In this document: positions 1 through 64,000 of the stretch, piece after piece
How the letters are laid out: each line of letters starts with the position of its first letter
Position numbering within the stretch: position 1 is the first letter of the stretch
Source: Candidatus Sumerlaeota bacterium
GTDB lineage: Bacteria > Sumerlaeota > Sumerlaeia > JAFGJS01
Assembly (NCBI GenBank): GCA_016928995.1
Contig: JAFGJS010000042.1
Location: 1-64,000, forward strand
Length of the DNA stretch: 64,000 nucleotides
Direction: 5' to 3'
Translations under genes and position numbers: made by a program
Notes under the pieces: model-generated
Told to the model about the DNA's origin: nothing
Seen by the model: only the letters and a program-made list of their open reading frames with translations
The model's database searches: none

Positions 1-1
1 C

Positions 2-73
2 CTGTTGCTGCTCGAACTCGCGCGAAGAAACGACGACTGGGACGAAATCTGGAGCGAACGCTTGGTAGCTTGA
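2..73 (+). CDS. C-terminal end of an unidentified protein (cut by window edge)
   Basis: An open frame enters from the left edge and stops at TGA 71-73. The visible tail is about 23 residues, begins LLLELARRNDDWDEIWSER and ends LVA. It is acidic and amphipathic, like the end of a helical domain. The stop lies 15 bases from the gatA stop on the other strand, so the two genes converge. The family cannot be recognised from so little sequence. Confidence 0.45.
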   Translation: MLLLELARRNDDWDEIWSERLVA

Positions 74-87
74 TCAAGATGCGCCCC

Positions 88-1548
88 TTAGATCTGTAAG
101 GCGCGTATGTTTTTGTCGCGCCATAGTTCCTGATGCACCGAGGCGGTTTGGATCAGGCGCTCCTCGCTGAAAATCGGAGCGATCAGTTGCACGCTGAGCG
201 GCAGACCGGCGGCGTTGAATCCAGCGGGACAGCAGAGCGCCGGCACACCGGCCAGATTGACCGAAATCGTGAATATGTCGCCAAGATACATCTGCAGCGG
301 ATCATCGATGCGCTCTCCGGCGCGAAAAGCCGGCGTAGGGACAGGCGGAGTGACGATGACGTCGCATTGCTCGAAGGCTCGCTCAAAGTCGCGCTGCAAC
401 AGCGTGCGCACCTTGAGCGCCTTGAGATAGTACGCATCGTAAAAACCAGCGGAAAGCACGTACGTCCCCAGCATGATGCGGCGCTTGACTTCCTTGCCGA
501 ACGCCTCGGAGCGCGTGCGCGTGAAAAGTTCGACAATGTTTTCCGAACCCGCCGCGCTGTGACCGTATTGCGCGCCGTCGTAGCGCGCCAAATTCGAAGA
601 CGCCTCGGCTGTGCAGCAGATGTAATACACACTGATGGCGTACTCCGTATGCGGCAGCGAAACCTCAACGGCCTCGGCGCCTTGAGCGCACAGCCGGTCG
701 ATGGCCTGATGCACAGCGCTCTTGACTTCGGGATCGACGCCCTCGACGAAGTATTCTTTCGGGATGCCCAGCCGCAAGCCTTTGACGCCGCGCCCCAGGG
801 CCTGCGTGAAATCCGGCGCCGGGATATCGGATGAAGTCGAGTCGCGCGGATCCTTGCCGCTGATGACATTCAGCAATAGCGCGATGTCTTCCACGTTGCG
901 AGCCAGCGGACCGATTTGATCGAGCGACGAGCCAAACGCGACAAGACCATAACGCGAGACGCGGCCATAGGTCGGCTTGAGACCATAAATGCCGCAAAAG
1001 GCGGCGGGTTGACGGATCGAGCCGCCGGTGTCGCTGCCCAGCGCAAAGGGTGTTTCGTACGCAGCCACAGACGCTGCACTGCCGCCGCTGGATCCACCCG
1101 GCACATAGTCAAGATTCCAGGGATTACGCGTGGTAAAGAAGGCCGAGTTCTCCGTGCTGCTGCCCATGGCAAACTCATCCAGATTGGTCTTGCCAAGAAA
1201 AACCGCGCCGGCGTCGCGCAGTTTGGCGACGACCGTGGCATCGAAGGGGGCGGTGAAATTCTCCAGCATCTTCGAGGAGCACGTCGTCTTCCGGCCCTTG
1301 ATGTGCATGTTGTCCTTGATCGCGATCGGCGCGCCCAGCAGCGGTGCTTGCGCTCCGGCTTTGCGCGCGGCGTCGGCTTCGCGGGCGGAGGCCAGCGCTC
1401 CATCCTCGTCGAGTTGCACGAAAGCTCTCACGCGGCCGTCCACGGCTCGCGCCCGATCCAGGCAGGCGCGCGTCCATTCCTCGCAGCTCAGCTCGCCGCG
1501 CTGTAATCGTTCCAGGGCTTGTGTGACGGTGAGTTCGTAGGCTTCCAA
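88..1548 (-). CDS. gatA: Asp-tRNA(Asn)/Glu-tRNA(Gln) amidotransferase subunit A
   Basis: GatA is the glutaminase subunit of GatCAB. It releases ammonia from glutamine so that misacylated Glu-tRNA(Gln) or Asp-tRNA(Asn) can be amidated in the cytoplasm. The amidase-signature catalytic triad is visible: Lys in 'APIAIKDN' (about residue 78), a Ser in 'GGSSGGSA' (about 154) and a Ser in 'GSDTGGSI' (about 177). I chose the TTG start at 1546-1548. It gives 486 residues, the usual family length, starts at the conserved 'EAYELT' region, and has an AAGGA ribosome site about 10 bases upstream. A longer frame reaches 1644 but its N-terminus is basic and unlike the family and overlaps gatC. gatC lies 37 bases upstream, so they form an operon. 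gatB is not in the window. Confidence 0.95.
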   Translation of the reverse strand: MEAYELTVTQALERLQRGELSCEEWTRACLDRARAVDGRVRAFVQLDEDGALASAREADAARKAGAQAPLLGAPIAIKDNMHIKGRKTTCSSKMLENFTAPFDATVVAKLRDAGAVFLGKTNLDEFAMGSSTENSAFFTTRNPWNLDYVPGGSSGGSAASVAAYETPFALGSDTGGSIRQPAAFCGIYGLKPTYGRVSRYGLVAFGSSLDQIGPLARNVEDIALLLNVISGKDPRDSTSSDIPAPDFTQALGRGVKGLRLGIPKEYFVEGVDPEVKSAVHQAIDRLCAQGAEAVEVSLPHTEYAISVYYICCTAEASSNLARYDGAQYGHSAAGSENIVELFTRTRSEAFGKEVKRRIMLGTYVLSAGFYDAYYLKALKVRTLLQRDFERAFEQCDVIVTPPVPTPAFRAGERIDDPLQMYLGDIFTISVNLAGVPALCCPAGFNAAGLPLSVQLIAPIFSEERLIQTASVHQELWRDKNIRALQI

Positions 1549-1585
1549 AATGGCTCGGTCCTTAGGGGATTGGAGCCCGGACGGC

Positions 1586-1882
1586 TTAGTCGCCCGGCAG
1601 GATTTGCGGCACTTTAAAAAAGCCCTCTTCCTTGTCCGGCGCATTGCTCAGCGCCAGCTCGTTGGAGAGGGACTCGCGCGGAATGTCCTCGCGCAGCACG
1701 TTGCTGGTCTTCAATGGATGCGATCCCGGCGGCACGCCCTCGGTGTCCAGCTCATTGAGTTTAACGAAGTAATCCAGGATTTGGTTCATCTCACGCGAAA
1801 ATTCCTGAATCTCCGCATCGCTGAACTCAAGCCGCGAAAGCGTGGCGACGTGCCGGACTTGCTCCTCGGATATGTGACTCAT
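1586..1882 (-). CDS. gatC: Asp-tRNA(Asn)/Glu-tRNA(Gln) amidotransferase subunit C
   Basis: GatC is the small subunit that wraps around and stabilises the GatA-GatB complex. The 98-residue product has the family pattern: an N-terminal helix 'EEQVRHVATLSRLEFSD', then 'REMNQILDYFVKLNELDT', then a loop with 'NVLREDIPRES' and a C-terminal 'FFKVPQIL' tail. The ATG at 1880-1882 follows a purine-rich GGAATGGAAG site. An in-frame GTG 33 bases upstream is less likely. It is the first gene of the gatC-gatA pair. Confidence 0.95.
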   Translation of the reverse strand: MSHISEEQVRHVATLSRLEFSDAEIQEFSREMNQILDYFVKLNELDTEGVPPGSHPLKTSNVLREDIPRESLSNELALSNAPDKEEGFFKVPQILPGD

Positions 1883-1948
1883 GCTTCCATTCCGTTGATC
1901 GGACCGGGGATTCACATAGCCCGATCTTTATTGCCGATCCGCTGATGA

Positions 1949-2134
1949 TTAACTGACTTTTTCGAGTCCGGCGGCGGCGACAAGCAGTTTTTTCTGTCCT
2001 TCGTCAGGAAAGACAACGATCACTTTTTGCCGTTCGCCGGAGCCGTTCTTGAATAGCACGGTGCCCACTCCCCACTTGGGGTGTTTGACCTGATCACCGG
2101 CCTCAAATTCTTCAAGAGCTTTCTTTTTTGCCAT
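1949..2134 (-). CDS. Stand-alone UvrD/PcrA-type Tudor-like domain protein (61 aa)
   Basis: The 61-residue product consists almost only of the small SH3/Tudor-like fold that normally ends UvrD/PcrA helicases. Visible hallmarks are 'GDQVKHPKWGVGTV', a short basic turn, 'VIVVFPDEGQKKLL' and an 'AAAGLEKV' tail. In PcrA this domain contacts RNA polymerase. Here it sits directly upstream of gatC with no helicase attached. ATG 2132-2134 has an AGGAG site about 10 bases upstream, and an in-frame frame upstream to 2332 has no homology-like sequence. Its role is unknown. An inference is that it docks on RNA polymerase or nucleic acid. The alternative is a small nucleic-acid-binding protein of similar fold. 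Confidence 0.75.
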   Translation of the reverse strand: MAKKKALEEFEAGDQVKHPKWGVGTVLFKNGSGERQKVIVVFPDEGQKKLLVAAAGLEKVS

Positions 2135-2170
2135 GTTGGCTTTCTCCTGCGTTGATGTATCGAGAGTTGG

Positions 2171-2199
2171 ATTTAATCGGGTGAAATACACAGTTGCAA
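2171..2199 (-). promoter_or_regulatory. Candidate sigma-70 promoter of the Tudor-domain gene
   Basis: On the minus strand, TTGCAA (2194-2199) and TTAAAT (2171-2176) are separated by exactly 17 bases. They lie about 40 bases upstream of the 1949-2134 start codon, in the spacer between two divergent genes. Both boxes match the consensus at only four of six positions, so this is a weak call. Confidence 0.3.
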
Positions 2200-2322
2200 G
2201 CGGAAAGTTGCAGTTTGATGTTGAAGTTGTGACAGGCTGATTGCATGGTTCAACGGCACGGGCGTAAAGATCAAAGAGCGCTTCCCAGCGCCCCAATCTT
2301 ATCGGGTTGAAATGAGGCCGAC

Positions 2323-3249
2323 ATGAGCGCAACGATCGCGCTGGCAGGGCTGCATCCGGTCCCGGAGGAATTCCGGCCGGAGTCCTATTTTGATTTGGAC
2401 GCGGGTTTTGCGCGGCATAAGGCGCTGTTCGACGACCGGCACGTGATCGCCGCGCTGGAGGCGATGCCGGAATATCTCCGTGAATGGCAGACGGCGTTCC
2501 TGATCGAACATTGCCAGACGCCGCTGAGCTGGAAGCCCAAGGCGCGCTGGGGAACCGTGCTTCACGGAAGTTTCAAGGTTTACGTGGAAAAGGGCGCGGT
2601 CTTCTCGCCCCGCTGCATCGTGGCGCGTTACTCCACGCTGCGCCACAACCGGATTTACGTGGGCAAAGGCAGCGTGGTCGTCGGCGCGGACATCTATGTG
2701 GAGGAAGGCGAGGTCATCATCGGCGAGAACAACCGGATCGAGGCGGGCGCCTGCATTCAAGGCCCGTCGATCATCGGGGACAACAACCAGATTCGCGCCG
2801 GGGCATACTTGCGCGGACCGGTCCTGATCGGCAATGAGGGCTGTTTCGGCGGCGAGCTGAAAAACGTCATCGCCATGGATCGCGCGCAGTATCCGCATCA
2901 CAGCTACGTCGGCGACAGCATCCTTGGCGTCGGCTCGCACTTCGGCAATCAGGCCACGGCGGCGAACTTCGGCATTTTCCAGGGGCTGCGCACGAAGGAA
3001 GAACGACAGACCGTGAAGGTACGGGTGGGCGATCAGGTTTATGACACGGGTCGGGCGAAACTCGGGGTGATCATGGGCGACAGCTCGCAGGTGGGCTGCA
3101 ACAGCGTGCTCGATCCCGGAACCTTCCTCCGGCCGCGCACGGTGGTGTATGCCTTGTCGCGCGTCAACTGCGGGATATACGGCCCGGATGAGGTTCTGAA
3201 GAATAAGCCGATGGAGAAGGGTGTAATCGAGCGTGCTTCACTGAAATAA
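2323..3249 (+). CDS. GlmU-like left-handed beta-helix (hexapeptide repeat) protein
   Basis: The 308-residue product has an N-terminal segment of about 75 residues and then many imperfect hexapeptide turns, such as 'VVVGADIYVEEGEVIIGENNRIEAG' split over successive coils, followed by 'IIGDNNQIRAGAYLRGPVLIG'. This is the parallel beta-helix of acyl- and nucleotidyltransferases related to GlmU. Sequence such as 'DSILGVGSHFGNQATAANF' resembles the substrate-binding part of the GlmU helix. The nucleotidyltransferase GXG signature of true GlmU is absent. A sugar-phosphate or UDP-sugar acyltransferase is plausible, but the substrate is unknown. ATG 2323 has a TGAGG site 7 bases upstream. The gene is divergent from the Tudor-domain gene. 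Confidence 0.8.
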   Translation: MSATIALAGLHPVPEEFRPESYFDLDAGFARHKALFDDRHVIAALEAMPEYLREWQTAFLIEHCQTPLSWKPKARWGTVLHGSFKVYVEKGAVFSPRCIVARYSTLRHNRIYVGKGSVVVGADIYVEEGEVIIGENNRIEAGACIQGPSIIGDNNQIRAGAYLRGPVLIGNEGCFGGELKNVIAMDRAQYPHHSYVGDSILGVGSHFGNQATAANFGIFQGLRTKEERQTVKVRVGDQVYDTGRAKLGVIMGDSSQVGCNSVLDPGTFLRPRTVVYALSRVNCGIYGPDEVLKNKPMEKGVIERASLK

Positions 3250-3292
3250 ATTTCAGTTGGGTGAACAACAATCTATAACGGAGTGGCCAAGT

Positions 3293-3772
3293 ATGCTGAT
3301 ACGCAATTACGGATTGTTCTGGAGACGAGACGATGTCTTTTGGGGTAGACCCAAGAATGCCGGCACATTATTAGGACGACGAGCGGATCAAAGACGTTCT
3401 GAACCGGTCGATTTCAGAGATCAAACTGGAATATATGCATTATACGCAGATTATAGGCTCGTTTATATAGGCCAAACTGCTGGAACTGGGAAACAATTGC
3501 TTGCGAGGCTCAAAGATCATCTTGCCGATGATCTTGCCGGACGATGGGATATGTTTTCTTGGTTTGGCACACGTCAAGTAATTGCTGGCGGTGATAAACT
3601 GAAAGCTCCTAAAGCTGGTGCATCAACAACGCTTGAAACCGCGCTAAATCATATGGAGGCTATACTCATTCACGTAGCTGAACCTCCTCTTAATCGACAA
3701 GGCAGTCGATGGGGGAGGGCAACCAAGCAGTATCTTCAGATCCATGATGAGCGCCTTGATGATGATGAATAA
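3293..3772 (+). CDS. GIY-YIG nuclease-fold protein
   Basis: The 159-residue product has the GIY-YIG core: 'TGIYALYADYRLVYIGQT' carries the two defining tripeptides, and a downstream helix 'LLARLKDHL' supplies the conserved Arg and His. A later 'HMEAILIHVAEPPLN' gives the metal-binding Glu and the conserved Asn-like turn. Stand-alone small GIY-YIG proteins occur as repair, restriction or homing-type nucleases. Nothing here tells which. ATG 3293 has a GGAG site 9 bases upstream. A TTG at 3257 in the same frame is only 7 bases past the previous stop and is less likely. It heads a cluster of small accessory genes, and this stretch looks AT-richer than the flanks. Confidence 0.8.
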   Translation: MLIRNYGLFWRRDDVFWGRPKNAGTLLGRRADQRRSEPVDFRDQTGIYALYADYRLVYIGQTAGTGKQLLARLKDHLADDLAGRWDMFSWFGTRQVIAGGDKLKAPKAGASTTLETALNHMEAILIHVAEPPLNRQGSRWGRATKQYLQIHDERLDDDE

Positions 3773-3871
3773 CCTCACCACCTGGTCGCCTAGCCACGCT
3801 GAAATGATGAAATGGGAACGCTTAACTCAATTACAGTTTATTCGCGTTCATCGCGGTGAAAGAGAGATATT

Positions 3872-4360
3872 ATGAAAAAAAGCGTGTATATTGAATCATC
3901 GATTCCGAGCTATTTAACTGCTCGTCTCAGCCGGGATATCCGGACAGCCGGATGGCAGCAGGTTACCATGCAATGGTGGGATGAATGTCGGTGTGAATAC
4001 GACCTCTTCACTTCAGAACTTGTTATTGCGGAGATTTCAGCCGGGGATGAAGAAGCTGTCGAACGCAGATTGCGAGCAATGGATGGGATTAATGAATTGC
4101 CGATTGACGATGCGGTTGAAACTTTGGCGGAAGAATTGATTAAGAGGGGGGCTCTGCCAAATACAGCTCAGGCGGATGCGATTCACATTTCCGTTGCGGC
4201 AATTCAGGAAATCGATTATCTTTTAACTTGGAATTGCAGACATATCAATAATGCCGCCATGAAACCTGCAATGAGAACAGCGTGCGCGGATCTGGGGTGT
4301 TGCTGTCCGGAAATCTGCACGCCGCTTGAGCTGCTTGGAAAGGAATCCGGCGATGTATAG
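3872..4360 (+). CDS. VapC-family PIN-domain toxin
   Basis: The 162-residue protein belongs to a recognisable VapC subfamily that begins with 'VYIESSIPSYLTAR' and ends with 'YLLTWNCRHINNA'. PIN toxins are Mg-dependent ribonucleases that cut specific RNAs. Candidate acidic metal ligands are Glu8 (an Asp in many PIN proteins), Glu54 in 'VIAEISAGD', and Asp102 in 'AQADAIHIS', with Asn121 near the end of the core. The start ATG 3872 is preceded by a GAAAGAGAG tract. The stop overlaps the start of the next small gene by 8 bases, so the two are translationally coupled, with toxin first and partner second. Confidence 0.85.
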   Translation: MKKSVYIESSIPSYLTARLSRDIRTAGWQQVTMQWWDECRCEYDLFTSELVIAEISAGDEEAVERRLRAMDGINELPIDDAVETLAEELIKRGALPNTAQADAIHISVAAIQEIDYLLTWNCRHINNAAMKPAMRTACADLGCCCPEICTPLELLGKESGDV

Positions 4361-4520
4361 CGATGAAATCATTTCTGAAGTGTGGCGCCATCGAGACGAT
4401 TATGCCAAAAAGCATCAATATAGCCTTAAAAAAATGATCGCTGATTTAAAAAAACGGCAGAAGCGACCTTTTACTCGGATTATTGACCGAAGAGCCTCCA
4501 AACACATGGATGGCATCTGA
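4353..4520 (+). CDS. Putative antitoxin partner of the VapC toxin (55 aa)
   Basis: This 55-residue protein reads 'MYSDEIISEVWRHRDDYAKK' and ends in a basic tail. It resembles the short acidic-then-basic proteins commonly encoded right after this VapC subfamily, which are usually left as hypothetical. The ATG at 4353-4355 lies inside the last codons of the toxin gene and follows an AGGAATCC site. The 8-base overlap and matching size support an antitoxin role, but I do not recognise a named DNA-binding domain in it. Confidence 0.65.
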   Translation: MYSDEIISEVWRHRDDYAKKHQYSLKKMIADLKKRQKRPFTRIIDRRASKHMDGI

Positions 4521-4683
4521 TCGGCAAGCCATCCTTCTTACACTAATTTTTTTCAGCGCGGGATTGAAAATCAGGCCTTTTTTCTTGAGCATGGTTTATA
4601 GTTTTAAAGCGTTGAGGTTGGAGCTGTTGTCGGTGTTGACACTGCCAACCCTTGAGAGTTATGGTTTGGGATGGAAGGTTGAC

Positions 4684-4989
4684 ATGACTGGAATCATCGA
4701 AAATATGCGCGAGCCTATCTCGGAAATTTGCGCGCGGCATGGGGTAGCGCGGCTGTATGTGTTTGGCTCTGCGCTTGGCGATAGCTATGAGCCGGGAGAA
4801 AACGATCTCGATCTGCTCGTGGAATTCGCGCCGATAGAGCAGTATGCGCGGGTGGAGATTTATTTGGCTGCTGGAAGAGCTTCTACGCTGCTGCATACGA
4901 AGATCGATCTAATCATGGCTGGCGCCGTGATGAATCCATATATCGCTCGCGATATCGAGCGGACGAAACAGGTGCTTTATGCCGCGTGA
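4684..4989 (+). CDS. MNT-domain nucleotidyltransferase (MntA-like antitoxin)
   Basis: The 101-residue protein has the minimal nucleotidyltransferase signature: 'YVFGSALGDSYEPGENDLDL' gives a GS followed, 11 residues later, by DxD, then 'LLVEF'. MntA-type proteins neutralise HEPN RNase toxins, in studied cases by adding AMP to a tyrosine of the toxin. The ATG at 4684 follows GGAAGG about 5 bases upstream. A longer in-frame extension to 4483 overlaps the antitoxin gene and looks non-coding. The final codons overlap the start of a HEPN gene fragment, so the antitoxin here seems to have lost its partner. Confidence 0.85.
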   Translation: MTGIIENMREPISEICARHGVARLYVFGSALGDSYEPGENDLDLLVEFAPIEQYARVEIYLAAGRASTLLHTKIDLIMAGAVMNPYIARDIERTKQVLYAA

Positions 4990-5071
4990 CGCGCGCGCCT
5001 ATCTGGCGGATATCATTGAGTTGTGCGACGCGATCGCCGCCGCCGTGAGAAGCCTCGAATTTGAAGATTAG
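4979..5071 (+). pseudogene. Truncated HEPN (HepT-like) toxin remnant, 30 codons
   Basis: ATG 4979 overlaps the end of the MNT gene, as in intact HEPN-MNT operons. The frame reads 'MPRDARAYLADIIELCDAI', a typical first helix of the DUF86/HepT family ('RDxxxYLxDIxxACxxI'), continues with 'RSLEFED' and stops at TAG 5069-5071. A full HEPN protein is about 110 residues with a C-terminal Rx4-6HxY site. That site is absent, and what follows is a dispersed repeat. I read this as a toxin gene broken by deletion or repeat insertion, leaving an orphan antitoxin. Confidence 0.65.
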
Positions 5072-5504
5072 GCAACTTTTAATAATTCAACGCAAAGCCG
5101 CAACGACGCAGAGGACCGATTTCGTATCTGCGATCATACATTGATTGAAATCTCCGTGCCCTCTGTGTCTCCGCGTAATAATTTCAGTTTTTAAGAATTC
5201 TCTTACGCTGCTATAATCATCGCTAGGGATCGACTTCCGCAAGCCGTCCGTCATGGGCGTTTACGGCAAAAGACGAGACAGCTTTTTTACAATGCAAAAA
5301 AAAGCTAAAAAAGATGTATAAACTAGCTTCGGCAAATAGTCTGCGGGCGAAGAAAAAACGCTGAAATCGCTTCCAAAAGCAGTTGATTGTTTTTTTTTCT
5401 TTCCATTCCAAGATCCTGCCGGTATTCAAACCGTCAGAAAATGAATCGGAGTTCAGCGCGGCTGCTCCGATGAATCATTTTCTTCCGGAAGAAGGCGGTT
5501 ATCT
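5072..5504. other. Intergenic region: dispersed repeat plus upstream region of the DUF6785-like gene
   Basis: No convincing gene is present. The left part holds a diverged copy of the dispersed palindromic repeat (separate entry). Further right is a T-rich/A-rich dyad around 5281-5307 (AGCTTTTTT ... AAAAAAAAGCT) and then a T-rich stretch at about 5388-5404. The region just before 5505 carries a GGAAGAAGG ribosome-binding tract. Confidence 0.5.
5090..5180. repeat. Dispersed palindromic repeat, copy A (diverged)
   Basis: The left arm reads like CGCAAAGCCGCAACGACGCAG and the right arm CTCTGTGTCTCCGCG, with about 45 bases between them. The arms match the 'CGCAGAGACGCAGG ... CTCCGCGCCTCTGCG' pattern of the copies near 41.6 and 45.4 kb. 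This copy is the most degraded and lies directly after the broken HEPN gene. Confidence 0.6.
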
Positions 5505-7529
5505 ATGGCGACGACATCATCGGGCTCCACCGAAACTCCGAAAGAAGGCTTTGATTTGGCGCGCTGGACTTTGGCGATCATGCTCAGCATCATCAGCGCG
5601 CTGTTCGTGTGCGTCGTAACACCCTACAATAATTTCGTCATCGCCAATTCATTCATCTCCGACAGCTATCTGCCGGTCGCCTCGGTTTTTTGCATCACGC
5701 TGATTTCGCTGATCGTCAATCCGTTGATTCGATCCTTCTTTCCTTCCCTGGCTTTGAATTTCAAACAGCTGACGCTGATCTTCGTCGTTCTGCTCGCCGT
5801 GGCGGTGACACCCAGTTCGGGCTTGTTGCGCGTGGCGCCGTATTGCATCGCTTATGTCTCGTCGAACGCCGGCAACGACACGCGGCTGGCGGAGATTTAT
5901 GAAGCCTTGGATCCGCCGGCGTCGCTGTTCCCGGACAACCTGAAATACGGCGTGGAAAAGCCGGTCGCCGAACCGTTTGTCGGCGAACTGGATCCCGGCG
6001 AAAAGATTCCCTGGGGCGCCTGGATTCCGCCGCTGATCAGTTGGAGCGGCTATTTGATTCCCTTCTGGCTGATGATGGTCGCGATGGGGGTGATCGTCTT
6101 TCCTCAATGGCGCGACAATGAACGCCTGCCGTTTCCCTTGCTGACGGTGCAGCGGATGTTGATCGAAAGCCCGGAGTCCGGCAAGCGGCTGCCGCCGATC
6201 TTCACGCGCCGTTCATTCCAGATCGCCCTCATCGGCGTATTCATCCTGCATTTCTTCGCCGAACTCGACGCGAATTGGCCGGGAACGGCGCCGGTCATTC
6301 CCTTGTCGTGGAACATCACGCGTTACTTTTCCGAAGCGCCGTTTAACTACCTGCCCGAGTGGATCCGGATCAATCGCATCTATTTCATGTTCCTCGGCAT
6401 TGCGTTCTTCATGCCGAATCGAGTGGGCTTTTCGATCTGGTGTTTCCAGATCCTCTGGGCCATGTATGTCATGATCGACAACGCCTACTTCCCGCCTTAT
6501 CACCACGGCTCGCTGGACGATCATAACACGGGAGCGGTCATCGCCTTGGCGTTGATCATCATCTGGCTGGGCCGCTCACATTGGGTGCATGTGATAAAAT
6601 GCATGTTCGGCAAAATCGCCAACTCGGACGACTGGTCGTACATGATCAGCGGCTGGGCCTTTGTGCTGGCTTGCATAGGCATGGGCGCCTGGCTGCACTG
6701 GGTCAAGGTTCCGTTTCCGTATATTTTGTTCCTGGTGACGATGGCGGTCTTCATCGGACTGGCGATGACGCGCGTCATCGCGGAGGCCGGTTTGCCTATG
6801 CTGGGCGTGGATTCAGTTTCAACAATGCGCATGCTGCGGCTGATTCCCGCTGCTTTTCACACCCCCGCCTCGGCTTGGTTCGGCGGCATTGTTTCACTGT
6901 TCAATGGCTCCAACAACCGGCTGTGCGTGGCCGTGCTGACGACGCACGCCATCGGGCTGGACCGCGAGGCGACGCAATCCAAGCGGATGTCCACCGGCGG
7001 CATTGTGCTGATGGTGATTATTCTCTCAATGGTCGTCTGCGGCGCGGTTCATCTTTACGCCGGGTACCATCACAGCATGTCGCTTGACGGACGCGAGTCG
7101 CCGCTCAGCATCGCCTGGGGCGGCACCTGCTTCAACTGGACCGCCAACGCCATGCTCTTCGAGCAGCAAAAGGGCATGATGAGCGCGGGAAATTACAATC
7201 AGATCGGCCATCTGTGTTTCGGCTTTTCCCTCGCCATCGTGCTGCAATACCTGTGCACGACCTTCCCCTGGTGGCCGCTGCATCCAGTGGCGTTGATGTT
7301 TGTCGGCACGTGGTACGTCCATCAACTCTGGGTCAGCGTGTTTCTCGGCTGGCTGCTCAAGGTGCTGATCCTGCGCTACGGCGGATCGCGCGTGTATCGC
7401 TCCGCCGCGCCGTTCTTTATCGGCCTGGTGATCGGCGAGGTGCTCTCGGTCGCCTTCTGGGTCGCCGTTTCCGGCATCCGCGCCTTTAGCGGACTGCCCT
7501 ATCAGGTCGTCGAGATTCTGCCTTATTGA
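5505..7529 (+). CDS. DUF6785-like multi-pass inner-membrane protein
   Basis: The 674-residue protein has about a dozen or more hydrophobic segments, beginning at about residue 22 with 'WTLAIMLSIISALFVCVV' and then 'NNFVIANSFISDSYLPVASV'. Features such as 'FPQWRDNERLPFPLLTVQ' and 'SGLLRVAPYCIAY' match large membrane proteins of the DUF6784/DUF6785 type, distantly OPT-transporter-like, common in planctomycete-like bacteria. A transport role is possible, but no substrate can be named. ATG 5505 is preceded by a GGAAGAAGG tract. Its 3' end overlaps the convergent GH2 gene by 7 bases. That neighbour suggests, but does not prove, a link to saccharide use. Confidence 0.75.
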   Translation: MATTSSGSTETPKEGFDLARWTLAIMLSIISALFVCVVTPYNNFVIANSFISDSYLPVASVFCITLISLIVNPLIRSFFPSLALNFKQLTLIFVVLLAVAVTPSSGLLRVAPYCIAYVSSNAGNDTRLAEIYEALDPPASLFPDNLKYGVEKPVAEPFVGELDPGEKIPWGAWIPPLISWSGYLIPFWLMMVAMGVIVFPQWRDNERLPFPLLTVQRMLIESPESGKRLPPIFTRRSFQIALIGVFILHFFAELDANWPGTAPVIPLSWNITRYFSEAPFNYLPEWIRINRIYFMFLGIAFFMPNRVGFSIWCFQILWAMYVMIDNAYFPPYHHGSLDDHNTGAVIALALIIIWLGRSHWVHVIKCMFGKIANSDDWSYMISGWAFVLACIGMGAWLHWVKVPFPYILFLVTMAVFIGLAMTRVIAEAGLPMLGVDSVSTMRMLRLIPAAFHTPASAWFGGIVSLFNGSNNRLCVAVLTTHAIGLDREATQSKRMSTGGIVLMVIILSMVVCGAVHLYAGYHHSMSLDGRESPLSIAWGGTCFNWTANAMLFEQQKGMMSAGNYNQIGHLCFGFSLAIVLQYLCTTFPWWPLHPVALMFVGTWYVHQLWVSVFLGWLLKVLILRYGGSRVYRSAAPFFIGLVIGEVLSVAFWVAVSGIRAFSGLPYQVVEILPY

Positions 7530-10393
7530 CCCTCGCCTTGCGTCAATTGAATCGTGATCGTTTCCGGCTTCAGCCCTTCGGCTCTGGCGTGCAGTGTGAT
7601 GGCGCCCGCTTTGCCCGTGGGACGCAGAATTGCCAGACAGCGGCCCTGACGCGTTTTGCAGACGGGCGCCTGGAAACTGGCCGGTTCGTTCGGGCTGCCG
7701 TTGCATTGCGCGGCGAGTTCTCCGGCGCCGCTGACGGCGAAATGCACTTCGACTTCCGCATTCGGCACGCGCGCGCCATCCGCATCTACTACTTCAACGG
7801 TCACATACGATAGATCGTTACGGTCCGCATGAATGCTCGTCCGGTCGGCGGTTAGTTTCAATTGCTTCGGCGCGCCGCTGGTTTTGAGCGCTGTTTCCGC
7901 AACGACTTTTCCGTTGTCCAAACCGTACGCCTTCAGTTCTCCCGGCGTGTAGGGCACATCGAATTTCGCGGTTAAATTTGTTGCGGCGGAAACCGGTTGC
8001 TCACCGATCACTTCGCCGTTGAGTTCAAGCCGCACTTTTTCACAACTGGAGTATACGGACACCTGCAGCGGATTGCTTTCCTGCCCTGGCCAGTTCCAAC
8101 TGCGCTCCTCATCCGGCCAGCCCCAGTCGCTGATCACTTCATGCTGCCCGGATGGGATCGGCGTATGCACCGCCATTTCAATTTGACTTCTGCCCCAGAC
8201 GACATCGCGATAATAAGACTGCGGTTTTTTTAAGCCGCACAGGTCGAGGTCGCCGCACCAGGCGCCGATCCACGGCCATGGCATGAAGAAAAAATTACTT
8301 TCCACATTCAAAATGGCGTGCGCTAGCCCGGCTTCGCCAAGGTAGTCCATCGCGGTCCAGACAAAATCGCCAATGATATAGGAATGCTTTTCGACAAACG
8401 ACCAGTAGAGAAAAGTTTCTTTCGGATAAGATTCCGTGCACAACATGACGCGATCAGGATGTCTTGCATGGTCGGACTCGTATTGATCCGGCAGGTAGTT
8501 ATAGCCGCAGACATCCAGATATGTGAAAGCAGGATCGGAGGTCTGTGCCCAATCTCCAGTCCTACTGATTGCCTGAGTGATATGACGCGTCGGATCGTGA
8601 GACAAAACAGCTTCGCGCAACCGCTTCTGTGTGCTTTCAGCGTTAAATTGTTCGGGGATTTCGTTGCCAATCGACCACATGATGATACACGGATGATTGC
8701 GGTCGCGTCGCACCATTGATGCGATATCGCGCTCGCACCATTCGTTGAAAAACCGGTGATAATCCTGGTGGTTGGCTTCCTTCGACTGGTTCCACTGATC
8801 GAAGGCTTCGTCGATCATCAGCATGCCCAGCCGGTCGCAAGCGTCGAGCATCGCGGACGACGGTGGATTATGGCTGCTGCGGATGGCGTTATAGCCGTTC
8901 GCCTTAAGCAACTCCACGCGGCGGATTTCCGCGCGGTCGATGGCTTTGGACCCAAGCGGACCGTTGTCATGGTGGATGCAGCCGCCCTTAAGCAAGAGCG
9001 GCTCGCCATTCAAACGAAAACCTTTCACCGCATCGATTTCGATTTTTCGAATACCAAAATTCGTTGAAATGGTATCGACGGTTTTTCCTGCGACAACAAT
9101 CTCTACATCCGCGGTGTATAAGTATGGCGTGTCGATTCCCCACAATTTTGGAGAGGAGACTTCGATCAATTGAGCTGTCGCGCCTGTGCTTCCGGCATCC
9201 ACCTTTAATTCGCTTTCGGCGCTGCCGATCTCTTTCCCTTCAAAATCTCGAAGATGAATGCGGACAAGCGCATCCGCCGGGGAATCGGTCTCGTTGCGCG
9301 CCTCGACAGCGACTCTCACGGTCGCTTTTTCGGTTGTGACTTCCGGCGTCGCAACAAAAACACCCCATGTCGGCACATGAACGGGATTGGTGATGGTCAG
9401 CCATACATGACGATAGATCCCCGAACCGGAATACCAGCGGCTATTGCGTCCTTCGTTGCGCACGCGCACGGCAAGAATATTTTCCTCGCCCGGCGCCTTC
9501 AGGTGCGGAGTCAAATCAAATTCAAAAGCAGTGTAGCCATGGGGATGCTCCCCTGCGCGTTGTCCATTGATAAAAACTTCGGCGTTCATATATACGCCGT
9601 CGAATCGCACAGCGACGCGCTGATCCGTTTCGTTCACGACAAAATGTTTGCGATAACAGCCGATGCCGCCGATCGTGTTTCCGGTGAAATGCTTGCTCGG
9701 ACTATCCATGGGATCAAACGGACCGATCCCTGCATCTTTTATTCCGGCGACGTTGATGCCGCCGTTGCCATTCCCGTCAAAAACACGGACGGCAAGAATG
9801 TCCGTGCCGTCGCCGCGGACCAGTGAAGCCGGCACGCGATAACGACGCTGCACATCCCACGCAGTGCTATAATTCGGCGGAAAGACGCCCATGCCGCCGA
9901 TGCGTTGTCCATTGAGCCAGGCTTCATCCACATCATCAATGCAACCCAGCAAAAGATCGAAATTCTGACCCTGACATTCTTCCGGAACTTCAAGTTTCCG
10001 GCGAAACCAGCCATAGACGTTGTCGTCAGTGTAATCGGAATGATGCTCCCAATTGTCCGGCAGCGCAACCAGCTGCCAATCGCTGTCGTCCAGTTCGCTC
10101 GCGCTCCAGCCAGCATCGTCGCCTTTGTGGAAACGCCACTGCCCAGTGACAGCCTCAAGTTCCGGAACAGCGTTTTCCTTTATCGGCAGGTCTTCAATCG
10201 TCCAGTCATGCGGAAGATCCAGCTGGCGCCAGTTGGAATCATCAAACGATGGACTCTCCATGCCCGGCTCATCGGCGCGCAGAAAACGCCAATCGCCGTC
10301 GAACGGCAGATCGCGCGAGTTCCCCGCGAAAACAGAAGCGCTCATGCCGCATTGGGCGAAGAAAAAACAGGATCCCAGCTTGCATAGGTTCAT
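7523..10393 (-). CDS. Secreted glycoside hydrolase family 2 enzyme (beta-galactosidase-like) with inserted jelly-roll
   Basis: The 956-residue protein has an N-terminal signal-like stretch ('LGSCFFFAQCGMSASVFAG'), then the GH2 sugar-binding, Ig-like and TIM-barrel domains, and C-terminal Ig-like domains. The acid/base Glu is in 'WSIGNEIPE' (about E578) and the nucleophile Glu in 'LCTESYPKE' (about E654). 'RSSHNPPSSAMLDACDRLG' is the family motif before them. The sugar-binding domain starts near residue 30 with 'DGDWRFLRAD' and is interrupted at about residues 80-215 by a second complete jelly-roll ('WRFHKGDDAGW ... NGQRIGGMG'). It then resumes at 'TIGGIGCYRKHF'. ATG 10391-10393 has a GGAG site 11 bases upstream. 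It hydrolyses beta-linked sugars, probably in the periplasm, but the exact glycan is unknown. Confidence 0.88.
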   Translation of the reverse strand: MNLCKLGSCFFFAQCGMSASVFAGNSRDLPFDGDWRFLRADEPGMESPSFDDSNWRQLDLPHDWTIEDLPIKENAVPELEAVTGQWRFHKGDDAGWSASELDDSDWQLVALPDNWEHHSDYTDDNVYGWFRRKLEVPEECQGQNFDLLLGCIDDVDEAWLNGQRIGGMGVFPPNYSTAWDVQRRYRVPASLVRGDGTDILAVRVFDGNGNGGINVAGIKDAGIGPFDPMDSPSKHFTGNTIGGIGCYRKHFVVNETDQRVAVRFDGVYMNAEVFINGQRAGEHPHGYTAFEFDLTPHLKAPGEENILAVRVRNEGRNSRWYSGSGIYRHVWLTITNPVHVPTWGVFVATPEVTTEKATVRVAVEARNETDSPADALVRIHLRDFEGKEIGSAESELKVDAGSTGATAQLIEVSSPKLWGIDTPYLYTADVEIVVAGKTVDTISTNFGIRKIEIDAVKGFRLNGEPLLLKGGCIHHDNGPLGSKAIDRAEIRRVELLKANGYNAIRSSHNPPSSAMLDACDRLGMLMIDEAFDQWNQSKEANHQDYHRFFNEWCERDIASMVRRDRNHPCIIMWSIGNEIPEQFNAESTQKRLREAVLSHDPTRHITQAISRTGDWAQTSDPAFTYLDVCGYNYLPDQYESDHARHPDRVMLCTESYPKETFLYWSFVEKHSYIIGDFVWTAMDYLGEAGLAHAILNVESNFFFMPWPWIGAWCGDLDLCGLKKPQSYYRDVVWGRSQIEMAVHTPIPSGQHEVISDWGWPDEERSWNWPGQESNPLQVSVYSSCEKVRLELNGEVIGEQPVSAATNLTAKFDVPYTPGELKAYGLDNGKVVAETALKTSGAPKQLKLTADRTSIHADRNDLSYVTVEVVDADGARVPNAEVEVHFAVSGAGELAAQCNGSPNEPASFQAPVCKTRQGRCLAILRPTGKAGAITLHARAEGLKPETITIQLTQGEGQ

Positions 10394-10975
10394 GCTATAT
10401 GACTCCAAGTTTCATTGTATTTTCTAATCTCTATCTCGAGCGAATCGACGTCAAGGCGTAAATCGGCTGATTCTCATGATGTCTTGAATTGAATACGACA
10501 TAATCTGCTGTCGCCAATGGATCGTGCCACGGATGTCCGCAATAGCGCTCGGTTCACCGGCAGCAGCAATGCAGCCGGTTTGACTCCCTCGAAAGTGATT
10601 CAAAGGCGACAGTCAAAAAACGCTTCATTCAAAAATGGGATGGCCACAAACAAGTATGATGACCGCATACAACTTAATAGCATAGTCTGCCCACGGCCTG
10701 GCTATTGCGCATAATTCTGTTCAAACTCAATCTTATTGCTGATATAATATTACATATCTTTATTGATTATAGTATTTTATAAAATATCGAAAATGAGCTG
10801 CATATAGCGCATTTACTATAAAATTGTCCAAAAAATGCAAAATGAACTTGATCTAAATTATATTCTCATATAGTAATTATTGAAAACGGTAAATTTCTTT
10901 CTTCATGACAAAAGAGAGCCCCAAAGAACTATCTCGCGATTCGTTTTTGGATCGCAATAAAACCAGGATTCAACC
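10394..10975. other. Intergenic region between divergent genes, AT-rich on the right
   Basis: About 580 bases separate the divergent GH2 gene and the HEAT-like lipoprotein-style gene. The left half has normal composition with no frame I believe. From about 10720 to 10900 it is strikingly AT-rich and holds a promoter-like pair (separate entry). A 65-codon frame at 10517-10714 has no ribosome site or protein-like character. Confidence 0.5.
10720..10748 (+). promoter_or_regulatory. Candidate sigma-70 promoter upstream of the 10976 gene
   Basis: TTCAAA (10720-10725) and a perfect TATAAT (10743-10748) are spaced by 17 bases, in the AT-rich spacer about 230 bases before the start at 10976. The -35 box is only a four of six match. 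Confidence 0.35.
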
Positions 10976-12001
10976 ATGAAAACAACCTTGCGCATTGCCA
11001 TCATCGCTTTCGCGATCCTCATCATCGCCGCCGCGGCCACTGCATACTGGATGCTCCAAACCCCAACGCCCACGCCGCAACAAACGGCCAACGCCAAAGC
11101 TCAATCGGTTAACGCCGCGCCGCTCGCTGATGCCGAAATCCCAATCCCGAAGCCCGAAACCCGAAGCCCGGAACCCGATGCCTCAAACTCGGAGCCTGAA
11201 CCGACACCAACCCCCAAACCCACTCCGCGCCCCGAACCGACGCACGTTCCCGCTCCGCCGCCGAAAACCTGCCGCGCACTCGATCCTAGCCTCGTGCCCC
11301 CTGAATTCGCCGGTTTCCTCGATTGGGACAGCCGCAAACAGGCCCAGGCCGTGACGGAGCGCATGAAAAATCCGGACCTCGATCCCGCCACGCTCAGTTT
11401 CTTCAAAGCCGCGATCCACGATCCCGAACTCGGTCTCCTCGTCCGCAACAACATGGCCAACGCCCTGCTCAACCAGGAGCGCAAGGACACGCAGCTCTAT
11501 CGTGAGTTCATCGACATGTGCCGCGATCCCGAGCAATCCGAACGCTGGCGCGCCTATTGCATCCAGTTCCTCGCTGGAACCCGCCCCTACACCGACGATA
11601 AAGGCGCCGTGGACCGCACCCTCTTCGGCCTTGCGCGTGGCGATGACCCGCTGGCCAGCCAAGCCCAGATGATGCTCGCCACGCTGGAGCAACGCGGCCA
11701 GCTGCGCCTCGACGGCGAATTCGCCACGCTGCAGGCCGCCGTGCTCAGCAACGAAACCGCGACGACCGGCGACCGCATCGCCGCGCTCAGCCTGCTCGGC
11801 CAGCGCAAAGCCGCCGAGTGCCGCGACATCATCCGCCAATACGCCACGAAGCCCTGTCCCGAGAGGCGCGTCGCCATCGCCGCGCTGGGTCAGATCGCCG
11901 ATCCGGAAGACAAAGCCATCATCCAGGCCGTTCTCGATGATCCCGAAGCCGGCTTCCTCGTCAAAAAAGCCGCCGAGACCGCCATCAAGAACTTCAAGTG
12001 A
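10976..12001 (+). CDS. Membrane-anchored protein with Pro-rich linker and HEAT-like repeats
   Basis: The 341-residue product has one N-terminal membrane helix (residues 6-27, 'IAIIAFAILIIAAAATAYWM'). A Pro/Glu/Thr-rich linker follows, to about residue 95, and then an alpha-helical domain. The helices include 'AIHDPELGLLVRNNMANALL' and later 'RVAIAALGQIADPEDKAIIQ', the paired-helix pattern of HEAT/Armadillo repeats. The globular part should lie in the periplasm. HEAT modules bind proteins, but no partner is visible. The linker is encoded by imperfect repeats of CCCGAAGCCCGAAACC type (11143-11182), much like intergenic stutter repeats elsewhere in the window. The start ATG 10976 follows a weak purine-rich stretch. 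Confidence 0.6.
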   Translation: MKTTLRIAIIAFAILIIAAAATAYWMLQTPTPTPQQTANAKAQSVNAAPLADAEIPIPKPETRSPEPDASNSEPEPTPTPKPTPRPEPTHVPAPPPKTCRALDPSLVPPEFAGFLDWDSRKQAQAVTERMKNPDLDPATLSFFKAAIHDPELGLLVRNNMANALLNQERKDTQLYREFIDMCRDPEQSERWRAYCIQFLAGTRPYTDDKGAVDRTLFGLARGDDPLASQAQMMLATLEQRGQLRLDGEFATLQAAVLSNETATTGDRIAALSLLGQRKAAECRDIIRQYATKPCPERRVAIAALGQIADPEDKAIIQAVLDDPEAGFLVKKAAETAIKNFK

Positions 12002-12229
12002 CGACAGACCGCATTGTAAAAAAAACGTTGCCAGCCAGTAGAACGGGAATCAATCCGGGGACGACAGCATGCAATTGCCTGCAGCTGTCGCGCGTGAGGA
12101 AGAAGCCGTAAGGAAATTATATTCATTCTCGAAAGTAATATCCGAATTGAAAGGGAACACAACCGGGGGCGGCAGTGCCACATTCAAAGGACGCGAGCAG
12201 AACTTTTCAGAGATGCTCTATTGCTGCTT

Positions 12230-12691
12230 TTATTCAGGATGCTGCCGGCGCGATGAGTAATATCGGAACATCCACCAGCCGAGTATTCCAGCCAATACTG
12301 CCACAAAGACCAATAAGGATATGCGGTTGATGCTGGCGTTAAAGTCATCCGCGATCTGCCTTCGCTGTTCCTGCTCCTTGCGGTTGATCGCCACTTGCCT
12401 TTGGGCTTGAGTTTTCATGCTGTCAACAAGCGCGCTTTTCACCGCCATGCGTTGTTCATAACGTTTCTTGCCGGTTTCGATTTTCAACCGCCGGTCTTCT
12501 GAAGCCAATTCCTGAACGTACGCATCGATCTCTTCCTGGGTTGCGTCACTCATGTGCTCTGGGAGCTGAACGCCGCGTGGAGCGACAGTTTCCTGCGCGT
12601 CATCGGCCATGCCGGAAACAGTCGCCAACAGCGTCACCAGCGCGATGGACAAAAATAAAAAGGGCATCCGTATGGCTTTCATGGGGCGCAT
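12230..12691 (-). CDS. Small membrane protein at the end of the pseudopilin operon
   Basis: The 153-residue protein has a signal-like N-terminus ('MPFLFLSIALVTLLATVSG'), a charged coiled-coil-like middle (residues 45-115, Glu/Arg/Lys/Gln-rich), and a C-terminal membrane helix 'LLVFVAVLAGILGWWMF' followed by a short basic tail. I do not recognise the family. ATG 12689-12691 has a GAGGAG site 8 bases upstream. It starts 17 bases after the PilX-like gene, so it is co-transcribed with the pseudopilins. It may help anchor or assemble them, but this is only from context. Confidence 0.65.
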   Translation of the reverse strand: MRPMKAIRMPFLFLSIALVTLLATVSGMADDAQETVAPRGVQLPEHMSDATQEEIDAYVQELASEDRRLKIETGKKRYEQRMAVKSALVDSMKTQAQRQVAINRKEQEQRRQIADDFNASINRISLLVFVAVLAGILGWWMFRYYSSRRQHPE

Positions 12692-12708
12692 CAATTCGAC
12701 TCCTCACA

Positions 12709-14457
12709 TCAGGATCCTTCACTGTAGAATCCTGCTACAGGTGTAATCTCGGTCAGAGACTCAAATTCCGTTCGCTCCGCCATAGGAAGCCCCAAATCGA
12801 TATAGCGATTAGGATCGTCGGCGTACCGGCTATGCACGCGGTAATCGTATGTGAAGGTTCCTGTGCTGCTGAAAATGATGGCCTCATCATGACAGATGAT
12901 GGAACCGTGGATAATCATATGGCTTTTTTCCAGGCGCATGCCGCAGGCGTGGTTGCAGTAAAAGACCCCTTCGAGCGTGTTGAAGTAGCTCCGGGTGTTC
13001 GAGTCCTTTTTGGGCACAAGGTTGCTATATGCAACAGGATTGCCGTATTGTGTGGGATAGCCGTCGATTTTAGCGATGCGGGTGTTGTCCATTTTCATCC
13101 CGTTGTTGTAATTGTATCCGGTGTCTTCAACGCCGTCGCCATCGGCGTCATACCAGGCGCTGTCCGCCAAGCCGTCGTCATCGGTGTCCAGATAGTCGAT
13201 GTTGTCGTCAGGCGTGTCCTGGATGCCATCCGCGCCAAGGGTGGTCTCATCGCCGAAATTCTTCAGACCATAGCTGCCGTTGTTCCAGCAGTATTCGTAC
13301 CATCCGCCGCTGCCGGTGTCATTGACGTCGCCGACGAGGATGCTTTCGCGCACGGCGTAAGCCACCAGATCTTTGCCGTCGCCGATGGCGTCTTCAACCC
13401 ATTGGTCGCGGCCGTCCTGCGACATGCTGGCCGGCGCTGAATTGAAATCCGGTCCGTTGACATAAGTCAGGTTGTCCATCACGTATAAATTGCCGCCGAC
13501 GTAAAATGTGCCTTGGCCAGTGACTTTGCCGCCGATCACCAGGTCGCCATCGATGACGACCGGACCGTCGATGACGATGGGATTGGCGTCCGTCCCTTTC
13601 AAGTAGATGCCCGGCTTTGAGGCGTCATCATGCACGGCGTCGATCATGACGCTGCCGCCCTGCGTCACTTGGCTGCCATTATCGTTGTCATAAGCTTGGG
13701 CTTGATCTTTGTAGTAGTCGAAATCCTTTAGATTGGGCATATCGACGCGTGTCACGCCGGGATGCACGTAGGTGACGGGATCATCGCCGGCGTAACCGAC
13801 GAAGGGAATGTCGCCGCTGAAAGGATCGACCGCCACTTCGTTTTCTTCGATGCTGCCATTGGCGAAGATGTTGCCGTTCACCTCCGGATTGTAGCGAAAG
13901 TCAAAATCCCAATTCGTGCGCTGGTCGCCCCAGCCGGTGATTGAAGCGCCCCACCACCAGCCCCAGTTGTTGAGGAAGTACTCATAGTCGAACACGACGC
14001 TGGGCGGGTCTTTGCGAATCAGCGCCTGGATCGTCCGGACCTTTTCCCCGACCTTGGCGGAGGAAGTGACGCGATACATATCCGTGACTCCGCTGGGGGA
14101 GTTTTCAATCGTCACCCAAATATCGTCCAGGCGGGATTCGCCCGCGCCCATCGACGACAGGTAATCCAAGTCGATGTCGCCGTCGCCGTCACTGTAGTTC
14201 CCCAGGAAGACGGCGGTGGCGCCTCCTTCGTCGGCGTCGCCGATTTGTTGAGCGGCCCACTGCATCGCATTCTCAGCGTGATACCAGGCCTCATGCGAAT
14301 CCCAGCGTCCATGAGATTGGCGATATTGAAACGAGCTCAATTGCAGCAAACCGGCCGTGGCGATACCGGCGATGCTGATCACGACCAAAGCCATGAACAA
14401 CACCGTGCCATGCAGCTTGCGGTTGAGTGCGCTGTTTGGATGTTGATGAGTTGTCAT
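12709..14457 (-). CDS. PilX-like minor pilin with acidic calcium-binding-type repeats
   Basis: The 582-residue protein begins with 'LHGTVLFMALVVISIAGIATAGLLQLSSF', split between a short basic leader and one membrane helix, typical of PilX N-termini. 'HAENAMQWAAQQIGDAD' follows, as in PilX and related proteins. The rest is a long beta-rich domain. Residues about 420-455 carry Asp-rich turns ('DTDDDGLADSAWYDADGDG') like thrombospondin-type-3 or EF-type calcium loops. The middle shows 'IVIDGPVVIDGDLVIGGKV', a polymer-like beta-helical stretch. It is probably a tip or surface component of a type IV pilus-like fibre. ATG 14455-14457 has a GGGAGG site 9 bases upstream. It is the third gene of the operon. 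An adhesin role is an inference. Confidence 0.7.
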   Translation of the reverse strand: MTTHQHPNSALNRKLHGTVLFMALVVISIAGIATAGLLQLSSFQYRQSHGRWDSHEAWYHAENAMQWAAQQIGDADEGGATAVFLGNYSDGDGDIDLDYLSSMGAGESRLDDIWVTIENSPSGVTDMYRVTSSAKVGEKVRTIQALIRKDPPSVVFDYEYFLNNWGWWWGASITGWGDQRTNWDFDFRYNPEVNGNIFANGSIEENEVAVDPFSGDIPFVGYAGDDPVTYVHPGVTRVDMPNLKDFDYYKDQAQAYDNDNGSQVTQGGSVMIDAVHDDASKPGIYLKGTDANPIVIDGPVVIDGDLVIGGKVTGQGTFYVGGNLYVMDNLTYVNGPDFNSAPASMSQDGRDQWVEDAIGDGKDLVAYAVRESILVGDVNDTGSGGWYEYCWNNGSYGLKNFGDETTLGADGIQDTPDDNIDYLDTDDDGLADSAWYDADGDGVEDTGYNYNNGMKMDNTRIAKIDGYPTQYGNPVAYSNLVPKKDSNTRSYFNTLEGVFYCNHACGMRLEKSHMIIHGSIICHDEAIIFSSTGTFTYDYRVHSRYADDPNRYIDLGLPMAERTEFESLTEITPVAGFYSEGS

Positions 14458-14526
14458 TGTTTCAAACCTCCCTGAAAAAACGCTGTCGATTCGCCATGCC
14501 CGGCGTTTCGAAAAAAGCGCATTTGA

Positions 14527-15183
14527 TCATTTGTCCCGCAATGTGACGGTGAACGTTTTCGTGACGGTTTGAATAAGTTTCGAGCCATCCGCGGGATCGG
14601 TCCGTCCATTCGTCCCGTTGTCGTCCATTTCAAAATAGACATTGATCGTGCTGTCATCCGGAATGCCGCCGGTCTTCTGACTTTCAAAAAAGTACATCTC
14701 GCGCAACATGATGCTCGGTCCGCTGGCGAACACGATGCTGTAGTCGCCCGAGTCGGTCCAATCTTCATAGAATTCCACGTTGCTGGTCGTGGCGTTGAAA
14801 CGAAGCCGGCGGCGCACCGCGGAGCTATCGCTCTCGCTGAATAGAATGCTGCGGTAAACCTTCGCGCCCCCAGGCAGCGAAATCTCATCCGCTGTGGGAA
14901 ACAGCGCGCCTGATCCAGCGCTGGCGTTGCGCAGATTGAAACGCGTCCCGCCTTCGCCGCCAGTAAGGAGCCGGTCCTGCAACAGATCTGCCGCTTGCCG
15001 CAGCCGGACGGTGGCGATTGCTTCTTTTTGCCCAAGGGCGATTTGATACATCAGATAAGCTAATGCGCTGGAGATGATGACAGACAGCGATAATGCAATT
15101 ACAATCTCCACCAATGTTATGCCCCGCCGTCTCGCTTGCGGACCGCGAAACCTTTCATGGCTTTTTATTCTGTTTGACATCAT
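14527..15183 (-). CDS. Prepilin-type protein, PilW-like minor pseudopilin
   Basis: The 218-residue protein has a basic leader ending 'ARRRG' and then 'ITLVEIVIALSLSVIISSAL', the class III prepilin cleavage motif with Glu at position +5, followed by one membrane helix. The C-terminal domain is beta-rich ('SIVFASGPSIMLREMYFFE'). Prepilin peptidase would cut after the Gly. The ATG pair at 15178-15183 follows GGAGAGA. The gene starts 33 bases after the PilV-like gene and ends 69 bases before the PilX-like gene. Confidence 0.8.
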   Translation of the reverse strand: MMSNRIKSHERFRGPQARRRGITLVEIVIALSLSVIISSALAYLMYQIALGQKEAIATVRLRQAADLLQDRLLTGGEGGTRFNLRNASAGSGALFPTADEISLPGGAKVYRSILFSESDSSAVRRRLRFNATTSNVEFYEDWTDSGDYSIVFASGPSIMLREMYFFESQKTGGIPDDSTINVYFEMDDNGTNGRTDPADGSKLIQTVTKTFTVTLRDK

Positions 15184-15216
15184 GACTCTCTCCAACGCTT
15201 CAGGACAATGCCGTGG

Positions 15217-15732
15217 CTATCCATCCCGCATGCGCACAAGATCCATACGCTTGGACAATTGACCGCCGCGCCCTAACGGCGCATCCCAGCGCATCACGAG
15301 CGACAAATGTTTCGAATAATCTTCACCGCTGTCCTGTGTGACGGTCAGCACGACCTGCATTTCAGGATTGAAGGAGGACATCCAGGCCAATTCCGGTTGA
15401 AAGACCAGATAGTCATTCGCAGTCAGATCGATCCAGGCGTTGTTGTTCGGGATGAAGATGCCCGGCGCGCCGTTGTTGCCGTCGTACAATGCATTAATCG
15501 GAGCTCCCTTTTTGATTTCCGCAAAATCCAGCCCTTCGACCAGTTCTAAATAATGAATTGCGTAATTCAGCATGACATTATGCTGATGCTGTTTGGTCTG
15601 CTGCACGCGATGGACGGATAACGCGGAAATCGTAACAAGGAAAACCAGCGCCGTAATGCCGCTGGCCGTGATGACCTCAATCAGCGTCATACCGGCAACG
15701 TTTCTTGAATATCGTTGCTGACGTACCACCAT
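15217..15732 (-). CDS. Prepilin-type protein, PilV-like minor pseudopilin
   Basis: The 171-residue protein starts 'MVVRQQRYSRNVAG' and continues 'MTLIEVITASGITALVFLVT', the prepilin cleavage site with Glu +5 and a membrane helix. It is the first gene of the four-gene pseudopilin operon. I chose ATG 15730-15732 because AGGAAGGA lies 8 bases upstream. Further in-frame starts (ATG 15768, TTG 15771) lack such a site and would make the leader too long. Minor pseudopilins prime assembly of type IV pili or type II secretion pseudopili. Confidence 0.8.
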   Translation of the reverse strand: MVVRQQRYSRNVAGMTLIEVITASGITALVFLVTISALSVHRVQQTKQHQHNVMLNYAIHYLELVEGLDFAEIKKGAPINALYDGNNGAPGIFIPNNNAWIDLTANDYLVFQPELAWMSSFNPEMQVVLTVTQDSGEDYSKHLSLVMRWDAPLGRGGQLSKRMDLVRMRDG

Positions 15733-16570
15733 AAATCCATTCCTTCCTGCGCGAAATGGCATCGTCATCAAATAAAATCGACCAAATGATTCAATATCAG
15801 CATTTTTTTGACCGACTACTGTTTATAGATTAATACGCCTGTTCCTTCTCTTCTTTCCTTTTTATCGACTGAAGCAGTATAGATCTTAACTTTATTATGA
15901 CTCTATACCCTAAAGCCCTTTTAATGTGCACATTAACATTGCCGCAACCTACAATAATTAAAAGGTGTAGCAATCATCACAACCGGCAGATTAGCCCTTT
16001 GAATGGAAATTACACCAATATTGCGTCTTTTTTCGTTGAATAGCCGCGCTTTGGTCAATGAATGTTTTAAATAATATCACACCTGTGCTTTACCGTCAAC
16101 ATTAAAGCACATATTCTATTCATTTTAATTATCGCATCATTTTTATGCTCTTAGATCTTGGATTCTATTCATCCTCCTTGATCAAGACTTGGTATGACGA
16201 CGCCTTTTTATAGTATTGGCCATCTGTGACCTAATTCTGGGCTGGACAAGATCTCGATCCGCACATCACGAATCCGATGAAAACGAGCATTATTGGGTCT
16301 GTAGCTTGTCCTCCATTCTATACGGGCTATTTATACCTGTTGAGCGATATAAAGAGCTTTTTCTGAGCTGGATGCGAATTGGCCGTATGTAATGATACAC
16401 TGCGGAGCTTGGCGCCATCCGCCAATCCGAGGTTGACTTCATGATTAACCGTCTCAACAATCTCCTTGGGAAGTCGCCGGCATCGTGGCGTCCATTTCGC
16501 CATGATCTCCCCAATTGCATTGGTGAGTTGAATTCAAGATTCTTATGGCTGACGGCAAAGGACGGCGCCG
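15733..16570. other. Long AT-rich intergenic region between divergent transcription units
   Basis: About 840 bases without a believable gene separate the pseudopilin operon (leftward) from the Gfo/Idh/MocA-GNAT gene (rightward). It is AT-rich from about 15770 to 16240, with ATTAAAGCAC-like words repeated and a GTGCAC palindrome near 15937. A 76-codon minus frame at 16290-16520 has no ribosome site or protein-like pattern. The region must hold the promoters of both flanking units, but I cannot single them out. Confidence 0.45.
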
Positions 16571-18232
16571 ATGGACAATATCAAGATCGGGGTGATTGGC
16601 TGCGGGAAAATGGGGATCAATATTGTCCAGCGGCTGCTTGCGCATGATGATCGTTTGCAGGTCGTCGCTATTTTCGATCCGGATCCACGGTCCTTGGAAG
16701 CAGCGGTTGAGTTATTGGGTTCGACGGTCCGAATTTGCGCGGATTATCGGGAGGTCGTCAGCATCCCTGAGATCCAGTGGATCATGATCGCTTCCTGGAA
16801 CTGCGATCATTGCGCACAGACTGTCGCCGCTTTCGAGGCCGGCAAGCATGTCTTCTGCCAGAAGCCGCTGGCTTTGTCCGTTGAGGAATGCCGGTTGATG
16901 CGGGACGCCTGGCAGCGCAGCGGCAGAATGTTCAACATTGGCTTCACGCTGCGTTATTCTCCGCACTACCGGAAAATCAAGCAACTGATCAGCGAAGGCC
17001 GCATCGGCCAGATCATCAGCATGGAATTCAACGAGACGCTGGAATTCAATCACGGCGGCTACATCATGGGGGATTGGCGGCGTCTGCGGAAGAACGCCGG
17101 AACTCATCTGCTGGAGAAATGCTGCCATGACATCGACCTGGTGAACTGGATGGTCGGCGCGCGAGCCGAACGCGTCGCTTCCTTTGGAGGGTTGGATTTT
17201 TTCGTCCCGCGCAACGCGCATCGCGTCGATGAAATCCCTGCGCAAGCGGACGGCAAAAAGGCATACACAACGTGGGGCGGATTGGTCGCGCTGGACCCTT
17301 TCCTGTCCGACAAGGACATCGTCGATAACCAGGTCGCGATCATTGAATACGAAAACGGCGTCAGGGCGACGTTTCATACGAATTGCAACGCGGCCATCCC
17401 GGAGCGCAGAATGTACATCCTGGGAACTGAGGGAGCGATTCGCGCGGATGTGCTGACTGGGACGATCCACCTGAAGCGGATCGGATTTGATACGCAACTG
17501 GAGGATCTATCGACTGAAGCAAAAGGCGGGCATGGATCCGGGGACGGCGTGCTTGTGATTGAACTGGCCGAAAGCATGCTGCGCCGGACGCCTCCTTCCG
17601 TCGGTTTGGTGGAAGGGCTGGAATCGGCCGTGACTTGCTTCGCCATTGACGAGGCGATGGACTTGGGCGCCGTGGTCGATGTTCGTCAATATTGGGATAG
17701 AATCGATAAAATGAAACCAAACGTTGAATACCTTCCAGATGACAGCGTCGATGTCGCATTGGATCAGGAGCTACGCGACTTGCTGTCCACCTGTTTCACC
17801 AAGCCGGGGGATGAGGTGTTCCGGCAGCGACGATATTTCGTCACGCCCTATCCGCACCGGTGGATCCTTCGCGACGCGCAAGGCGCCATTGTCGCGCACG
17901 TCGGCGTGCATGACCGGCATGTCGAGGCTGATGGTCAATCGTTCCGCATTGGAGGCATCGCCGAAGTTTGCGTGCATCCCGATCATCGGCGCAGGGGTTA
18001 TGTGCGCATGATGCTGGAGCAGATCCATGCGTGGCTGCATGAACGTGGATTCGTTTTCGCCATGTTGTTTGGCGAAGCGAGCGTGTATGGCTCCAGCGGA
18101 TACAAAGAGGCGCGCAATATCGTGTATGGCGATAGCGGAACGGGCTGGAAACAGACCGGCGGCATGGTGAAGGAATTGACGCAAACGCCATGGCCGGATA
18201 CAGAAGTGCGTCTGTCCGGACAAAAGTTCTGA
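16571..18232 (+). CDS. Gfo/Idh/MocA oxidoreductase fused to a GNAT acetyltransferase
   Basis: The 553-residue protein joins two enzymes. Residues 1 to about 375 are a Gfo/Idh/MocA-type NAD(P)-dependent sugar oxidoreductase. It has the Rossmann motif 'IGVIGCGKMGINI', 'HVFCQKPLAL' in place of the usual EKP motif, and 'THLLEKCCHDIDLVNWMVG' with the catalytic-region His-Asp. Residues from about 390 to the end are a GNAT domain with motif A 'VCVHPDHRRRGYVRMMLEQ' (acetyl-CoA loop R-R-G-Y). The pair would suit oxidation of a sugar followed by N-acylation, as in making modified UDP-sugars, but here there is no aminotransferase. ATG 16571 has weak upstream purines. A CgeB-like glycosyltransferase follows in the same direction. 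Confidence 0.85.
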   Translation: MDNIKIGVIGCGKMGINIVQRLLAHDDRLQVVAIFDPDPRSLEAAVELLGSTVRICADYREVVSIPEIQWIMIASWNCDHCAQTVAAFEAGKHVFCQKPLALSVEECRLMRDAWQRSGRMFNIGFTLRYSPHYRKIKQLISEGRIGQIISMEFNETLEFNHGGYIMGDWRRLRKNAGTHLLEKCCHDIDLVNWMVGARAERVASFGGLDFFVPRNAHRVDEIPAQADGKKAYTTWGGLVALDPFLSDKDIVDNQVAIIEYENGVRATFHTNCNAAIPERRMYILGTEGAIRADVLTGTIHLKRIGFDTQLEDLSTEAKGGHGSGDGVLVIELAESMLRRTPPSVGLVEGLESAVTCFAIDEAMDLGAVVDVRQYWDRIDKMKPNVEYLPDDSVDVALDQELRDLLSTCFTKPGDEVFRQRRYFVTPYPHRWILRDAQGAIVAHVGVHDRHVEADGQSFRIGGIAEVCVHPDHRRRGYVRMMLEQIHAWLHERGFVFAMLFGEASVYGSSGYKEARNIVYGDSGTGWKQTGGMVKELTQTPWPDTEVRLSGQKF

Positions 18233-18355
18233 GCAACATCCTCGCGCGGCAGCATCTGTCCGGAAAAAAATTCTCTGGCGATCCTCATGGCATTGCGAGA
18301 CTATGAATCCAGCGACAGGAATTCGTATCAAATGTTCACCGCAATGAATTGAGAT

Positions 18356-20104
18356 ATGGTCCGCAAAAAGCATCATTCAGACTCCTCGAAAAGCAAACGC
18401 CCTGCCACAGGACGGCAGAAAAAAAGAATCCTGCTCTTCTCGCTGACGAACTGCACCATTGCGCCGGTGTTGGAGCGCATCCTTCCAGACATGGGATGCG
18501 AACTGACCAATGTCGTGGCGCAAGAGATTGAAGGCGGCGGTCTGGAACTCATCTCCCACCGCTCGTGGGAAAGCATCATCGCCGAAATGATCCGGCTCAA
18601 GCACGACGCCGTCATTCTCATCAATTCCAAGGGAATCGATGACGGCGAACTCTGGCTGGCGGTCGCGGAGACCTTCCGCATCCCCGTTTTTAATTGGTTC
18701 ACCGATCATCCCCGCTTCTGCCCATGGCGCCCTGTTGAAATTCAATCCGATGCGCTTCATGTTGTTCTATGGGATGCGGGTTATACAGAAGAACTCATCG
18801 CGCTAGGTTATCGCCATGTGCATCCTCTCCCTTTGGCGGCCGATTCTCGAATTGCGGACAGCCTTGCCGATGAACCGCTCGATCCGCCATGCGACGTGGC
18901 GTTTGTCGGAAGTTTGTCGGATCATCGTATCCGCGCATTGCGCGAAGAATTGATGGCGCGCCTGGAAAAAGCAAAACATCCGGACGCTGATGAAGCAAAC
19001 CGTCTCATTGAGAAGGGGCGCCAGTGGACTCGCGAGCATCGAGGCCGCTCCATCTTTCAATACGCCGATTCCATCGATCCAGAATCGCTGCCGGAAGACG
19101 AGTTTGACAAACGCGAGGCTGTTCGCCTGATCGCAGCGATCATCGATTTTGAAAATATGCGCGACGACCGGCTGGAACTGGCTTCAGCGCTGCGTGACAA
19201 AGGGCTTCAGGTGTGGGGAGACGCAGCCTGGAAAGATCAAATCCCGTCGGAACAATTCCGCGGATTCGTCTCTTACCAAGACGTGGGGCGGATCTATCAC
19301 GACGCGCGCATCATCGTCAATCTCAGCCGCGGCCAGTTGCTCACCGCCGTCAATCAACGCGTCTATGACGCGCCGATGTGCGGAGGATTTCTCATCACCG
19401 ACCGGCGTCCGGGATTGGCTGACATCCTTGAACCCGGCGTCGATATGGCGGTGTATGACGATGTTCGCGAACTTCCCGGACTCATTGATGAATATCTGGC
19501 GAACGAATCTCTCAGACGTGAAATGAGCGCTCGAGCAAAGCGGCGCATTATGGACGCGCACCTCTACGAGCATCGCGTGCAAACTCTTTTCCAATGGATC
19601 GAGGAAGCGCACCAGGAGAACCGTTCAACTAAAGCGTTGCCGTTGGCGCCGGAATGGCAGCAACGGCTGGCTCGCGTCGCGCCGGCGCTCGTAGCGGAAG
19701 GACACATCGACGAAGCGCAGCAGCTTGCCAATGCGTTGAGCAGACGAGGCGATATGACGCCTTATGGCGAAGTCGTCCTGGCCGTCAGCGATTTGTTCGG
19801 AGCGCGTAAGGATGTGGAGAAAGCGTACAAACGGCTGAAGCGCGCCCATGAATCCGGCGTGGCGGAATCGCGACCGTATTATGCCCTGACGCTGGCCAAT
19901 CTGAAGCAATTCGATGAAGTGGTACATGTCATTGGGCAGACGCCGGAGGACGAACGGCTCGCTCTGGAATGGCGGCTGCTGGGACACAGCTGGAGATGCA
20001 GAAATCAACCACGCCAAGCCCTGCAAGCCTACGACCGAGCGCTAATGCTCGAACCCAACAATAAGGAAATCCTCGCCGCCATCGAGCTATTGCAGAACTC
20101 CTGA
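18356..20104 (+). CDS. CgeB-like glycosyltransferase with C-terminal TPR region
   Basis: The 582-residue protein has a basic N-terminal tail and 'RILLFSLTNCTIAPVLERIL', then a GT-B-type fold. The C-terminal glycosyltransferase half shows 'GFVSYQDVGRIYHDARIIVN' and 'RVYDAPMCGGFLITDRR', then 'RAKRRIMDAHLYEHRV', which is the CgeB/Glyco_trans_1_2 pattern of spore- and flagellin-glycosylating enzymes. Residues from about 425 are helical repeats ending 'ALQAYDRALMLEPNNKEIL', a TPR. It likely transfers a sugar to a protein or polysaccharide. The donor is unknown. It lies 123 bases after the Gfo/Idh/MocA-GNAT gene, which could make a modified sugar for it. Confidence 0.75.
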   Translation: MVRKKHHSDSSKSKRPATGRQKKRILLFSLTNCTIAPVLERILPDMGCELTNVVAQEIEGGGLELISHRSWESIIAEMIRLKHDAVILINSKGIDDGELWLAVAETFRIPVFNWFTDHPRFCPWRPVEIQSDALHVVLWDAGYTEELIALGYRHVHPLPLAADSRIADSLADEPLDPPCDVAFVGSLSDHRIRALREELMARLEKAKHPDADEANRLIEKGRQWTREHRGRSIFQYADSIDPESLPEDEFDKREAVRLIAAIIDFENMRDDRLELASALRDKGLQVWGDAAWKDQIPSEQFRGFVSYQDVGRIYHDARIIVNLSRGQLLTAVNQRVYDAPMCGGFLITDRRPGLADILEPGVDMAVYDDVRELPGLIDEYLANESLRREMSARAKRRIMDAHLYEHRVQTLFQWIEEAHQENRSTKALPLAPEWQQRLARVAPALVAEGHIDEAQQLANALSRRGDMTPYGEVVLAVSDLFGARKDVEKAYKRLKRAHESGVAESRPYYALTLANLKQFDEVVHVIGQTPEDERLALEWRLLGHSWRCRNQPRQALQAYDRALMLEPNNKEILAAIELLQNS

Positions 20105-20130
20105 TCGAAAACCGCACAGCATCCTGAAAC

Positions 20131-21504
20131 TTAATAAGTCGTCCAGCGGGCGGATTTGAGTTGATTCCATTCCGCACGGTCGTCGCCGGCATTCGTATCT
20201 TCGATGATCACAAAGTTGGCTTTCGTCCAGTCCTCGCTCCATTCGTGAATGATGATCTGCTCGCCCTTGGCGTCCGGCAGCACCGGCGCCAGCCGGATAT
20301 CGGAGACGTAGACTCTTTCCTGAATGGGAATGCGGGCGATGGTTTCGGCTTTTTGATTGATCACCAGCAAATGGCAGAGGTCTTCGTCGAGCAGGACCAG
20401 TTCGTCATTACCGTCGCCGTTCCAATCGCCGATGGACGGCGTGTGGCATCCGGCCACACTGCCGATGACTTCGAGTTCGTTGTTCAGGAAATAATTCACC
20501 GAATCGACCGCGCGCTGCTTCATGCCGCGCCAGGTGAGGTCGCGCCTGGCGGGCAGATCGGTGAACACAAGCGCGGGATCGGCGCCCCGCTTGGTCAGAA
20601 CGCGAGCGCTTTGAATTTCTTTCAACTGCTGTCCGTCAAGCTGCCAGACGATCTCGCCTTTCGCATCGAGAATCCTGCCGCCGGGTCCGAAGAAAAGCCG
20701 CGTCTTTCCTTGCATCGTAAAAACCGGATTCGAATCTGGATGGGACTCACCGGTTCCCTCCAGCAGATTCGTCCTATCCCAAATGACCTTGCCGGCCGCA
20801 TCGAGCAACAGGACGCCGCAATAGAGTTCATCGACGCCGTCGCCATCGAGATCGACCGGAATCGTAGTATGACCCAATCCCTCGACTGGCAGCGTCCACA
20901 GACAATTCAGTTCGGCGTCGAAAACGCTGATCTGAGCGTAATCGTCATGCAGCGCCAATCCCCACTGGCCGCCTTCCAGCCGCATGGGAACCAGGCTGAC
21001 GCGATTATCGCCCCACTTGGGATCCAGTTTCACGGTCTCCGGACTCCAGGCCAGCGTCTCGCCTGTCGCGGCGTCCAGACGGCAAAGGCGCGGCTCCTGC
21101 TCATCATCCTTGTGCCGAAATACCACCAGTTCCAGGCGACCGTCGCCGTCGAAATCGAACAGCGGAACATTGCTATCCACCCGAACCGAACTCGGTCTTT
21201 TTTGGGGATCGCTCCACTGCCATAGCATCGTGCCGTTGGCCGCATAGGCGGTATGCTCCGCCGTGCCTTTGATATAAAAGATTTCCAGCCCCGGAGTTTC
21301 ATGCGCATCGCCGATGCGAGTGAAAAACCAGCCGTGCTGATAAATGCGTTGATCCCGCCACTGAGCGCAATACGGCGTGGCGGCGCTGATCGGGAACTTG
21401 TGGATTTTAATACCGGGTGTTGATTCCATTTCTGCAGATTGAACCTCAACCATATAGAATATGCTCATCAGTAAGATGAACGTGTAAGTTTGTACTTTGA
21501 TCAC
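20131..21504 (-). CDS. Secreted FG-GAP/VCBS-like beta-propeller protein
   Basis: The 457-residue product starts with a signal peptide ('TYTFILLMSIFYMVEVQSAE'). It contains several calcium-loop repeats of FG-GAP type: 'PLFDFDGDGRLELVVFR', 'PVDLDGDGVDELYCGV' and 'IGDWNGDGNDELVLLDED'. These are blades of a seven-bladed propeller as found in rhamnogalacturonan lyase-like and integrin-like proteins. No catalytic residues can be named. The start is GTG 21502-21504 with GAGGATGG upstream. The gene converges with the CgeB-like gene, with only 26 bases between stops. Confidence 0.7.
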   Translation of the reverse strand: MIKVQTYTFILLMSIFYMVEVQSAEMESTPGIKIHKFPISAATPYCAQWRDQRIYQHGWFFTRIGDAHETPGLEIFYIKGTAEHTAYAANGTMLWQWSDPQKRPSSVRVDSNVPLFDFDGDGRLELVVFRHKDDEQEPRLCRLDAATGETLAWSPETVKLDPKWGDNRVSLVPMRLEGGQWGLALHDDYAQISVFDAELNCLWTLPVEGLGHTTIPVDLDGDGVDELYCGVLLLDAAGKVIWDRTNLLEGTGESHPDSNPVFTMQGKTRLFFGPGGRILDAKGEIVWQLDGQQLKEIQSARVLTKRGADPALVFTDLPARRDLTWRGMKQRAVDSVNYFLNNELEVIGSVAGCHTPSIGDWNGDGNDELVLLDEDLCHLLVINQKAETIARIPIQERVYVSDIRLAPVLPDAKGEQIIIHEWSEDWTKANFVIIEDTNAGDDRAEWNQLKSARWTTY

Positions 21505-21553
21505 GATATATCCATCCTCTTCCCTGCATCAATACGGGAATCAATGTCAGGAT

Positions 21554-21943
21554 TCATGGCTTGATATTGTGTTTGATCCATGCCTCCGCTTCTTCCCGGG
21601 TTCTGCACACATGGGATTTTACGCCATGCTCATCCGCATATGCCTGCCACATTCGCCCCATTCCATATTCGACATTCGTCGGTAGAACAAACGCCACAAT
21701 CAAATTTCTGTTTACCTTGAACACCTCAGAAGTGACGTCCACATTGCCCTGAATGCCCCTTGTGCTGAGATCGAATTGATCGACCCGGCTCAAATCAGTC
21801 AGCGCGTAACGATATGACTTTAATCGCTCGAGCGCCGAGCTTTTTTTTCTCCCGCTTTCAATGATATCATCATCGGTCACCGTGCCCCAGTATTCTGTGA
21901 TCACGCCGCCTTCTTCATCCAAGTATGTTATTTTATACGGCAT
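21554..21943 (-). CDS. SpoIIAA-like (STAS/SEC14-type) small protein
   Basis: The 129-residue protein has 'YKITYLDEEGGVITEYWGTV', 'SYRYALTDLSRVDQFDL' and 'CRTREEAEAWIKHN', the arrangement of small SpoIIAA-like single-domain proteins that bind lipids or act as regulators. The resemblance is in pattern only. ATG 21941-21943 has a GAGGG site about 7 bases upstream, and an upstream ATG in frame lacks one. It lies 49 bases upstream of the propeller gene on the same strand and may be co-transcribed. Confidence 0.55.
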   Translation of the reverse strand: MPYKITYLDEEGGVITEYWGTVTDDDIIESGRKKSSALERLKSYRYALTDLSRVDQFDLSTRGIQGNVDVTSEVFKVNRNLIVAFVLPTNVEYGMGRMWQAYADEHGVKSHVCRTREEAEAWIKHNIKP

Positions 21944-22295
21944 CAGCCGCCCTCGTCGTGGTTGCATTAACGATCTTGTCAACGCCAGAATAGGCGCTGT
22001 TGAAAACCTGTTACCAATTTAAATCTACACTCGAAGGCGGAATTAAAACAAGCTCAGAATGAAAGCCAGCATAAATGCCGCCATGTTAAAGTCACTGATG
22101 CTGGCGACATCAACGCCTCTCAACTGATTGAACCTTGCTGGCAGCGGCGTGGAGTCCATGGAAACAGTTTGGTGGGGCAAACTGAATCTTGACATTTCCG
22201 CGCCAGGGAACAGAATGTCTATCCTTAGTGTTGAAAAATAGGGATTTAACCATGTCGCCGTATCAACGGCTGGGAGGATAAAGGCAACAACGGCA
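21944..22295. other. Intergenic region between divergent genes; possible small ORF on the minus strand
   Basis: About 350 bases separate the SpoIIAA-like gene and cysD. A 50-codon minus frame at 22043-22195 (ATG 22195, stop 22043-22045) ends with a hydrophobic stretch 'DFNMAAFMLAFILSLF', and the frame stays open upstream for about 36 codons without a start codon. It has rare AGA/AGG codons and only a weak ribosome site, so it may be noise or a remnant. The cysD promoter should be in this region. I recognise no sulfur-type riboswitch. Confidence 0.35.
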
Positions 22296-23177
<882 letters not shown>

Positions 23178-23235
23178 AAACTGATGAACGATGACAAACA
23201 TTTAAACCATAAGATCGCTATGGAAGCAATCCTTT

Positions 23236-23544
23236 ATGCAAATCCAAAACCTTGATATACCGGAACAGCAGATTGAAGAATACTGCCGGCAGAAGCGTAT
23301 TCGCAAAATGATGCTGTTTGGCAGCGTTGTTCGAAACGATTTTCGCCCGGAAAGCGACGTTGATGTGCTCGTGGAATTCGAGCCAGAAGCCAGAGTTGGA
23401 TTGATTCGATTTGCAGGAATGGAACTTGAACTGACCGACTTGTTGAAGCGGAAGGTGGACCTGAACACGATCGATTTTATCCATCCGGAATATCGTGATG
23501 AAATTTTGCGAGAGGCGCGACTGATTTATGACCAGGCACAATGA
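23236..23544 (+). CDS. mntA: MNT-domain nucleotidyltransferase (MntA-type antitoxin)
   Basis: The 102-residue protein has the signature 'MLFGSVVRNDFRPESDVDVL', that is GSX10DXD, followed by 'VEF'. MntA-type proteins neutralise their HEPN partner, in studied cases by attaching AMP units to a Tyr near its RNase site. ATG 23236 follows GGAAG. It sits 58 bases after cysD, and its stop overlaps the next gene's start by 17 bases, which points to tight coupling. Confidence 0.9.
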   Translation: MQIQNLDIPEQQIEEYCRQKRIRKMMLFGSVVRNDFRPESDVDVLVEFEPEARVGLIRFAGMELELTDLLKRKVDLNTIDFIHPEYRDEILREARLIYDQAQ

Positions 23545-23875
23545 TGAAGTGCGCCTACGGGATATGTTGAGCCATGCTGAGGAAGCCTGCTCTATGACAG
23601 CAAGCCGATCTTTGGATGATTTGAAAAAAGATCGCATGCTTGAATTGGCGCTTGTTCGCCTTGTTGAAATAATCGGTGAAGCAGCGGCGCGAATCAACGA
23701 AGAGACCAAGGTGAAGTGTGGAGCAATTCCATGGCCGCAAATTGTCGGCATGCGAAATCGTCTCGTGCATGGATATGACAACATCGATCTCAATCTGCTA
23801 TGGGATACAGTGCAGGACGACCTTCCGCTTCTCATCGACGCATTAAAGAAAACTCTCGACAATCTGGAAAAATGA
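23528..23875 (+). CDS. hepT: HEPN-domain RNase toxin (HepT-like)
   Basis: The 115-residue helical protein has the HEPN active-site motif Rx4HxY at 'MRNRLVHGYDNID' (Arg76, His81, Tyr83) and 'VEIIGEAAARINEE' as the conserved third helix. HEPN toxins are RNases that cut tRNA or mRNA. The Tyr is the residue AMPylated by MntA in described pairs. ATG 23528 lies within the antitoxin gene. The stop at 23873-23875 is immediately followed by the cysN start at 23876. The full domain and intact motif distinguish it from the broken HEPN fragment at 4979. Confidence 0.9.
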   Translation: MTRHNDEVRLRDMLSHAEEACSMTASRSLDDLKKDRMLELALVRLVEIIGEAAARINEETKVKCGAIPWPQIVGMRNRLVHGYDNIDLNLLWDTVQDDLPLLIDALKKTLDNLEK

Positions 23876-25753
23876 ATGGACAGCACAATGTCGCATACAA
23901 CCGTTCAACAGGCTGGCAAAGTTGGCGTATCCGATACGCGTGAGAAGATGAATATCGTGATCGCCGGGCACGTTGATCATGGCAAGTCCACCATCATCGG
24001 ACGGATGCTCGCGGACACGGATTCGCTGCCCAAGGGCAAGCTGCAATTTGTGCAGGATCAGTGCGAGCGCAACTCCAAACCGTTCGAATACGCCTTCCTG
24101 CTCGATGCGCTGAAGGACGAGCAGGCGCAGGGCATCACCATCGACTCCGCGCGCGTCTTTTTCAAAACGGAAAAGCGGCACTACATCATCATCGACGCGC
24201 CGGGGCATATTGAATTTCTCAAGAACATGGTCACCGGCGCCTCGCGCGCCGAGGCCGCGCTGCTGGTGATCGACGCGCATGAGGGCATTCAGGAAAACTC
24301 ACGCCGGCATGGCTACATGATCTCGATGCTGGGCATCCGGCAGATCGTCGTGCTGGTCAACAAGATGGACCTGGTGAATTACGACGAGCAGACCTATCGC
24401 CGCATCGTGGAGGGATATACCGAATTTCTCCAGGGCATCGACGTTGAGGCGCGGGGCTTCGTGCCGGTGAGCGGAATCAACGGCGACAATGTCGCGTCCC
24501 CCAGTCAAAACATGCCATGGTACAACGGCAAGACCGCGCTGGAGTTCCTCGACGCTTTCAAAAAGGAAAAGCCGCCGGTGGACAAGGCTTTCCGCATGCC
24601 GGTGCAGGACGTCTATAAATTCACCAAGTCCCAGGACGCCCGCCGGATTATAGCCGGAACCGTGGAAACCGGTCAACTCAACATCGGCGACGAAGTCGTG
24701 TTTTATCCATCGGGCAAGAAAAGCCGGGTGAAATCCTTCGAATCATTCAACGCCTCGCCGCCGGAGCATCTCATCGCCGGCGACGAGGCGGGTTTCCAAC
24801 TTTCCGAACAAATCTACATCAGACGCGGAGAACTCGCGGCGCGATCCGACCAGTCGCCGCCGAAAGTCGCAAGACGCATCAAGGTGAACCTGTTCTGGAT
24901 GGGCCGCGAACCCATGACCAAACGCAAGCGCTACCTGATCAAGGTTGGCGCCGCGAAAGTGGAGTGCGAACTGGAAGACATCACGCGCGTGATCGACGCT
25001 TCGGCTCTGAACAGCGAATCGCAGAAAGACCAAATCGAACGGCACGACGTGGCGGAATGCACGCTGCTGCTGCGCAAGGCCATGGCCTTTGACGTGGCGG
25101 AAGACGCGGCCGCCACCAGCCGCTTCGTCATCGTGGACGACTTTGAAATTCGCGGCGGCGGCATCATCCGCGAAAAGGTCGAGGACGAACAGGAGTGGAT
25201 TCGCGAGCACGTCATCATGCGCAATCAGAAGTGGGAAACCAGCATGATCAGCAAGGAGCAGCGGGCGGAGAAGTACAACCAGAAAGCCACACTGATCCTG
25301 GTCACCGGCGACAAGAACGCAGGCAAGAAAACGCTGTCGCGCGCGCTGGAGGCGCGGTTGCTCGCTGACGGAAAAATCGTTTACTTCATCGGCATCGCCA
25401 ACATCCTATATGGCGTGGATGCGGACATTAAGATCGAGCATAGCGACGAGCATCACAAGGAGCATCTGCGGCGTCTCGCCGAAGTGGCGCATTTGATGCT
25501 CGACGCAGGATGCATTCTGATCGTGACGGCCGTGAATCTGACCGAGGACGACTTGGAGATCATCCGCGCCACCATCGATCCGGATTTGATCGAGGTGATC
25601 TGGGTTGGCGACGCGGTCAAGACAGACATCGAAATCAGCCTGCGCGTCGCCTGGAATGAAGGCGTCGATTGGAATGAAGGCCTGGAAGCGAATCTAAACC
25701 TGATTAAAGGCATGCTGCAGGACAAGGGTTTGATTTTCAATCCGGCGAGGTAA
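23876..25753 (+). CDS. cysN: Sulfate adenylyltransferase subunit 1 (CysN) fused to a degenerate APS-kinase-like domain
   Basis: The 625-residue protein starts with the CysN GTPase: G1 '[10 protein letters not shown]', G3 '[12 protein letters not shown]' and G4 'NKMDLV', then the beta-barrels with '[20 protein letters not shown]' and '[18 protein letters not shown]'. This part powers CysD. From about residue 465 an APS-kinase (CysC)-like fold follows, but its Walker A reads '[11 protein letters not shown]' (residues 476-486, with Lys485 where Ser/Thr is expected). The place of the APS-binding 'DGDNxR' reads 'GIANILY'. '[20 protein letters not shown]' is conserved. The kinase may be inactive or changed. 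The start directly follows hepT. An ATG 12 bases further is an alternative. Confidence 0.9.
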
Positions 25754-25813
25754 TGTCAGAGCATCTTTCAACGGCGTTCTGCAATACTGCGAAGATCACA
25801 TGCGGCGCTTGAT

Positions 25814-25850
25814 AAAAAAAAGCGCGGGGAAAAAATTCCCCGCGCTTTTC
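25814..25850. terminator. Bidirectional intrinsic terminator between cysN and rpoC
   Basis: A perfect 9-bp G/C-rich stem (GCGCGGGGA at 25822-25830 with TCCCCGCGC at 25837-25845) has a short A/T loop. It is flanked by A's on the left (25814-25821) and T's on the right (25846-25849), so it has a T-run in both orientations. It lies between the convergent ends of cysN and rpoC. Confidence 0.9.
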
Positions 25851-25877
25851 GTTAATAAGTATGCGATGAGCATGAAC

Positions 25878-28800
25878 TTACTCTTCGTCGTCTTCAGTTT
25901 CCATATCGTCGTCATCATCCATGTCTTCAGGCTCGTTTTCGTCTTCGTCGTCGAGTTCAACGTCAGCGAATGAATGAGACGGCTTGCTTGTCACAATGGC
26001 TTTATCCGGCTGTGTCTCTTCCTCGAGCTCTTCTTCCACGCTGCGTTCTTCTCCGGCAACGCCGACTTCGATGTTATGATGGATCGGCAGTCCGGTTCCA
26101 GCCGGAATCAGCAGACCCATGATGACGTTCTCCTTCAAGCCGCGCAGGTGATCAACGCGGCCGCGCACGGCGGCATCCGTCAACACGCGCGTCGTTTCCT
26201 GGAACGACGCGGCGGAGATGAATGAGTCGGTCTCCAGCGAGGCTTTTGTGAGTCCCAGCAGTTTGGGCTTGGCCCTGGCTGGCTCGCCGCCCTTGGAGAT
26301 CGCGCTTTCGTTTTCTTCCTGGAAGGCGAAGCGATCCACCTGTTGGCCGTAAAGGAAGGAGGTGTTGCCGACTTCCTCGATCACGACCTTCTTCAGCATC
26401 TGGCGGATGATCGCCTCGATGTGCTTGTCGTTAATCGACACGCCCTGCAGCCGGTAGACTTTTTGAATCTCTTGCAGCAGGAACTCCTGCACGGCTTTTT
26501 CGCCTTTGACGCGCAGGATGTCGTGCGGGCTGATCGAACCGTCGGTGAGTTGATCTCCGGCGCGCACGCGTTCGCCGTCGCGCACAAGGATGTGGCGGGC
26601 GTGCGGCACGGTGTAGAGGTCTTCTTCGCCGTTTTCCGCGACCACGGCGATTTTACGGGCGCCCTTGCTGATGCCGCGGAATTGCACGATCCCGTCGATG
26701 TCGGCGATGAGCGCCTGATCCTTGGGCTTGCGGGCTTCAAACAGCTCGTCCACGCGAGGCAAACCGCCGGTGATGTCGCGCGATTTGGTGACTGTGCGCG
26801 GAATACGCGCCAGCACGTCGCCGGCGATCACCTGGGAGCCGTCGGCCAGACCGGGGCTCAGAATCGTGCCGGCGGAAAGGGTGTGCTGACTGATCACATC
26901 GCCGTTTTCATCCACGATATGAATCTGCGGATGCAGTTCCTCGCGGTGCTCGCTGATCAGTTTCTGCACAGCCTCGGTGGCGGGATCCACTTCCTCGCGG
27001 AGCGTGATGCCGCTCACGATGTCATGGAACTTCACAGTGCCGCTGACTTCGGCGAGAATCGGCATGACTTGCGGGCTCCAGCGGATGAAGACGTCGCCTT
27101 CGCGCACGGCATCGTTCTCCATGCGCATGATGGTGGAGCCGTAGGGAATGTTCGGCAGAACCTGGACAGTCGTTCCGTTTTCGTCCTGCACGTGCACGTT
27201 GCCCGTGCGGTTGATCACGATCAATTCCTTCTGACCGGTCTGCTCATTCTTGCGTTCGATGTATTTCACGCCCTTCAGTTTGACATAGCCGTCGCTGTTG
27301 GATTGATACCAGCCTTCCAGCAACACGCTCGCCGTGCCGCCGATGTGGAAGGTGCGCAAGGTCAGCTGCGTGCCCGGCTCGCCGATGGACTGCGCAGCGA
27401 CAACGCCGACGGATTCGCCGAGTTGAACCATGCGGCCGGTAGCCATGTTCTGACCATAGCAACGGCAGCAGATGCCGCGGCGCGTTTCGCAGGTCAGCAC
27501 GCTGCGAATCAGCACTTCCTCAACGCCGGAATCCTCGATCTCACGGGCGAGTTGCTCCGTGATCATCTCGTTGCGCTTGCAGATCACTTCGCCGGTGTTT
27601 GGGTTCACAACGTCGTTCACCGGCACGCGGCCCAGCAGGCGGTCGCCCAAGCTTTCCAGCGTGCGCTCGCCCTGCGTGGTGACTTCCTTGATGGCGGTCA
27701 GCGTGATGCCGTTGTATGTCTGACAGTCGTCCTCGGTGATGATCAAATCCTGCACAACGTCCACCAGACGCCGCGTCAGGTAACCGGCATCGGAGGTCTT
27801 CAGCGCGGTGTCAGCCAAACCTTTGCGCGCGCCGTGGGTGGAGATGAAGTATTCCAGCACGGTAAGGCCTTCGCGGAAGTTGGAGACGATCGGCGTTTCA
27901 ATGATTTCGCCGACGCCGCCCGAGATTTTCTTGGTCGGTTTCTGCATCAGGCCGCGCATGCCCGCGAGCTGGCGGATTTGCTGTTCGTTGCCGCGCGCGC
28001 CGGAGACGGACATGATCAGAATCGGATTCATGCCGTGACGGTCGGCTTTCAGGCGGCTCATCATTTCGTGCGCCATGGTCTCGGTGGCGTGCGTCCAGAT
28101 ATCGATGATCTTGTTGTAACGCTCGCCGGCAGTCAGCACGCCGCGCTCCCATTGCTGCACGACTTTCAACGCCTCATCGCGAGCGCTGCCGATGATACTG
28201 CTCTTGTTTTCCGGAATCAGCATATCCCCGACGCAGATCGAAATGCCGCCGCGTTTGGCGTATTCGAAACCAAGATTTTTCATGTTGTCGAGCACGGCGG
28301 CGGTGGTCTTGCTGCCATGCCGTTTGTGAATCACGTGCACGATCTGTCCGATGATCTTGCTGGTCAGCACTTCGCCGGCGAATGCGTTGTTATCGTCGAA
28401 ATACGACACATCCGACGGCAGGATGCGCGAGAAGATGATGCGCCCGGGCGATGTCTTCACCAGTTCGCCATCGAGACGCACCTGGACTTCAGCGTGCAGT
28501 CCAACAATTTCCTGATTATAGGCCGAGATGCATTCCTGAGGCGAAGAAAACTTCATCCCCTCGCCCTTCTGGTCTTTGAGCATTTTGGTCAGGTAAAAGA
28601 GACCCAGCACGATGTCCTGCGAAGGCGTGGCCACGGGTTTGCCGCTCGACGGAGAGAGAATGTTGTTCTCCGCCAGCATGATCATCTGGGCTTCGAGTTT
28701 GGCCTCCGTGGAAAGCGGAACATGCACGGCCATCTGGTCGCCGTCGAAGTCAGCGTTGAAGGCTTTGCAGGCCAACGGGTGCAGACGGATGGCCTTGCCT

Positions 28801-30257
28801 TCGACCAATTTGGGCAGAAAGGCCTGGATGCCAAGACGGTGCAGCGTGGGCGCGCGGTTCAACATCACCGGATGCCCGACGATGATGTCGTCGAGGATGT
28901 CGTAGACAACGGGCTCTTCGCGCTCCATCATCTTTTTGGCGGCTTTGATCGTGTTCACAAAGCCGCGCCGTTCCAGTTCGTGAATGATGAACGGATCGAA
29001 AAGTTCGAGCGCCATTTTCTTCGGCAGGCCGCATTCATTGAAGCGCAGCTCCGGCCCAACGACGATGACCGAGCGGCCGGAATAGTCCACTCGCTTGCCC
29101 AGCAGGTTCTGACGGAAGCGGCCCTGCTTGCCTTTCAGCATGTCGCTGAGAGATTTCAACGGTCGATTATTGTGGCCTTTGGTCGGGCGGCTGCGGCGGC
29201 TGTTGTCGAACAGCGCGTCCACGGCTTCCTGCAGCATGCGTTTTTCGTTGCGCAGGATCACGTCCGGCGCCTTGAGTTCCATCAAGCGTTTCAGCCGGTT
29301 GTTGCGATTGATTACGCGGCGATACAGGTCGTTGAGGTCCGACGTGGCGAAACGGCCGCCGTCGAGGTGCACGAGCGGACGCAAATCCGGCGGAATCACC
29401 GGCAGCACGGAAAGCACCATCCATTCCGGCGAGTTGTTCGATTCCATGAAGGCGGAAACGACCTTGAGGCGCTTGATGACTTTGGTGCGTTTCTGGGTCG
29501 AGGTGGCCTTGCGCATTTCCATGGCCAGTTCGCTGCTCAGCGTCGCGATGTCGATTTTCTTCAGGAGCTCGCGCACGGCCTCGGCGCCGATCATGATCTT
29601 GACTTTGTCGCCGTAGATCTCAATGTACTTGCGGGCTTCTTCCTCGGAAAGCAGCTGGCGCGTTTTCAACGGCGTGTCGTCGCCGGCGTCCACCACGATG
29701 TATTCCTGAAAGTAAATCACCTTCTGCAAATCGCGCACACTGACGTCCACCAGGGTGGCGATGCGGCTGGTGGTCCCTTTGTAGAACCAGATGTGGCAGA
29801 CGGGCGCGGCGAGCTTGATATGGCCCATGCGATGGCGGCGCACCTTGGATTCGATCACTTCGACGCCGCAACGGTCGCAGACGATGCCTTTGTACTTGAT
29901 GCGTTTGTATTTTCCGCAGGCGCACTCCCAGTCTTTCACTGGGCCGAAGATGCGCTCGCAAAACAAGCCGTCTTTTTCCGGCTTGAAGGTGCGGTAGTTG
30001 ATCGTCTCCGGTTTCTTGACCTCGCCAAACGCGCAGTTGTCGATGTCGTCGCCGGTCTTGCCGCATTTGCATACGCCGCGCCGGTCGATCTGGCGGCAAT
30101 AGCGGCGCGACCAGTTCAGAATCTGGGCGGGCGAGGCGATGGAGATGCGGCTTAGCGCGTTCATGCCCTGCAGGTTCACCTCCGCGTTGGAATCACGTTC
30201 CAGCTGCTGCAGGATCGAACCGCCGATGGGCGTCTGGTTCATACGGGCCGTGGCCAT
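25878..30257 (-). CDS. rpoC: DNA-directed RNA polymerase subunit beta'
   Basis: RpoC forms half of the RNA polymerase active centre. The catalytic metal motif 'NADFDGDQM' is at about residues 501-509 (Asp503, Asp505, Asp507). The N-terminal zinc site is seen in '[20 protein letters not shown]' and the second in '[13 protein letters not shown]'. The product has 1459 residues, slightly longer than E. coli, mainly through an acidic tail ('[19 protein letters not shown]'). ATG 30255-30257 follows a GGGGG tract. It is 80 bases downstream of rpoB and is the last gene of the operon. Confidence 0.97.
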
Positions 30258-30337
30258 GTGTGGAACCCCCGTGTATGGTTATATTTTCTTAATCGCATGA
30301 AATAAACTTAATTGATTCTCTAAGCCGGCTTGCCGAT

Positions 30338-34570
<4,233 letters not shown>

Positions 34571-34976
34571 GGAGAGGAACCTCCTGGTGGTTTGGCGTGC
34601 GTTAAACAAAAGGGAGCAGGCTCTTTCAGCCGGCGGCGCATCCTGCCATGGCCCTGCCGCCTTTTGTTGAACGCATAGCGATCATAAGCACAAAAAGCCC
34701 CAATTCAGTTGACTCGCTGTTCCTCTCAATTCCAAGGATACGAGCGGCAACTGATGGGGGTCTAAGGACCATTCACTATGCCGTCTTTTTTGCACTTGCG
34801 CCGAATCGAAACAAATTCTTGTCCGATTTTTCTCCGCACGCCTATTCGTCGTTTTTCCGCATGCGGGAAGTTACTATTTGATCAAAACGCCCTGCGAAAT
34901 GCAAGGGCGAAATCCCTGACCGAAGCCGTCAAAACGCGACGGCTTCGATCAGGATAAACAACTGACTTGAAAGTAC
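34571..34976. other. rplL-rpoB spacer
   Basis: About 400 bases with no believable gene lie between the rplL stop and the rpoB start, on the minus strand of transcription. It holds a strong hairpin near rplL (separate entry) and the rpoB AGGAGG ribosome site at its low-coordinate end. Such spacers often contain an attenuator or RNase III site that lowers rpoB relative to the ribosomal proteins. Confidence 0.5.
34917..34951 (-). terminator. Hairpin between rplL and rpoB (candidate attenuator or processing site)
   Basis: Arms at 34917-34930 and 34938-34951 (TGACCGAAGCCGTC and GACGGCTTCGATCA) pair over 14 positions with one C/A mismatch around a 7-base loop. No T-run follows on the minus strand, so full termination is unlikely. 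Partial termination or RNase cleavage fits better. Confidence 0.5.
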
Positions 34977-35372
34977 TTACTTAACTTCAACCTCTGCGCC
35001 GGCGTCCTTCAGCTGCTTGGCCACTTTCTCGGCCTCTTCTTTCGGGACGTCTTTCATCACGTCGCACGGAGCGCTTTCCACCAGGTCCTTGGCTTCTTTC
35101 AAGCCCTGGCCGGTGATGGCGCGGATTTCCTTGATGACCTTGATCTTCTCAGGGCCGAAGGATTTCATGTGCACCGTGAATTCGGTTTGCTCGGCGGCGG
35201 CTTCCGCAGGAGCTGCGGCGGCGGCGCCGGGCATGGCGGCCATCATCATGCCGCCGGCGGGCGCGGAGGCTTCCACGTCGAATTTTTCGCAGAACGCGTC
35301 CACGAATTCTTTTACCTGGACCAGGTTCCATTCGGACACTGCGTCCAAAACTTCAGTCGGGGTCAAAGCCAT
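34977..35372 (-). CDS. rplL: 50S ribosomal protein L7/L12
   Basis: L7/L12 forms the ribosome stalk that recruits translation factors. The 131-residue protein has the N-terminal dimerisation domain, an Ala-rich hinge ('[18 protein letters not shown]'), and the C-terminal domain '[20 protein letters not shown]' ending '[13 protein letters not shown]'. ATG 35370-35372 has an AAGGAG site 8 bases upstream. It is downstream of rplJ as is usual. Confidence 0.97.
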
Positions 35373-35452
35373 TTTTCTATCTCCTTAGGATTGTGTTTTG
35401 TTTTGAATTTTTTAAGTCGTTCGTTGACGCCGCTCAGCGGCGACCGCCGTTT

Positions 35453-36010
35453 TTACGCTTCTTCCAGCTTGGCGGCGTAGTTCTGGAATGCGTTGAGCAT
35501 TTTGCGGCGCGAATTCTCCAGCATGCAGGCGACTTCGCGTTGCGGAGCGGTCATCATATACGCGACCTGCCGCAAGGGCTGCAACATCGAGCCGGCCAGC
35601 TGACCGCGCAATTCGCGCAGCCCGGGCATTTTCGACAGGGCTTTCACACCGTCGGCTTCAAGGACTTCCGAACCCAGGATCGCGCCCTTCAGTTCGAACT
35701 TCTTGTTGTCATCGGCGTATTTCAGCACCGTCTTGGCCAGCGCGACAGGATCTTCGAATCCGAACGCCACGCCTGTCGGGCCTTTGATCTTCAGACCCAG
35801 ATTATTCGCCGCTGGATTATCGCCCAGGGCGATCTTCATCAGGCGGTTCTTGACGACGTGGAACTCGGCGTTTTCCTGACGCAGCCGTTTGCGCAGATCA
35901 TCCATATCGGCCACGGTCATGCCGCGATAATCGGCCAGCACCATCACCTGAGAACCATCGACCATTTCGGTCAGTTCTTTGACGACTTGCGCTTTCTTAG
36001 GATTGGGCAC
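35453..36010 (-). CDS. rplJ: 50S ribosomal protein L10
   Basis: L10 is the stalk base that holds the L7/L12 dimers. The conserved core runs from 'PNPKKAQVVKELTEMVDG' through 'VLADYRGMTVADMDDLRK' and 'FHVVKNRLMKIALGDN' to 'LRELRGQLAGSMLQPLRQ'. I chose the GTG at 36008-36010 (185 aa) because AGAAGGGGG lies about 8 bases upstream and homology begins right there. A GTG at 36019 and an ATG at 36049 are in frame, but the first is too close to the ribosome site and the second has none. Confidence 0.93.
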   Translation of the reverse strand: MPNPKKAQVVKELTEMVDGSQVMVLADYRGMTVADMDDLRKRLRQENAEFHVVKNRLMKIALGDNPAANNLGLKIKGPTGVAFGFEDPVALAKTVLKYADDNKKFELKGAILGSEVLEADGVKALSKMPGLRELRGQLAGSMLQPLRQVAYMMTAPQREVACMLENSRRKMLNAFQNYAAKLEEA

Positions 36011-36343
36011 CCGCTTCACCCCCCTTCTCAAAATAGCCGCCCGAGCCATGTTCAACGGCGCCGCATGCTTCTGACGGCGTCCAGTGGATCGCCGCCGTTC
36101 AAAACAAAACGACAACCTCGGAACTCAAGACCCTCGGCAGGCGCTCCGCTTACGCGGGCTTTGACGGCGAAAGGCCGGACCTGCTGTCTTCAGACTCAAG
36201 CGAGTTGTGGCGTTTATTTTAGATTTCAGAGTTTAGAGTTCAGTGTTCAGCATCGCCGGACCGGTCAGACTCGTCCGACATGTCCGGCAATCATTTTTTC
36301 TGAACCATAGCCCCGAATTAAAATCCAATCTCGAACTTAAAAC
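36011..36343. other. rplA-rplJ spacer (L10 leader region) with stutter repeat
   Basis: About 330 bases between rplA and rplJ. In bacteria this is where the L10-binding leader RNA that controls rplJ-rplL normally lies, but I cannot fold it by eye to confirm this. The rplA-proximal part, about 36215-36262, is a low-complexity run of 'CAGAGTTTAGAGTTCAGTGT' type, similar to one after rplK. Confidence 0.45.
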
Positions 36344-37030
36344 TTATTCCGCCGCGATCCGGAAGCCCGGTCCCATGGTCGAGCTGATCGCGATGCTTTT
36401 CACATAGCCGCCCTTCACGCTCGACGGACGCTTGCGCATCAATTCGTCAATCAGCGCCTTGGCGTTTTCCGCGATTTGCTCGGCGGTGAACTCCACCTTG
36501 CCGATGGCACATTGCACGATGCCCTTGCGCTCGACGCGGAACTGAATCTGGCCGGATTTCAGGTTCTGCACCGCTTCAGCGACGTTCGGCGTCACGGTGC
36601 CGGTCTTGGGGTTCGGCATCAGGCCGCGCGGACCGAGCACCTTGCCCAGACGGCCGACGACGCGCATCATGTCCGGCGTGGCTACGCAAGCGTCGAATTC
36701 CAGCCAACCCTCTTTCTGAATCTTGTCCGCCAATTCGTCGTCGCCCACGAAGTCCGCGCCGGCCTGCTCCGCCTCTTTGGCGGCTTCGCCCTTGGCGAAA
36801 ACCAGCACGCGCACATCTTTTCCCGTGCCATGCGGCAGGGCGACGGTGCCGCGGATCTGCTGATCCGCATGGCGCGGATCGACATTCAGACGAACGGCGA
36901 GGTCGATGCTTTCGTTGAATTTTGCGTAGCGGATTTCTTTGATCTTCGTCGCCGCGTCAAGCAAGGAGTAAGTGGCGTTTCGATCAACGGCTTCCGCGGC
37001 TTTGCGGTAATTCTTGCCATGATGACCCAT
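36344..37030 (-). CDS. rplA: 50S ribosomal protein L1
   Basis: L1 forms the mobile L1 stalk of the ribosome, helps tRNA leave the E site, and represses its own operon by binding mRNA. The 228-residue protein has the conserved '[20 protein letters not shown]' block, '[19 protein letters not shown]' and C-terminal '[16 protein letters not shown]'. ATG 37028-37030 follows GGAGGCAAAAA. It lies 141 bases downstream of rplK. Confidence 0.97.
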
Positions 37031-37171
37031 TTTTTGCCTCCACGTGGTTCATGCGGCCGGGTATCCGAGCCTCCCACGGTTTTAAAGAGTTTAGAGTTTA
37101 GAGATCAGAATCAGAAAGCAACGTTCAGTTTTTCTGACGTTTCTAGCTCTGAATCATAAATTCCGGTTTGC

Positions 37172-37597
37172 TTAGTCCTTCACAGTGACGCCCATGCTGC
37201 GCGCCGTGCCGGCCAGCATGCTGATCTGCGACTCCAGCTTGTGGGCATTCAGATCAGGCAGCTTCATCTTGGCGATCTCCGCCAGTTGGCTTTTGCTGAT
37301 TGTGCCGACCTTTTGCTTGTTCGACTGCGGAGAGCCTTTGTCCAGCTTGATCGCGCGTTTGATCAGCACGGAGGCCGGAGGGCTTTTGAGTTCGAACGTG
37401 AACGAGCGGTCGCTGTAAATCGTCACGATCGCGGGGATGATCAGACCCGGCTTGTCCTGCGTCTTGGAGTTGAACGCCTTGCAGAACTCCATGATGTTGA
37501 TGCCGTGCGCGCCGAGCGCCGGACCGACCGGAGGGGCCGGATTAGCCTGTCCCCCCGGGCATTGCAGTTTGACTTTGGCCACTTCTTTTTTCGCCAT
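37172..37597 (-). CDS. rplK: 50S ribosomal protein L11
   Basis: L11 builds the GTPase-associated centre and is needed for the stringent response. The 141-residue protein has '[20 protein letters not shown]', 'MEFCKAFN' and '[17 protein letters not shown]', and ends '[13 protein letters not shown]'. The ATG is at 37595-37597. The spacer between rplK and rplA contains stutter sequence (AAAGAGTTTAGAGTTTAGAG, 37083-37102). Confidence 0.97.
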
Positions 37598-37650
37598 GAT
37601 TCGTAGTTCCTGCGGTTATTTTTAGGATTCTTTATTTTCTTTCTTCGAAA

Positions 37651-38184
37651 TCAAACGCCTTCGACTTGCAAGACATCAAGCTCCACGGCCGTGCTGCGGC
37701 CCAGGATGTTCACCATCACTTTCAACCGCTGCTTTTCCGCATCCACTTCCTGCACGGTGCCGGTGAAGTTGACGAATGGCCCGTCGACGACCTTGACCTG
37801 CTCGCCGACGTTGTAGCTGATTTCAGCCTTCGGCTTCTCCTCTTCGGCTTGCTGCCGGTTGAGGATCTGATCCACCTCCGCCTGATTCAGCGGGATTGGA
37901 ATCGTGCCGTCTCCGACAAAACCGGCGACGCCGGGCACCTTGGTGATCAGGTTGAACAGATCGTCATCGGGCTCCATATGCACCAGCACGTAACCGGGCA
38001 TCATGATTTTCTGCCGGATTTCTTTCTTCCCTTTTTTGATCTCGACCACGTTTTCCATCGGGATGAAAAGCTGGTCGAACCGGTCGCGGTAGCCTTCCAC
38101 CGTGACAAGGTGATCCACTGTGGTTTGAACTTTATTTTCAAACCCAGAGTACGTATGTAATGCAAACCACTGCATGTTATCCAT
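37651..38184 (-). CDS. nusG: Transcription termination/antitermination protein NusG
   Basis: NusG binds RNA polymerase and links it to Rho or the ribosome. The 177-residue protein has the NGN domain ('MQWFALHTYSGFENKVQ', 'MMPGYVLVHMEPDD', 'VAGFVGDGTIPIPLNQ') and a C-terminal KOW domain ('VGEQVKVVDGPFVNFTGTV'). ATG 38182-38184 lies 22 bases after secE, an operon pair conserved across bacteria. Confidence 0.96.
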   Translation of the reverse strand: MDNMQWFALHTYSGFENKVQTTVDHLVTVEGYRDRFDQLFIPMENVVEIKKGKKEIRQKIMMPGYVLVHMEPDDDLFNLITKVPGVAGFVGDGTIPIPLNQAEVDQILNRQQAEEEKPKAEISYNVGEQVKVVDGPFVNFTGTVQEVDAEKQRLKVMVNILGRSTAVELDVLQVEGV

Positions 38185-38206
38185 GAATCCGTTCGTCCCG
38201 GCAGGT

Positions 38207-38413
38207 TTACTTGATGCCCAGCACCATTTCGATCAAGGTTTTATTCAGGCCGATGTCAACCAGCCAGATGAACATGGAGACTAAGATCGTGGCAATCAGC
38301 ACCGCATATGTGTCGGACACGATCTGGTTCTTGTTGGGCCAGGAAACCTTCTCCATCTCTACCCGCACTTCTTTGAAGAAGCGCACTGTGCTTTCCGTCC
38401 ATCTTCGAAACAT
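38207..38413 (-). CDS. secE: Preprotein translocase subunit SecE
   Basis: SecE clamps the SecY channel in the inner membrane. The 68-residue protein is the short single-helix form: a basic amphipathic start 'RFFKEVRVEMEKVSWPNKNQ' and a membrane helix 'VLIATILVSMFIWLVDIGL'. I prefer ATG 38411-38413 because AGGCGG then sits 8 bases upstream. The next ATG up, 38417-38419, would leave only 2 bases. The gene lies directly between tRNA-Trp and nusG. Confidence 0.93.
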   Translation of the reverse strand: MFRRWTESTVRFFKEVRVEMEKVSWPNKNQIVSDTYAVLIATILVSMFIWLVDIGLNKTLIEMVLGIK

Positions 38414-38474
38414 AATCATTGCCGCCTGAATGAGATTCCGCTTGCTTTACGAGAAAACGAAGCGGATTGAAAGC

Positions 38475-38550
38475 TGGCAGGTCAGGAGGGAATCGAACCC
38501 CCAACCCCCGGTTTTGGAGACCGGTGCTCTGCCAATTGAGCTACTGACCT
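38475..38550 (-). tRNA. trnW: tRNA-Trp (anticodon CCA)
   Basis: On the minus strand the cloverleaf is complete. The acceptor stem is AGGTCAG with CTGACCT. The D stem is GCTC/GAGC. The anticodon stem CCGGT/ACCGG holds the loop CTCCAAA, giving anticodon CCA. The T stem is GGGGG/CCCTC with a TTCGATT loop. The discriminator is G and the 3' CCA is encoded. It stands immediately upstream of secE-nusG, the order seen in many bacteria. Confidence 0.96.
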
Positions 38551-39149
38551 GCATACGGCGGTTTGAGACGCCTGAGACAGTGTGAAATGAACCAATTGCA
38601 AATCACCGGTCTCATTCTCAGGATTCCCCCGCACACACCAACGCCTGCAAAGCGCATTCATGCCTAGCGCTTTGCAAGCAAATCGCTGAAAATAAAAAAC
38701 TTAGGTCGCTTGCCACTTGCTTTTCCAGTGAACAAGAAGGCGAATTTCAACAGTGTGCATGCACTATGTCAAGCAGAATTTAGCGGCTTATGCACAATTT
38801 TCCACATGAAAAACGGCACACAGCCGGCAGCGTCAGCTATGATGCGAAACAATTCGGATTTCTCAACTTATACTGATGCGCTGGAAGATTCTCATTTTGG
38901 CTTTCGCGATCGAACATGCAAGCTCGATATTCAGTATAGAGTCTGTAAAGATTGTATCGGATTAAAGATGAAGGTTGCTTCAACATCAGGATGTCTCCCT
39001 GGAAATTAGAACGGCGCTTGAGGGAATATTTGCTTGACCAGAAGCCGCTTTCGTATGCAGTTTTGAGATGTTGGACCAATTGAGGTTGAGGTTCTGTTTT
39101 TTTCCGCTTTCGCGGCAGTGAATTCCATTGACGAAACATTCGCACGCTT
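38551..39149. other. Intergenic region upstream of trnW, with a perfect dyad
   Basis: About 600 bases between divergent units. TGCAAAGCGC (38646-38655) and GCGCTTTGCA (38667-38676) form a perfect 10-bp inverted repeat around 11 bases, without a T-run. It could be an operator or structured RNA. The rest holds no believable gene. The promoter of the trnW-rpoC operon must lie at the left end of this region. Confidence 0.45.
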
Positions 39150-41318
39150 ATGACTGACGCATCATCCGGACAGGAATTCATCAACGAAGACGCAGCGCAG
39201 AAGACGCCGCGCCGAGAGGCGATCGGCAAGCCCTGCCGCAGCTGCGGGCATTTGAACGAGCTTCCCTTTGTGTTCTGCGAGGAGTGCGGCTCGCCGCGCG
39301 CGAAGCTGGGCCGCTTTCGCGTCACGAGCTATGTGATGTTCGTGCTTGTCTGTTTCCTCGGCGCGTTCCTGCTGAACGGCAACGAAATCCTGCGGGAAGA
39401 CTACATGCCGTGGCCATGGCCGCTGTATATCTTATACGCCGTTTTCTTCACGCATTTCACCAGCATCGTATCCCAGGGGCGCTTCTTCCAATGGTCGCGC
39501 ATCGTGATCTGGTGCCTGTTGTTTTTCGGCGGATTTCTCGCCTTCTTCCACTTTCTGCATCTGGATACCTTCGGCAAGGATTTTTATTTCAGCGCCGTGA
39601 CGGAACTGCGTGTGATCGCGCAGGAGCAGCCGCTGGCCGTGCTGCCCGTTGTGGCCGGAGTTCTGCTCGCCATCTGCGTGCCGCTGTATTTGCGCTGGAC
39701 GCGGCTCTATGGCTGGGTGAACGCCTATCGCGTGACGCTGTTGACGGTGTTGATCTTCACCGTGCTTCTAATCGGCACCCTGCAACTGCTCGATTTTTGC
39801 TATCAGAAACAGTTGCTCCCCGCCATTCAGGAAAACCTGGGGTCCATCATCGCCGAAGACAAGCCTGCGTACACGCGTTGGCTCACGCTTGTGGCCGTGC
39901 GGTTGTTCCAATTTTTCCTGTTCGAGGTTTTCGTCTTTTCCGCGGTCAAGGGCTACGCCAACACGCGGCGCTATAAATCGCCGCGGGACGCGGAGGAACT
40001 CAAACGCGCCAGCGGACTGACCAAGTCGGCGCTGCAACTGGTGGTGATGATCAAGCGCTTCGTGGCGGCGGTGGAAAGCATGGCGCGCTACATGGCCGCC
40101 ACGCTGGTGGAACTGGTCAAAGACATCATCACGGTCTGCCAGGCCACGGCGCGCGAAATGGTCACGCCGGTCATCGTGTTGACCTTGTCGGCGTATCTGA
40201 TCCACCGCAACGCGTATTCCACCATCGCTTACATCGATCCGGCGGATCCGGCCAACACGCCATTCATTAATTATCCGGCGATCATCGACCTGACTGTTTG
40301 CGTGACGCTGCTGCTGGCGGGCGCGATGATCTTCATCGCCTGCAAGACGCAAATGCGCTGGCGCCGCATCATGGGATTTTACGGCGCGCTGATCAGCTGG
40401 CTGCTGCCGAATCTGCTGGTTTTCTTCCTGCTCATGTCCCTGACGCTTGCGCTCTCCAGCAAATCGTTGGAGTGGCTGGAACTGGACGAGGATTTTAGCC
40501 TGCCGTTTCGCGCGGGAGCGCTGACGATCGGCGTGGGCGCGGCGCTGGCGATCCTCACGCTGGCGATCTTTATCCGGCGGCGCTTTCATCAAGATGCGGA
40601 GCAAGAATTAGCGGAGCAATCGACGGCAGCGCAGCCTGAGCCGGTCATTGAAACACCCCCGCCGCCGGAGACGGAAAAGAAGAAATCGCTCAAGGAACGC
40701 CTGCTCCCCTTCCAAGCCGGCGAAGAAAAACCGAACCTGGCCGGCGCGGCTAAAGGAACATTGCGCAAGCTCGGACTCGAAGCCAGCGCGCAGAGATTGA
40801 TGGATTCCGCGCGGGAGATCAACGAGCGGCTGCAGGGAAAGCCGAAGATCATCGACGAACTGCTCGAAGTCAAAGAGCAGCTGCGCAAAAAAGAGCAGCA
40901 GATCGAGGCGCTGGAACGAACGCGTGAGAAAATCTCCGACGAGGTGTATGAGAACCTGCGACGCAAATACGACGGGGAACTGGCCGACCTCGTGTTTCAT
41001 CGCAACAAGCTGCAGGCGCAGCTGGACAAGGAATACGCCAAGTCGCTGGTGGACAAGGCCGCCGCTGAATTGCGCGTGACGGAGCTCGATGCGCGCAAGC
41101 AGGAGTACGCCGCGCTGCTGGAGGCCGGAGCGATCGAAAAGGCGCAGCATGACAAGGAAATCGCGGCCGTGGAACGCAAACTGGACCCCGCCCACGAAGA
41201 ACTTTCCGCCATGACTCGTCTGGTCAGCTTTTACGCACAGCAAGCCTCTCGCGAAGCGATGCAGCAAGACCGGCAAGAACGCGAAGGACATGAGGCGCCT
41301 GAGTCCAGCGACGAATAA
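39150..41318 (+). CDS. Zinc-ribbon, multi-pass membrane protein with long cytoplasmic coiled coil
   Basis: The 722-residue protein starts with a zinc ribbon: CxxC 'CRSCG' (Cys29, Cys32) and 'CEECG' (Cys43, Cys46). About nine or ten membrane helices follow, between residues 55 and 475, in two blocks separated by a soluble stretch at about 270-350 ('RDAEELKRASGLTKSALQL'). The C-terminal 220 residues are Pro/Glu-rich and then a long coiled coil ('ELLEVKEQLRKKEQQIEALE' and 'VFHRNKLQAQLDKEYAKSL'). I do not recognise the family and cannot name a function. The layout looks like a membrane scaffold or signalling protein. A 60-residue membrane protein follows 28 bases later. Confidence 0.7.
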   Translation: MTDASSGQEFINEDAAQKTPRREAIGKPCRSCGHLNELPFVFCEECGSPRAKLGRFRVTSYVMFVLVCFLGAFLLNGNEILREDYMPWPWPLYILYAVFFTHFTSIVSQGRFFQWSRIVIWCLLFFGGFLAFFHFLHLDTFGKDFYFSAVTELRVIAQEQPLAVLPVVAGVLLAICVPLYLRWTRLYGWVNAYRVTLLTVLIFTVLLIGTLQLLDFCYQKQLLPAIQENLGSIIAEDKPAYTRWLTLVAVRLFQFFLFEVFVFSAVKGYANTRRYKSPRDAEELKRASGLTKSALQLVVMIKRFVAAVESMARYMAATLVELVKDIITVCQATAREMVTPVIVLTLSAYLIHRNAYSTIAYIDPADPANTPFINYPAIIDLTVCVTLLLAGAMIFIACKTQMRWRRIMGFYGALISWLLPNLLVFFLLMSLTLALSSKSLEWLELDEDFSLPFRAGALTIGVGAALAILTLAIFIRRRFHQDAEQELAEQSTAAQPEPVIETPPPPETEKKKSLKERLLPFQAGEEKPNLAGAAKGTLRKLGLEASAQRLMDSAREINERLQGKPKIIDELLEVKEQLRKKEQQIEALERTREKISDEVYENLRRKYDGELADLVFHRNKLQAQLDKEYAKSLVDKAAAELRVTELDARKQEYAALLEAGAIEKAQHDKEIAAVERKLDPAHEELSAMTRLVSFYAQQASREAMQQDRQEREGHEAPESSDE

Positions 41319-41346
41319 TCCTTTTAGCACTGGAGATCATGAAGAG

Positions 41347-41529
41347 ATGATGGGGACGTTATGTCTAGTGACATATTGGCTGCTTTTTATCATCGCTCCT
41401 ATAGTCTTGGCGGTATTGATTGTACCGCAAGGATGGCGGCTGGCTATCGCGATTCCTCTCTTTGTCATCTTGATTTTCACAGGAGAGCTTGGATTCAGGG
41501 AATGGAAGAGACTTTGGCGTGTGCAATGA
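41347..41529 (+). CDS. Small membrane protein (60 aa)
   Basis: The 60-residue protein is mostly two hydrophobic helices: 'LCLVTYWLLFIIAPIVLAVL' and 'LAIAIPLFVILIFTGELGF', with a short basic end 'REWKRLWRVQ'. ATG 41347 follows GGAG-type purines. A longer upstream frame, reaching back into the previous gene, is unlikely. It starts 28 bases after the zinc-ribbon membrane protein and may act with it. Family unknown. Confidence 0.55.
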   Translation: MMGTLCLVTYWLLFIIAPIVLAVLIVPQGWRLAIAIPLFVILIFTGELGFREWKRLWRVQ

Positions 41530-41896
41530 AGACGAATCAAAAATTGTAAAAATTGGGACGCCAAACTTAATTCTTGGTAGTCGCCCAAGGCAATGTAAGC
41601 TTATACGTTATTTTTCGCGCAGAGACGCAGGGACGCGGAGGAACGCACGAATATCAAATCTCTGCGCCTCCGCGCCTCTGCGTGAAATAAAGTTCCAACA
41701 AGAAAACTGCTGTGGATAAACAGCAGAATTTCAAGCGTGAGTCAATAGACATTAGACAGCACTGCAACGCTATAATCCGAGGCCAAGCGAGAAGAATCCG
41801 AAGAACCTAAAATAACTTATAAAGCCACAAGTGTGATGATTCGTTGCGCTTGTCGCGTGAATGATAGAAACTCAAAATGAATTGGATTGAGTGCCA
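41530..41896. other. Intergenic region with dispersed repeat and possible promoter
   Basis: About 370 bases. Most of the left half is repeat copy B (separate entry). A TATAAT at 41771-41776, about 120 bases before the radical SAM start, has a TAGACA 19 bases upstream, a loosely spaced candidate promoter. Confidence 0.45.
41611..41735. repeat. Dispersed palindromic repeat, copy B (best-preserved with copy C)
   Basis: The left arm contains CGCGCAGAGACGCAGGGACG and the right arm CTCCGCGCCTCTGCGTGAAA, nearly exact reverse complements around 30 bases that include AATATCAAATCTCTGCG. A tail follows with AGTTCCAACAAGAAAACTGC and then AACAGCAGAATTTCAAG. Copies C and D share parts of this arm and tail. 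Confidence 0.8.
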
Positions 41897-43387
41897 ATGA
41901 AATATGATATTGTGCTGGTTCAATGCCCGATGATGGTTCATTTCTGGCCGTCGACCGGACTGGGCTACTTATGTGAGTATCTTCGCTTGCATGACTATCA
42001 GGTTAAAATGCTGGATCAGAATATTGATTTCTTTCATTTATGCGACAATCGCGAGATCTACCGGCTGGATAATGACAACACATGGTATAGCGAGGAATTG
42101 TTTGCGCCGTTGCGGGAAAAATATCGCGGCTTGATGGACCAGCAGGCGCAAGCCATTGCCGATCTCGATGCGCCCATTGTCGGTTATACTGTTTCCAGCA
42201 CCAATGTAAAATGGACATTGGAAGTTGCTCGCCGGGTGCGTCGATTGGATCCGCAACGGCTGACGGTTTTTGGCGGCAGCGAGTTCATCCTTCCTGAGTC
42301 AGCGGAGCGTTATCGTGACGAGGCGGATGTGTTTGTGATTGGCGAAGGCGAAGAAACACTATTGGAGCTGATTGAGCATCATCATCAAAATATGCCGCTG
42401 ACGGGAATCGATGGGCTGATTTGCAAAAATGAACGGAATGAATTGTCTGCCTTCACTCCTCGACAGATGCCTGAAGATTTGGACCGGTTTCCTTTCCCCA
42501 CGTTCCAGGAAGCCGATTTGTCACGTTACCTGTTTCCCAATGTCTGCATCAGCGCATCCCGCGGCTGCATTCGCCGCTGCACGTTTTGCTCGGATCATGC
42601 TCAATGGTGCACTTTTCGCACTCGCAGCGCGGATCACGTTATTCAAGAGATGGAATATCACGCTAAGAAGAGGCTGTCCGAAACGTTTTATATCACGTCC
42701 TCTCTGCTGAACTTCAATCCGGTCTGGTTTGAAGAGTTTTGCGACAAACTCATTGAAAAGCGGATGAACTGGGAAATCGTGACAGAGATGATTATCGACC
42801 GGCGAATGACGCCTGAACTGTTGCGCAAAGCTCGTCAGGCAGGCATTACACATGTCGAGTACGGATTGGAGTGCGGTTCAGATAAAATTTTAAGACTGAT
42901 GAAAAAAGGTTTTACCACACAAATGGCTCGGGAAAACATCCGGAACACTCACAACGCCGGCATCGTATGCGAAGTCAATCTGATCACGGGATTTCCGGGT
43001 GAAATGGAAGAGGATCACAGAGCCACGAAACAATTTCTATCGGAAAACGCCGCATATATTGATGTTATCAAGGTGATCCACGCCTGCGCGGTGTTGCCCA
43101 ATTCGCCTTTGCGCAGACGCTACAAGGAATTCGGCATTGAAGATCCGGATCAAGTTTTAACCTGGCGGATTGGCGCAGAAAACACCTATGAACTCCGTCA
43201 GCAGCGCATGAACGATCTGATCGATCATGCACGCAAACTAGGCATCGCTTTGGCCTTTGAACATCAACCGACGGGTCTGAAAAGTTACCTGAAACCAAAA
43301 TATTTCAAGCAAATCATGAAACAACCGTGGCGCAGCTATCGGAAGATTCGACGGATTATGCATTGGAAAAAACACAATAGGGATTAA
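41897..43387 (+). CDS. B12-binding-type radical SAM protein
   Basis: The 496-residue enzyme has an N-terminal cobalamin-binding-like domain ('IVLVQCPMMVHFWPSTGLGY', 'VFGGSEFILPESAERY') and a radical SAM core with the iron-sulfur motif CxxxCxxC at Cys224, Cys228, Cys231 ('SRGCIRRCTFCSD'). 'HVEYGLECGSDKILRLMKKG' and 'INLITGFPGE'-like 'VNLITGFPGEMEEDH' are typical of this group. These enzymes cleave SAM to make a radical, often for methylation or ring chemistry in antibiotics, lipids or cofactors. The substrate is unknown. I chose ATG 41897. A GTG two codons upstream is possible. Repeat copies lie on both sides. Confidence 0.85.
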   Translation: MKYDIVLVQCPMMVHFWPSTGLGYLCEYLRLHDYQVKMLDQNIDFFHLCDNREIYRLDNDNTWYSEELFAPLREKYRGLMDQQAQAIADLDAPIVGYTVSSTNVKWTLEVARRVRRLDPQRLTVFGGSEFILPESAERYRDEADVFVIGEGEETLLELIEHHHQNMPLTGIDGLICKNERNELSAFTPRQMPEDLDRFPFPTFQEADLSRYLFPNVCISASRGCIRRCTFCSDHAQWCTFRTRSADHVIQEMEYHAKKRLSETFYITSSLLNFNPVWFEEFCDKLIEKRMNWEIVTEMIIDRRMTPELLRKARQAGITHVEYGLECGSDKILRLMKKGFTTQMARENIRNTHNAGIVCEVNLITGFPGEMEEDHRATKQFLSENAAYIDVIKVIHACAVLPNSPLRRRYKEFGIEDPDQVLTWRIGAENTYELRQQRMNDLIDHARKLGIALAFEHQPTGLKSYLKPKYFKQIMKQPWRSYRKIRRIMHWKKHNRD

Positions 43388-43394
43388 CATCAGA

Positions 43395-43474
43395 CCAAAA
43401 TCTCTCCGCTCCGCACCTCTGTGAGAGATAAGTTCAACCAAAAAACCGCTACAAATGAACAGCAGAATTTCAGA
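43395..43474. repeat. Dispersed palindromic repeat, copy D (right half only)
   Basis: This holds only the right arm in degraded form (CTCTCCGCTCCGCACCTCTG) and the tail (AGTTCAACCAAAAAACCGC, then AACAGCAGAATTTCAG), which closely matches the tail of copy B. Confidence 0.6.
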
Positions 43475-43509
43475 CTTTATCATTTCAATTCAATCGGAGA
43501 GTTTGAACG

Positions 43510-43821
43510 ATGTCACAATTCAACGATGTGTCAGTCACCCGAGAAGCAAACATCTACTTTGACGGAAAGGTCACAAGCCGATCGATACACTTCCCCGATG
43601 GCACGAAGAAGACCCTCGGCATCATGTTGCCTGGCGATTATGAGTTCAACACTGAAGCAAAGGAACTGATGGAGATCCTCTCTGGCGATCTTGAAATACA
43701 GTTGATTGGAGAAGATTGGAGAAAGATAGCACCGGGTGAGTCATTTGAAGCGCCGGCTAATTCCAGCTTCAAATTGAAGATCATTAAAGTCACCGATTAC
43801 TGTTGCAGCTATTTAGCCTGA
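43510..43821 (+). CDS. ppnP: Pyrimidine/purine nucleoside phosphorylase
   Basis: The 103-residue cupin-fold protein has the PpnP (DUF1255) pattern: 'ANIYFDGKVTSRSIHFPDGT', 'KTLGIMLPGDYEFNTEAKEL', 'MEILSGDLEIQL', and 'GESFEAPANSSFKLKI' near the end, with the usual length. Such enzymes phosphorolyse nucleosides to base and ribose-1-phosphate. ATG 43510 follows GGAGAG. The next gene starts only 27 bases after its stop. Confidence 0.92.
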   Translation: MSQFNDVSVTREANIYFDGKVTSRSIHFPDGTKKTLGIMLPGDYEFNTEAKELMEILSGDLEIQLIGEDWRKIAPGESFEAPANSSFKLKIIKVTDYCCSYLA

Positions 43822-43848
43822 GTGACTGGATTTGAGTCTCATTCAATC

Positions 43849-45369
43849 ATGTTGAAATACCGTAACTTTTGTCTTGCGTGCGGCGGTTTGATTCAGATCA
43901 GCATTGCGATATATTTTCTGCTGCTGCCCGGCTGCACGGTTTCCTGGCGATTGATGGATGTATCGATTCGCTCGGGAAAAACACCGCGCTGGGCGGTCAG
44001 GCTTCATCGATCATTGACGCCTCAATATGACGCCTGGGCGCGTCAACGCATTAAATCCGGCGCCGCGGCGGATTTATCGATTTTGGATATTTCCGGGACG
44101 GAATGGCCGTTGTTCGGATCGGTGTTTTATCTCTGGGCGACGCAAGCGCTGCAAGAGCAATACACACAGGGACAACTGGATGTTGATCCTTCCCGCTATG
44201 CCGGCGAAGCCGTTGAATCCGCGTATGAACTGGTGATGGACCCCAACCATGCCGGATGGGTCCGGCAGCATTGGGGCGACGACTATCTGATCGAAGAAAA
44301 CGCCTTTTACAGGATGTTGCGTATTTCAGCCCTCGTGTCGCATTATCATTTGACGCAAAGCAAGGACGACCTGCCCACGATGCAAACGGAGGTGGATGAA
44401 CTGGTCAAAGATATTGACGCATCGCCTCATGGATTGCTGGAAGATTATCCCTATGAATGCTATCCGGCTGACGTGTTGACCGCCATCGCCGCCATCCGGC
44501 GCGCGAACCGTATTCTGGGAAAAGACGACAAAGAGTTTATCCAGAGATCCATTCGGGGATTTCAAGGCGATCGGTTGGATGATTACGGCATGGTTCCCTA
44601 CGCCGCCGATGTTAACAGCGGCTTCCCTTATGGCCCCTCGCGCGGCTGCGGCAATTCGTATGTCTGTCTTTCCGCGCCGGAACTCTGGCCGGAGCAGGCG
44701 AAAAAGTGGTATGATCTTTATGAGCAACATTTCTGGCAAAGCAAATGGGGAGCGGTCGGATTTCGTGAATTTGCCAAAGCGGAAAAAACCGGCGACTGGT
44801 ACTTCGATGTTGACGCAGGCCCCGTAATCGCCGGACACGGCTTCGCCGCCGACGCCTTTGGCGTTGGCGCTGCGCTGATCAATGGCCGGTTCGATCATTC
44901 TTTTCCGCTGATCTGTGAGGTGATCGCCTTCAGCTGGCCGTTGCCTGATGGCACTCTGGCCATTCCGCGCTTTCTCTCCAATTCAGTCGAAGCTCCGTAT
45001 CTTGGCGAAGCGGCGATTCTTTACAATCTGACTCGTTCGCCGGCTCCGGGGCTTTCATCAAAAACCGGCGGTCATATCCCCCCGATTTGCTATGCGATGC
45101 TGGCTGTTTATTTCCTGCCCGGACTGTTGTTGCTGGCGTCGGCTGTGCGAAAGTTCCGATCAATATCCTCAAAGAGCGCGTTGACGTATCCATTGGAAAA
45201 GTTGCAGCTCGTGCTATGGGTTGTTGTTGTGACATCGTCGATCATTTCCGCAATCGTTATACCGCTTCGTGTTACGCTGGTATTGCTTCTTTTTGCTTCA
45301 ATGCTGCCGCTTGGATTTCGCAGAAAAAAGAAGCGTGAAGATGAGCCAGATGCGCAGAGCGCATCCTGA
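43849..45369 (+). CDS. Membrane protein with (alpha/alpha)-barrel-like domain, linalool dehydratase-like pattern
   Basis: The 506-residue protein has an N-terminal membrane helix ('LIQISIAIYFLLLPGC'), a large soluble helical domain (residues about 60-400), and two or three C-terminal helices ('ICYAMLAVYFLPGLLLLASA' onwards). The soluble part, with 'IEENAFYRMLRISALVSHYH' and 'EDYPYECYPADVLTAIAAI', resembles in pattern the linalool dehydratase/isomerase-like (alpha/alpha) barrel family. I cannot name the substrate. The ATG at 43849 is preferred. A GTG at 43822 overlaps the end region of ppnP. Confidence 0.6.
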   Translation: MLKYRNFCLACGGLIQISIAIYFLLLPGCTVSWRLMDVSIRSGKTPRWAVRLHRSLTPQYDAWARQRIKSGAAADLSILDISGTEWPLFGSVFYLWATQALQEQYTQGQLDVDPSRYAGEAVESAYELVMDPNHAGWVRQHWGDDYLIEENAFYRMLRISALVSHYHLTQSKDDLPTMQTEVDELVKDIDASPHGLLEDYPYECYPADVLTAIAAIRRANRILGKDDKEFIQRSIRGFQGDRLDDYGMVPYAADVNSGFPYGPSRGCGNSYVCLSAPELWPEQAKKWYDLYEQHFWQSKWGAVGFREFAKAEKTGDWYFDVDAGPVIAGHGFAADAFGVGAALINGRFDHSFPLICEVIAFSWPLPDGTLAIPRFLSNSVEAPYLGEAAILYNLTRSPAPGLSSKTGGHIPPICYAMLAVYFLPGLLLLASAVRKFRSISSKSALTYPLEKLQLVLWVVVVTSSIISAIVIPLRVTLVLLLFASMLPLGFRRKKKREDEPDAQSAS

Positions 45370-45376
45370 TCAAAAA

Positions 45377-45495
45377 TATCTTTCGCGCAGAGACGCAGGG
45401 GCGCGGAGGAACACATGAATATCAAATCTCTGCGTCTCCGCGCCTCTGCGTGAAAGAAAAATTCCAACATGAAAACTCCTACGGATGAAACGCAG
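45377..45495. repeat. Dispersed palindromic repeat, copy C
   Basis: Arms CGCGCAGAGACGCAGGGGCG and CTCCGCGCCTCTGCGTGAAA flank AACACATGAATATCAAATCT, and a tail ATTCCAACATGAAAACTCC follows. The arms are almost identical to copy B, 3.8 kb away. The repeat lies between the membrane protein gene and hflX. Confidence 0.8.
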
Positions 45496-45596
45496 AGCCC
45501 AAGACGTAACTCTTCATTCTCACCCATCAAAAAGCGAATAAAAAATCCCCGAAAATTCTGCTATCCATTTCTGATTTGGGCCGGTATTATCGCCTT

Positions 45597-46898
45597 ATGT
45601 TTGATGTTCAAAAAGATTCGATGATTGTCGAGCGGGCGTATTTGCTCGGTGTGCGCTTGAACGGCGAATCGGCCGCGGATGCGGAAGATCACCTCGCGGA
45701 GCTGAGCGAGCTGGTGAGCACGATGGGCGTGCCTGTCGTGGGCTGCGAGATCGCGTCCCTGCAATCGCCGCATCCACGCTATCTGATCGGCGCGGGCAAA
45801 GTAGACTGGATCCAGGCGGAGCTCGAGCGGCTCGACGCAGACTGCCTGATCTTCGACGAACCGCTCTCCCCATCCCAGCAACGCAACTGGGAGAAGAAAC
45901 TGGAAGATGTCTGCGTGATCGACCGGCAAGAGGTGATTCTGGACATCTTCGCTCAGCGCGCGCAGACACGCGAGGCGCGTCTGCAAATTCAACTGGCGAA
46001 GCTGGAATATTCACTGCCGCGCCTGAAACGGGCCTGGACGCACCTGGAGCGCCAGCGCAACGCGGCCGGCGGACGCGGCGGCATGGGCGAGATGCAGATC
46101 GAGATCGACCGGCGGCTCGTGCGCGAGCGCATCGGCCGGATCAAGCGCGAACTGCGCGACGTGCGCGGCAACCGCGAGACGCAGCGCAAGAAACGCAATG
46201 AGCGGCCTACGCCAGTGGCGGCAATCGTGGGCTACACCAACGCGGGCAAGTCCTCGCTGCTCAACCGGCTCACACGCGCCGGAGTGCTGGTGGAGGACAA
46301 ACTTTTCGCCACGCTCGATCCGACGACGCGGCGTGTGACGTTGCCGGACAACCAGGAAATCCTGCTCAGCGACACGGTCGGTTTCATCCGCAAGCTGCCG
46401 CATGACCTGGTGGAGTCGTTCAAGGCGACGCTGGAAGAGGCGACGCAGGCGGATATCCTGGTGCATGTAGTGGACGCATCGCATCCGAACGCGGAGGCGC
46501 AGATCGCGGCGACGCTGAATGTGCTGGATGAGCTGGGCGCCAAAGGCAAGCCTACAATTCTGGCGCTGAATAAAATCGACCGGATGGAAGACATGCACGC
46601 GACGATATCGCTCGCGGCCGGCGCGGAGCACGCCGTAAGCATCTCGGCGATGACCGGCGAAGGACTGGACAGGCTGCTGGAGCTGCTGGCGAAGCTCAAT
46701 CCGGACAAAACGCGGCGGATGATCCTGCGGATTCCCGCGTCACGCTGGGACCTGGTGTCGCTGGCGCATCGCGAGGGGCAAATCTTCGAAGAGCGGCACG
46801 GCGCGGAGGATGTATGGCTTGATGTGATCCTGCCGGAACGCCTGCGGCACAAGCTGGAATCCTTCCGCCGCGAAGCCATGCCGGCGATGCATGAATGA
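45597..46898 (+). CDS. hflX: GTPase HflX
   Basis: HflX is a ribosome-binding GTPase that rescues stalled or heat-damaged ribosomes. The 433-residue protein has the N-terminal HflX domain ('GVPVVGCEIASLQSPHPRYL', 'GAGKVDWIQAELERLDADC') and the GTPase domain with 'GYTNAGKSSLLNRLTRAGV', 'LSDTVGFIRKLPHDLVESFK' and 'LNKIDRM'. ATG 45597 has no clear ribosome site, and a TTG at 45576 and an ATG at 45621 are alternatives. Confidence 0.95.
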   Translation: MFDVQKDSMIVERAYLLGVRLNGESAADAEDHLAELSELVSTMGVPVVGCEIASLQSPHPRYLIGAGKVDWIQAELERLDADCLIFDEPLSPSQQRNWEKKLEDVCVIDRQEVILDIFAQRAQTREARLQIQLAKLEYSLPRLKRAWTHLERQRNAAGGRGGMGEMQIEIDRRLVRERIGRIKRELRDVRGNRETQRKKRNERPTPVAAIVGYTNAGKSSLLNRLTRAGVLVEDKLFATLDPTTRRVTLPDNQEILLSDTVGFIRKLPHDLVESFKATLEEATQADILVHVVDASHPNAEAQIAATLNVLDELGAKGKPTILALNKIDRMEDMHATISLAAGAEHAVSISAMTGEGLDRLLELLAKLNPDKTRRMILRIPASRWDLVSLAHREGQIFEERHGAEDVWLDVILPERLRHKLESFRREAMPAMHE

Positions 46899-47001
46899 TT
46901 TTGCTTGCTTTTGTTGTGACTTTGCCTCTTGTTCTACAGTAATTTGAGGCAAGGCTGCCTTTCGATTCCGGGCAAGATTAAGAGCAAGAGCAAGAGTGGA
47001 T

Positions 47002-47841
47002 ATGGAAATTATCCGTGACATCCAATCGATGCGCGCATGGCGCGAGGCGGCCCGGCCGGAGCATGTCGGCTTGGTCCCGACGATGGGCGCGTTGCATGAA
47101 GGGCATCTGAGCCTGATCCGCATCGCGCGGGAGCGCGCCCCTAAAGTCGTCGTGTCGATCTACGTCAATCCGACCCAATTCGCGGCCCACGAAGATCTGG
47201 ACCACTACCCGCGCACATTCGAAGAAGACCGGCGCCGCTGCGAGGAACTGGGTGTGGACGCCATTTTCTGCCCGGACGATGCGATGATGTATCCACCGGG
47301 ATGCTTGACCTGGGTGCATGTGTCACAGTTGGACAGCGCGCTGGAAGGCCAAAGCCGCCCGACACATTTCCGCGGCGTAGCCACCATCGTCACGAAACTA
47401 TTTGCCATTGTGCAGCCGGACTGCGCGGTGTTCGGCTGGAAGGACGCGCAACAATTCCTCCTGCTGCGGCGCATGGTGAACGATCTGAATTTGCCGGTAG
47501 AGATGATCGGCGCGGAAATCGTGCGCGAGCCGGACGGGTTGGCGATGAGCTCGCGCAACGTGTATCTCTCCGAAGACGAACGCCGCGAGGCGCCCGCGCT
47601 GCAGCGCGCGCTGCTGCTCGCCGAACAAATCGTGAAAGACCAGCCCGGCATACTCGCCACGGCGCTCAAACGACGCATGGAGCAAAGCATCCTCTCCGAA
47701 AGCCGCTTCCGCATCGACTACATCGCGATCGTCAATCTCGAAACGCTCCAGCCGCTCGCCCATGTTGAGCCAGGCGCCACGCTGATCGCGCTCGCCGCCT
47801 GGATGGGCCAAACCCGCTTGATCGACAACATCCGTGTTTGA
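47002..47841 (+). CDS. panC: Pantothenate synthetase
   Basis: PanC joins pantoate and beta-alanine with ATP to give pantothenate, precursor of coenzyme A. The 279-residue protein has 'VGLVPTMGALHEGHLSLI' (ATP site), 'VVVSIYVNPTQF', 'VFGWKDAQQFLLLRRMV' and 'REPDGLAMSSRNVYLS'. I chose ATG 47002. A GTG two codons earlier is possible, and both lie after an AAGAG-rich tract. No panB or panD gene is near. Confidence 0.95.
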   Translation: MEIIRDIQSMRAWREAARPEHVGLVPTMGALHEGHLSLIRIARERAPKVVVSIYVNPTQFAAHEDLDHYPRTFEEDRRRCEELGVDAIFCPDDAMMYPPGCLTWVHVSQLDSALEGQSRPTHFRGVATIVTKLFAIVQPDCAVFGWKDAQQFLLLRRMVNDLNLPVEMIGAEIVREPDGLAMSSRNVYLSEDERREAPALQRALLLAEQIVKDQPGILATALKRRMEQSILSESRFRIDYIAIVNLETLQPLAHVEPGATLIALAAWMGQTRLIDNIRV

Positions 47842-47960
47842 TTTTCCATGAAACGCGATCCTCGCCGGATTCCACGCTTGACCGCGCCTTGAAATTCGCG
47901 CATAGTTAAGGAGTGCAATAAAATCGAGCTGCGAGGCATTTGATCAAAGAAAGCGGAACA

Positions 47961-48467
47961 ATGGAACTTTACATTTTCCGTCATGCGCAAGCCGTTGAGC
48001 GCGACGAAGCCGGCGGATTGCGCGATTTCGACCGCGAACTGACCGATGTGGGGCGCAAGCAGGCCCGGCTGGCGGGAGCAGCGCTAAACCGCCTCGGCGT
48101 CAAATTTGACACGATCCTGAGCAGTCCGGCGCCGCGCGCGCTGCAAACGGCGAAAATCGCCGCAAAGGAGATGAACCTCGAAGATCGCGTGCGCGAATGT
48201 CCCGCGTTGTGGGAAGGCGACTTCGAAGACATTTTCGAGGCATGCCGCGGGATGGAAAACAAGATTGTCTGCCTGGTGGGACATGAACCCACCCTTGGCG
48301 ATCTGACGGGATTCCTGACTTCAGGAAGCCGTGAGGTGTGTGTGCCGCTGAAAAAAGCCGGGATTGCGCGGATCGACATTGACGGATTGCCGCCAGAGCA
48401 TCCTCGCGGTCTGCTGCGCTGGGTGATGACGGGCAAACAGCTCAGCCTGATCAGCCAGAAAAAATGA
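47961..48467 (+). CDS. sixA: Phosphohistidine phosphatase SixA-like
   Basis: The 168-residue protein is a small histidine phosphatase: 'LYIFRHAQAVERD' has the RHG-type motif (here RHA), and a second His is in 'CLVGHEPTLGDLT'. SixA removes phosphate from His residues of signalling and phosphotransfer proteins. ATG 47961 follows GCGGAACA. A TTG further upstream is less likely. Confidence 0.85.
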   Translation: MELYIFRHAQAVERDEAGGLRDFDRELTDVGRKQARLAGAALNRLGVKFDTILSSPAPRALQTAKIAAKEMNLEDRVRECPALWEGDFEDIFEACRGMENKIVCLVGHEPTLGDLTGFLTSGSREVCVPLKKAGIARIDIDGLPPEHPRGLLRWVMTGKQLSLISQKK

Positions 48468-48471
48468 ACTG

Positions 48472-48495
48472 CCGGGTTCCGGGTTCCGGGTTCCG
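48472..48495. repeat. CCGGGTT tandem repeat after sixA
   Basis: Three exact copies of the 7-mer CCGGGTT followed by a partial fourth, directly after the sixA stop. Farther right, about 48540-48570, comes another stutter of TTTCGGATTTCGGATTT type. Confidence 0.8.
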
Positions 48496-48640
48496 TAATC
48501 GATGATATCAATGGATTTTTTGTATTTTTAATTTTGAATGTGTTTCGGATTTCGGATTTAGAATTTCATAAAAGAGATACCGACAACATGACAATCCGGC
48601 ATCCGAATTCTGAACTTCAGCAAAAACACAGAAGAACTTG

Positions 48641-50413
48641 ATGATGAAACGGCTGACCACACAAATTTTGTTTGCACTGACGCTGGCCGCCATCGCGCTG
48701 GGCGCCGAGGAACTGGACTGGTCGCAGAAGTATTTCCTTCACTTGGTGAAATCCGGCGAAAACCTGTCTCAGATTTCCAAGGATTACTACGGCACGCCCG
48801 TGCATTCGGACATCATCCAGAAGGTGAACGGCATCGCGAACGTGACTCAGCTGCCGGTGGAACGCACGCTGCTGACGCCGACGAATAATTACTTTCTGGA
48901 CAAAGCCGGCGTGAAGGATGCGTCGAGCACGGACCGCGGTTTTTATCGCAAGGAGACCAGCGACGGCCGGCTGTATATCGGCATTCATACGCCGCGCCAG
49001 GACATCGCGCATCCCGACAGCCGCCGCTTCATCATCATCGACATCACCGGATTGGATTATAAGGCGGTGTTCGATTCGGAAAAACTGCTGGATGCGCATC
49101 CCGACATGCCGGACCTGTCGAATTTGACGGGGTATAGTTTCATCGACCTGGACGGCGACGAGGGGCTGGATGTGCTGGGACGCGACGCAGGCACGACGAC
49201 CGTGACGCATTACGTGTTTCATCAACAGACGGACGGCGTCTATGAACCATACCTTATCGTGAAGAATACCTCAGTCGCCTTCGAAAACCACTATCGCGAT
49301 CCAAACGACAACAGCCTTGTGTTCGTCTATGAGCCGCCCGAAGTGAACGGCAAACGCCTCGCAGCCAAGGTTGCGGCTTGGAAAAATCTGTTTTACCTCA
49401 AGCATCCTGAGGCGAAACCGGAAACGCCGCCGATGGCGGAACAAGAAGCTCAGCCGCCGGTGGAAGAAAAGCCCCAAACGCCTGAAGCATCGGAAACCCA
49501 AGTCCAAGCGGAATTGGAATCCGAAGCGTCAGTGGATCAAGAAACCATCGCTGCGGCAAAACCGGAGAAGCAAATTGCGATGGAAGATAAGACTCCAATC
49601 CTTCCAGAGCAAAAGCAAACTCCTGCCCGCGAAGCAGAGGCTCAGCCCATCGTGGAAGTGGAAATCAAAGCGCCGCTCGAAATGGAACGCGCCGCTGAAC
49701 CGGAGCCAGAAAGCGCGCCGGAACCGGAAACGAAGCCAGACGGCGTTACAGTATTGCCGCCCGGTGAGAAACCGGAACCGAAAACAACAGCCTTGGTTCC
49801 GCTGCCGCCAAAAACCGCCGAAAAGCCAGCTGAAACAAAGTCCGATGCGCTCGTGGATCGAGGGGATTATGCGCTCTACACCGTGCAGCACGGCGACACC
49901 TTGGGCGGCATCGCGGAACGGCAGTTGCGATCGTTCCTCAATTATACGTTGCTCTTGACGATCAACGACATGGCTCATCCGAACGAGTTGCGCGTCGGGC
50001 AACAGATCATCATTCCGCAAACCAACACCTATTTCCTGCAAGGCGCCGAGCTGAATCTCAGCGACGGCCGGCTGGAGTTTCAAAAGTTCGTGAATAAAAA
50101 GAAATCGACGGCGGTTGTGGGCATCGCGTTGCCGCAAAAACCCGGCGATGACGGACGCCGCTTCCTCGTGATCGACCCGCGCACCAAGCCGTTTCAGATT
50201 GAGTTCGATTCCCAGAACCTGAAACTATCCCCAAAATCCGATGAGTATCAGGCGCTTCAGCATCTGGATGAATGGTTCCTGGGTGACAGCAATGAAGACG
50301 GCGACATGGATATCGTCGGCATGGGCATGCAAAACAAAGACGGCCATCCTGCGCCGGTGCAGATGATCTTCGAAAAGCGCTGGGGCCGCTTCCGCGCCAA
50401 ATTCAAACCCTAA
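48641..50413 (+). CDS. Exported protein with two LysM modules and duplicated DGD-type domain
   Basis: The 590-residue protein has a signal peptide ('QILFALTLAAIALGAEE') and two LysM-like domains: residues about 31-82 ('LVKSGENLSQISKDYYGT') and about 410-461 ('YTVQHGDTLGGIAERQLRS'). LysM binds peptidoglycan. Each LysM is followed by a similar domain of about 130 residues with 'NNYFL' or 'NTYFL', a 'RRFIIID' or 'RRFLVID' strand, and an Asp-rich end ('DLDGDEGLDVLG', 'DSNEDGDMDIVG'). The linker of about 150 residues is rich in Pro, Glu, Ala and Lys. ATG 48641 (or the next codon) follows AGAAGA. Likely a cell-wall-linked periplasmic protein, exact function unknown. Confidence 0.7.
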   Translation: MMKRLTTQILFALTLAAIALGAEELDWSQKYFLHLVKSGENLSQISKDYYGTPVHSDIIQKVNGIANVTQLPVERTLLTPTNNYFLDKAGVKDASSTDRGFYRKETSDGRLYIGIHTPRQDIAHPDSRRFIIIDITGLDYKAVFDSEKLLDAHPDMPDLSNLTGYSFIDLDGDEGLDVLGRDAGTTTVTHYVFHQQTDGVYEPYLIVKNTSVAFENHYRDPNDNSLVFVYEPPEVNGKRLAAKVAAWKNLFYLKHPEAKPETPPMAEQEAQPPVEEKPQTPEASETQVQAELESEASVDQETIAAAKPEKQIAMEDKTPILPEQKQTPAREAEAQPIVEVEIKAPLEMERAAEPEPESAPEPETKPDGVTVLPPGEKPEPKTTALVPLPPKTAEKPAETKSDALVDRGDYALYTVQHGDTLGGIAERQLRSFLNYTLLLTINDMAHPNELRVGQQIIIPQTNTYFLQGAELNLSDGRLEFQKFVNKKKSTAVVGIALPQKPGDDGRRFLVIDPRTKPFQIEFDSQNLKLSPKSDEYQALQHLDEWFLGDSNEDGDMDIVGMGMQNKDGHPAPVQMIFEKRWGRFRAKFKP

Positions 50414-50466
50414 GCTAATCTCAGTTCATTCGACGCAAAGGTTTAATCGCTCCGCTCAAAGCATCG

Positions 50467-50637
50467 CTATTGAAGCTCACGGTCAGCGGCGAAAAGGATA
50501 TCTTCCGCGTCGGCCAATGGTTCATGGCGATCCTTCGAAGCCTCGGCGTCATCATTGGATTTTTCGGCCGAGGCGCGGCCGAGGCGGATTTCCGTCTTGG
50601 TCTGCGAACGGGACTTTTTTTCGTCCTGCGGTTTCAT
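50467..50637 (-). CDS. Small, highly charged protein (56 aa)
   Basis: A 56-codon frame on the minus strand starts at ATG 50635-50637 with AAGGAGG 7 bases upstream, a near-perfect ribosome site. The product begins 'MKPQDEKKSRSQTKTEIRLG', has 'EKSNDDAEASKDRHE' in the middle and ends 'DILFAADRELQ'. Over a third of residues are charged, with no hydrophobic core, so it is probably disordered or acts by binding a partner. The gene follows the ExeA-like ATPase on the same strand, with a terminator between them. No family recognised. Confidence 0.65.
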   Translation of the reverse strand: MKPQDEKKSRSQTKTEIRLGRASAEKSNDDAEASKDRHEPLADAEDILFAADRELQ

Positions 50638-50660
50638 GGATCAACCTCCTTATCCGCGTG

Positions 50661-50695
50661 AAAAAAAAGCTCCGGCTGACTCCAACAGCCGGAGC
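50661..50695 (-). terminator. Intrinsic terminator after the ExeA-like gene
   Basis: Perfect 10-bp stem GCTCCGGCTG (50669-50678) with CAGCCGGAGC (50686-50695), 7-base loop, and a run of T on the minus strand (50661-50668). It lies 85 bases after the ExeA-like stop and just 24 bases before the start of the small charged-protein gene. Confidence 0.9.
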
Positions 50696-50779
50696 GCCAT
50701 GCGGTTAATGGGTTGTAAAATTGCGCCCTGCGGCGCCATTGCGATGTCACTCGCAATTAAACTCGTCGAACAAATCTCC

Positions 50780-51685
50780 TTAGCGCCCTCGCGCCGCGCG
50801 CAAAATGCATTGCGCCGTGACGTAACGCTGCCCGGCTTGCGCGGCAAGCACCAGCGCGTTATGGCAAAGGCGGTTGATCTCGCGCGGAATCCCGTTCGTC
50901 ACGTTGTGCGCCGCGTCAAGCGCATCCGTGTCGAACAAGTCGGACTGTGCGCCGGCCATCAGCAGGCGGAACTTGATGTATTGCTCCGTTTCCTTTTCGT
51001 GCAACGGCCGCAGATGCGTGCGGACGAACATGCGGCTGAACAACGCACGATAGCCAGGGAGCGCCATGCGATTGAGGAACGTCTCCTCGCCGAACAGCAG
51101 GATCGTGATCAGCTTTCGCGTCGGCGTTTCGATGTTGCTCAGCGTGCGCAGCGTGTGCAGCGCCTCGGCTTTGAGGAAATGCACCTCGTCGATGATCAGC
51201 ACGATCTTCACGCCCCGCTCGTGCTGGCGCATGATCTCTTCCTGAATCGCGGACACCAGATCATCGACGCGGCCGCGCTTCGGCATACCTTCGAGCTTGA
51301 GTTCGCGGGCGATGTCCTTCAGCAGCGCCGTGGGCGAAATCGAAGGATACACCAGCGCCACCACGGGAAGATAGCGCTCCGGCTGCTCCTGCAATTCATT
51401 GAGCAGAATCTGCGTCAGGAGCGTCTTGCCCGTGCCGCTGATCGCGGTGGTCAGGCCGATCGAGATGTGATCCTCGATGCACTGCTTCATCTTCAGGTAG
51501 GCCTCTTCGTGCGCCTCCGTGCGAAAGAAAAAGTCCGGATTGACGTTGTCGAGGAAGGGATGCGTCTCCAACTTGTAATATTGCACCGGCAGGGCGGAGT
51601 TGACGACTTCGATCTTCGCTCCCTCTTCATGCGATTCATCGACCAAATCAACGATCGAGAATTCCGGTTCGGCGTTATGATTCAT
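50780..51685 (-). CDS. ExeA/GspA-like AAA ATPase
   Basis: The 301-residue protein has a short N-terminal tail, then an ExeA-type AAA domain. The Walker A reads 'AISGTGKTLL' (Lys87, Thr88; the usual first Gly is Ala81) and Walker B 'IVLIIDEVHFL'. Downstream are 'HTLRTLSNIETPTRKLITIL' and arginine-rich sensor sequence 'NGIPREINRLCHNALVLAAQ'. ExeA family proteins help assemble type II secretion secretins or act in related envelope functions. It lacks the long periplasmic part of ExeA. ATG 51683-51685 has GGAGGA 5 bases upstream. It is 68 bases after the FlhG-like gene, in one operon. Confidence 0.85.
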   Translation of the reverse strand: MNHNAEPEFSIVDLVDESHEEGAKIEVVNSALPVQYYKLETHPFLDNVNPDFFFRTEAHEEAYLKMKQCIEDHISIGLTTAISGTGKTLLTQILLNELQEQPERYLPVVALVYPSISPTALLKDIARELKLEGMPKRGRVDDLVSAIQEEIMRQHERGVKIVLIIDEVHFLKAEALHTLRTLSNIETPTRKLITILLFGEETFLNRMALPGYRALFSRMFVRTHLRPLHEKETEQYIKFRLLMAGAQSDLFDTDALDAAHNVTNGIPREINRLCHNALVLAAQAGQRYVTAQCILRAARGR

Positions 51686-51753
51686 TGTATTCCTCCGTTA
51701 TGGAACTCGTGCTCTGAATTCACCGATTTCTCAGGCAAAACGCCTGTGCTGCA

Positions 51754-52860
51754 TCACGCCGCGCCGGCCATGGAGCGTTTGATCGCGCCAATCAGATCGC
51801 CGAAGGCCGAATCCTTCTTGTCATTTTGGAAAATGCGCTTGTTTAGAATCGTGTCCACCACGAGCTCCAGGTTTTTCGTCGCTTCGCAATTCGGGAAGGC
51901 CAGCGCGAAGGGCTTGCGATGCTGATTCGCCACCTGGATGTGCTCGTCTTCCATGACGTATCCCAGATAACCCAACGTGTAATGCATGCAATTTTCCGTG
52001 GCGGTGTTGATGCGGTTATACACATTCTTGGCGTGATACATGCTCGGCGCCATGTTGGCCAGCAGGCCGATCTTCGCGTTGGGATCCATCTGCAGCAGAA
52101 TTTTAATGATGGAAAAGGCGTCGGAGGCCGAGGCGATGTTGGGCGTAGCGACGCAGATCACCTCGTCGGCGAACGCGGCGAAGCGCAGCACGTTGTCGCT
52201 GATGCCGGCGCCGGTGTCCACGAGCAGCACGTCCACCTCGCGCTCCAGTTTGTCCATCTGGCGCAGGATGAAGCGGCGCTGATCGTCGGTCAGGTTGGCC
52301 ATTTCGCGCAGGCCCTGCCCGCCGGAGATGATCTTCACGCCCAGCGGACCTTCGACGATGGCGTCTTCGAAATCGAAGCCGTCCTCCACCACATGGCTCA
52401 GGTTGTAGCGCGGTTTGACGCCGGCGAGAATGTGGACGTTCGACAGGCCGAGGTCGGCGTCGAAAATCGCCACCTTGCGCTGACGCTTGGCCAGCAGCAT
52501 CGCCAGGCTGACGGTGAGATTGGTCTTGCCTACGCCGCCCTTGCCGCTGGTGACGGCGATGACGCGAGCGAATTCGCCCGCCTTGGCAGGCATGACGAAG
52601 CCCTTCTCCATCGTATCGTTGGTATGATGGGTCAGGCTGCGCAGGTGTTTCTTGACTTCAATGACGGAAAATCCGCGTTTATTGATTAGTTCCTTGATGC
52701 GCTGAAGCAGCGCGATATGGTCGGACGTGAACTCCCTTTTGCCGTGCGCCAGTTCGGTGAACGACAGGAATTCCTTGAAGGCTGTTTCGTAAAAACGGAT
52801 GTCGCTTTCTTCCAGCCCGGTCTTTTCACATACTTGTCGGATTGAATAGAGTTGTTCCAC
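51754..52860 (-). CDS. MerR-type HTH fused to FlhG/MinD-like ATPase
   Basis: The 368-residue protein joins an N-terminal MerR-type helix-turn-helix (residues 1-80, 'YSIRQVCEKTGLEESDIRFYE', cut to fit) with a FlhG/ParA-like ATPase. The deviant Walker A is 'SGKGGVGKTNL' (Lys107, Lys112). Also present are 'VAIFDADLGLSNVHIL' and 'DVLLVDTGAGISDNVL'. FlhG places and numbers flagella or other polar machines, and MerR domains bind DNA. No flagellar gene is visible, while pseudopilin genes are, so placement or control of a pilus or secretion apparatus is a fair guess. GTG 52858-52860 follows AAAGGAG about 8 bases upstream. Confidence 0.85.
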   Translation of the reverse strand: MEQLYSIRQVCEKTGLEESDIRFYETAFKEFLSFTELAHGKREFTSDHIALLQRIKELINKRGFSVIEVKKHLRSLTHHTNDTMEKGFVMPAKAGEFARVIAVTSGKGGVGKTNLTVSLAMLLAKRQRKVAIFDADLGLSNVHILAGVKPRYNLSHVVEDGFDFEDAIVEGPLGVKIISGGQGLREMANLTDDQRRFILRQMDKLEREVDVLLVDTGAGISDNVLRFAAFADEVICVATPNIASASDAFSIIKILLQMDPNAKIGLLANMAPSMYHAKNVYNRINTATENCMHYTLGYLGYVMEDEHIQVANQHRKPFALAFPNCEATKNLELVVDTILNKRIFQNDKKDSAFGDLIGAIKRSMAGAA

Positions 52861-53222
52861 GGTAATTTCTCCTTTGCAGCGGGAATATCAGCAGGGAAAG
52901 CGAACGAATAAGATAAGATATTGCTTTCCACATGAAGGTTCGTTAGAGCATGAGCGATAATGCGAGTCGGTGTTTGCCTGGAATAAAAAAAGACCTTTGC
53001 GGCGCAAGCCAGCCGCCGGCATAAAACGCTTGCCGGACCGGAAAAAAAGCGCAGACGCGGATTTCAAAGATCGAATTTAAGAGAACAACAGCTATCTTAA
53101 CATCGGGTTAGCAAATTTTGTCAAGATAAATTGCTTGCCCCGCGCAACGGGTTCAAGGCAGCATGAAGCCTGAATGCAACGGTTGAGCGGCCGTGAATTT
53201 CCCAAATGCGGAGAGGGTGTCC
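52861..53222. other. Intergenic region between divergent FlhG-like and membrane protein genes
   Basis: About 360 bases hold the divergent promoters of both units. Nothing else stands out except a short GC-rich dyad-like sequence near 53010-53040 and the purine-rich ribosome site of the FlhG-like gene at its left end. Confidence 0.4.
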
Positions 53223-53591
53223 ATGAACGAATCGATTTTTGACCGGCTGATTCAGCGGGGAAATTTTCAATGGCTTGTGCTGGCCGCCGGCGCGCTATGG
53301 CTGACGGCTTGCGTCGCATGGGCGCAATGGAGGGCAAGCGACGATCAACGGCGATTCGTTCTAACATTGAGCGCAGCTGGGCCGCTGTTTATCGCGCTCT
53401 GGTTCATATATAACGCAATCATGGATCACTTCGGCTTGTCGAGCGTGGCAGGCATGGCGCTCAACCTGGCGCTGATGATCCCGGCCGGTCTGACGATGGG
53501 CTATCTGTTGCGAGGGCGCCAGCCGCATGAAACCGATCCGAAGAAGGATCAATCTCCCGCTGAAGACAACGCCGATCATTCTGCGAGATGA
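53223..53591 (+). CDS. Small membrane protein (122 aa)
   Basis: The 122-residue protein has about three hydrophobic helices: 'QWLVLAAGALWLTACVAWA', 'FVLTLSAAGPLFIALWFIY' and 'GMALNLALMIPAGLTMGYLL', with a charged tail. ATG 53223 follows GAGAGGGTGTCC. Family unknown. It is divergent from the FlhG-like operon. Confidence 0.6.
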   Translation: MNESIFDRLIQRGNFQWLVLAAGALWLTACVAWAQWRASDDQRRFVLTLSAAGPLFIALWFIYNAIMDHFGLSSVAGMALNLALMIPAGLTMGYLLRGRQPHETDPKKDQSPAEDNADHSAR

Positions 53592-53633
53592 CGAGTGGCA
53601 TGGTATATCCATCGAACTGATTATCCCAAAACA

Positions 53634-53666
53634 CAAAAGCAGCGGGAACATTTCGCTCCCGCTGCT
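53634..53666 (-). terminator. Intrinsic terminator downstream of the GspG-like gene
   Basis: Stem AGCAGCGGGA (53638-53647) with TCCCGCTGCT (53657-53666), 9-base loop, then T-rich sequence on the minus strand (TTTTGTGTTTT). It lies 43 bases after the pilin stop. Without a clean T-run on the plus strand, it serves mainly the minus strand. Confidence 0.75.
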
Positions 53667-53709
53667 TGATGATTTTAGCCACATGGATCATTCAGTTTAT
53701 CATGAGCGC

Positions 53710-54366
53710 TTATTGCGAGACTGCTTTCGCCCATGTTTGATGCGCCTCTGAAAAACCGGGAATGCTGCCGCCAAAACGCATGATGTCTCCGCCGCTGACA
53801 GTGCCATTAGTTGGATCATATATGATATTGATTACAGCATCCCTGTCCGAATTGGTCAGATACTCCCAAGGATATAAACCGGTTCGGAGATTAGGCGTGC
53901 CGGGAGCGGTGTTATCATCCTTGTCCGGACCGACGGAAGAGACAATCCAAGTGTCCGCGGAAAATCGGAACGTCGTTCCGCTCGGAAGATTATCGATGCT
54001 TGTGTATTCGCCAGCTTTGCCCATGCCGACTTCCAGGTATCCTTCACGATAATCACCCATATATTTATGGGAACCAAACGGATCAATGTCGGGCACCGAA
54101 GACATATAGGCGACTGGGGTCGTGAGAGGTCTGAGCCAGAAGGCCCAATACGTCACGCGCGGATCAAGTTCCGCGTAATATGTGTCATTATCGCCGTAAT
54201 AGGCTTCAAGCGCCGTGGCGATGGCGCGTAAATCAGCCTTGACGCGGGATATTTTGGCCCGTGTCTGAAACTCAAGAAAATTCGGCACTGCAATCGCCGC
54301 CAGAATCGCGATAATCAACACTACAATCAGCAACTCGATCAAAGTAAATGCCTGTCTCCTCTTCAT
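53710..54366 (-). CDS. GspG-like prepilin-type protein
   Basis: The 218-residue protein starts 'MKRRQAFTLIELLIVVLIIA', the class III prepilin signal with cleavage after Ala6 and Glu at +5, then 'ILAAIAVPNFLEFQTRAK'. The C-terminal domain has 'GPDKDDNTAPGTPNLRTG', the calcium-binding-like loop of GspG major pseudopilins. It may form a pseudopilus or pilus. The nearby FlhG-like and ExeA-like ATPases are on the same strand but not in the same operon (an unrelated + gene lies between). ATG 54364-54366 follows GGAACGGG. Confidence 0.85.
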   Translation of the reverse strand: MKRRQAFTLIELLIVVLIIAILAAIAVPNFLEFQTRAKISRVKADLRAIATALEAYYGDNDTYYAELDPRVTYWAFWLRPLTTPVAYMSSVPDIDPFGSHKYMGDYREGYLEVGMGKAGEYTSIDNLPSGTTFRFSADTWIVSSVGPDKDDNTAPGTPNLRTGLYPWEYLTNSDRDAVINIIYDPTNGTVSGGDIMRFGGSIPGFSEAHQTWAKAVSQ

Positions 54367-54600
54367 TTCCCGTTCCTTTCATTGCATCGGCGCGACGCAT
54401 CGTTCAAAAATGGATCATTCCGCTCGCCTTATTTATGAGCCGCTGCGATAATAACAAATGAAATTTCTCATTTCAATAATCTATTGATGACATCCGCCTC
54501 TTTATTTTATGTATAAATTAAATCAGCATCGCTTTTTCGTAACCGGACAAATGACTGAATACCGGGCAGCAACATGATGCGCCCAGCATAGAGATTCACC

Positions 54601-56343
54601 ATGAAACCGCATATGACTCCATCGGCCACAAACGGCATTATTCAATCCCAGGCCACTGTCGACGATGCGCTCAGCGCGACGGAACAGCCGTCGGCGTCCC
54701 GCCTGGAATGGCTCATGGCATGGGGGCTGTTGCCGCTGGTCCTTCTGGCGTATGCTCCGGCATTGAACGCTGGATTCATCTGGGATGACAATATATCGCT
54801 GACCAAGTGTCCGCAGATTCGATCGCTGAGCGGACTTTGGGAATTATGGACGAATCCAGCGATGAATCCAATGGGGCATTACTATCCGCTGACCTATACG
54901 TCTTTCTGGCTGGAATACCGGCTATGGGGTCTGAACGCCTGGGGATACCATTTCGTCAATGTGCTGTTGCATGGCTTGAATGCGGTCGTGCTTTGGCGCG
55001 TGCTGCGAAACCTGCGCATCCCTGGCGCCTTGTTCTGCGCGGCGCTCTTTGCGCTGCATCCGCTCAAGGTGGAATCCGCGGCGTGGATCACGGAGCGCAA
55101 GGATCTGCTCTCGGGATTCTTCTACCTGCTGGCGGCGCTGCTTTTTCTGCGCTGCGCTGAAACCCGGAACCGCCGGGACTACTATGCCTCGCTGGCGTTG
55201 AGCGCCTGCGCCATGCTGAGCAAGTCGATCACGCTCACGCTGCCAATCGCGCTCGGATTGGCGCTGTGGTGGCGGAATGGCCGTTTCACACGCCAGGACG
55301 CGTTGCGGCTGCTGCCATTTGTCACCATCGCCGCCGGGATCGCCATCATCGGACTCAGCGCCACCTATGGTTTTTACGAATACCCCTATGAACTTTCCTT
55401 CATCGACCGCTGCCTGATCGCATCGCGCGCCTTATGGTTTTACCTCGGCAAACTGCTCTGGCCGCATCCTTTGATGCCGATTTATCCGCGCTGGGCAATC
55501 GACGCCGCTGATCCACTGCAATGGTTGCCGCTGATTGGAATTCTCATCACACTGACCGCATTTTATACCATGCGCAAACGCATCGGACGCGGACCGCTTA
55601 TCGCTGCGCTATATTTTGGCGTCACACTGGGGATGCTGCTGGGATTCATCGATTATCCCCTGATGGCGTATTCCTTCGTCGCCGACCGTTTCCAATACCT
55701 GGCCGGCATCGGACCAATGGCGCTGTTGAGCGGCGCATGTGCAGTTGGCGCGGCGAAAATCCCAACGCCGCAACGGCGTATGCTCTGGATCCCGGCGCTG
55801 GGCTTGCTGCTGGCGCTGGGGGCGAAGACGTTCGTCCAGACGTCGTATTTTACTGATAATGAGACGCTCTTCCGGCATAACCTGCGTTATAATCAAACCA
55901 ACACGTATCTCTATGACAAACTAGGAATCGGATTGCTGGAAAATGAGAATTACGCGGAAGCGGCCTCGGCGTTTCGGCGATCGCTTGAGTTGAGTCCGGG
56001 AGATGCGAATGTGGAAGCGCTGCTCGCCTTTACTTTGCTGCAAACGAAGGAATATGACACGGCTGTCGAATTGATGCTGAAGTTGGCGCCGTTGAATCCG
56101 GCCATGCTCGCCAGAGAGGCGGAAATGGCGCGGAGATTGCTGAAATTCGGCTGCTATCGGGAAGCCATCCGGCTCCTGGAAGATTATAACCGACAAAATC
56201 CAGATCAACCACCGGCGCTTTATAAGTTGGGGCTTTGTCACGAGCGGCTTGGCGAGACAGAGAAAGCCGAAGTCTTCTTCGAACGCGTGCGTGAATTGAA
56301 CCCCAGCTGGTATGAATATTGGAGCAAGCAGCCATGGGATTAA
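54601..56343 (+). CDS. TMTC-like membrane protein with C-terminal TPRs
   Basis: The 580-residue protein has about ten or more membrane helices. The hallmark 'FIWDDNISLTKCPQIRSLSG' and 'FALHPLKVESAAWITERKDL' match the TMTC/GT-C-like group, in which an Asp pair near the first loop binds metal and lipid-linked sugar. The C-terminal 120 residues are TPRs ('YAEAASAFRRSLELSPGDAN', 'GLCHERLGETEKAEVFFERV'). Eukaryotic relatives add mannose to protein Ser/Thr, so a protein O-mannosyltransferase-like role is possible here. The start ATG 54601 has weak upstream purines. It is read toward mutS. Confidence 0.8.
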   Translation: MKPHMTPSATNGIIQSQATVDDALSATEQPSASRLEWLMAWGLLPLVLLAYAPALNAGFIWDDNISLTKCPQIRSLSGLWELWTNPAMNPMGHYYPLTYTSFWLEYRLWGLNAWGYHFVNVLLHGLNAVVLWRVLRNLRIPGALFCAALFALHPLKVESAAWITERKDLLSGFFYLLAALLFLRCAETRNRRDYYASLALSACAMLSKSITLTLPIALGLALWWRNGRFTRQDALRLLPFVTIAAGIAIIGLSATYGFYEYPYELSFIDRCLIASRALWFYLGKLLWPHPLMPIYPRWAIDAADPLQWLPLIGILITLTAFYTMRKRIGRGPLIAALYFGVTLGMLLGFIDYPLMAYSFVADRFQYLAGIGPMALLSGACAVGAAKIPTPQRRMLWIPALGLLLALGAKTFVQTSYFTDNETLFRHNLRYNQTNTYLYDKLGIGLLENENYAEAASAFRRSLELSPGDANVEALLAFTLLQTKEYDTAVELMLKLAPLNPAMLAREAEMARRLLKFGCYREAIRLLEDYNRQNPDQPPALYKLGLCHERLGETEKAEVFFERVRELNPSWYEYWSKQPWD

Positions 56344-56469
56344 TCCCTCGCACAGCCCCAAATTGATGGTTGATTGTTCAATGCGGATCTGGAGGATGTC
56401 GCGATCAGATGCGGATGTCCGCGATTCGCCTGAAATGGATTGATCCCAACCTTTGCCGAAAGGCTGTCG

Positions 56470-59169
56470 ATGGCGGCGAAGAAAACAGAATTGACGCCGA
56501 TGGTGCGGCAGTACCTCACGATCCGGGCGCAACACCCGGAGCATTTGCTGCTGTTCCGCATGGGCGATTTCTACGAGACGTTCAACGAAGACGCCAAAAC
56601 GGCCTCGGAAATCCTGGGGATCACGCTGACCAAACGTCCCGTGAGCGGCGCGCACGGCGGCGGCGAGCAGGAGGCCTGGCCGCTGGCCGGCATTCCGTAT
56701 CACGCGCTGGACAACTATCTGCGCAAACTGATTAAGGCAGGCAAGAAAGTCGCCATTTGCGAACAGGTGGAAGATCCCAAGCTGGCCAAGGGGATCGTCA
56801 AGCGCGAAGTGACGCGCATCATCTCCCCCGGCACCGTGGTCGAAGACTCGATCCTCGAAGACAAGCAAAACAACTTCATGATTGCGCTTTGTGTGTTGAA
56901 AGATGTGTACGGCCTGGCCGCCACCGACCTCTCCACCGGGCGCTTCGAAATCACTGAGTTCCCGCGCAGCCACGCGGAGGAGGCGATCCGCTCGGAAATA
57001 TGGCGGCTGCATCCCAGCGAAATCCTCTTCGCCGACGGACAGGAGCTTGAACTGCGGCCATTGATCGATCCGGAACTCTCCCCGCATATCACCATCCGGC
57101 CCGATTCGCACTTCCGCGTGTCCGTCGCGCGCGGCGTGGTCTGCGAGCAGCTCGGCGTGAACAACCTGAGCGGCTTCGGCGCGGAGGACTGCACAGCCTC
57201 GATCAGCGCGGCCGGCGCTGTGCTGGAGTATCTGCGCGAAACGCAAAAGACGCTGCTGCGGCACGTCAACGCGCTCCGTGTCTACAGCGTGCGCGATTAC
57301 ATGGTGCTCGACTCCACCACGCAGCGCAGCCTGGAACTCGTGGAAGGCATCCACGGCGGCAAGGAGGGCACCCTGCTGCGCATCCTCGATCATACGCTGA
57401 CTTCGATGGGCGGGCGGCAATTGCGACAGTGGATACTGCAACCGCTGAAGGAATTAAGCGCCATCCGCGAACGGCAGGACGCGGTCGAGGAACTGCATCA
57501 AAATTTCACATTGCGCGACAGCCTGCGCGAAAGTTTGCGCGAAATCCACGACATCGAACGCATCCTCAGCCGCGTCGGACTCGGCAGCGCCAACGCGCGC
57601 GATCTGGTGTCGCTACGGCAATCGATGGATCAACTGCCGAAGCTTAAGGAGCGTCTGTCACAGGCGGCATGCGCCACGCTCCGACGGCATGCGGCGCGCA
57701 TCGATCCCAAGCCGGAGCTACGCGACCTGCTGCATCGCGCGCTGGCCGACGATCCTCCGATCACCGTGCGCGAAGGCGGGATGATCCGCGACGGTTACGA
57801 CGCCAAGGCCGACGAACTGCGCAATATCTCGCGCGACAGCAAATCGTGGATCGCGAAAATGCGGAAGCAGGAGGTTGAGGCGACCGGCATTCAAACGCTG
57901 AAAATCAAATACAACAAAGTCTTCGGCTACTTCATCGAGGTCAGCCGCGGACAGGCCGCGAACGTGCCGGAGCACTACATCCGCAAACAGACGCTCGTGA
58001 ACGCTGAACGCTACATCACGCCGGAATTAAAGGAAAAGGAAGAGATCATCCTCAACGCCGAGGACAAGCTCAACAGCCTTGAGTATGATTTATTCGAACA
58101 GGTTCGCAACGAAGTGCGCGCCTGCACGCAGCCGTTGCAGAACGTGGCGCAGTGCCTGGCTGAAATCGACTGCCTCTACTCACTCGCCGAGGCCGCCGTC
58201 GCCGGAAACTACTGCCGCCCGAATGTCGTGGCATCGGCATCCTGCCGATGTGAATCTCCTCAATCCGATTCGACCGCGCCTGACGGCCCGATCATCGAAA
58301 TCCAGGACGGACGCCATCCCGTGCTCGAAGCCGTGCAGGCCGATCCGCCGTTCGTGCCGAACCACACGTATCTTTCCGCGGCGGATCATCAGATCATGCT
58401 GATCACCGGGCCGAACATGGCCGGCAAATCAACCTACATCCGGCAGGTTGCGTTAATCACGCTGATGGCGCATATGGGCGGCTTCGTGCCCGCGCGTCAG
58501 GCCCGCATCGGGCTGGTGGACCGCATCTTCACGCGCGTCGGCGCGATGGACCGCATCGCCAAGGGACAAAGCACGTTCCTCGTGGAGATGAGCGAGACCG
58601 CGAACATCCTGAACAACGCCACGAGCGACAGCCTCGTGATCCTCGACGAAATCGGCCGCGGCACCAGCACCTACGACGGACTCAGCATCGCGTGGAGCGT
58701 GATCGAATACCTGCACAACCACGCGAAATGCCGGCCGCTCACGCTCTTCGCCACGCATTACCACGAGCTGATCCAGCTCGAGGAATTCATGCCGCGACTG
58801 AAAAATTATAATGTCGCTGTGCTGGAAGAAAAAGACCGGGTGATTTTCCTCTACAAGATCGAGCGCGGCGCCACGGACCGCTCGTACGGCATTTACGCCG
58901 CGCAGCTTGCCGGAGTGCCGCCGCAGGTGGTCGAACGCGCGAACGATATATTGCAGGAGCTCCAATCCGGCAACGCCGTCGAAGTCCAAGCCAACGGCGA
59001 AACAGCAAACACATCCTCCCCCGCCCCGGCTCACGACTACCAACTCACCTTCTTCGACGCAGTCGATCATCCCGTCGTCGAAAAACTAAAACGACTCGAT
59101 GTGCAACAATTGACGCCGCTGCAAGCCCTTAATTTATTGGCCGATTTGCATAACGAAGCAAACCGTTGA
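56470..59169 (+). CDS. mutS: DNA mismatch repair protein MutS
   Basis: MutS finds mismatches in DNA. The 899-residue protein has the N-terminal mismatch-binding motif '[13 protein letters not shown]' (Phe-x-Glu), the core and clamp, and the ABC-type ATPase with Walker A '[17 protein letters not shown]' and '[17 protein letters not shown]' (signature and Walker B). ATG 56470 follows AAAGG at 8 bases, and a TTG at 56440 in frame is less likely. The length is slightly above E. coli. No mutL is in the window. Confidence 0.96.
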
Positions 59170-59179
59170 ATTGCTGCAA

Positions 59180-60043
59180 CTAAAAAAAGAGATTTTCTTC
59201 GATTCCGGCATTCTTTTTCTCTTGTTCAATTTTGAGGAGTTCTGGACCAATATAAATACGCCTTAACCAGTCGCCATCTAAACCATATCTCTCATCGTAT
59301 GGACCCGACGGAAATTCAGCAGGCAAGTTTATTGAAGCGTCAACATTATCGCAAATAAGCAAACGTAGTATGCATTGCACGGGAAATTTATTATGCGAAT
59401 TGACGCTTAATTTATATAAGACATCAAAGTCATCTTTATCTAATGACGATAATTCTCTGCCTATTTCCTTCTCATGCGCCAGCGTATCACTACGAAACTT
59501 TATATTGCGTCGATGTTTATTAGGATCAATCGATTTTATTACTGCAATGGCGCTAATCGTAGTATTCCAAGCCCGACTCTGGCCATCCCACATCTTTCCG
59601 CCTTTTAAAAAGTCTTCTTCCGGCTCACCACAAGCACCTGTTTTAATATTAACAGGTACTCTCCAACCAAAATCCCCACGCATAGCCGCATATATGATCG
59701 CTGGACCTAGAAGGATGGGTTGAGAGCCATAATGACATAACACCAATATACACGGTTCATTTCTCTTTTTATATTGTTGAAACTTTTCGCGTGCTCCATC
59801 AATTTTATCTCGTATAGGACTGTAAGGATCAAAACCACTAAACCCTGGTTGTGGGTTTTGTGGCTCCCATTCTTTCACCTCAAAACGTGCTGTCTTTCCA
59901 CCTATTTCAAAACTGTAGTCGACAGGCTTTGTAATACCTATGTGGCTTAGATCTTCTTCGTATTTGTATTTGGTAATACCGCGATCTGCAAGATACACCT
60001 CAAATGCCCGCTCAGATATTGTCTTCTGATTCATTTTTTTCAT
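59180..60043 (-). CDS. PD-(D/E)XK-nuclease-like protein paired with an MNT antitoxin-type gene
   Basis: The 287-residue protein has a helix with 'SERAFEVYLADRGI', then 'HIGITKPVDYSFEI' with Asp42 and 'FEVKEW' (Glu55, Lys57), the E...D...ExK spacing of PD-(D/E)XK nucleases. 'EPCILVLCHYGSQPILLG' follows as the typical next strand. The rest has no family I recognise. ATG 60041-60043 follows GAAAG and starts 8 bases after the MNT stop, so the two are co-transcribed. The gene appears AT-richer than mutS beside it, suggesting acquisition. A toxin or restriction-like nuclease is the obvious hypothesis. The fold is inferred from few residues. Confidence 0.6.
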   Translation of the reverse strand: MKKMNQKTISERAFEVYLADRGITKYKYEEDLSHIGITKPVDYSFEIGGKTARFEVKEWEPQNPQPGFSGFDPYSPIRDKIDGAREKFQQYKKRNEPCILVLCHYGSQPILLGPAIIYAAMRGDFGWRVPVNIKTGACGEPEEDFLKGGKMWDGQSRAWNTTISAIAVIKSIDPNKHRRNIKFRSDTLAHEKEIGRELSSLDKDDFDVLYKLSVNSHNKFPVQCILRLLICDNVDASINLPAEFPSGPYDERYGLDGDWLRRIYIGPELLKIEQEKKNAGIEENLFF

Positions 60044-60051
60044 CCATTCTT

Positions 60052-60354
60052 TCAGACATAGACAATACTTTTCAGGATGCTTTGGGCGATGCGCTTGTTG
60101 CGGATGTTCTGAATGCCTGCAGGGGTAAGGACATCGACATTGGCGCCAAGCAGACGCTCCAGATACTCGGCAAACTCGACAAAACGCAGCCCGATAGGCC
60201 GGTTAAATTCCACGACGAGATCAACATCGCTTTCCTTGGTGGGTGTGCCGTTGGCGTATGACCCGAACAGGCCGATTCTTGCCACGCCATACGTGGAAGA
60301 CAGATAAGCGCGATCTTTTTGCAAAGCCTTCGTGATTGTTTCTTGCGTCAGCAT
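60052..60354 (-). CDS. MNT-domain nucleotidyltransferase (MntA-like), partner of the nuclease-like gene
   Basis: The 100-residue protein has 'ARIGLFGSYANGTPTKESDV', followed by 'DLVVEF', giving GSX10DXD with the usual hydrophobic strand. The C-terminus 'VLTPAGIQNIRNKRIAQSIL' is typical of the MntA-like group. ATG 60352-60354 is the start. It ends 8 bases before the nuclease-like gene, in the position where a HEPN toxin is normally found. Confidence 0.88.
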   Translation of the reverse strand: MLTQETITKALQKDRAYLSSTYGVARIGLFGSYANGTPTKESDVDLVVEFNRPIGLRFVEFAEYLERLLGANVDVLTPAGIQNIRNKRIAQSILKSIVYV

Positions 60355-60483
60355 GGTTTGAACCGCTTTCGATTATTCCTATGTAAGTTTAATCTGGCTT
60401 CCCTTTACGAAATCAAGGGATTTTTTTATGAGGATGTATCCTGACAAACTTCGCATATTGAATGTATGTAAAATGATCGCTCC

Positions 60484-60550
60484 TGCCCTTGCTCCTGCTC
60501 TTTGGGATGGACAACACGCTGTTTTTCGAGCAAGAGCAGGAGCAAGAGCA
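60484..60550. repeat. Long inverted repeat of GAGCAA/TTGCTC stutter sequence
   Basis: TTGCTCCTGCTCTT (60489-60502) and AAGAGCAGGAGCAA (60532-60545) form a perfect 14-bp stem around a 29-base loop. The arms extend outward with mismatches. It lies between the MNT gene and the end of the large carboxypeptidase-domain gene. Similar unpaired AGAGCAAGAGCAAGAG sequence occurs at 46980-46998, just before panC. Confidence 0.7.
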
Positions 60551-60612
60551 AGAAAACTCGGATTGAAGCATTCGACGAATGCAATTTCACTCGCCGTGGT
60601 GATCAATCAACG

Positions 60613-63600
60613 CTAGGGCAATCGTGTCAGTTGAATCCGCTGACTGTACATCTGTGTCATCGCCTCTTGCCCTGAAATGGCGGTGCGCACGCCGGTCCAC
60701 GTTTCGAATCCATCCGCCTGAATCTCAACGTTATAATCCCCCGCCGGAATGTTGCGGAAAATGGCGAATGTGCCCTGGCCTTGCATACTGATCGCGGCGC
60801 TTTGCGTGGATTGGTAAATCATGCTGAAAAATGCGGCCGACTCCGTCGTCACCACTTCGGGAACAAGCGATAGATCCTGGCCCTGACCGGTCATACGGAT
60901 CTGCCTTACGGGCATCGTGGAAGTTGTCGCGGCGTCATTCATGATCATCACGGTCAACAAAACCTCAGGCTCAATCGAGACCTGAAGCTCCAGTGTTTCG
61001 TTTTCCACAACCGAGATGGAGAGCTCCATCGGAGTGATGCGGAATCCAGGAGAAAAGAAGCGCAAGATATAATCTCCAACCATGACGCCGGAAATCGCGC
61101 CTGAATTGCCGTTGATCATAAGTTGCTGCTGACTTCCTACCTCATCGAGTTTATTCGGATCCCCCAGCATGACCATGATGTATTGCGGAGCATGATCCGG
61201 ATCATAGTTATTGAATGTCACTTTGATGTTGCCCAGACCTTCCAGCTTGATCTCGCCCAAATCCTGATCGCCGTAGCGATTGTCGATGTCAATCAGGTTG
61301 GGGAATTGCAGGTTTCCACTATTGCCATACAATTGGATGCGGTAAGAGCCCAGAAAAAGGCCATAGTACTCGATCCGGCCCTGCGCAAAGGGCTGGATCG
61401 ACGCGCTGTTCGTGAGGGCGTAGGAGCTGTCATTGATGTTGACTCCTTCATCCGGTTTCAGATTGAGCGTGAGGCTGCGATACGATTGAAAGACCGAGGG
61501 ATCTTTGGCCGAGAGGTTGAAGGATATTTTATAAATCGGCGGAACCTGCACCTCGCCGCCGTCGATGCTATCATCGGGATTGGCCATGTAAATCCGTTGC
61601 GGCAAGCGTAAACTTAGATAGGTTCCGCTCAGTTGAATCCGGTAATCGCCCTGCATTCTGCCTTGAAAGACGACTTCTCCATCCGCGTTCATGGCGCCGG
61701 AGACGGAATATTCGATGCCGCTCTCCTGAGCCGCCTGGTTGTAGGCCGTGCCAACCAGTTGCACGCTTGAAACGCGCGCCCGGTCTTCGCCGCGCGCGAA
61801 GGTCAACCGCAATTTCACCTCGCCGGATGAGGGCAGCTCAATGTCGCCCAGATCCTGATCCTGCTCCAGATTGTCCAACTCATATACGCCGGGCATTGTT
61901 TTGGTTTGAGACATGTTGGTCGCTGTGCGGTAACTGAGCATAAGCCGGTATTTCCCTTTGAAGCGCCCTTTGATTTCAAGCTGGCCGGCGTCCAGCGTCC
62001 CATTATGCGCATAACTATCGATGTTGTTCCCACTGGGCTGCGCGCCGGAATTGTGATCCCACTGGAGCTGCGGGGAGTGATATTTGTTCCGCGTCTCCTC
62101 GGACATGTCCGACGGGAAAATTAAACGCGCGCGAATGCTATGCACCGGTTCGAATTGAAAATCCAACTGCTCATTGCCGCTCAGGGAGATCTCTTTCTCA
62201 TCGTTGTAATGTTTCCGGATGCTCTGATCATAATAGGAGCATCTCGCCGTATATTCACCCGGCGGCAGGTCTTCGATGCGATACTCGCTGCGGCTGTTCG
62301 TTCTTCCCTGGAAAGTGAAATTCGAATCGTCCTTGCGCGTCAGGCTGATCCCTACATCGCTTCCTATCCGGCGATCACCGAGCCAGACATTGCCCGTGAG
62401 CGCAAGGTAACCGAACTTCGGCTCAAGATCGATATATTGATCCTCACCCTCTCCCAATTCGGTGGATATGGTGTAGCCGTTATAATAGCCGTCAATCAGC
62501 GTGCGGGAAAAATTGATTGAATATCTGCCCGCATCAAGACCGGTGAAGATAAACTCGCCCTGGCTGTCGCTGCGCGTGGAGCCCATGCTCTGGCCATATC
62601 CTTGCGGTGGAGAAAGACGCAGGCTGAAATCAATATTCGGCTGCGGGACGACGCTGAGAGCGAAACGTCCGGCGATGCTCCCGCCGCGCTGAAGCATGAT
62701 GCGCAATTCTCCGTCGTCCTGCTTGTATTGAGCCTGCCGGGCCGAGTCCAGATACAGCCGGACATAATCGGGAACACAGATAAAAATGGTTTTCCCATGC
62801 TCAAACTCAAAGCGTCCTTCCGCATCCGTCATGTGGCGCTTGTAATCCTCGAAGTAATAAAAATCCAGATTCTTAATCCGATCCCAGTCAAGATTGATGC
62901 CGTTGACATTGTTAAAATGTTGCTGATAGTCGCTGCGCATACGGGCGGAGACGACCGCGGCTCCGGCGATGGGCGTCGCAGCCGCTGCATCCAGCAACTG
63001 GACGCTGATCTGAGAGGTTTTCTTCAGGCGGAAAACGACTTCCTCCGCATTCTCTTCACGCTGAGGCGTCAAAGCGGCATTCGAGAGGGGGGCGTAGCCT
63101 TCGGCGCGGATGATGACGGTCTCCTGGTTGCTCAATTTCAACGACGTCAGCTTGAAGCGCCCATCGGCGTCGATGATCATTTGTTCATTGTTCGAAGAAT
63201 ACGAGGTTTTGACATAGAACTTCTCCACGGGCTTTTCGGTTTCATCGTCAATCACGCGGCCAAGCAGGACTCCAGTGGGATTCAGTTTGATCGTGATCGA
63301 TTGATCAACAGAATAAGTTTCCGTTTGGTCGCTGCGGTATGTGCCGGGACTTTGTTGAATCAAGACGGAGACGCGCACCGTAGGTCCGGGCAGATCGTCC
63401 ACGTAAAGCATGCCCGAAGCGTCGGTGACCAGGCTCTTCTCGGTAGAGATGTCAACTCCGCTTATATGGCCATAAGGCGACGTAGCCGGTTGCATGATTG
63501 ACAAACGGCAATCGGCGACTGGCTGCTCTTCCTCATCGACGACTTTTATTTCCAGCCAGTGGGAGTCTTCCAATTGAAAATCGACGATGGCCGGATCTTC

Positions 63601-64000
63601 CTCAACGCCTGGACGAACCTGGCTCTTGAGCACACGGCCCTTGCCCTCGGCGATGCAAACCAGATAGCGATATATATCTCGCGTATCGCATTGTAATTCA
63701 TAATGTCCCTGCTCGTCGGTCTGGGTTTTATCGACATTGTTATCCAAACGTTGAATTTGATATTCGCGGCCCCAGGCGACGGTTGCATTAGCAATGGGGC
63801 CGCCGCTGGCTTTGTCGGTCACCGTGCCGGTGAACCATCCAAGTTTCTGCTCCTTGTTGTCATCCGCCGTCGAGTCTGAAGGCAAGAGAACGAGAGTGAC
63901 GGACGTGGACATCTCCTCCTCGCCAAACTGCGCCAACACGCGTTCCGATTGCTTGTAGCCGCTTTTTTGGGCCAGAATCAGCGGGGGATTTTTGCGGCTG
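60613..64000 (-). CDS. Large exported-type protein with carboxypeptidase-regulatory-like domains (5' end beyond window)
   Basis: The frame is open from the stop at 60613 to the right edge. The first start codon inside the window, at 63939, is not the real one because the upstream codons read 'NPPLILAQKSGYKQSERVLA', a normal continuation of the same domain type. At least 1128 residues are visible. They consist of many carboxypeptidase-regulatory-like (CarboxypepD_reg) beta-sandwich domains, each with patterns such as 'GSIAGRFALSVVPQPNIDF', 'GEFIFTGLDAGRYSINF' and 'GDYILRFFSPGFRITPMEL'. These are common in bacterial surface and outer-membrane proteins. No catalytic domain is seen. Its role is unknown, possibly structural or ligand-binding in the envelope. 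Confidence 0.75.
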   Translation of the reverse strand, partial: SRKNPPLILAQKSGYKQSERVLAQFGEEEMSTSVTLVLLPSDSTADDNKEQKLGWFTGTVTDKASGGPIANATVAWGREYQIQRLDNNVDKTQTDEQGHYELQCDTRDIYRYLVCIAEGKGRVLKSQVRPGVEEDPAIVDFQLEDSHWLEIKVVDEEEQPVADCRLSIMQPATSPYGHISGVDISTEKSLVTDASGMLYVDDLPGPTVRVSVLIQQSPGTYRSDQTETYSVDQSITIKLNPTGVLLGRVIDDETEKPVEKFYVKTSYSSNNEQMIIDADGRFKLTSLKLSNQETVIIRAEGYAPLSNAALTPQREENAEEVVFRLKKTSQISVQLLDAAAATPIAGAAVVSARMRSDYQQHFNNVNGINLDWDRIKNLDFYYFEDYKRHMTDAEGRFEFEHGKTIFICVPDYVRLYLDSARQAQYKQDDGELRIMLQRGGSIAGRFALSVVPQPNIDFSLRLSPPQGYGQSMGSTRSDSQGEFIFTGLDAGRYSINFSRTLIDGYYNGYTISTELGEGEDQYIDLEPKFGYLALTGNVWLGDRRIGSDVGISLTRKDDSNFTFQGRTNSRSEYRIEDLPPGEYTARCSYYDQSIRKHYNDEKEISLSGNEQLDFQFEPVHSIRARLIFPSDMSEETRNKYHSPQLQWDHNSGAQPSGNNIDSYAHNGTLDAGQLEIKGRFKGKYRLMLSYRTATNMSQTKTMPGVYELDNLEQDQDLGDIELPSSGEVKLRLTFARGEDRARVSSVQLVGTAYNQAAQESGIEYSVSGAMNADGEVVFQGRMQGDYRIQLSGTYLSLRLPQRIYMANPDDSIDGGEVQVPPIYKISFNLSAKDPSVFQSYRSLTLNLKPDEGVNINDSSYALTNSASIQPFAQGRIEYYGLFLGSYRIQLYGNSGNLQFPNLIDIDNRYGDQDLGEIKLEGLGNIKVTFNNYDPDHAPQYIMVMLGDPNKLDEVGSQQQLMINGNSGAISGVMVGDYILRFFSPGFRITPMELSISVVENETLELQVSIEPEVLLTVMIMNDAATTSTMPVRQIRMTGQGQDLSLVPEVVTTESAAFFSMIYQSTQSAAISMQGQGTFAIFRNIPAGDYNVEIQADGFETWTGVRTAISGQEAMTQMYSQRIQLTRLP

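Follow-up and report, generated by a model that had tools for sequence, protein, structure and literature searches.

Type VII toxin-antitoxin modules of the HepT/MntA class are defined by a GSX10DXD motif together with an RX4HXY motif, and MntA adds AMPs to a tyrosine of HepT, which blocks the RNase (PMC7641770). In Shewanella oneidensis the antitoxin gene comes first in the MntA/HepT operon and the two genes overlap (PMC4621449), and in Thermus thermophilus HB8 the lysine biosynthesis genes were reported in 2009 to have an MNT-HEPN module inserted within their operon (PMC2701414). The locus considered here lies on a 64,000-nucleotide stretch of a Candidatus Sumerlaeota contig (the window, to which coordinates refer if not stated otherwise), where such a pair sits between the two subunit genes of ATP sulfurylase. 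It is very probable that a type VII module entered the cysD-cysN gap horizontally and resides there as a passenger with intact motifs, made from the cysD promoter.

By the positions of the open reading frames in the window, cysD, mntA, hepT and cysN follow each other in this order, all on the + strand. The upstream flank is the host gene cysD (22296..23177; PF01507), coding for the sulfate adenylyltransferase small subunit, which matches NCBIfam NF003587 with 346 bits (cut-off 195). After a spacer of 58 nt with a GC content of 0.345 (23178..23235) follow mntA (23236..23544), a predicted minimal nucleotidyltransferase antitoxin (PF01909/PF18765; E=1e-16 for PF01909 in a domain search), and hepT (23528..23875), a predicted HEPN ribonuclease toxin (PF01934; E=8e-25), the 3' end of mntA overlapping the 5' end of hepT by exactly 17 nt. 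The downstream flank, the host gene cysN (23876..25753; PF00009), encodes the GTPase subunit of ATP sulfurylase with 343 bits to TIGR02034 (cut-off 336) and carries a C-terminal APS-kinase-like domain (PF01583). Coordinates and domain searches confirm the 17-base overlap and the position between cysD and cysN claimed in an earlier note on this DNA. Both subunits of the CysDN-type enzyme are encoded together, an order kept in 150 sampled junctions, and both genes flanking the pair have been left intact. Chance falls far short of explaining two paired intact reading frames with the motifs of matching families.

With neighbouring PF01909 and PF01934 genes, both above the gathering cut-offs, the pair falls by domains and motifs into the type VII HepT/MntA class as a divergent but motif-complete member. 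The MntA motif is intact (G29 S30 ... D41 x D43, reading GS-X10-DVD) and invariant in eight of eight aligned sequences, the window protein and seven relatives, and HepT reads RNRLVHGY, with R76, H81 and Y83 equally invariant (8/8, again the window and seven relatives). The NCBIfam equivalog models NF047752 and NF047751, narrower than the motif-based definition of HepT/MntA (PMC7641770), have a cut-off of 60 bits that neither protein reaches (MntA 49.9, HepT 46), and we class the pair as a divergent member instead of an NCBI equivalog for this reason. These low scores could also be expected of a decaying, inactive remnant; however, both frames are open and every catalytic motif residue is in place, which makes decay distinctly improbable.

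The nearest solved relative of MntA by sequence is the nucleotidyltransferase 1wot (E=1e-8). HepT matches the HEPN toxin chains of 7ae6, 7ae8 and 7ae9 weakly (E about 0.004), essentially in the motif region alone: the shared part is an RNRLVH-Y-D core, in which the RNase motif and the modified tyrosine lie, whereas overall sequence similarity is very low. The S. oneidensis pair SO_3166/SO_3165 resembles the window pair in its PF01909/PF01934 domains, the antitoxin-first overlap and both motifs (PMC7641770; PMC4621449). As homologues share motifs and gene order, the mechanism can be assigned by analogy and the enzyme activities inferred: MntA would use ATP to place AMP on Y83 within the RX4HXY motif of HepT and thereby switch off the RNase; if MntA were lost or diluted, HepT would become free to cut RNA.

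The CysD type found here is widespread over many phyla at 73-78% identity, and among 178 distinct cysD genes sampled 150 are followed by cysN on the same strand. The gap from cysD to the conserved cysN start has a median of 80 nt in these 150 junctions, with 120 gaps of at most 150 nt, 19 of 151-400 nt and 11 above 400 nt; in the window it measures 770 nt. MNT or HEPN relatives (E<=1e-5) occur in none of the other junctions (0/150). In the nearest relative compared (G005), which belongs to the same class and has a 74% identical CysD, cysD adjoins cysN without the pair and about 100 nt separate the cysD stop from the conserved cysN start, so that the site is empty in a comparison between families of one class. 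Over the pair GC drops sharply, from about 0.60 to 0.47, the low-GC tract spanning the 58-nt spacer, the pair and the cysN leader (0.51 vs 0.58 for the cysN core), and GC3 is 0.51 in mntA and 0.49 in hepT compared with 0.81 in cysD and 0.78 in the cysN core. This foreign composition is supporting evidence, weak alone since low GC3 is also seen in several other genes of the window. The empty G005 junction, the absence of the pair from all 150 other junctions and the GC drop support the proposal of the earlier note that the pair was inserted cleanly without breaking the operon, and the four-gene order did not turn out to be widespread. An ancient order, with loss of the pair from other lineages, is barely credible: G005 is a single close comparison, which leaves some room for it, but loss would be needed in each of the 150 sampled junctions across many phyla and the composition of the pair is unlike that of its neighbours. 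Gain of the module by horizontal transfer into a short cysD-cysN gap, confined to this lineage among the lineages sampled, would account for the arrangement.

Elsewhere in the window, positions 3257-4989 hold a run of three low-GC reading frames, possibly another toxin-antitoxin-like patch, with a PIN-domain protein (3872-4360) and a nucleotidyltransferase-domain protein (4483-4989).

Related pairs in the same class, with proteins 47-57% identical to those of the window, lie in unrelated gene neighbourhoods, as expected of a mobile module. A search for direct and inverted repeats found neither a target-site duplication nor paired terminal repeats at the borders of the pair, and transposon insertion is not claimed in their absence. 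To our knowledge, toxin-antitoxin modules usually lack target-site duplications and terminal repeats. A search of its own genome found the pair and its flanks nowhere else; this genome holds a second, diverged MNT-HEPN pair (G000 C62:55804-56371; HepT identity 36%). Relatives of HepT were not found on viral contigs, phage records gave three weak matches (28-38% identity), and plasmids carry many HEPN relatives at an identity of at most about 52% over part of the protein. With relatives too weak, partial or absent, no plasmid, phage or viral vector was identified for the pair.

The last base of the hepT stop codon is 23875, and the next base, 23876, opens an ATG in frame with cysN, which agrees with the claim that hepT ends one base before cysN; this ATG is, though, one of three in-frame candidates (23876, 23888 and 23948). 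Conserved CysN sequence starts at 23948, and an N-terminus comparison shows that the leaders of relatives before this point are short and variable, as are the 24 codons of the window leader (23876..23947). Translation of cysN may therefore start up to 72 nt downstream of 23876, and whether hepT abuts cysN hinges on the chosen start. At the other end of CysN, the APS-kinase-like domain (25217-25750) has no DGDN-type motif and reads GIANILYG; this sequence is retained in a relative (L033), and its preservation suggests that the domain has a conserved role other than as a kinase. G000 C126:54836 encodes a separate APS kinase in which a DGDN-type motif is present.

Scans from cysD to cysN found no terminator apart from a weak match inside mntA, and no convincing promoter between the four genes, with promoter-like matches inside mntA and hepT; separate signals for each unit are thus not apparent to scans that, for promoters, cover sigma-70-like sites only, a consensus that may not fit this phylum. 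RNA folds of the 58-nt spacer and of the hepT-cysN border were no better than those of shuffled sequences. The intergenic gaps amount to 58 nt (cysD-mntA) and 0 nt (hepT-cysN). A hairpin rich in GC and accompanied by a T tract (25820..25850; gcgcggggaaaaaattccccgcgctttt) lies in the space that cysN shares with the convergent rpoC; the scan matched it on the - strand, and it is likely the terminator of the four-gene unit. Lack of an internal terminator, the small gaps and a strong hairpin after cysN alone make the shared transcript proposed in the earlier note plausible, and transcription of all four genes as one unit, from a promoter ahead of cysD, is likely as the simplest reading of the sequence.

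The S. oneidensis pair differs in this respect, as its own promoter has been mapped, about 30 nt upstream of the genes and bound by the antitoxin (PMC4621449), while for the window pair, placed between two subunit genes, none was detected. An autonomous unit with its own promoter in the cysD end or the AT-rich 58-nt spacer, which its own MntA would repress as in S. oneidensis, nevertheless seems unlikely: within the reach of the consensus used, the spacer contains no sigma-70-like site, the nearest matches being those inside mntA and hepT. Even then the transcript would run on into cysN, as no terminator follows hepT.

Location on the same strand, tiny gaps and the lack of a strong internal terminator would equally allow common expression if the pair were kept in the operon for a benefit to sulfate activation. 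This selected coupling is highly improbable. The arrangement recurs in 0/150 other distinct junctions, relatives of the pair reside in unrelated contexts, and no sulfur-responsive element was identified; an association absent from all other sampled genomes argues against a selected functional link. Nothing supports the suggestions that the operon stabilises itself or that the output of toxin depends on sulfur status. Horizontal entry as a passenger is the preferred reading: the pair is probably not regulated separately and would be expressed, before cysN, by way of the cysD promoter. Its likeliest role, as we infer, is that of a passenger toxin-antitoxin module that owes its expression to the cys operon.

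The same junction carries other genes in other genomes. Six of the 11 other long gaps (>400 nt) contain, on the operon strand, a PF05635 gene (23S rRNA IVP, S23), namely in Chlorobiota (L042:1536-1895), Calditrichaceae (L047:7069-7431), Neomarinimicrobiota (L053:7240-7616, a disrupted copy), Bacteroidetes (L065:7040-7429), Melioribacteraceae (L074:5855-6286) and L147 (2727-3083), the last identified by a purpose-built profile of such proteins and not by the PF05635 model itself. The CysD proteins of these six genomes are about 73-77% like that of the window. IVP/S23 proteins are four-helix bundles, and as the six are just 27-45% identical to each other, several independent insertions are likely; one old, fast-evolving insert could also account for them. 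Additional IVP genes lie downstream of cysN in L053 (two) and upstream of cysD in L042 (one), and in the genome of the window an IVP gene is located about 3 kb from the second MNT-HEPN pair (G000 C62:59251). Other occupants of the cysD-cysN gap are a Fic/DOC gene on the - strand (L212:544-1407), two tandem Uma2 genes on the + strand (L217:2338-3533) and a CitMHS-type transporter gene (L031).

An IVP gene occurs in five of 62 named junctions, against three such genes in the remainder of the same 798 kb (Fisher p about 1e-4, assuming roughly one gene per kb). As two of the same loci account for these three, the long gaps had been noticed before the test was framed and cysD-cysN is the sole gene-pair junction surveyed, without a control junction, this enrichment is a lead and not a result. 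The IVS/S23 elements of 23S rRNA have been described as selfish (PMC4990558). Only tentatively, and with some doubt, can the junction of the widespread CysDN type be considered a repeatedly used spot for small selfish or toxin-antitoxin-like genes, where the gap between subunits of one enzyme may provide a passenger with protection from deletion and steady transcription. Reuse by unrelated small selfish-like genes would permit testing which of these, protection from deletion or steady transcription, is the reason why such genes settle in operons.

The closest precedent for the insertion is T. thermophilus HB8, where a module of the same class lies within a biosynthetic operon and the syntenic locus of a relative is without it (PMC2701414). 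It differs in that another operon in another phylum is concerned and that two strains of one species were compared (PMC2701414). As MNT-HEPN insertion in metabolic operons has been published (PMC2701414), the window pair is a fresh instance of a described phenomenon and provides a clear example of a type VII toxin-antitoxin passenger in a core metabolic operon.

Follow-up and report, generated by a model that had tools for sequence, protein, structure and literature searches.

A MntA-like nucleotidyltransferase gene next to a predicted PD-(D/E)XK nuclease gene in Candidatus Sumerlaeota: an apparent one-off neighborhood

Minimal nucleotidyltransferase (MNT) genes of the kind described here normally counter an RNA-cutting (HEPN) toxin. 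In HepT/MntA (HEPN/MNT, type VII toxin-antitoxin), the MNT enzyme places three AMPs on the tyrosine of the RX4HXY motif (PMC7641770). Combinations with proteins of the restriction endonuclease (REase) fold are also on record, since an archaeal HEPN-T(Parep1/8) was found in an operon with MNT and the REase DUF1626, and a fusion joins HEPN-M with a resolvase-like REase (Anantharaman et al. 2013, PMC3710099). PD-T7-5, an E. coli anti-phage system from the selection study of Vassallo et al. 2022 (PMC9519451), is listed with a PD(D/E)XK domain (PMC10952713).

The locus compared here with these systems lies in a 64,000-nucleotide stretch of the Candidatus Sumerlaeota contig JAFGJS010000042.1 (the window; Table 1). 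As in HepT/MntA, an MNT gene with GSX10DXD is the first of two genes, and the sister of this MNT belongs to such a pair. In contrast to HepT/MntA, the gene in second place codes for an unrelated, PD-(D/E)XK-like protein of 287 residues, no HEPN gene adjoins the MNT, and the genes are separated by a gap where those of the true pairs compared overlap. The gap between the MNT stop and the following ORF is exactly 8 bases, as originally stated and now confirmed from the ORF coordinates, with both genes on the same strand. The mutS gene is convergent and ends 10 bases beyond the 287-residue ORF. The cases of Anantharaman et al. resemble the window in having MNT near a REase-fold protein, but a HEPN domain is retained in them and their REases are of other families. 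With such combinations on record, even a working MNT/nuclease pair would be a variant of a noted theme.

Table 1. Positions of the features discussed, numbered from the first letter of the window
Feature	Position	Strand	Basis
287-residue predicted PD-(D/E)XK nuclease, unnamed family	59180..60043	(-)	Relatives, motif, AlphaFold2 fold
D42...E55-x-K57 codons of the 287-residue protein	59873-59920		
E11 codon of the 287-residue protein	60011-60013		
Short frame ATGTCTGAAAGAATGGAT... (MSERMDEKNESEDNI, then stop), overlapping the MNT stop	60012..60059	(-)	DNA alignment with L037
MNT, minimal nucleotidyltransferase (MntA-like), 100 aa	60052..60354	(-)	PF01909, PADLOC PDC-S09
GSX10DXD codons of the MNT	60220-60264		Translation
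22-nt inverted repeat, GAGCAAGAGC type	60481-60553		
Related copy of the GAGCAAGAGC-type repeat	46972-46994		
Canonical MNT/HEPN pair	23236-23875	(+)	
Lone MNT-like ORF	4483-4989	(+)	
PIN-like ORF	3872-4360		

The MNT gene and the partners of its relatives

The MNT gene proved intact, as the original prediction had it. Its translation carries the motif as G31-S32-x10-D43-x-D45, which may mean that the protein is still under selection, and it matched PF01909 (E=1.6e-16) and the PADLOC model PDC-S09 (3.8e-24). The score against NCBIfam MntA_antitoxin was 39 bits, below the 60-bit equivalog cut-off. A HEPN ORF was sought beside the MNT gene and none was found. RX4HXY, the target of AMP addition in HepT/MntA, is absent from the translation of the neighboring 287-residue protein, in agreement with the earlier reading that it has no HEPN motif.

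Among 40 genomes of the phylum, the nearest relative of the window MNT was found at the locus designated L037 (60% identical, joined to the window MNT with 100/99 support), and at this locus the gene after the MNT encodes a HEPN protein with RDRLIHHYF. A HepT-type HEPN gene lies directly downstream in 8 of the 10 nearest relatives and in 20 of 35 distinct other MNT ORFs found; for other relatives (e.g. L056, L061, and L047), no HEPN was detected. The HEPN gene of L037 begins with ATGTCTAATCGAGCGGAC (MSNRADC...), and the corresponding bases at the window's junction are ATGTCTGAAAGAATGGAT. Beyond the stop codon, approximately 5 of 10 bases match between the two loci, which is not significant alone. 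The short frame that overlaps the MNT stop thus gives a weak hint of a leftover HEPN start.

Several other features of the window touch on this gene type. A canonical MNT/HEPN pair, whose HEPN carries RNRLVHGY and whose two genes are GC-matched at 47-48%, lies between cysD-like and cysN-like genes. Another lone MNT-like ORF sits beside a PIN-like ORF, and HEPN was not found adjoining it. The inverted repeat upstream of the MNT gene is 91% complementary with a 29-nt spacer, and its related copy shows 3 mismatches.

The 287-residue protein and its family

No model of Pfam, PADLOC (E up to 1), NCBIfam, or PHROGs matched the 287-residue protein, and direct searches with it in plasmids, phages, viral contigs, and genome contigs returned no relative. 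A hand-written consensus, which served as a search seed only, found one relative on a Streptomyces plasmid (pairwise E 1e-12); another Streptomyces plasmid match (E=4) was antisense and was dropped. Scanning with the pattern DPYxPIRxKI yielded five relatives from Terriglobia, Nitrospirota, and Acidobacteriaceae, which aligned with the window protein over nearly the full length (E 4e-37 to 6e-24, 29-33% identity). The alignments involved (A3-A5) contain artificial rows to steer the choice of pattern; the pattern scan was their sole product used, and its matches were verified using the window protein itself. A profile made from these relatives (A6) detected the family in 9 of 396 Acidobacteriota genomes, 3 of 395 Nitrospirota genomes, 17 of 397 genomes of one acidobacterial order, and 1 of 40 genomes of the window's phylum (only the window's own). 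The last search, with a wider profile (A9), added one further relative, while scans of viral contigs gave no relative and tblastn searches of plasmids and phages with two family members (L013 and L073) gave nothing. Approximately 25 relatives were found, mostly in Acidobacteriota, at about 22-34% identity to the window protein, and the distribution of the family is patchy across phyla.

Some relatives carry extra N-terminal domains and others stand alone. The domains were named by eye, except for the N-terminal HTH of L022, which PADLOC matches to mad1 (8e-7). A recurrent extra N-terminal domain (GKxYPPKQ...FTTMDAxRIL), for which Pfam gave no match, is found on L012 and L016, with a similar one in L067 and L068. 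The member at L027:1015-2190 is fused to a phosphatase-like HCx5R domain. A distantly related family member at L025:1-2559 is convergent to the mutS 3' end, as in the window, with ~750 bases between them, perhaps by coincidence.

The original prediction took D42...E55-x-K57 for a PD-(D/E)XK site. These residues are present as stated, and in 23 aligned sequences (the window protein and 22 relatives) E11, D42, and I81 are invariant, V56 and K57 are conserved in at least 90% of the rows, and position 55 is either E or D. The window protein has all four candidate catalytic residues, and so do nearly all relatives. Given the conservation of D42 and E55-x-K57 in the 22 relatives, the motif is not a chance occurrence. 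The active-site lysine is replaced in L068 and L076 (EVED and EITQ), which are possibly inactive versions. A bare R-x5-H (RSDTLAH) is also present in the window protein and adjoins a stretch missing from the relatives.

Folding of the single sequence gave a pLDDT of 33 and was unusable; we used instead an AlphaFold2 model based on a 6-row alignment, with a mean pLDDT of 70 and values of 84-89 over residues 11-60. In this model, the order of helices (9-20 and 75-92) and strands (43-47, 50-58, and 98-104) is compatible with the PD-(D/E)XK core. The best Foldseek matches in the PDB were SfsA, a RecU-type resolvase, AF1548, Bax1, and the R.BspD6I small subunit, the best E being only 0.047. With VIA, the best match was 2okf, an fdxN element excision controlling factor (Z 7.5, 3.5 Å, 124 residues), followed by BsmI, AF2093, and SfsA, with Vsr lower down. 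Acetyl-CoA carboxylase rows tied in Z with the nuclease rows and were set aside, as the motif residues indicate PD-(D/E)XK. PDB profile searches found nothing. The best structural matches are thus mainly PD-(D/E)XK enzymes (resolvases, SfsA, an XisH-like protein, Vsr, and restriction enzymes), all of them below firm thresholds. Because the single structural matches are weak, it is the agreement of the fold matches with the family-wide motif that carries the assignment, and on this basis the 287-residue protein is likely a PD-(D/E)XK nuclease, its activity being predicted, much as originally proposed.

Three of 23 relatives matched the PADLOC model PD-T7-5 at up to 0.1 (best 0.0038); the window protein did not match it at E up to 1. 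These weak matches led us to search for PD-T7-5-like loci in Acidobacteriota. The PD-T7-5-like proteins of this phylum (L081-L085) have a C-terminal NPxAxxPLP module in common with the window family, and hhalign aligned the two groups with a probability of 96.9 over 91 C-terminal columns. The window protein resembles PD-T7-5 in its N-terminal PD-(D/E)XK-like site and its C-terminal module (NTxxSA ... NPxAxxPLP), and by eye both groups show an early Glu, PD, and then an E-rich strand. The window protein differs in being shorter, in having no PADLOC match, and in the limitation of the profile alignment to the C-terminal columns. This supports a putative defense-type role through distant kinship to PD-T7-5, not membership.

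Neighborhoods and composition

The original prediction read the two genes as one system in which the MNT controls the nuclease. We scanned all ORFs at 26 loci of the nuclease family, with flanks of at least 1 kb on both sides (except at L013, L066, and L035), using profiles of 25 MNT and 20 HEPN sequences. Neither MNT nor HEPN was found near any of the relatives (0/26), and the MNT/287-residue pair was seen in no other genome examined. The lack of a recurring link between the homologues and MNT genes, together with the HEPN partners of the MNT's own relatives, speaks against such a system, and the neighborhood looks like a one-off rather than a new system. As the relatives are at about 22-34% identity, a younger subfamily accompanied by MNT could exist outside the sampled phyla.

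Both genes had also been described as looking AT-richer than the neighboring mutS, as acquired genes may be. This holds for the 287-residue gene only, whose GC content (39.7%, GC3 32.6%) is the lowest among all 864-bp windows of the stretch; the MNT gene (GC 51.8%, GC3 60.4%) falls at the 28th percentile and is ordinary. The GC3 difference between the two genes is 0.278 (28 points), and all of 18 true MNT/HEPN pairs lie below this value (maximum 0.183, sd 0.081). The unlike GC3 of the two genes suggests that they arrived at different times.

Origin and meaning of the arrangement

We consider it most probable, at roughly two chances in three, that the locus descends from a HepT/MntA pair whose HEPN gene is gone, and that an AT-rich gene for a stand-alone PD-(D/E)XK nuclease arrived separately and now lies downstream of the orphan MNT. 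This reading draws on the HEPN partner of the sister MNT, on the 26 nuclease-family loci in which neither MNT nor HEPN was found, on the unlike composition of the two genes, and on the patchy distribution of the nuclease family. Judging from the one sister locus, L037, the pair would have lost its HEPN gene, and the nuclease gene would have come to lie directly 3' of the orphan MNT. The nuclease would bind and cut DNA in a metal-dependent manner via E11/D42/E55/K57, its substrate most likely being incoming DNA, as a single-gene defense-type nuclease like its distant cousin PD-T7-5. The orphan MNT would keep its adenylyltransferase activity, and the nuclease would not be its evolved substrate; the two would be linked only by position and probably also by co-transcription.

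Against HEPN loss followed by separate acquisition stand the 8-base gap, the shared strand, and the MNT-first order, which fit a coupled antitoxin-toxin pair, and also the intact GSX10DXD, as the MNT may still be selected. These features and the recorded HEPN/REase-fold combinations around MNT (PMC3710099) would agree with an MNT re-purposed after the loss of HEPN as an antitoxin or regulator of the nuclease, acting by AMP addition or binding in a lineage-specific module. We regard this as quite unlikely, as the pair recurs in none of the 26 relatives, the two genes differ in composition, and the relatives of the nuclease do without MNT, as single genes or fusions. The bolder version, a toxin swap within the HEPN/MNT class in which the orphaned MntA was re-paired with a PD-(D/E)XK DNase replacing the RNase and would AMPylate or restrain it, has a slim chance on the sequences compared.

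An ordinary single-gene defense or mobile-element nuclease may instead have landed by chance behind a lone MNT gene, so that no HEPN was ever replaced here. HEPN-less MNT genes do exist among the relatives (such as L056, L061, and L047), and two relatives of the nuclease (L072 and L074) adjoin integrase-like genes, but the 60% identical sister MNT is paired with a HEPN gene whose start overlaps it, and we find this course unlikely. Very improbable is a PD-(D/E)XK fold without nuclease function, such as a derivative that binds DNA or has a structural role: the top scores of the structural searches (Foldseek E only 0.047, VIA Z 7.5) and the loss of K57 in L068 and L076 would suit it, whereas the presence of the four candidate catalytic residues in the window protein and almost every relative would not.

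An MNT/nuclease system, if true, would pair MNT antitoxins with a toxin of a new class, and the comparative test argues against it. A useful outcome is a PD-(D/E)XK family, still without a name or a Pfam model and patchily present across phyla, some of whose members are fused to DNA-binding-like domains and whose C-terminal module is common to the anti-phage PD-T7-5. In the locus itself, an antitoxin gene has probably outlived its toxin in nature.
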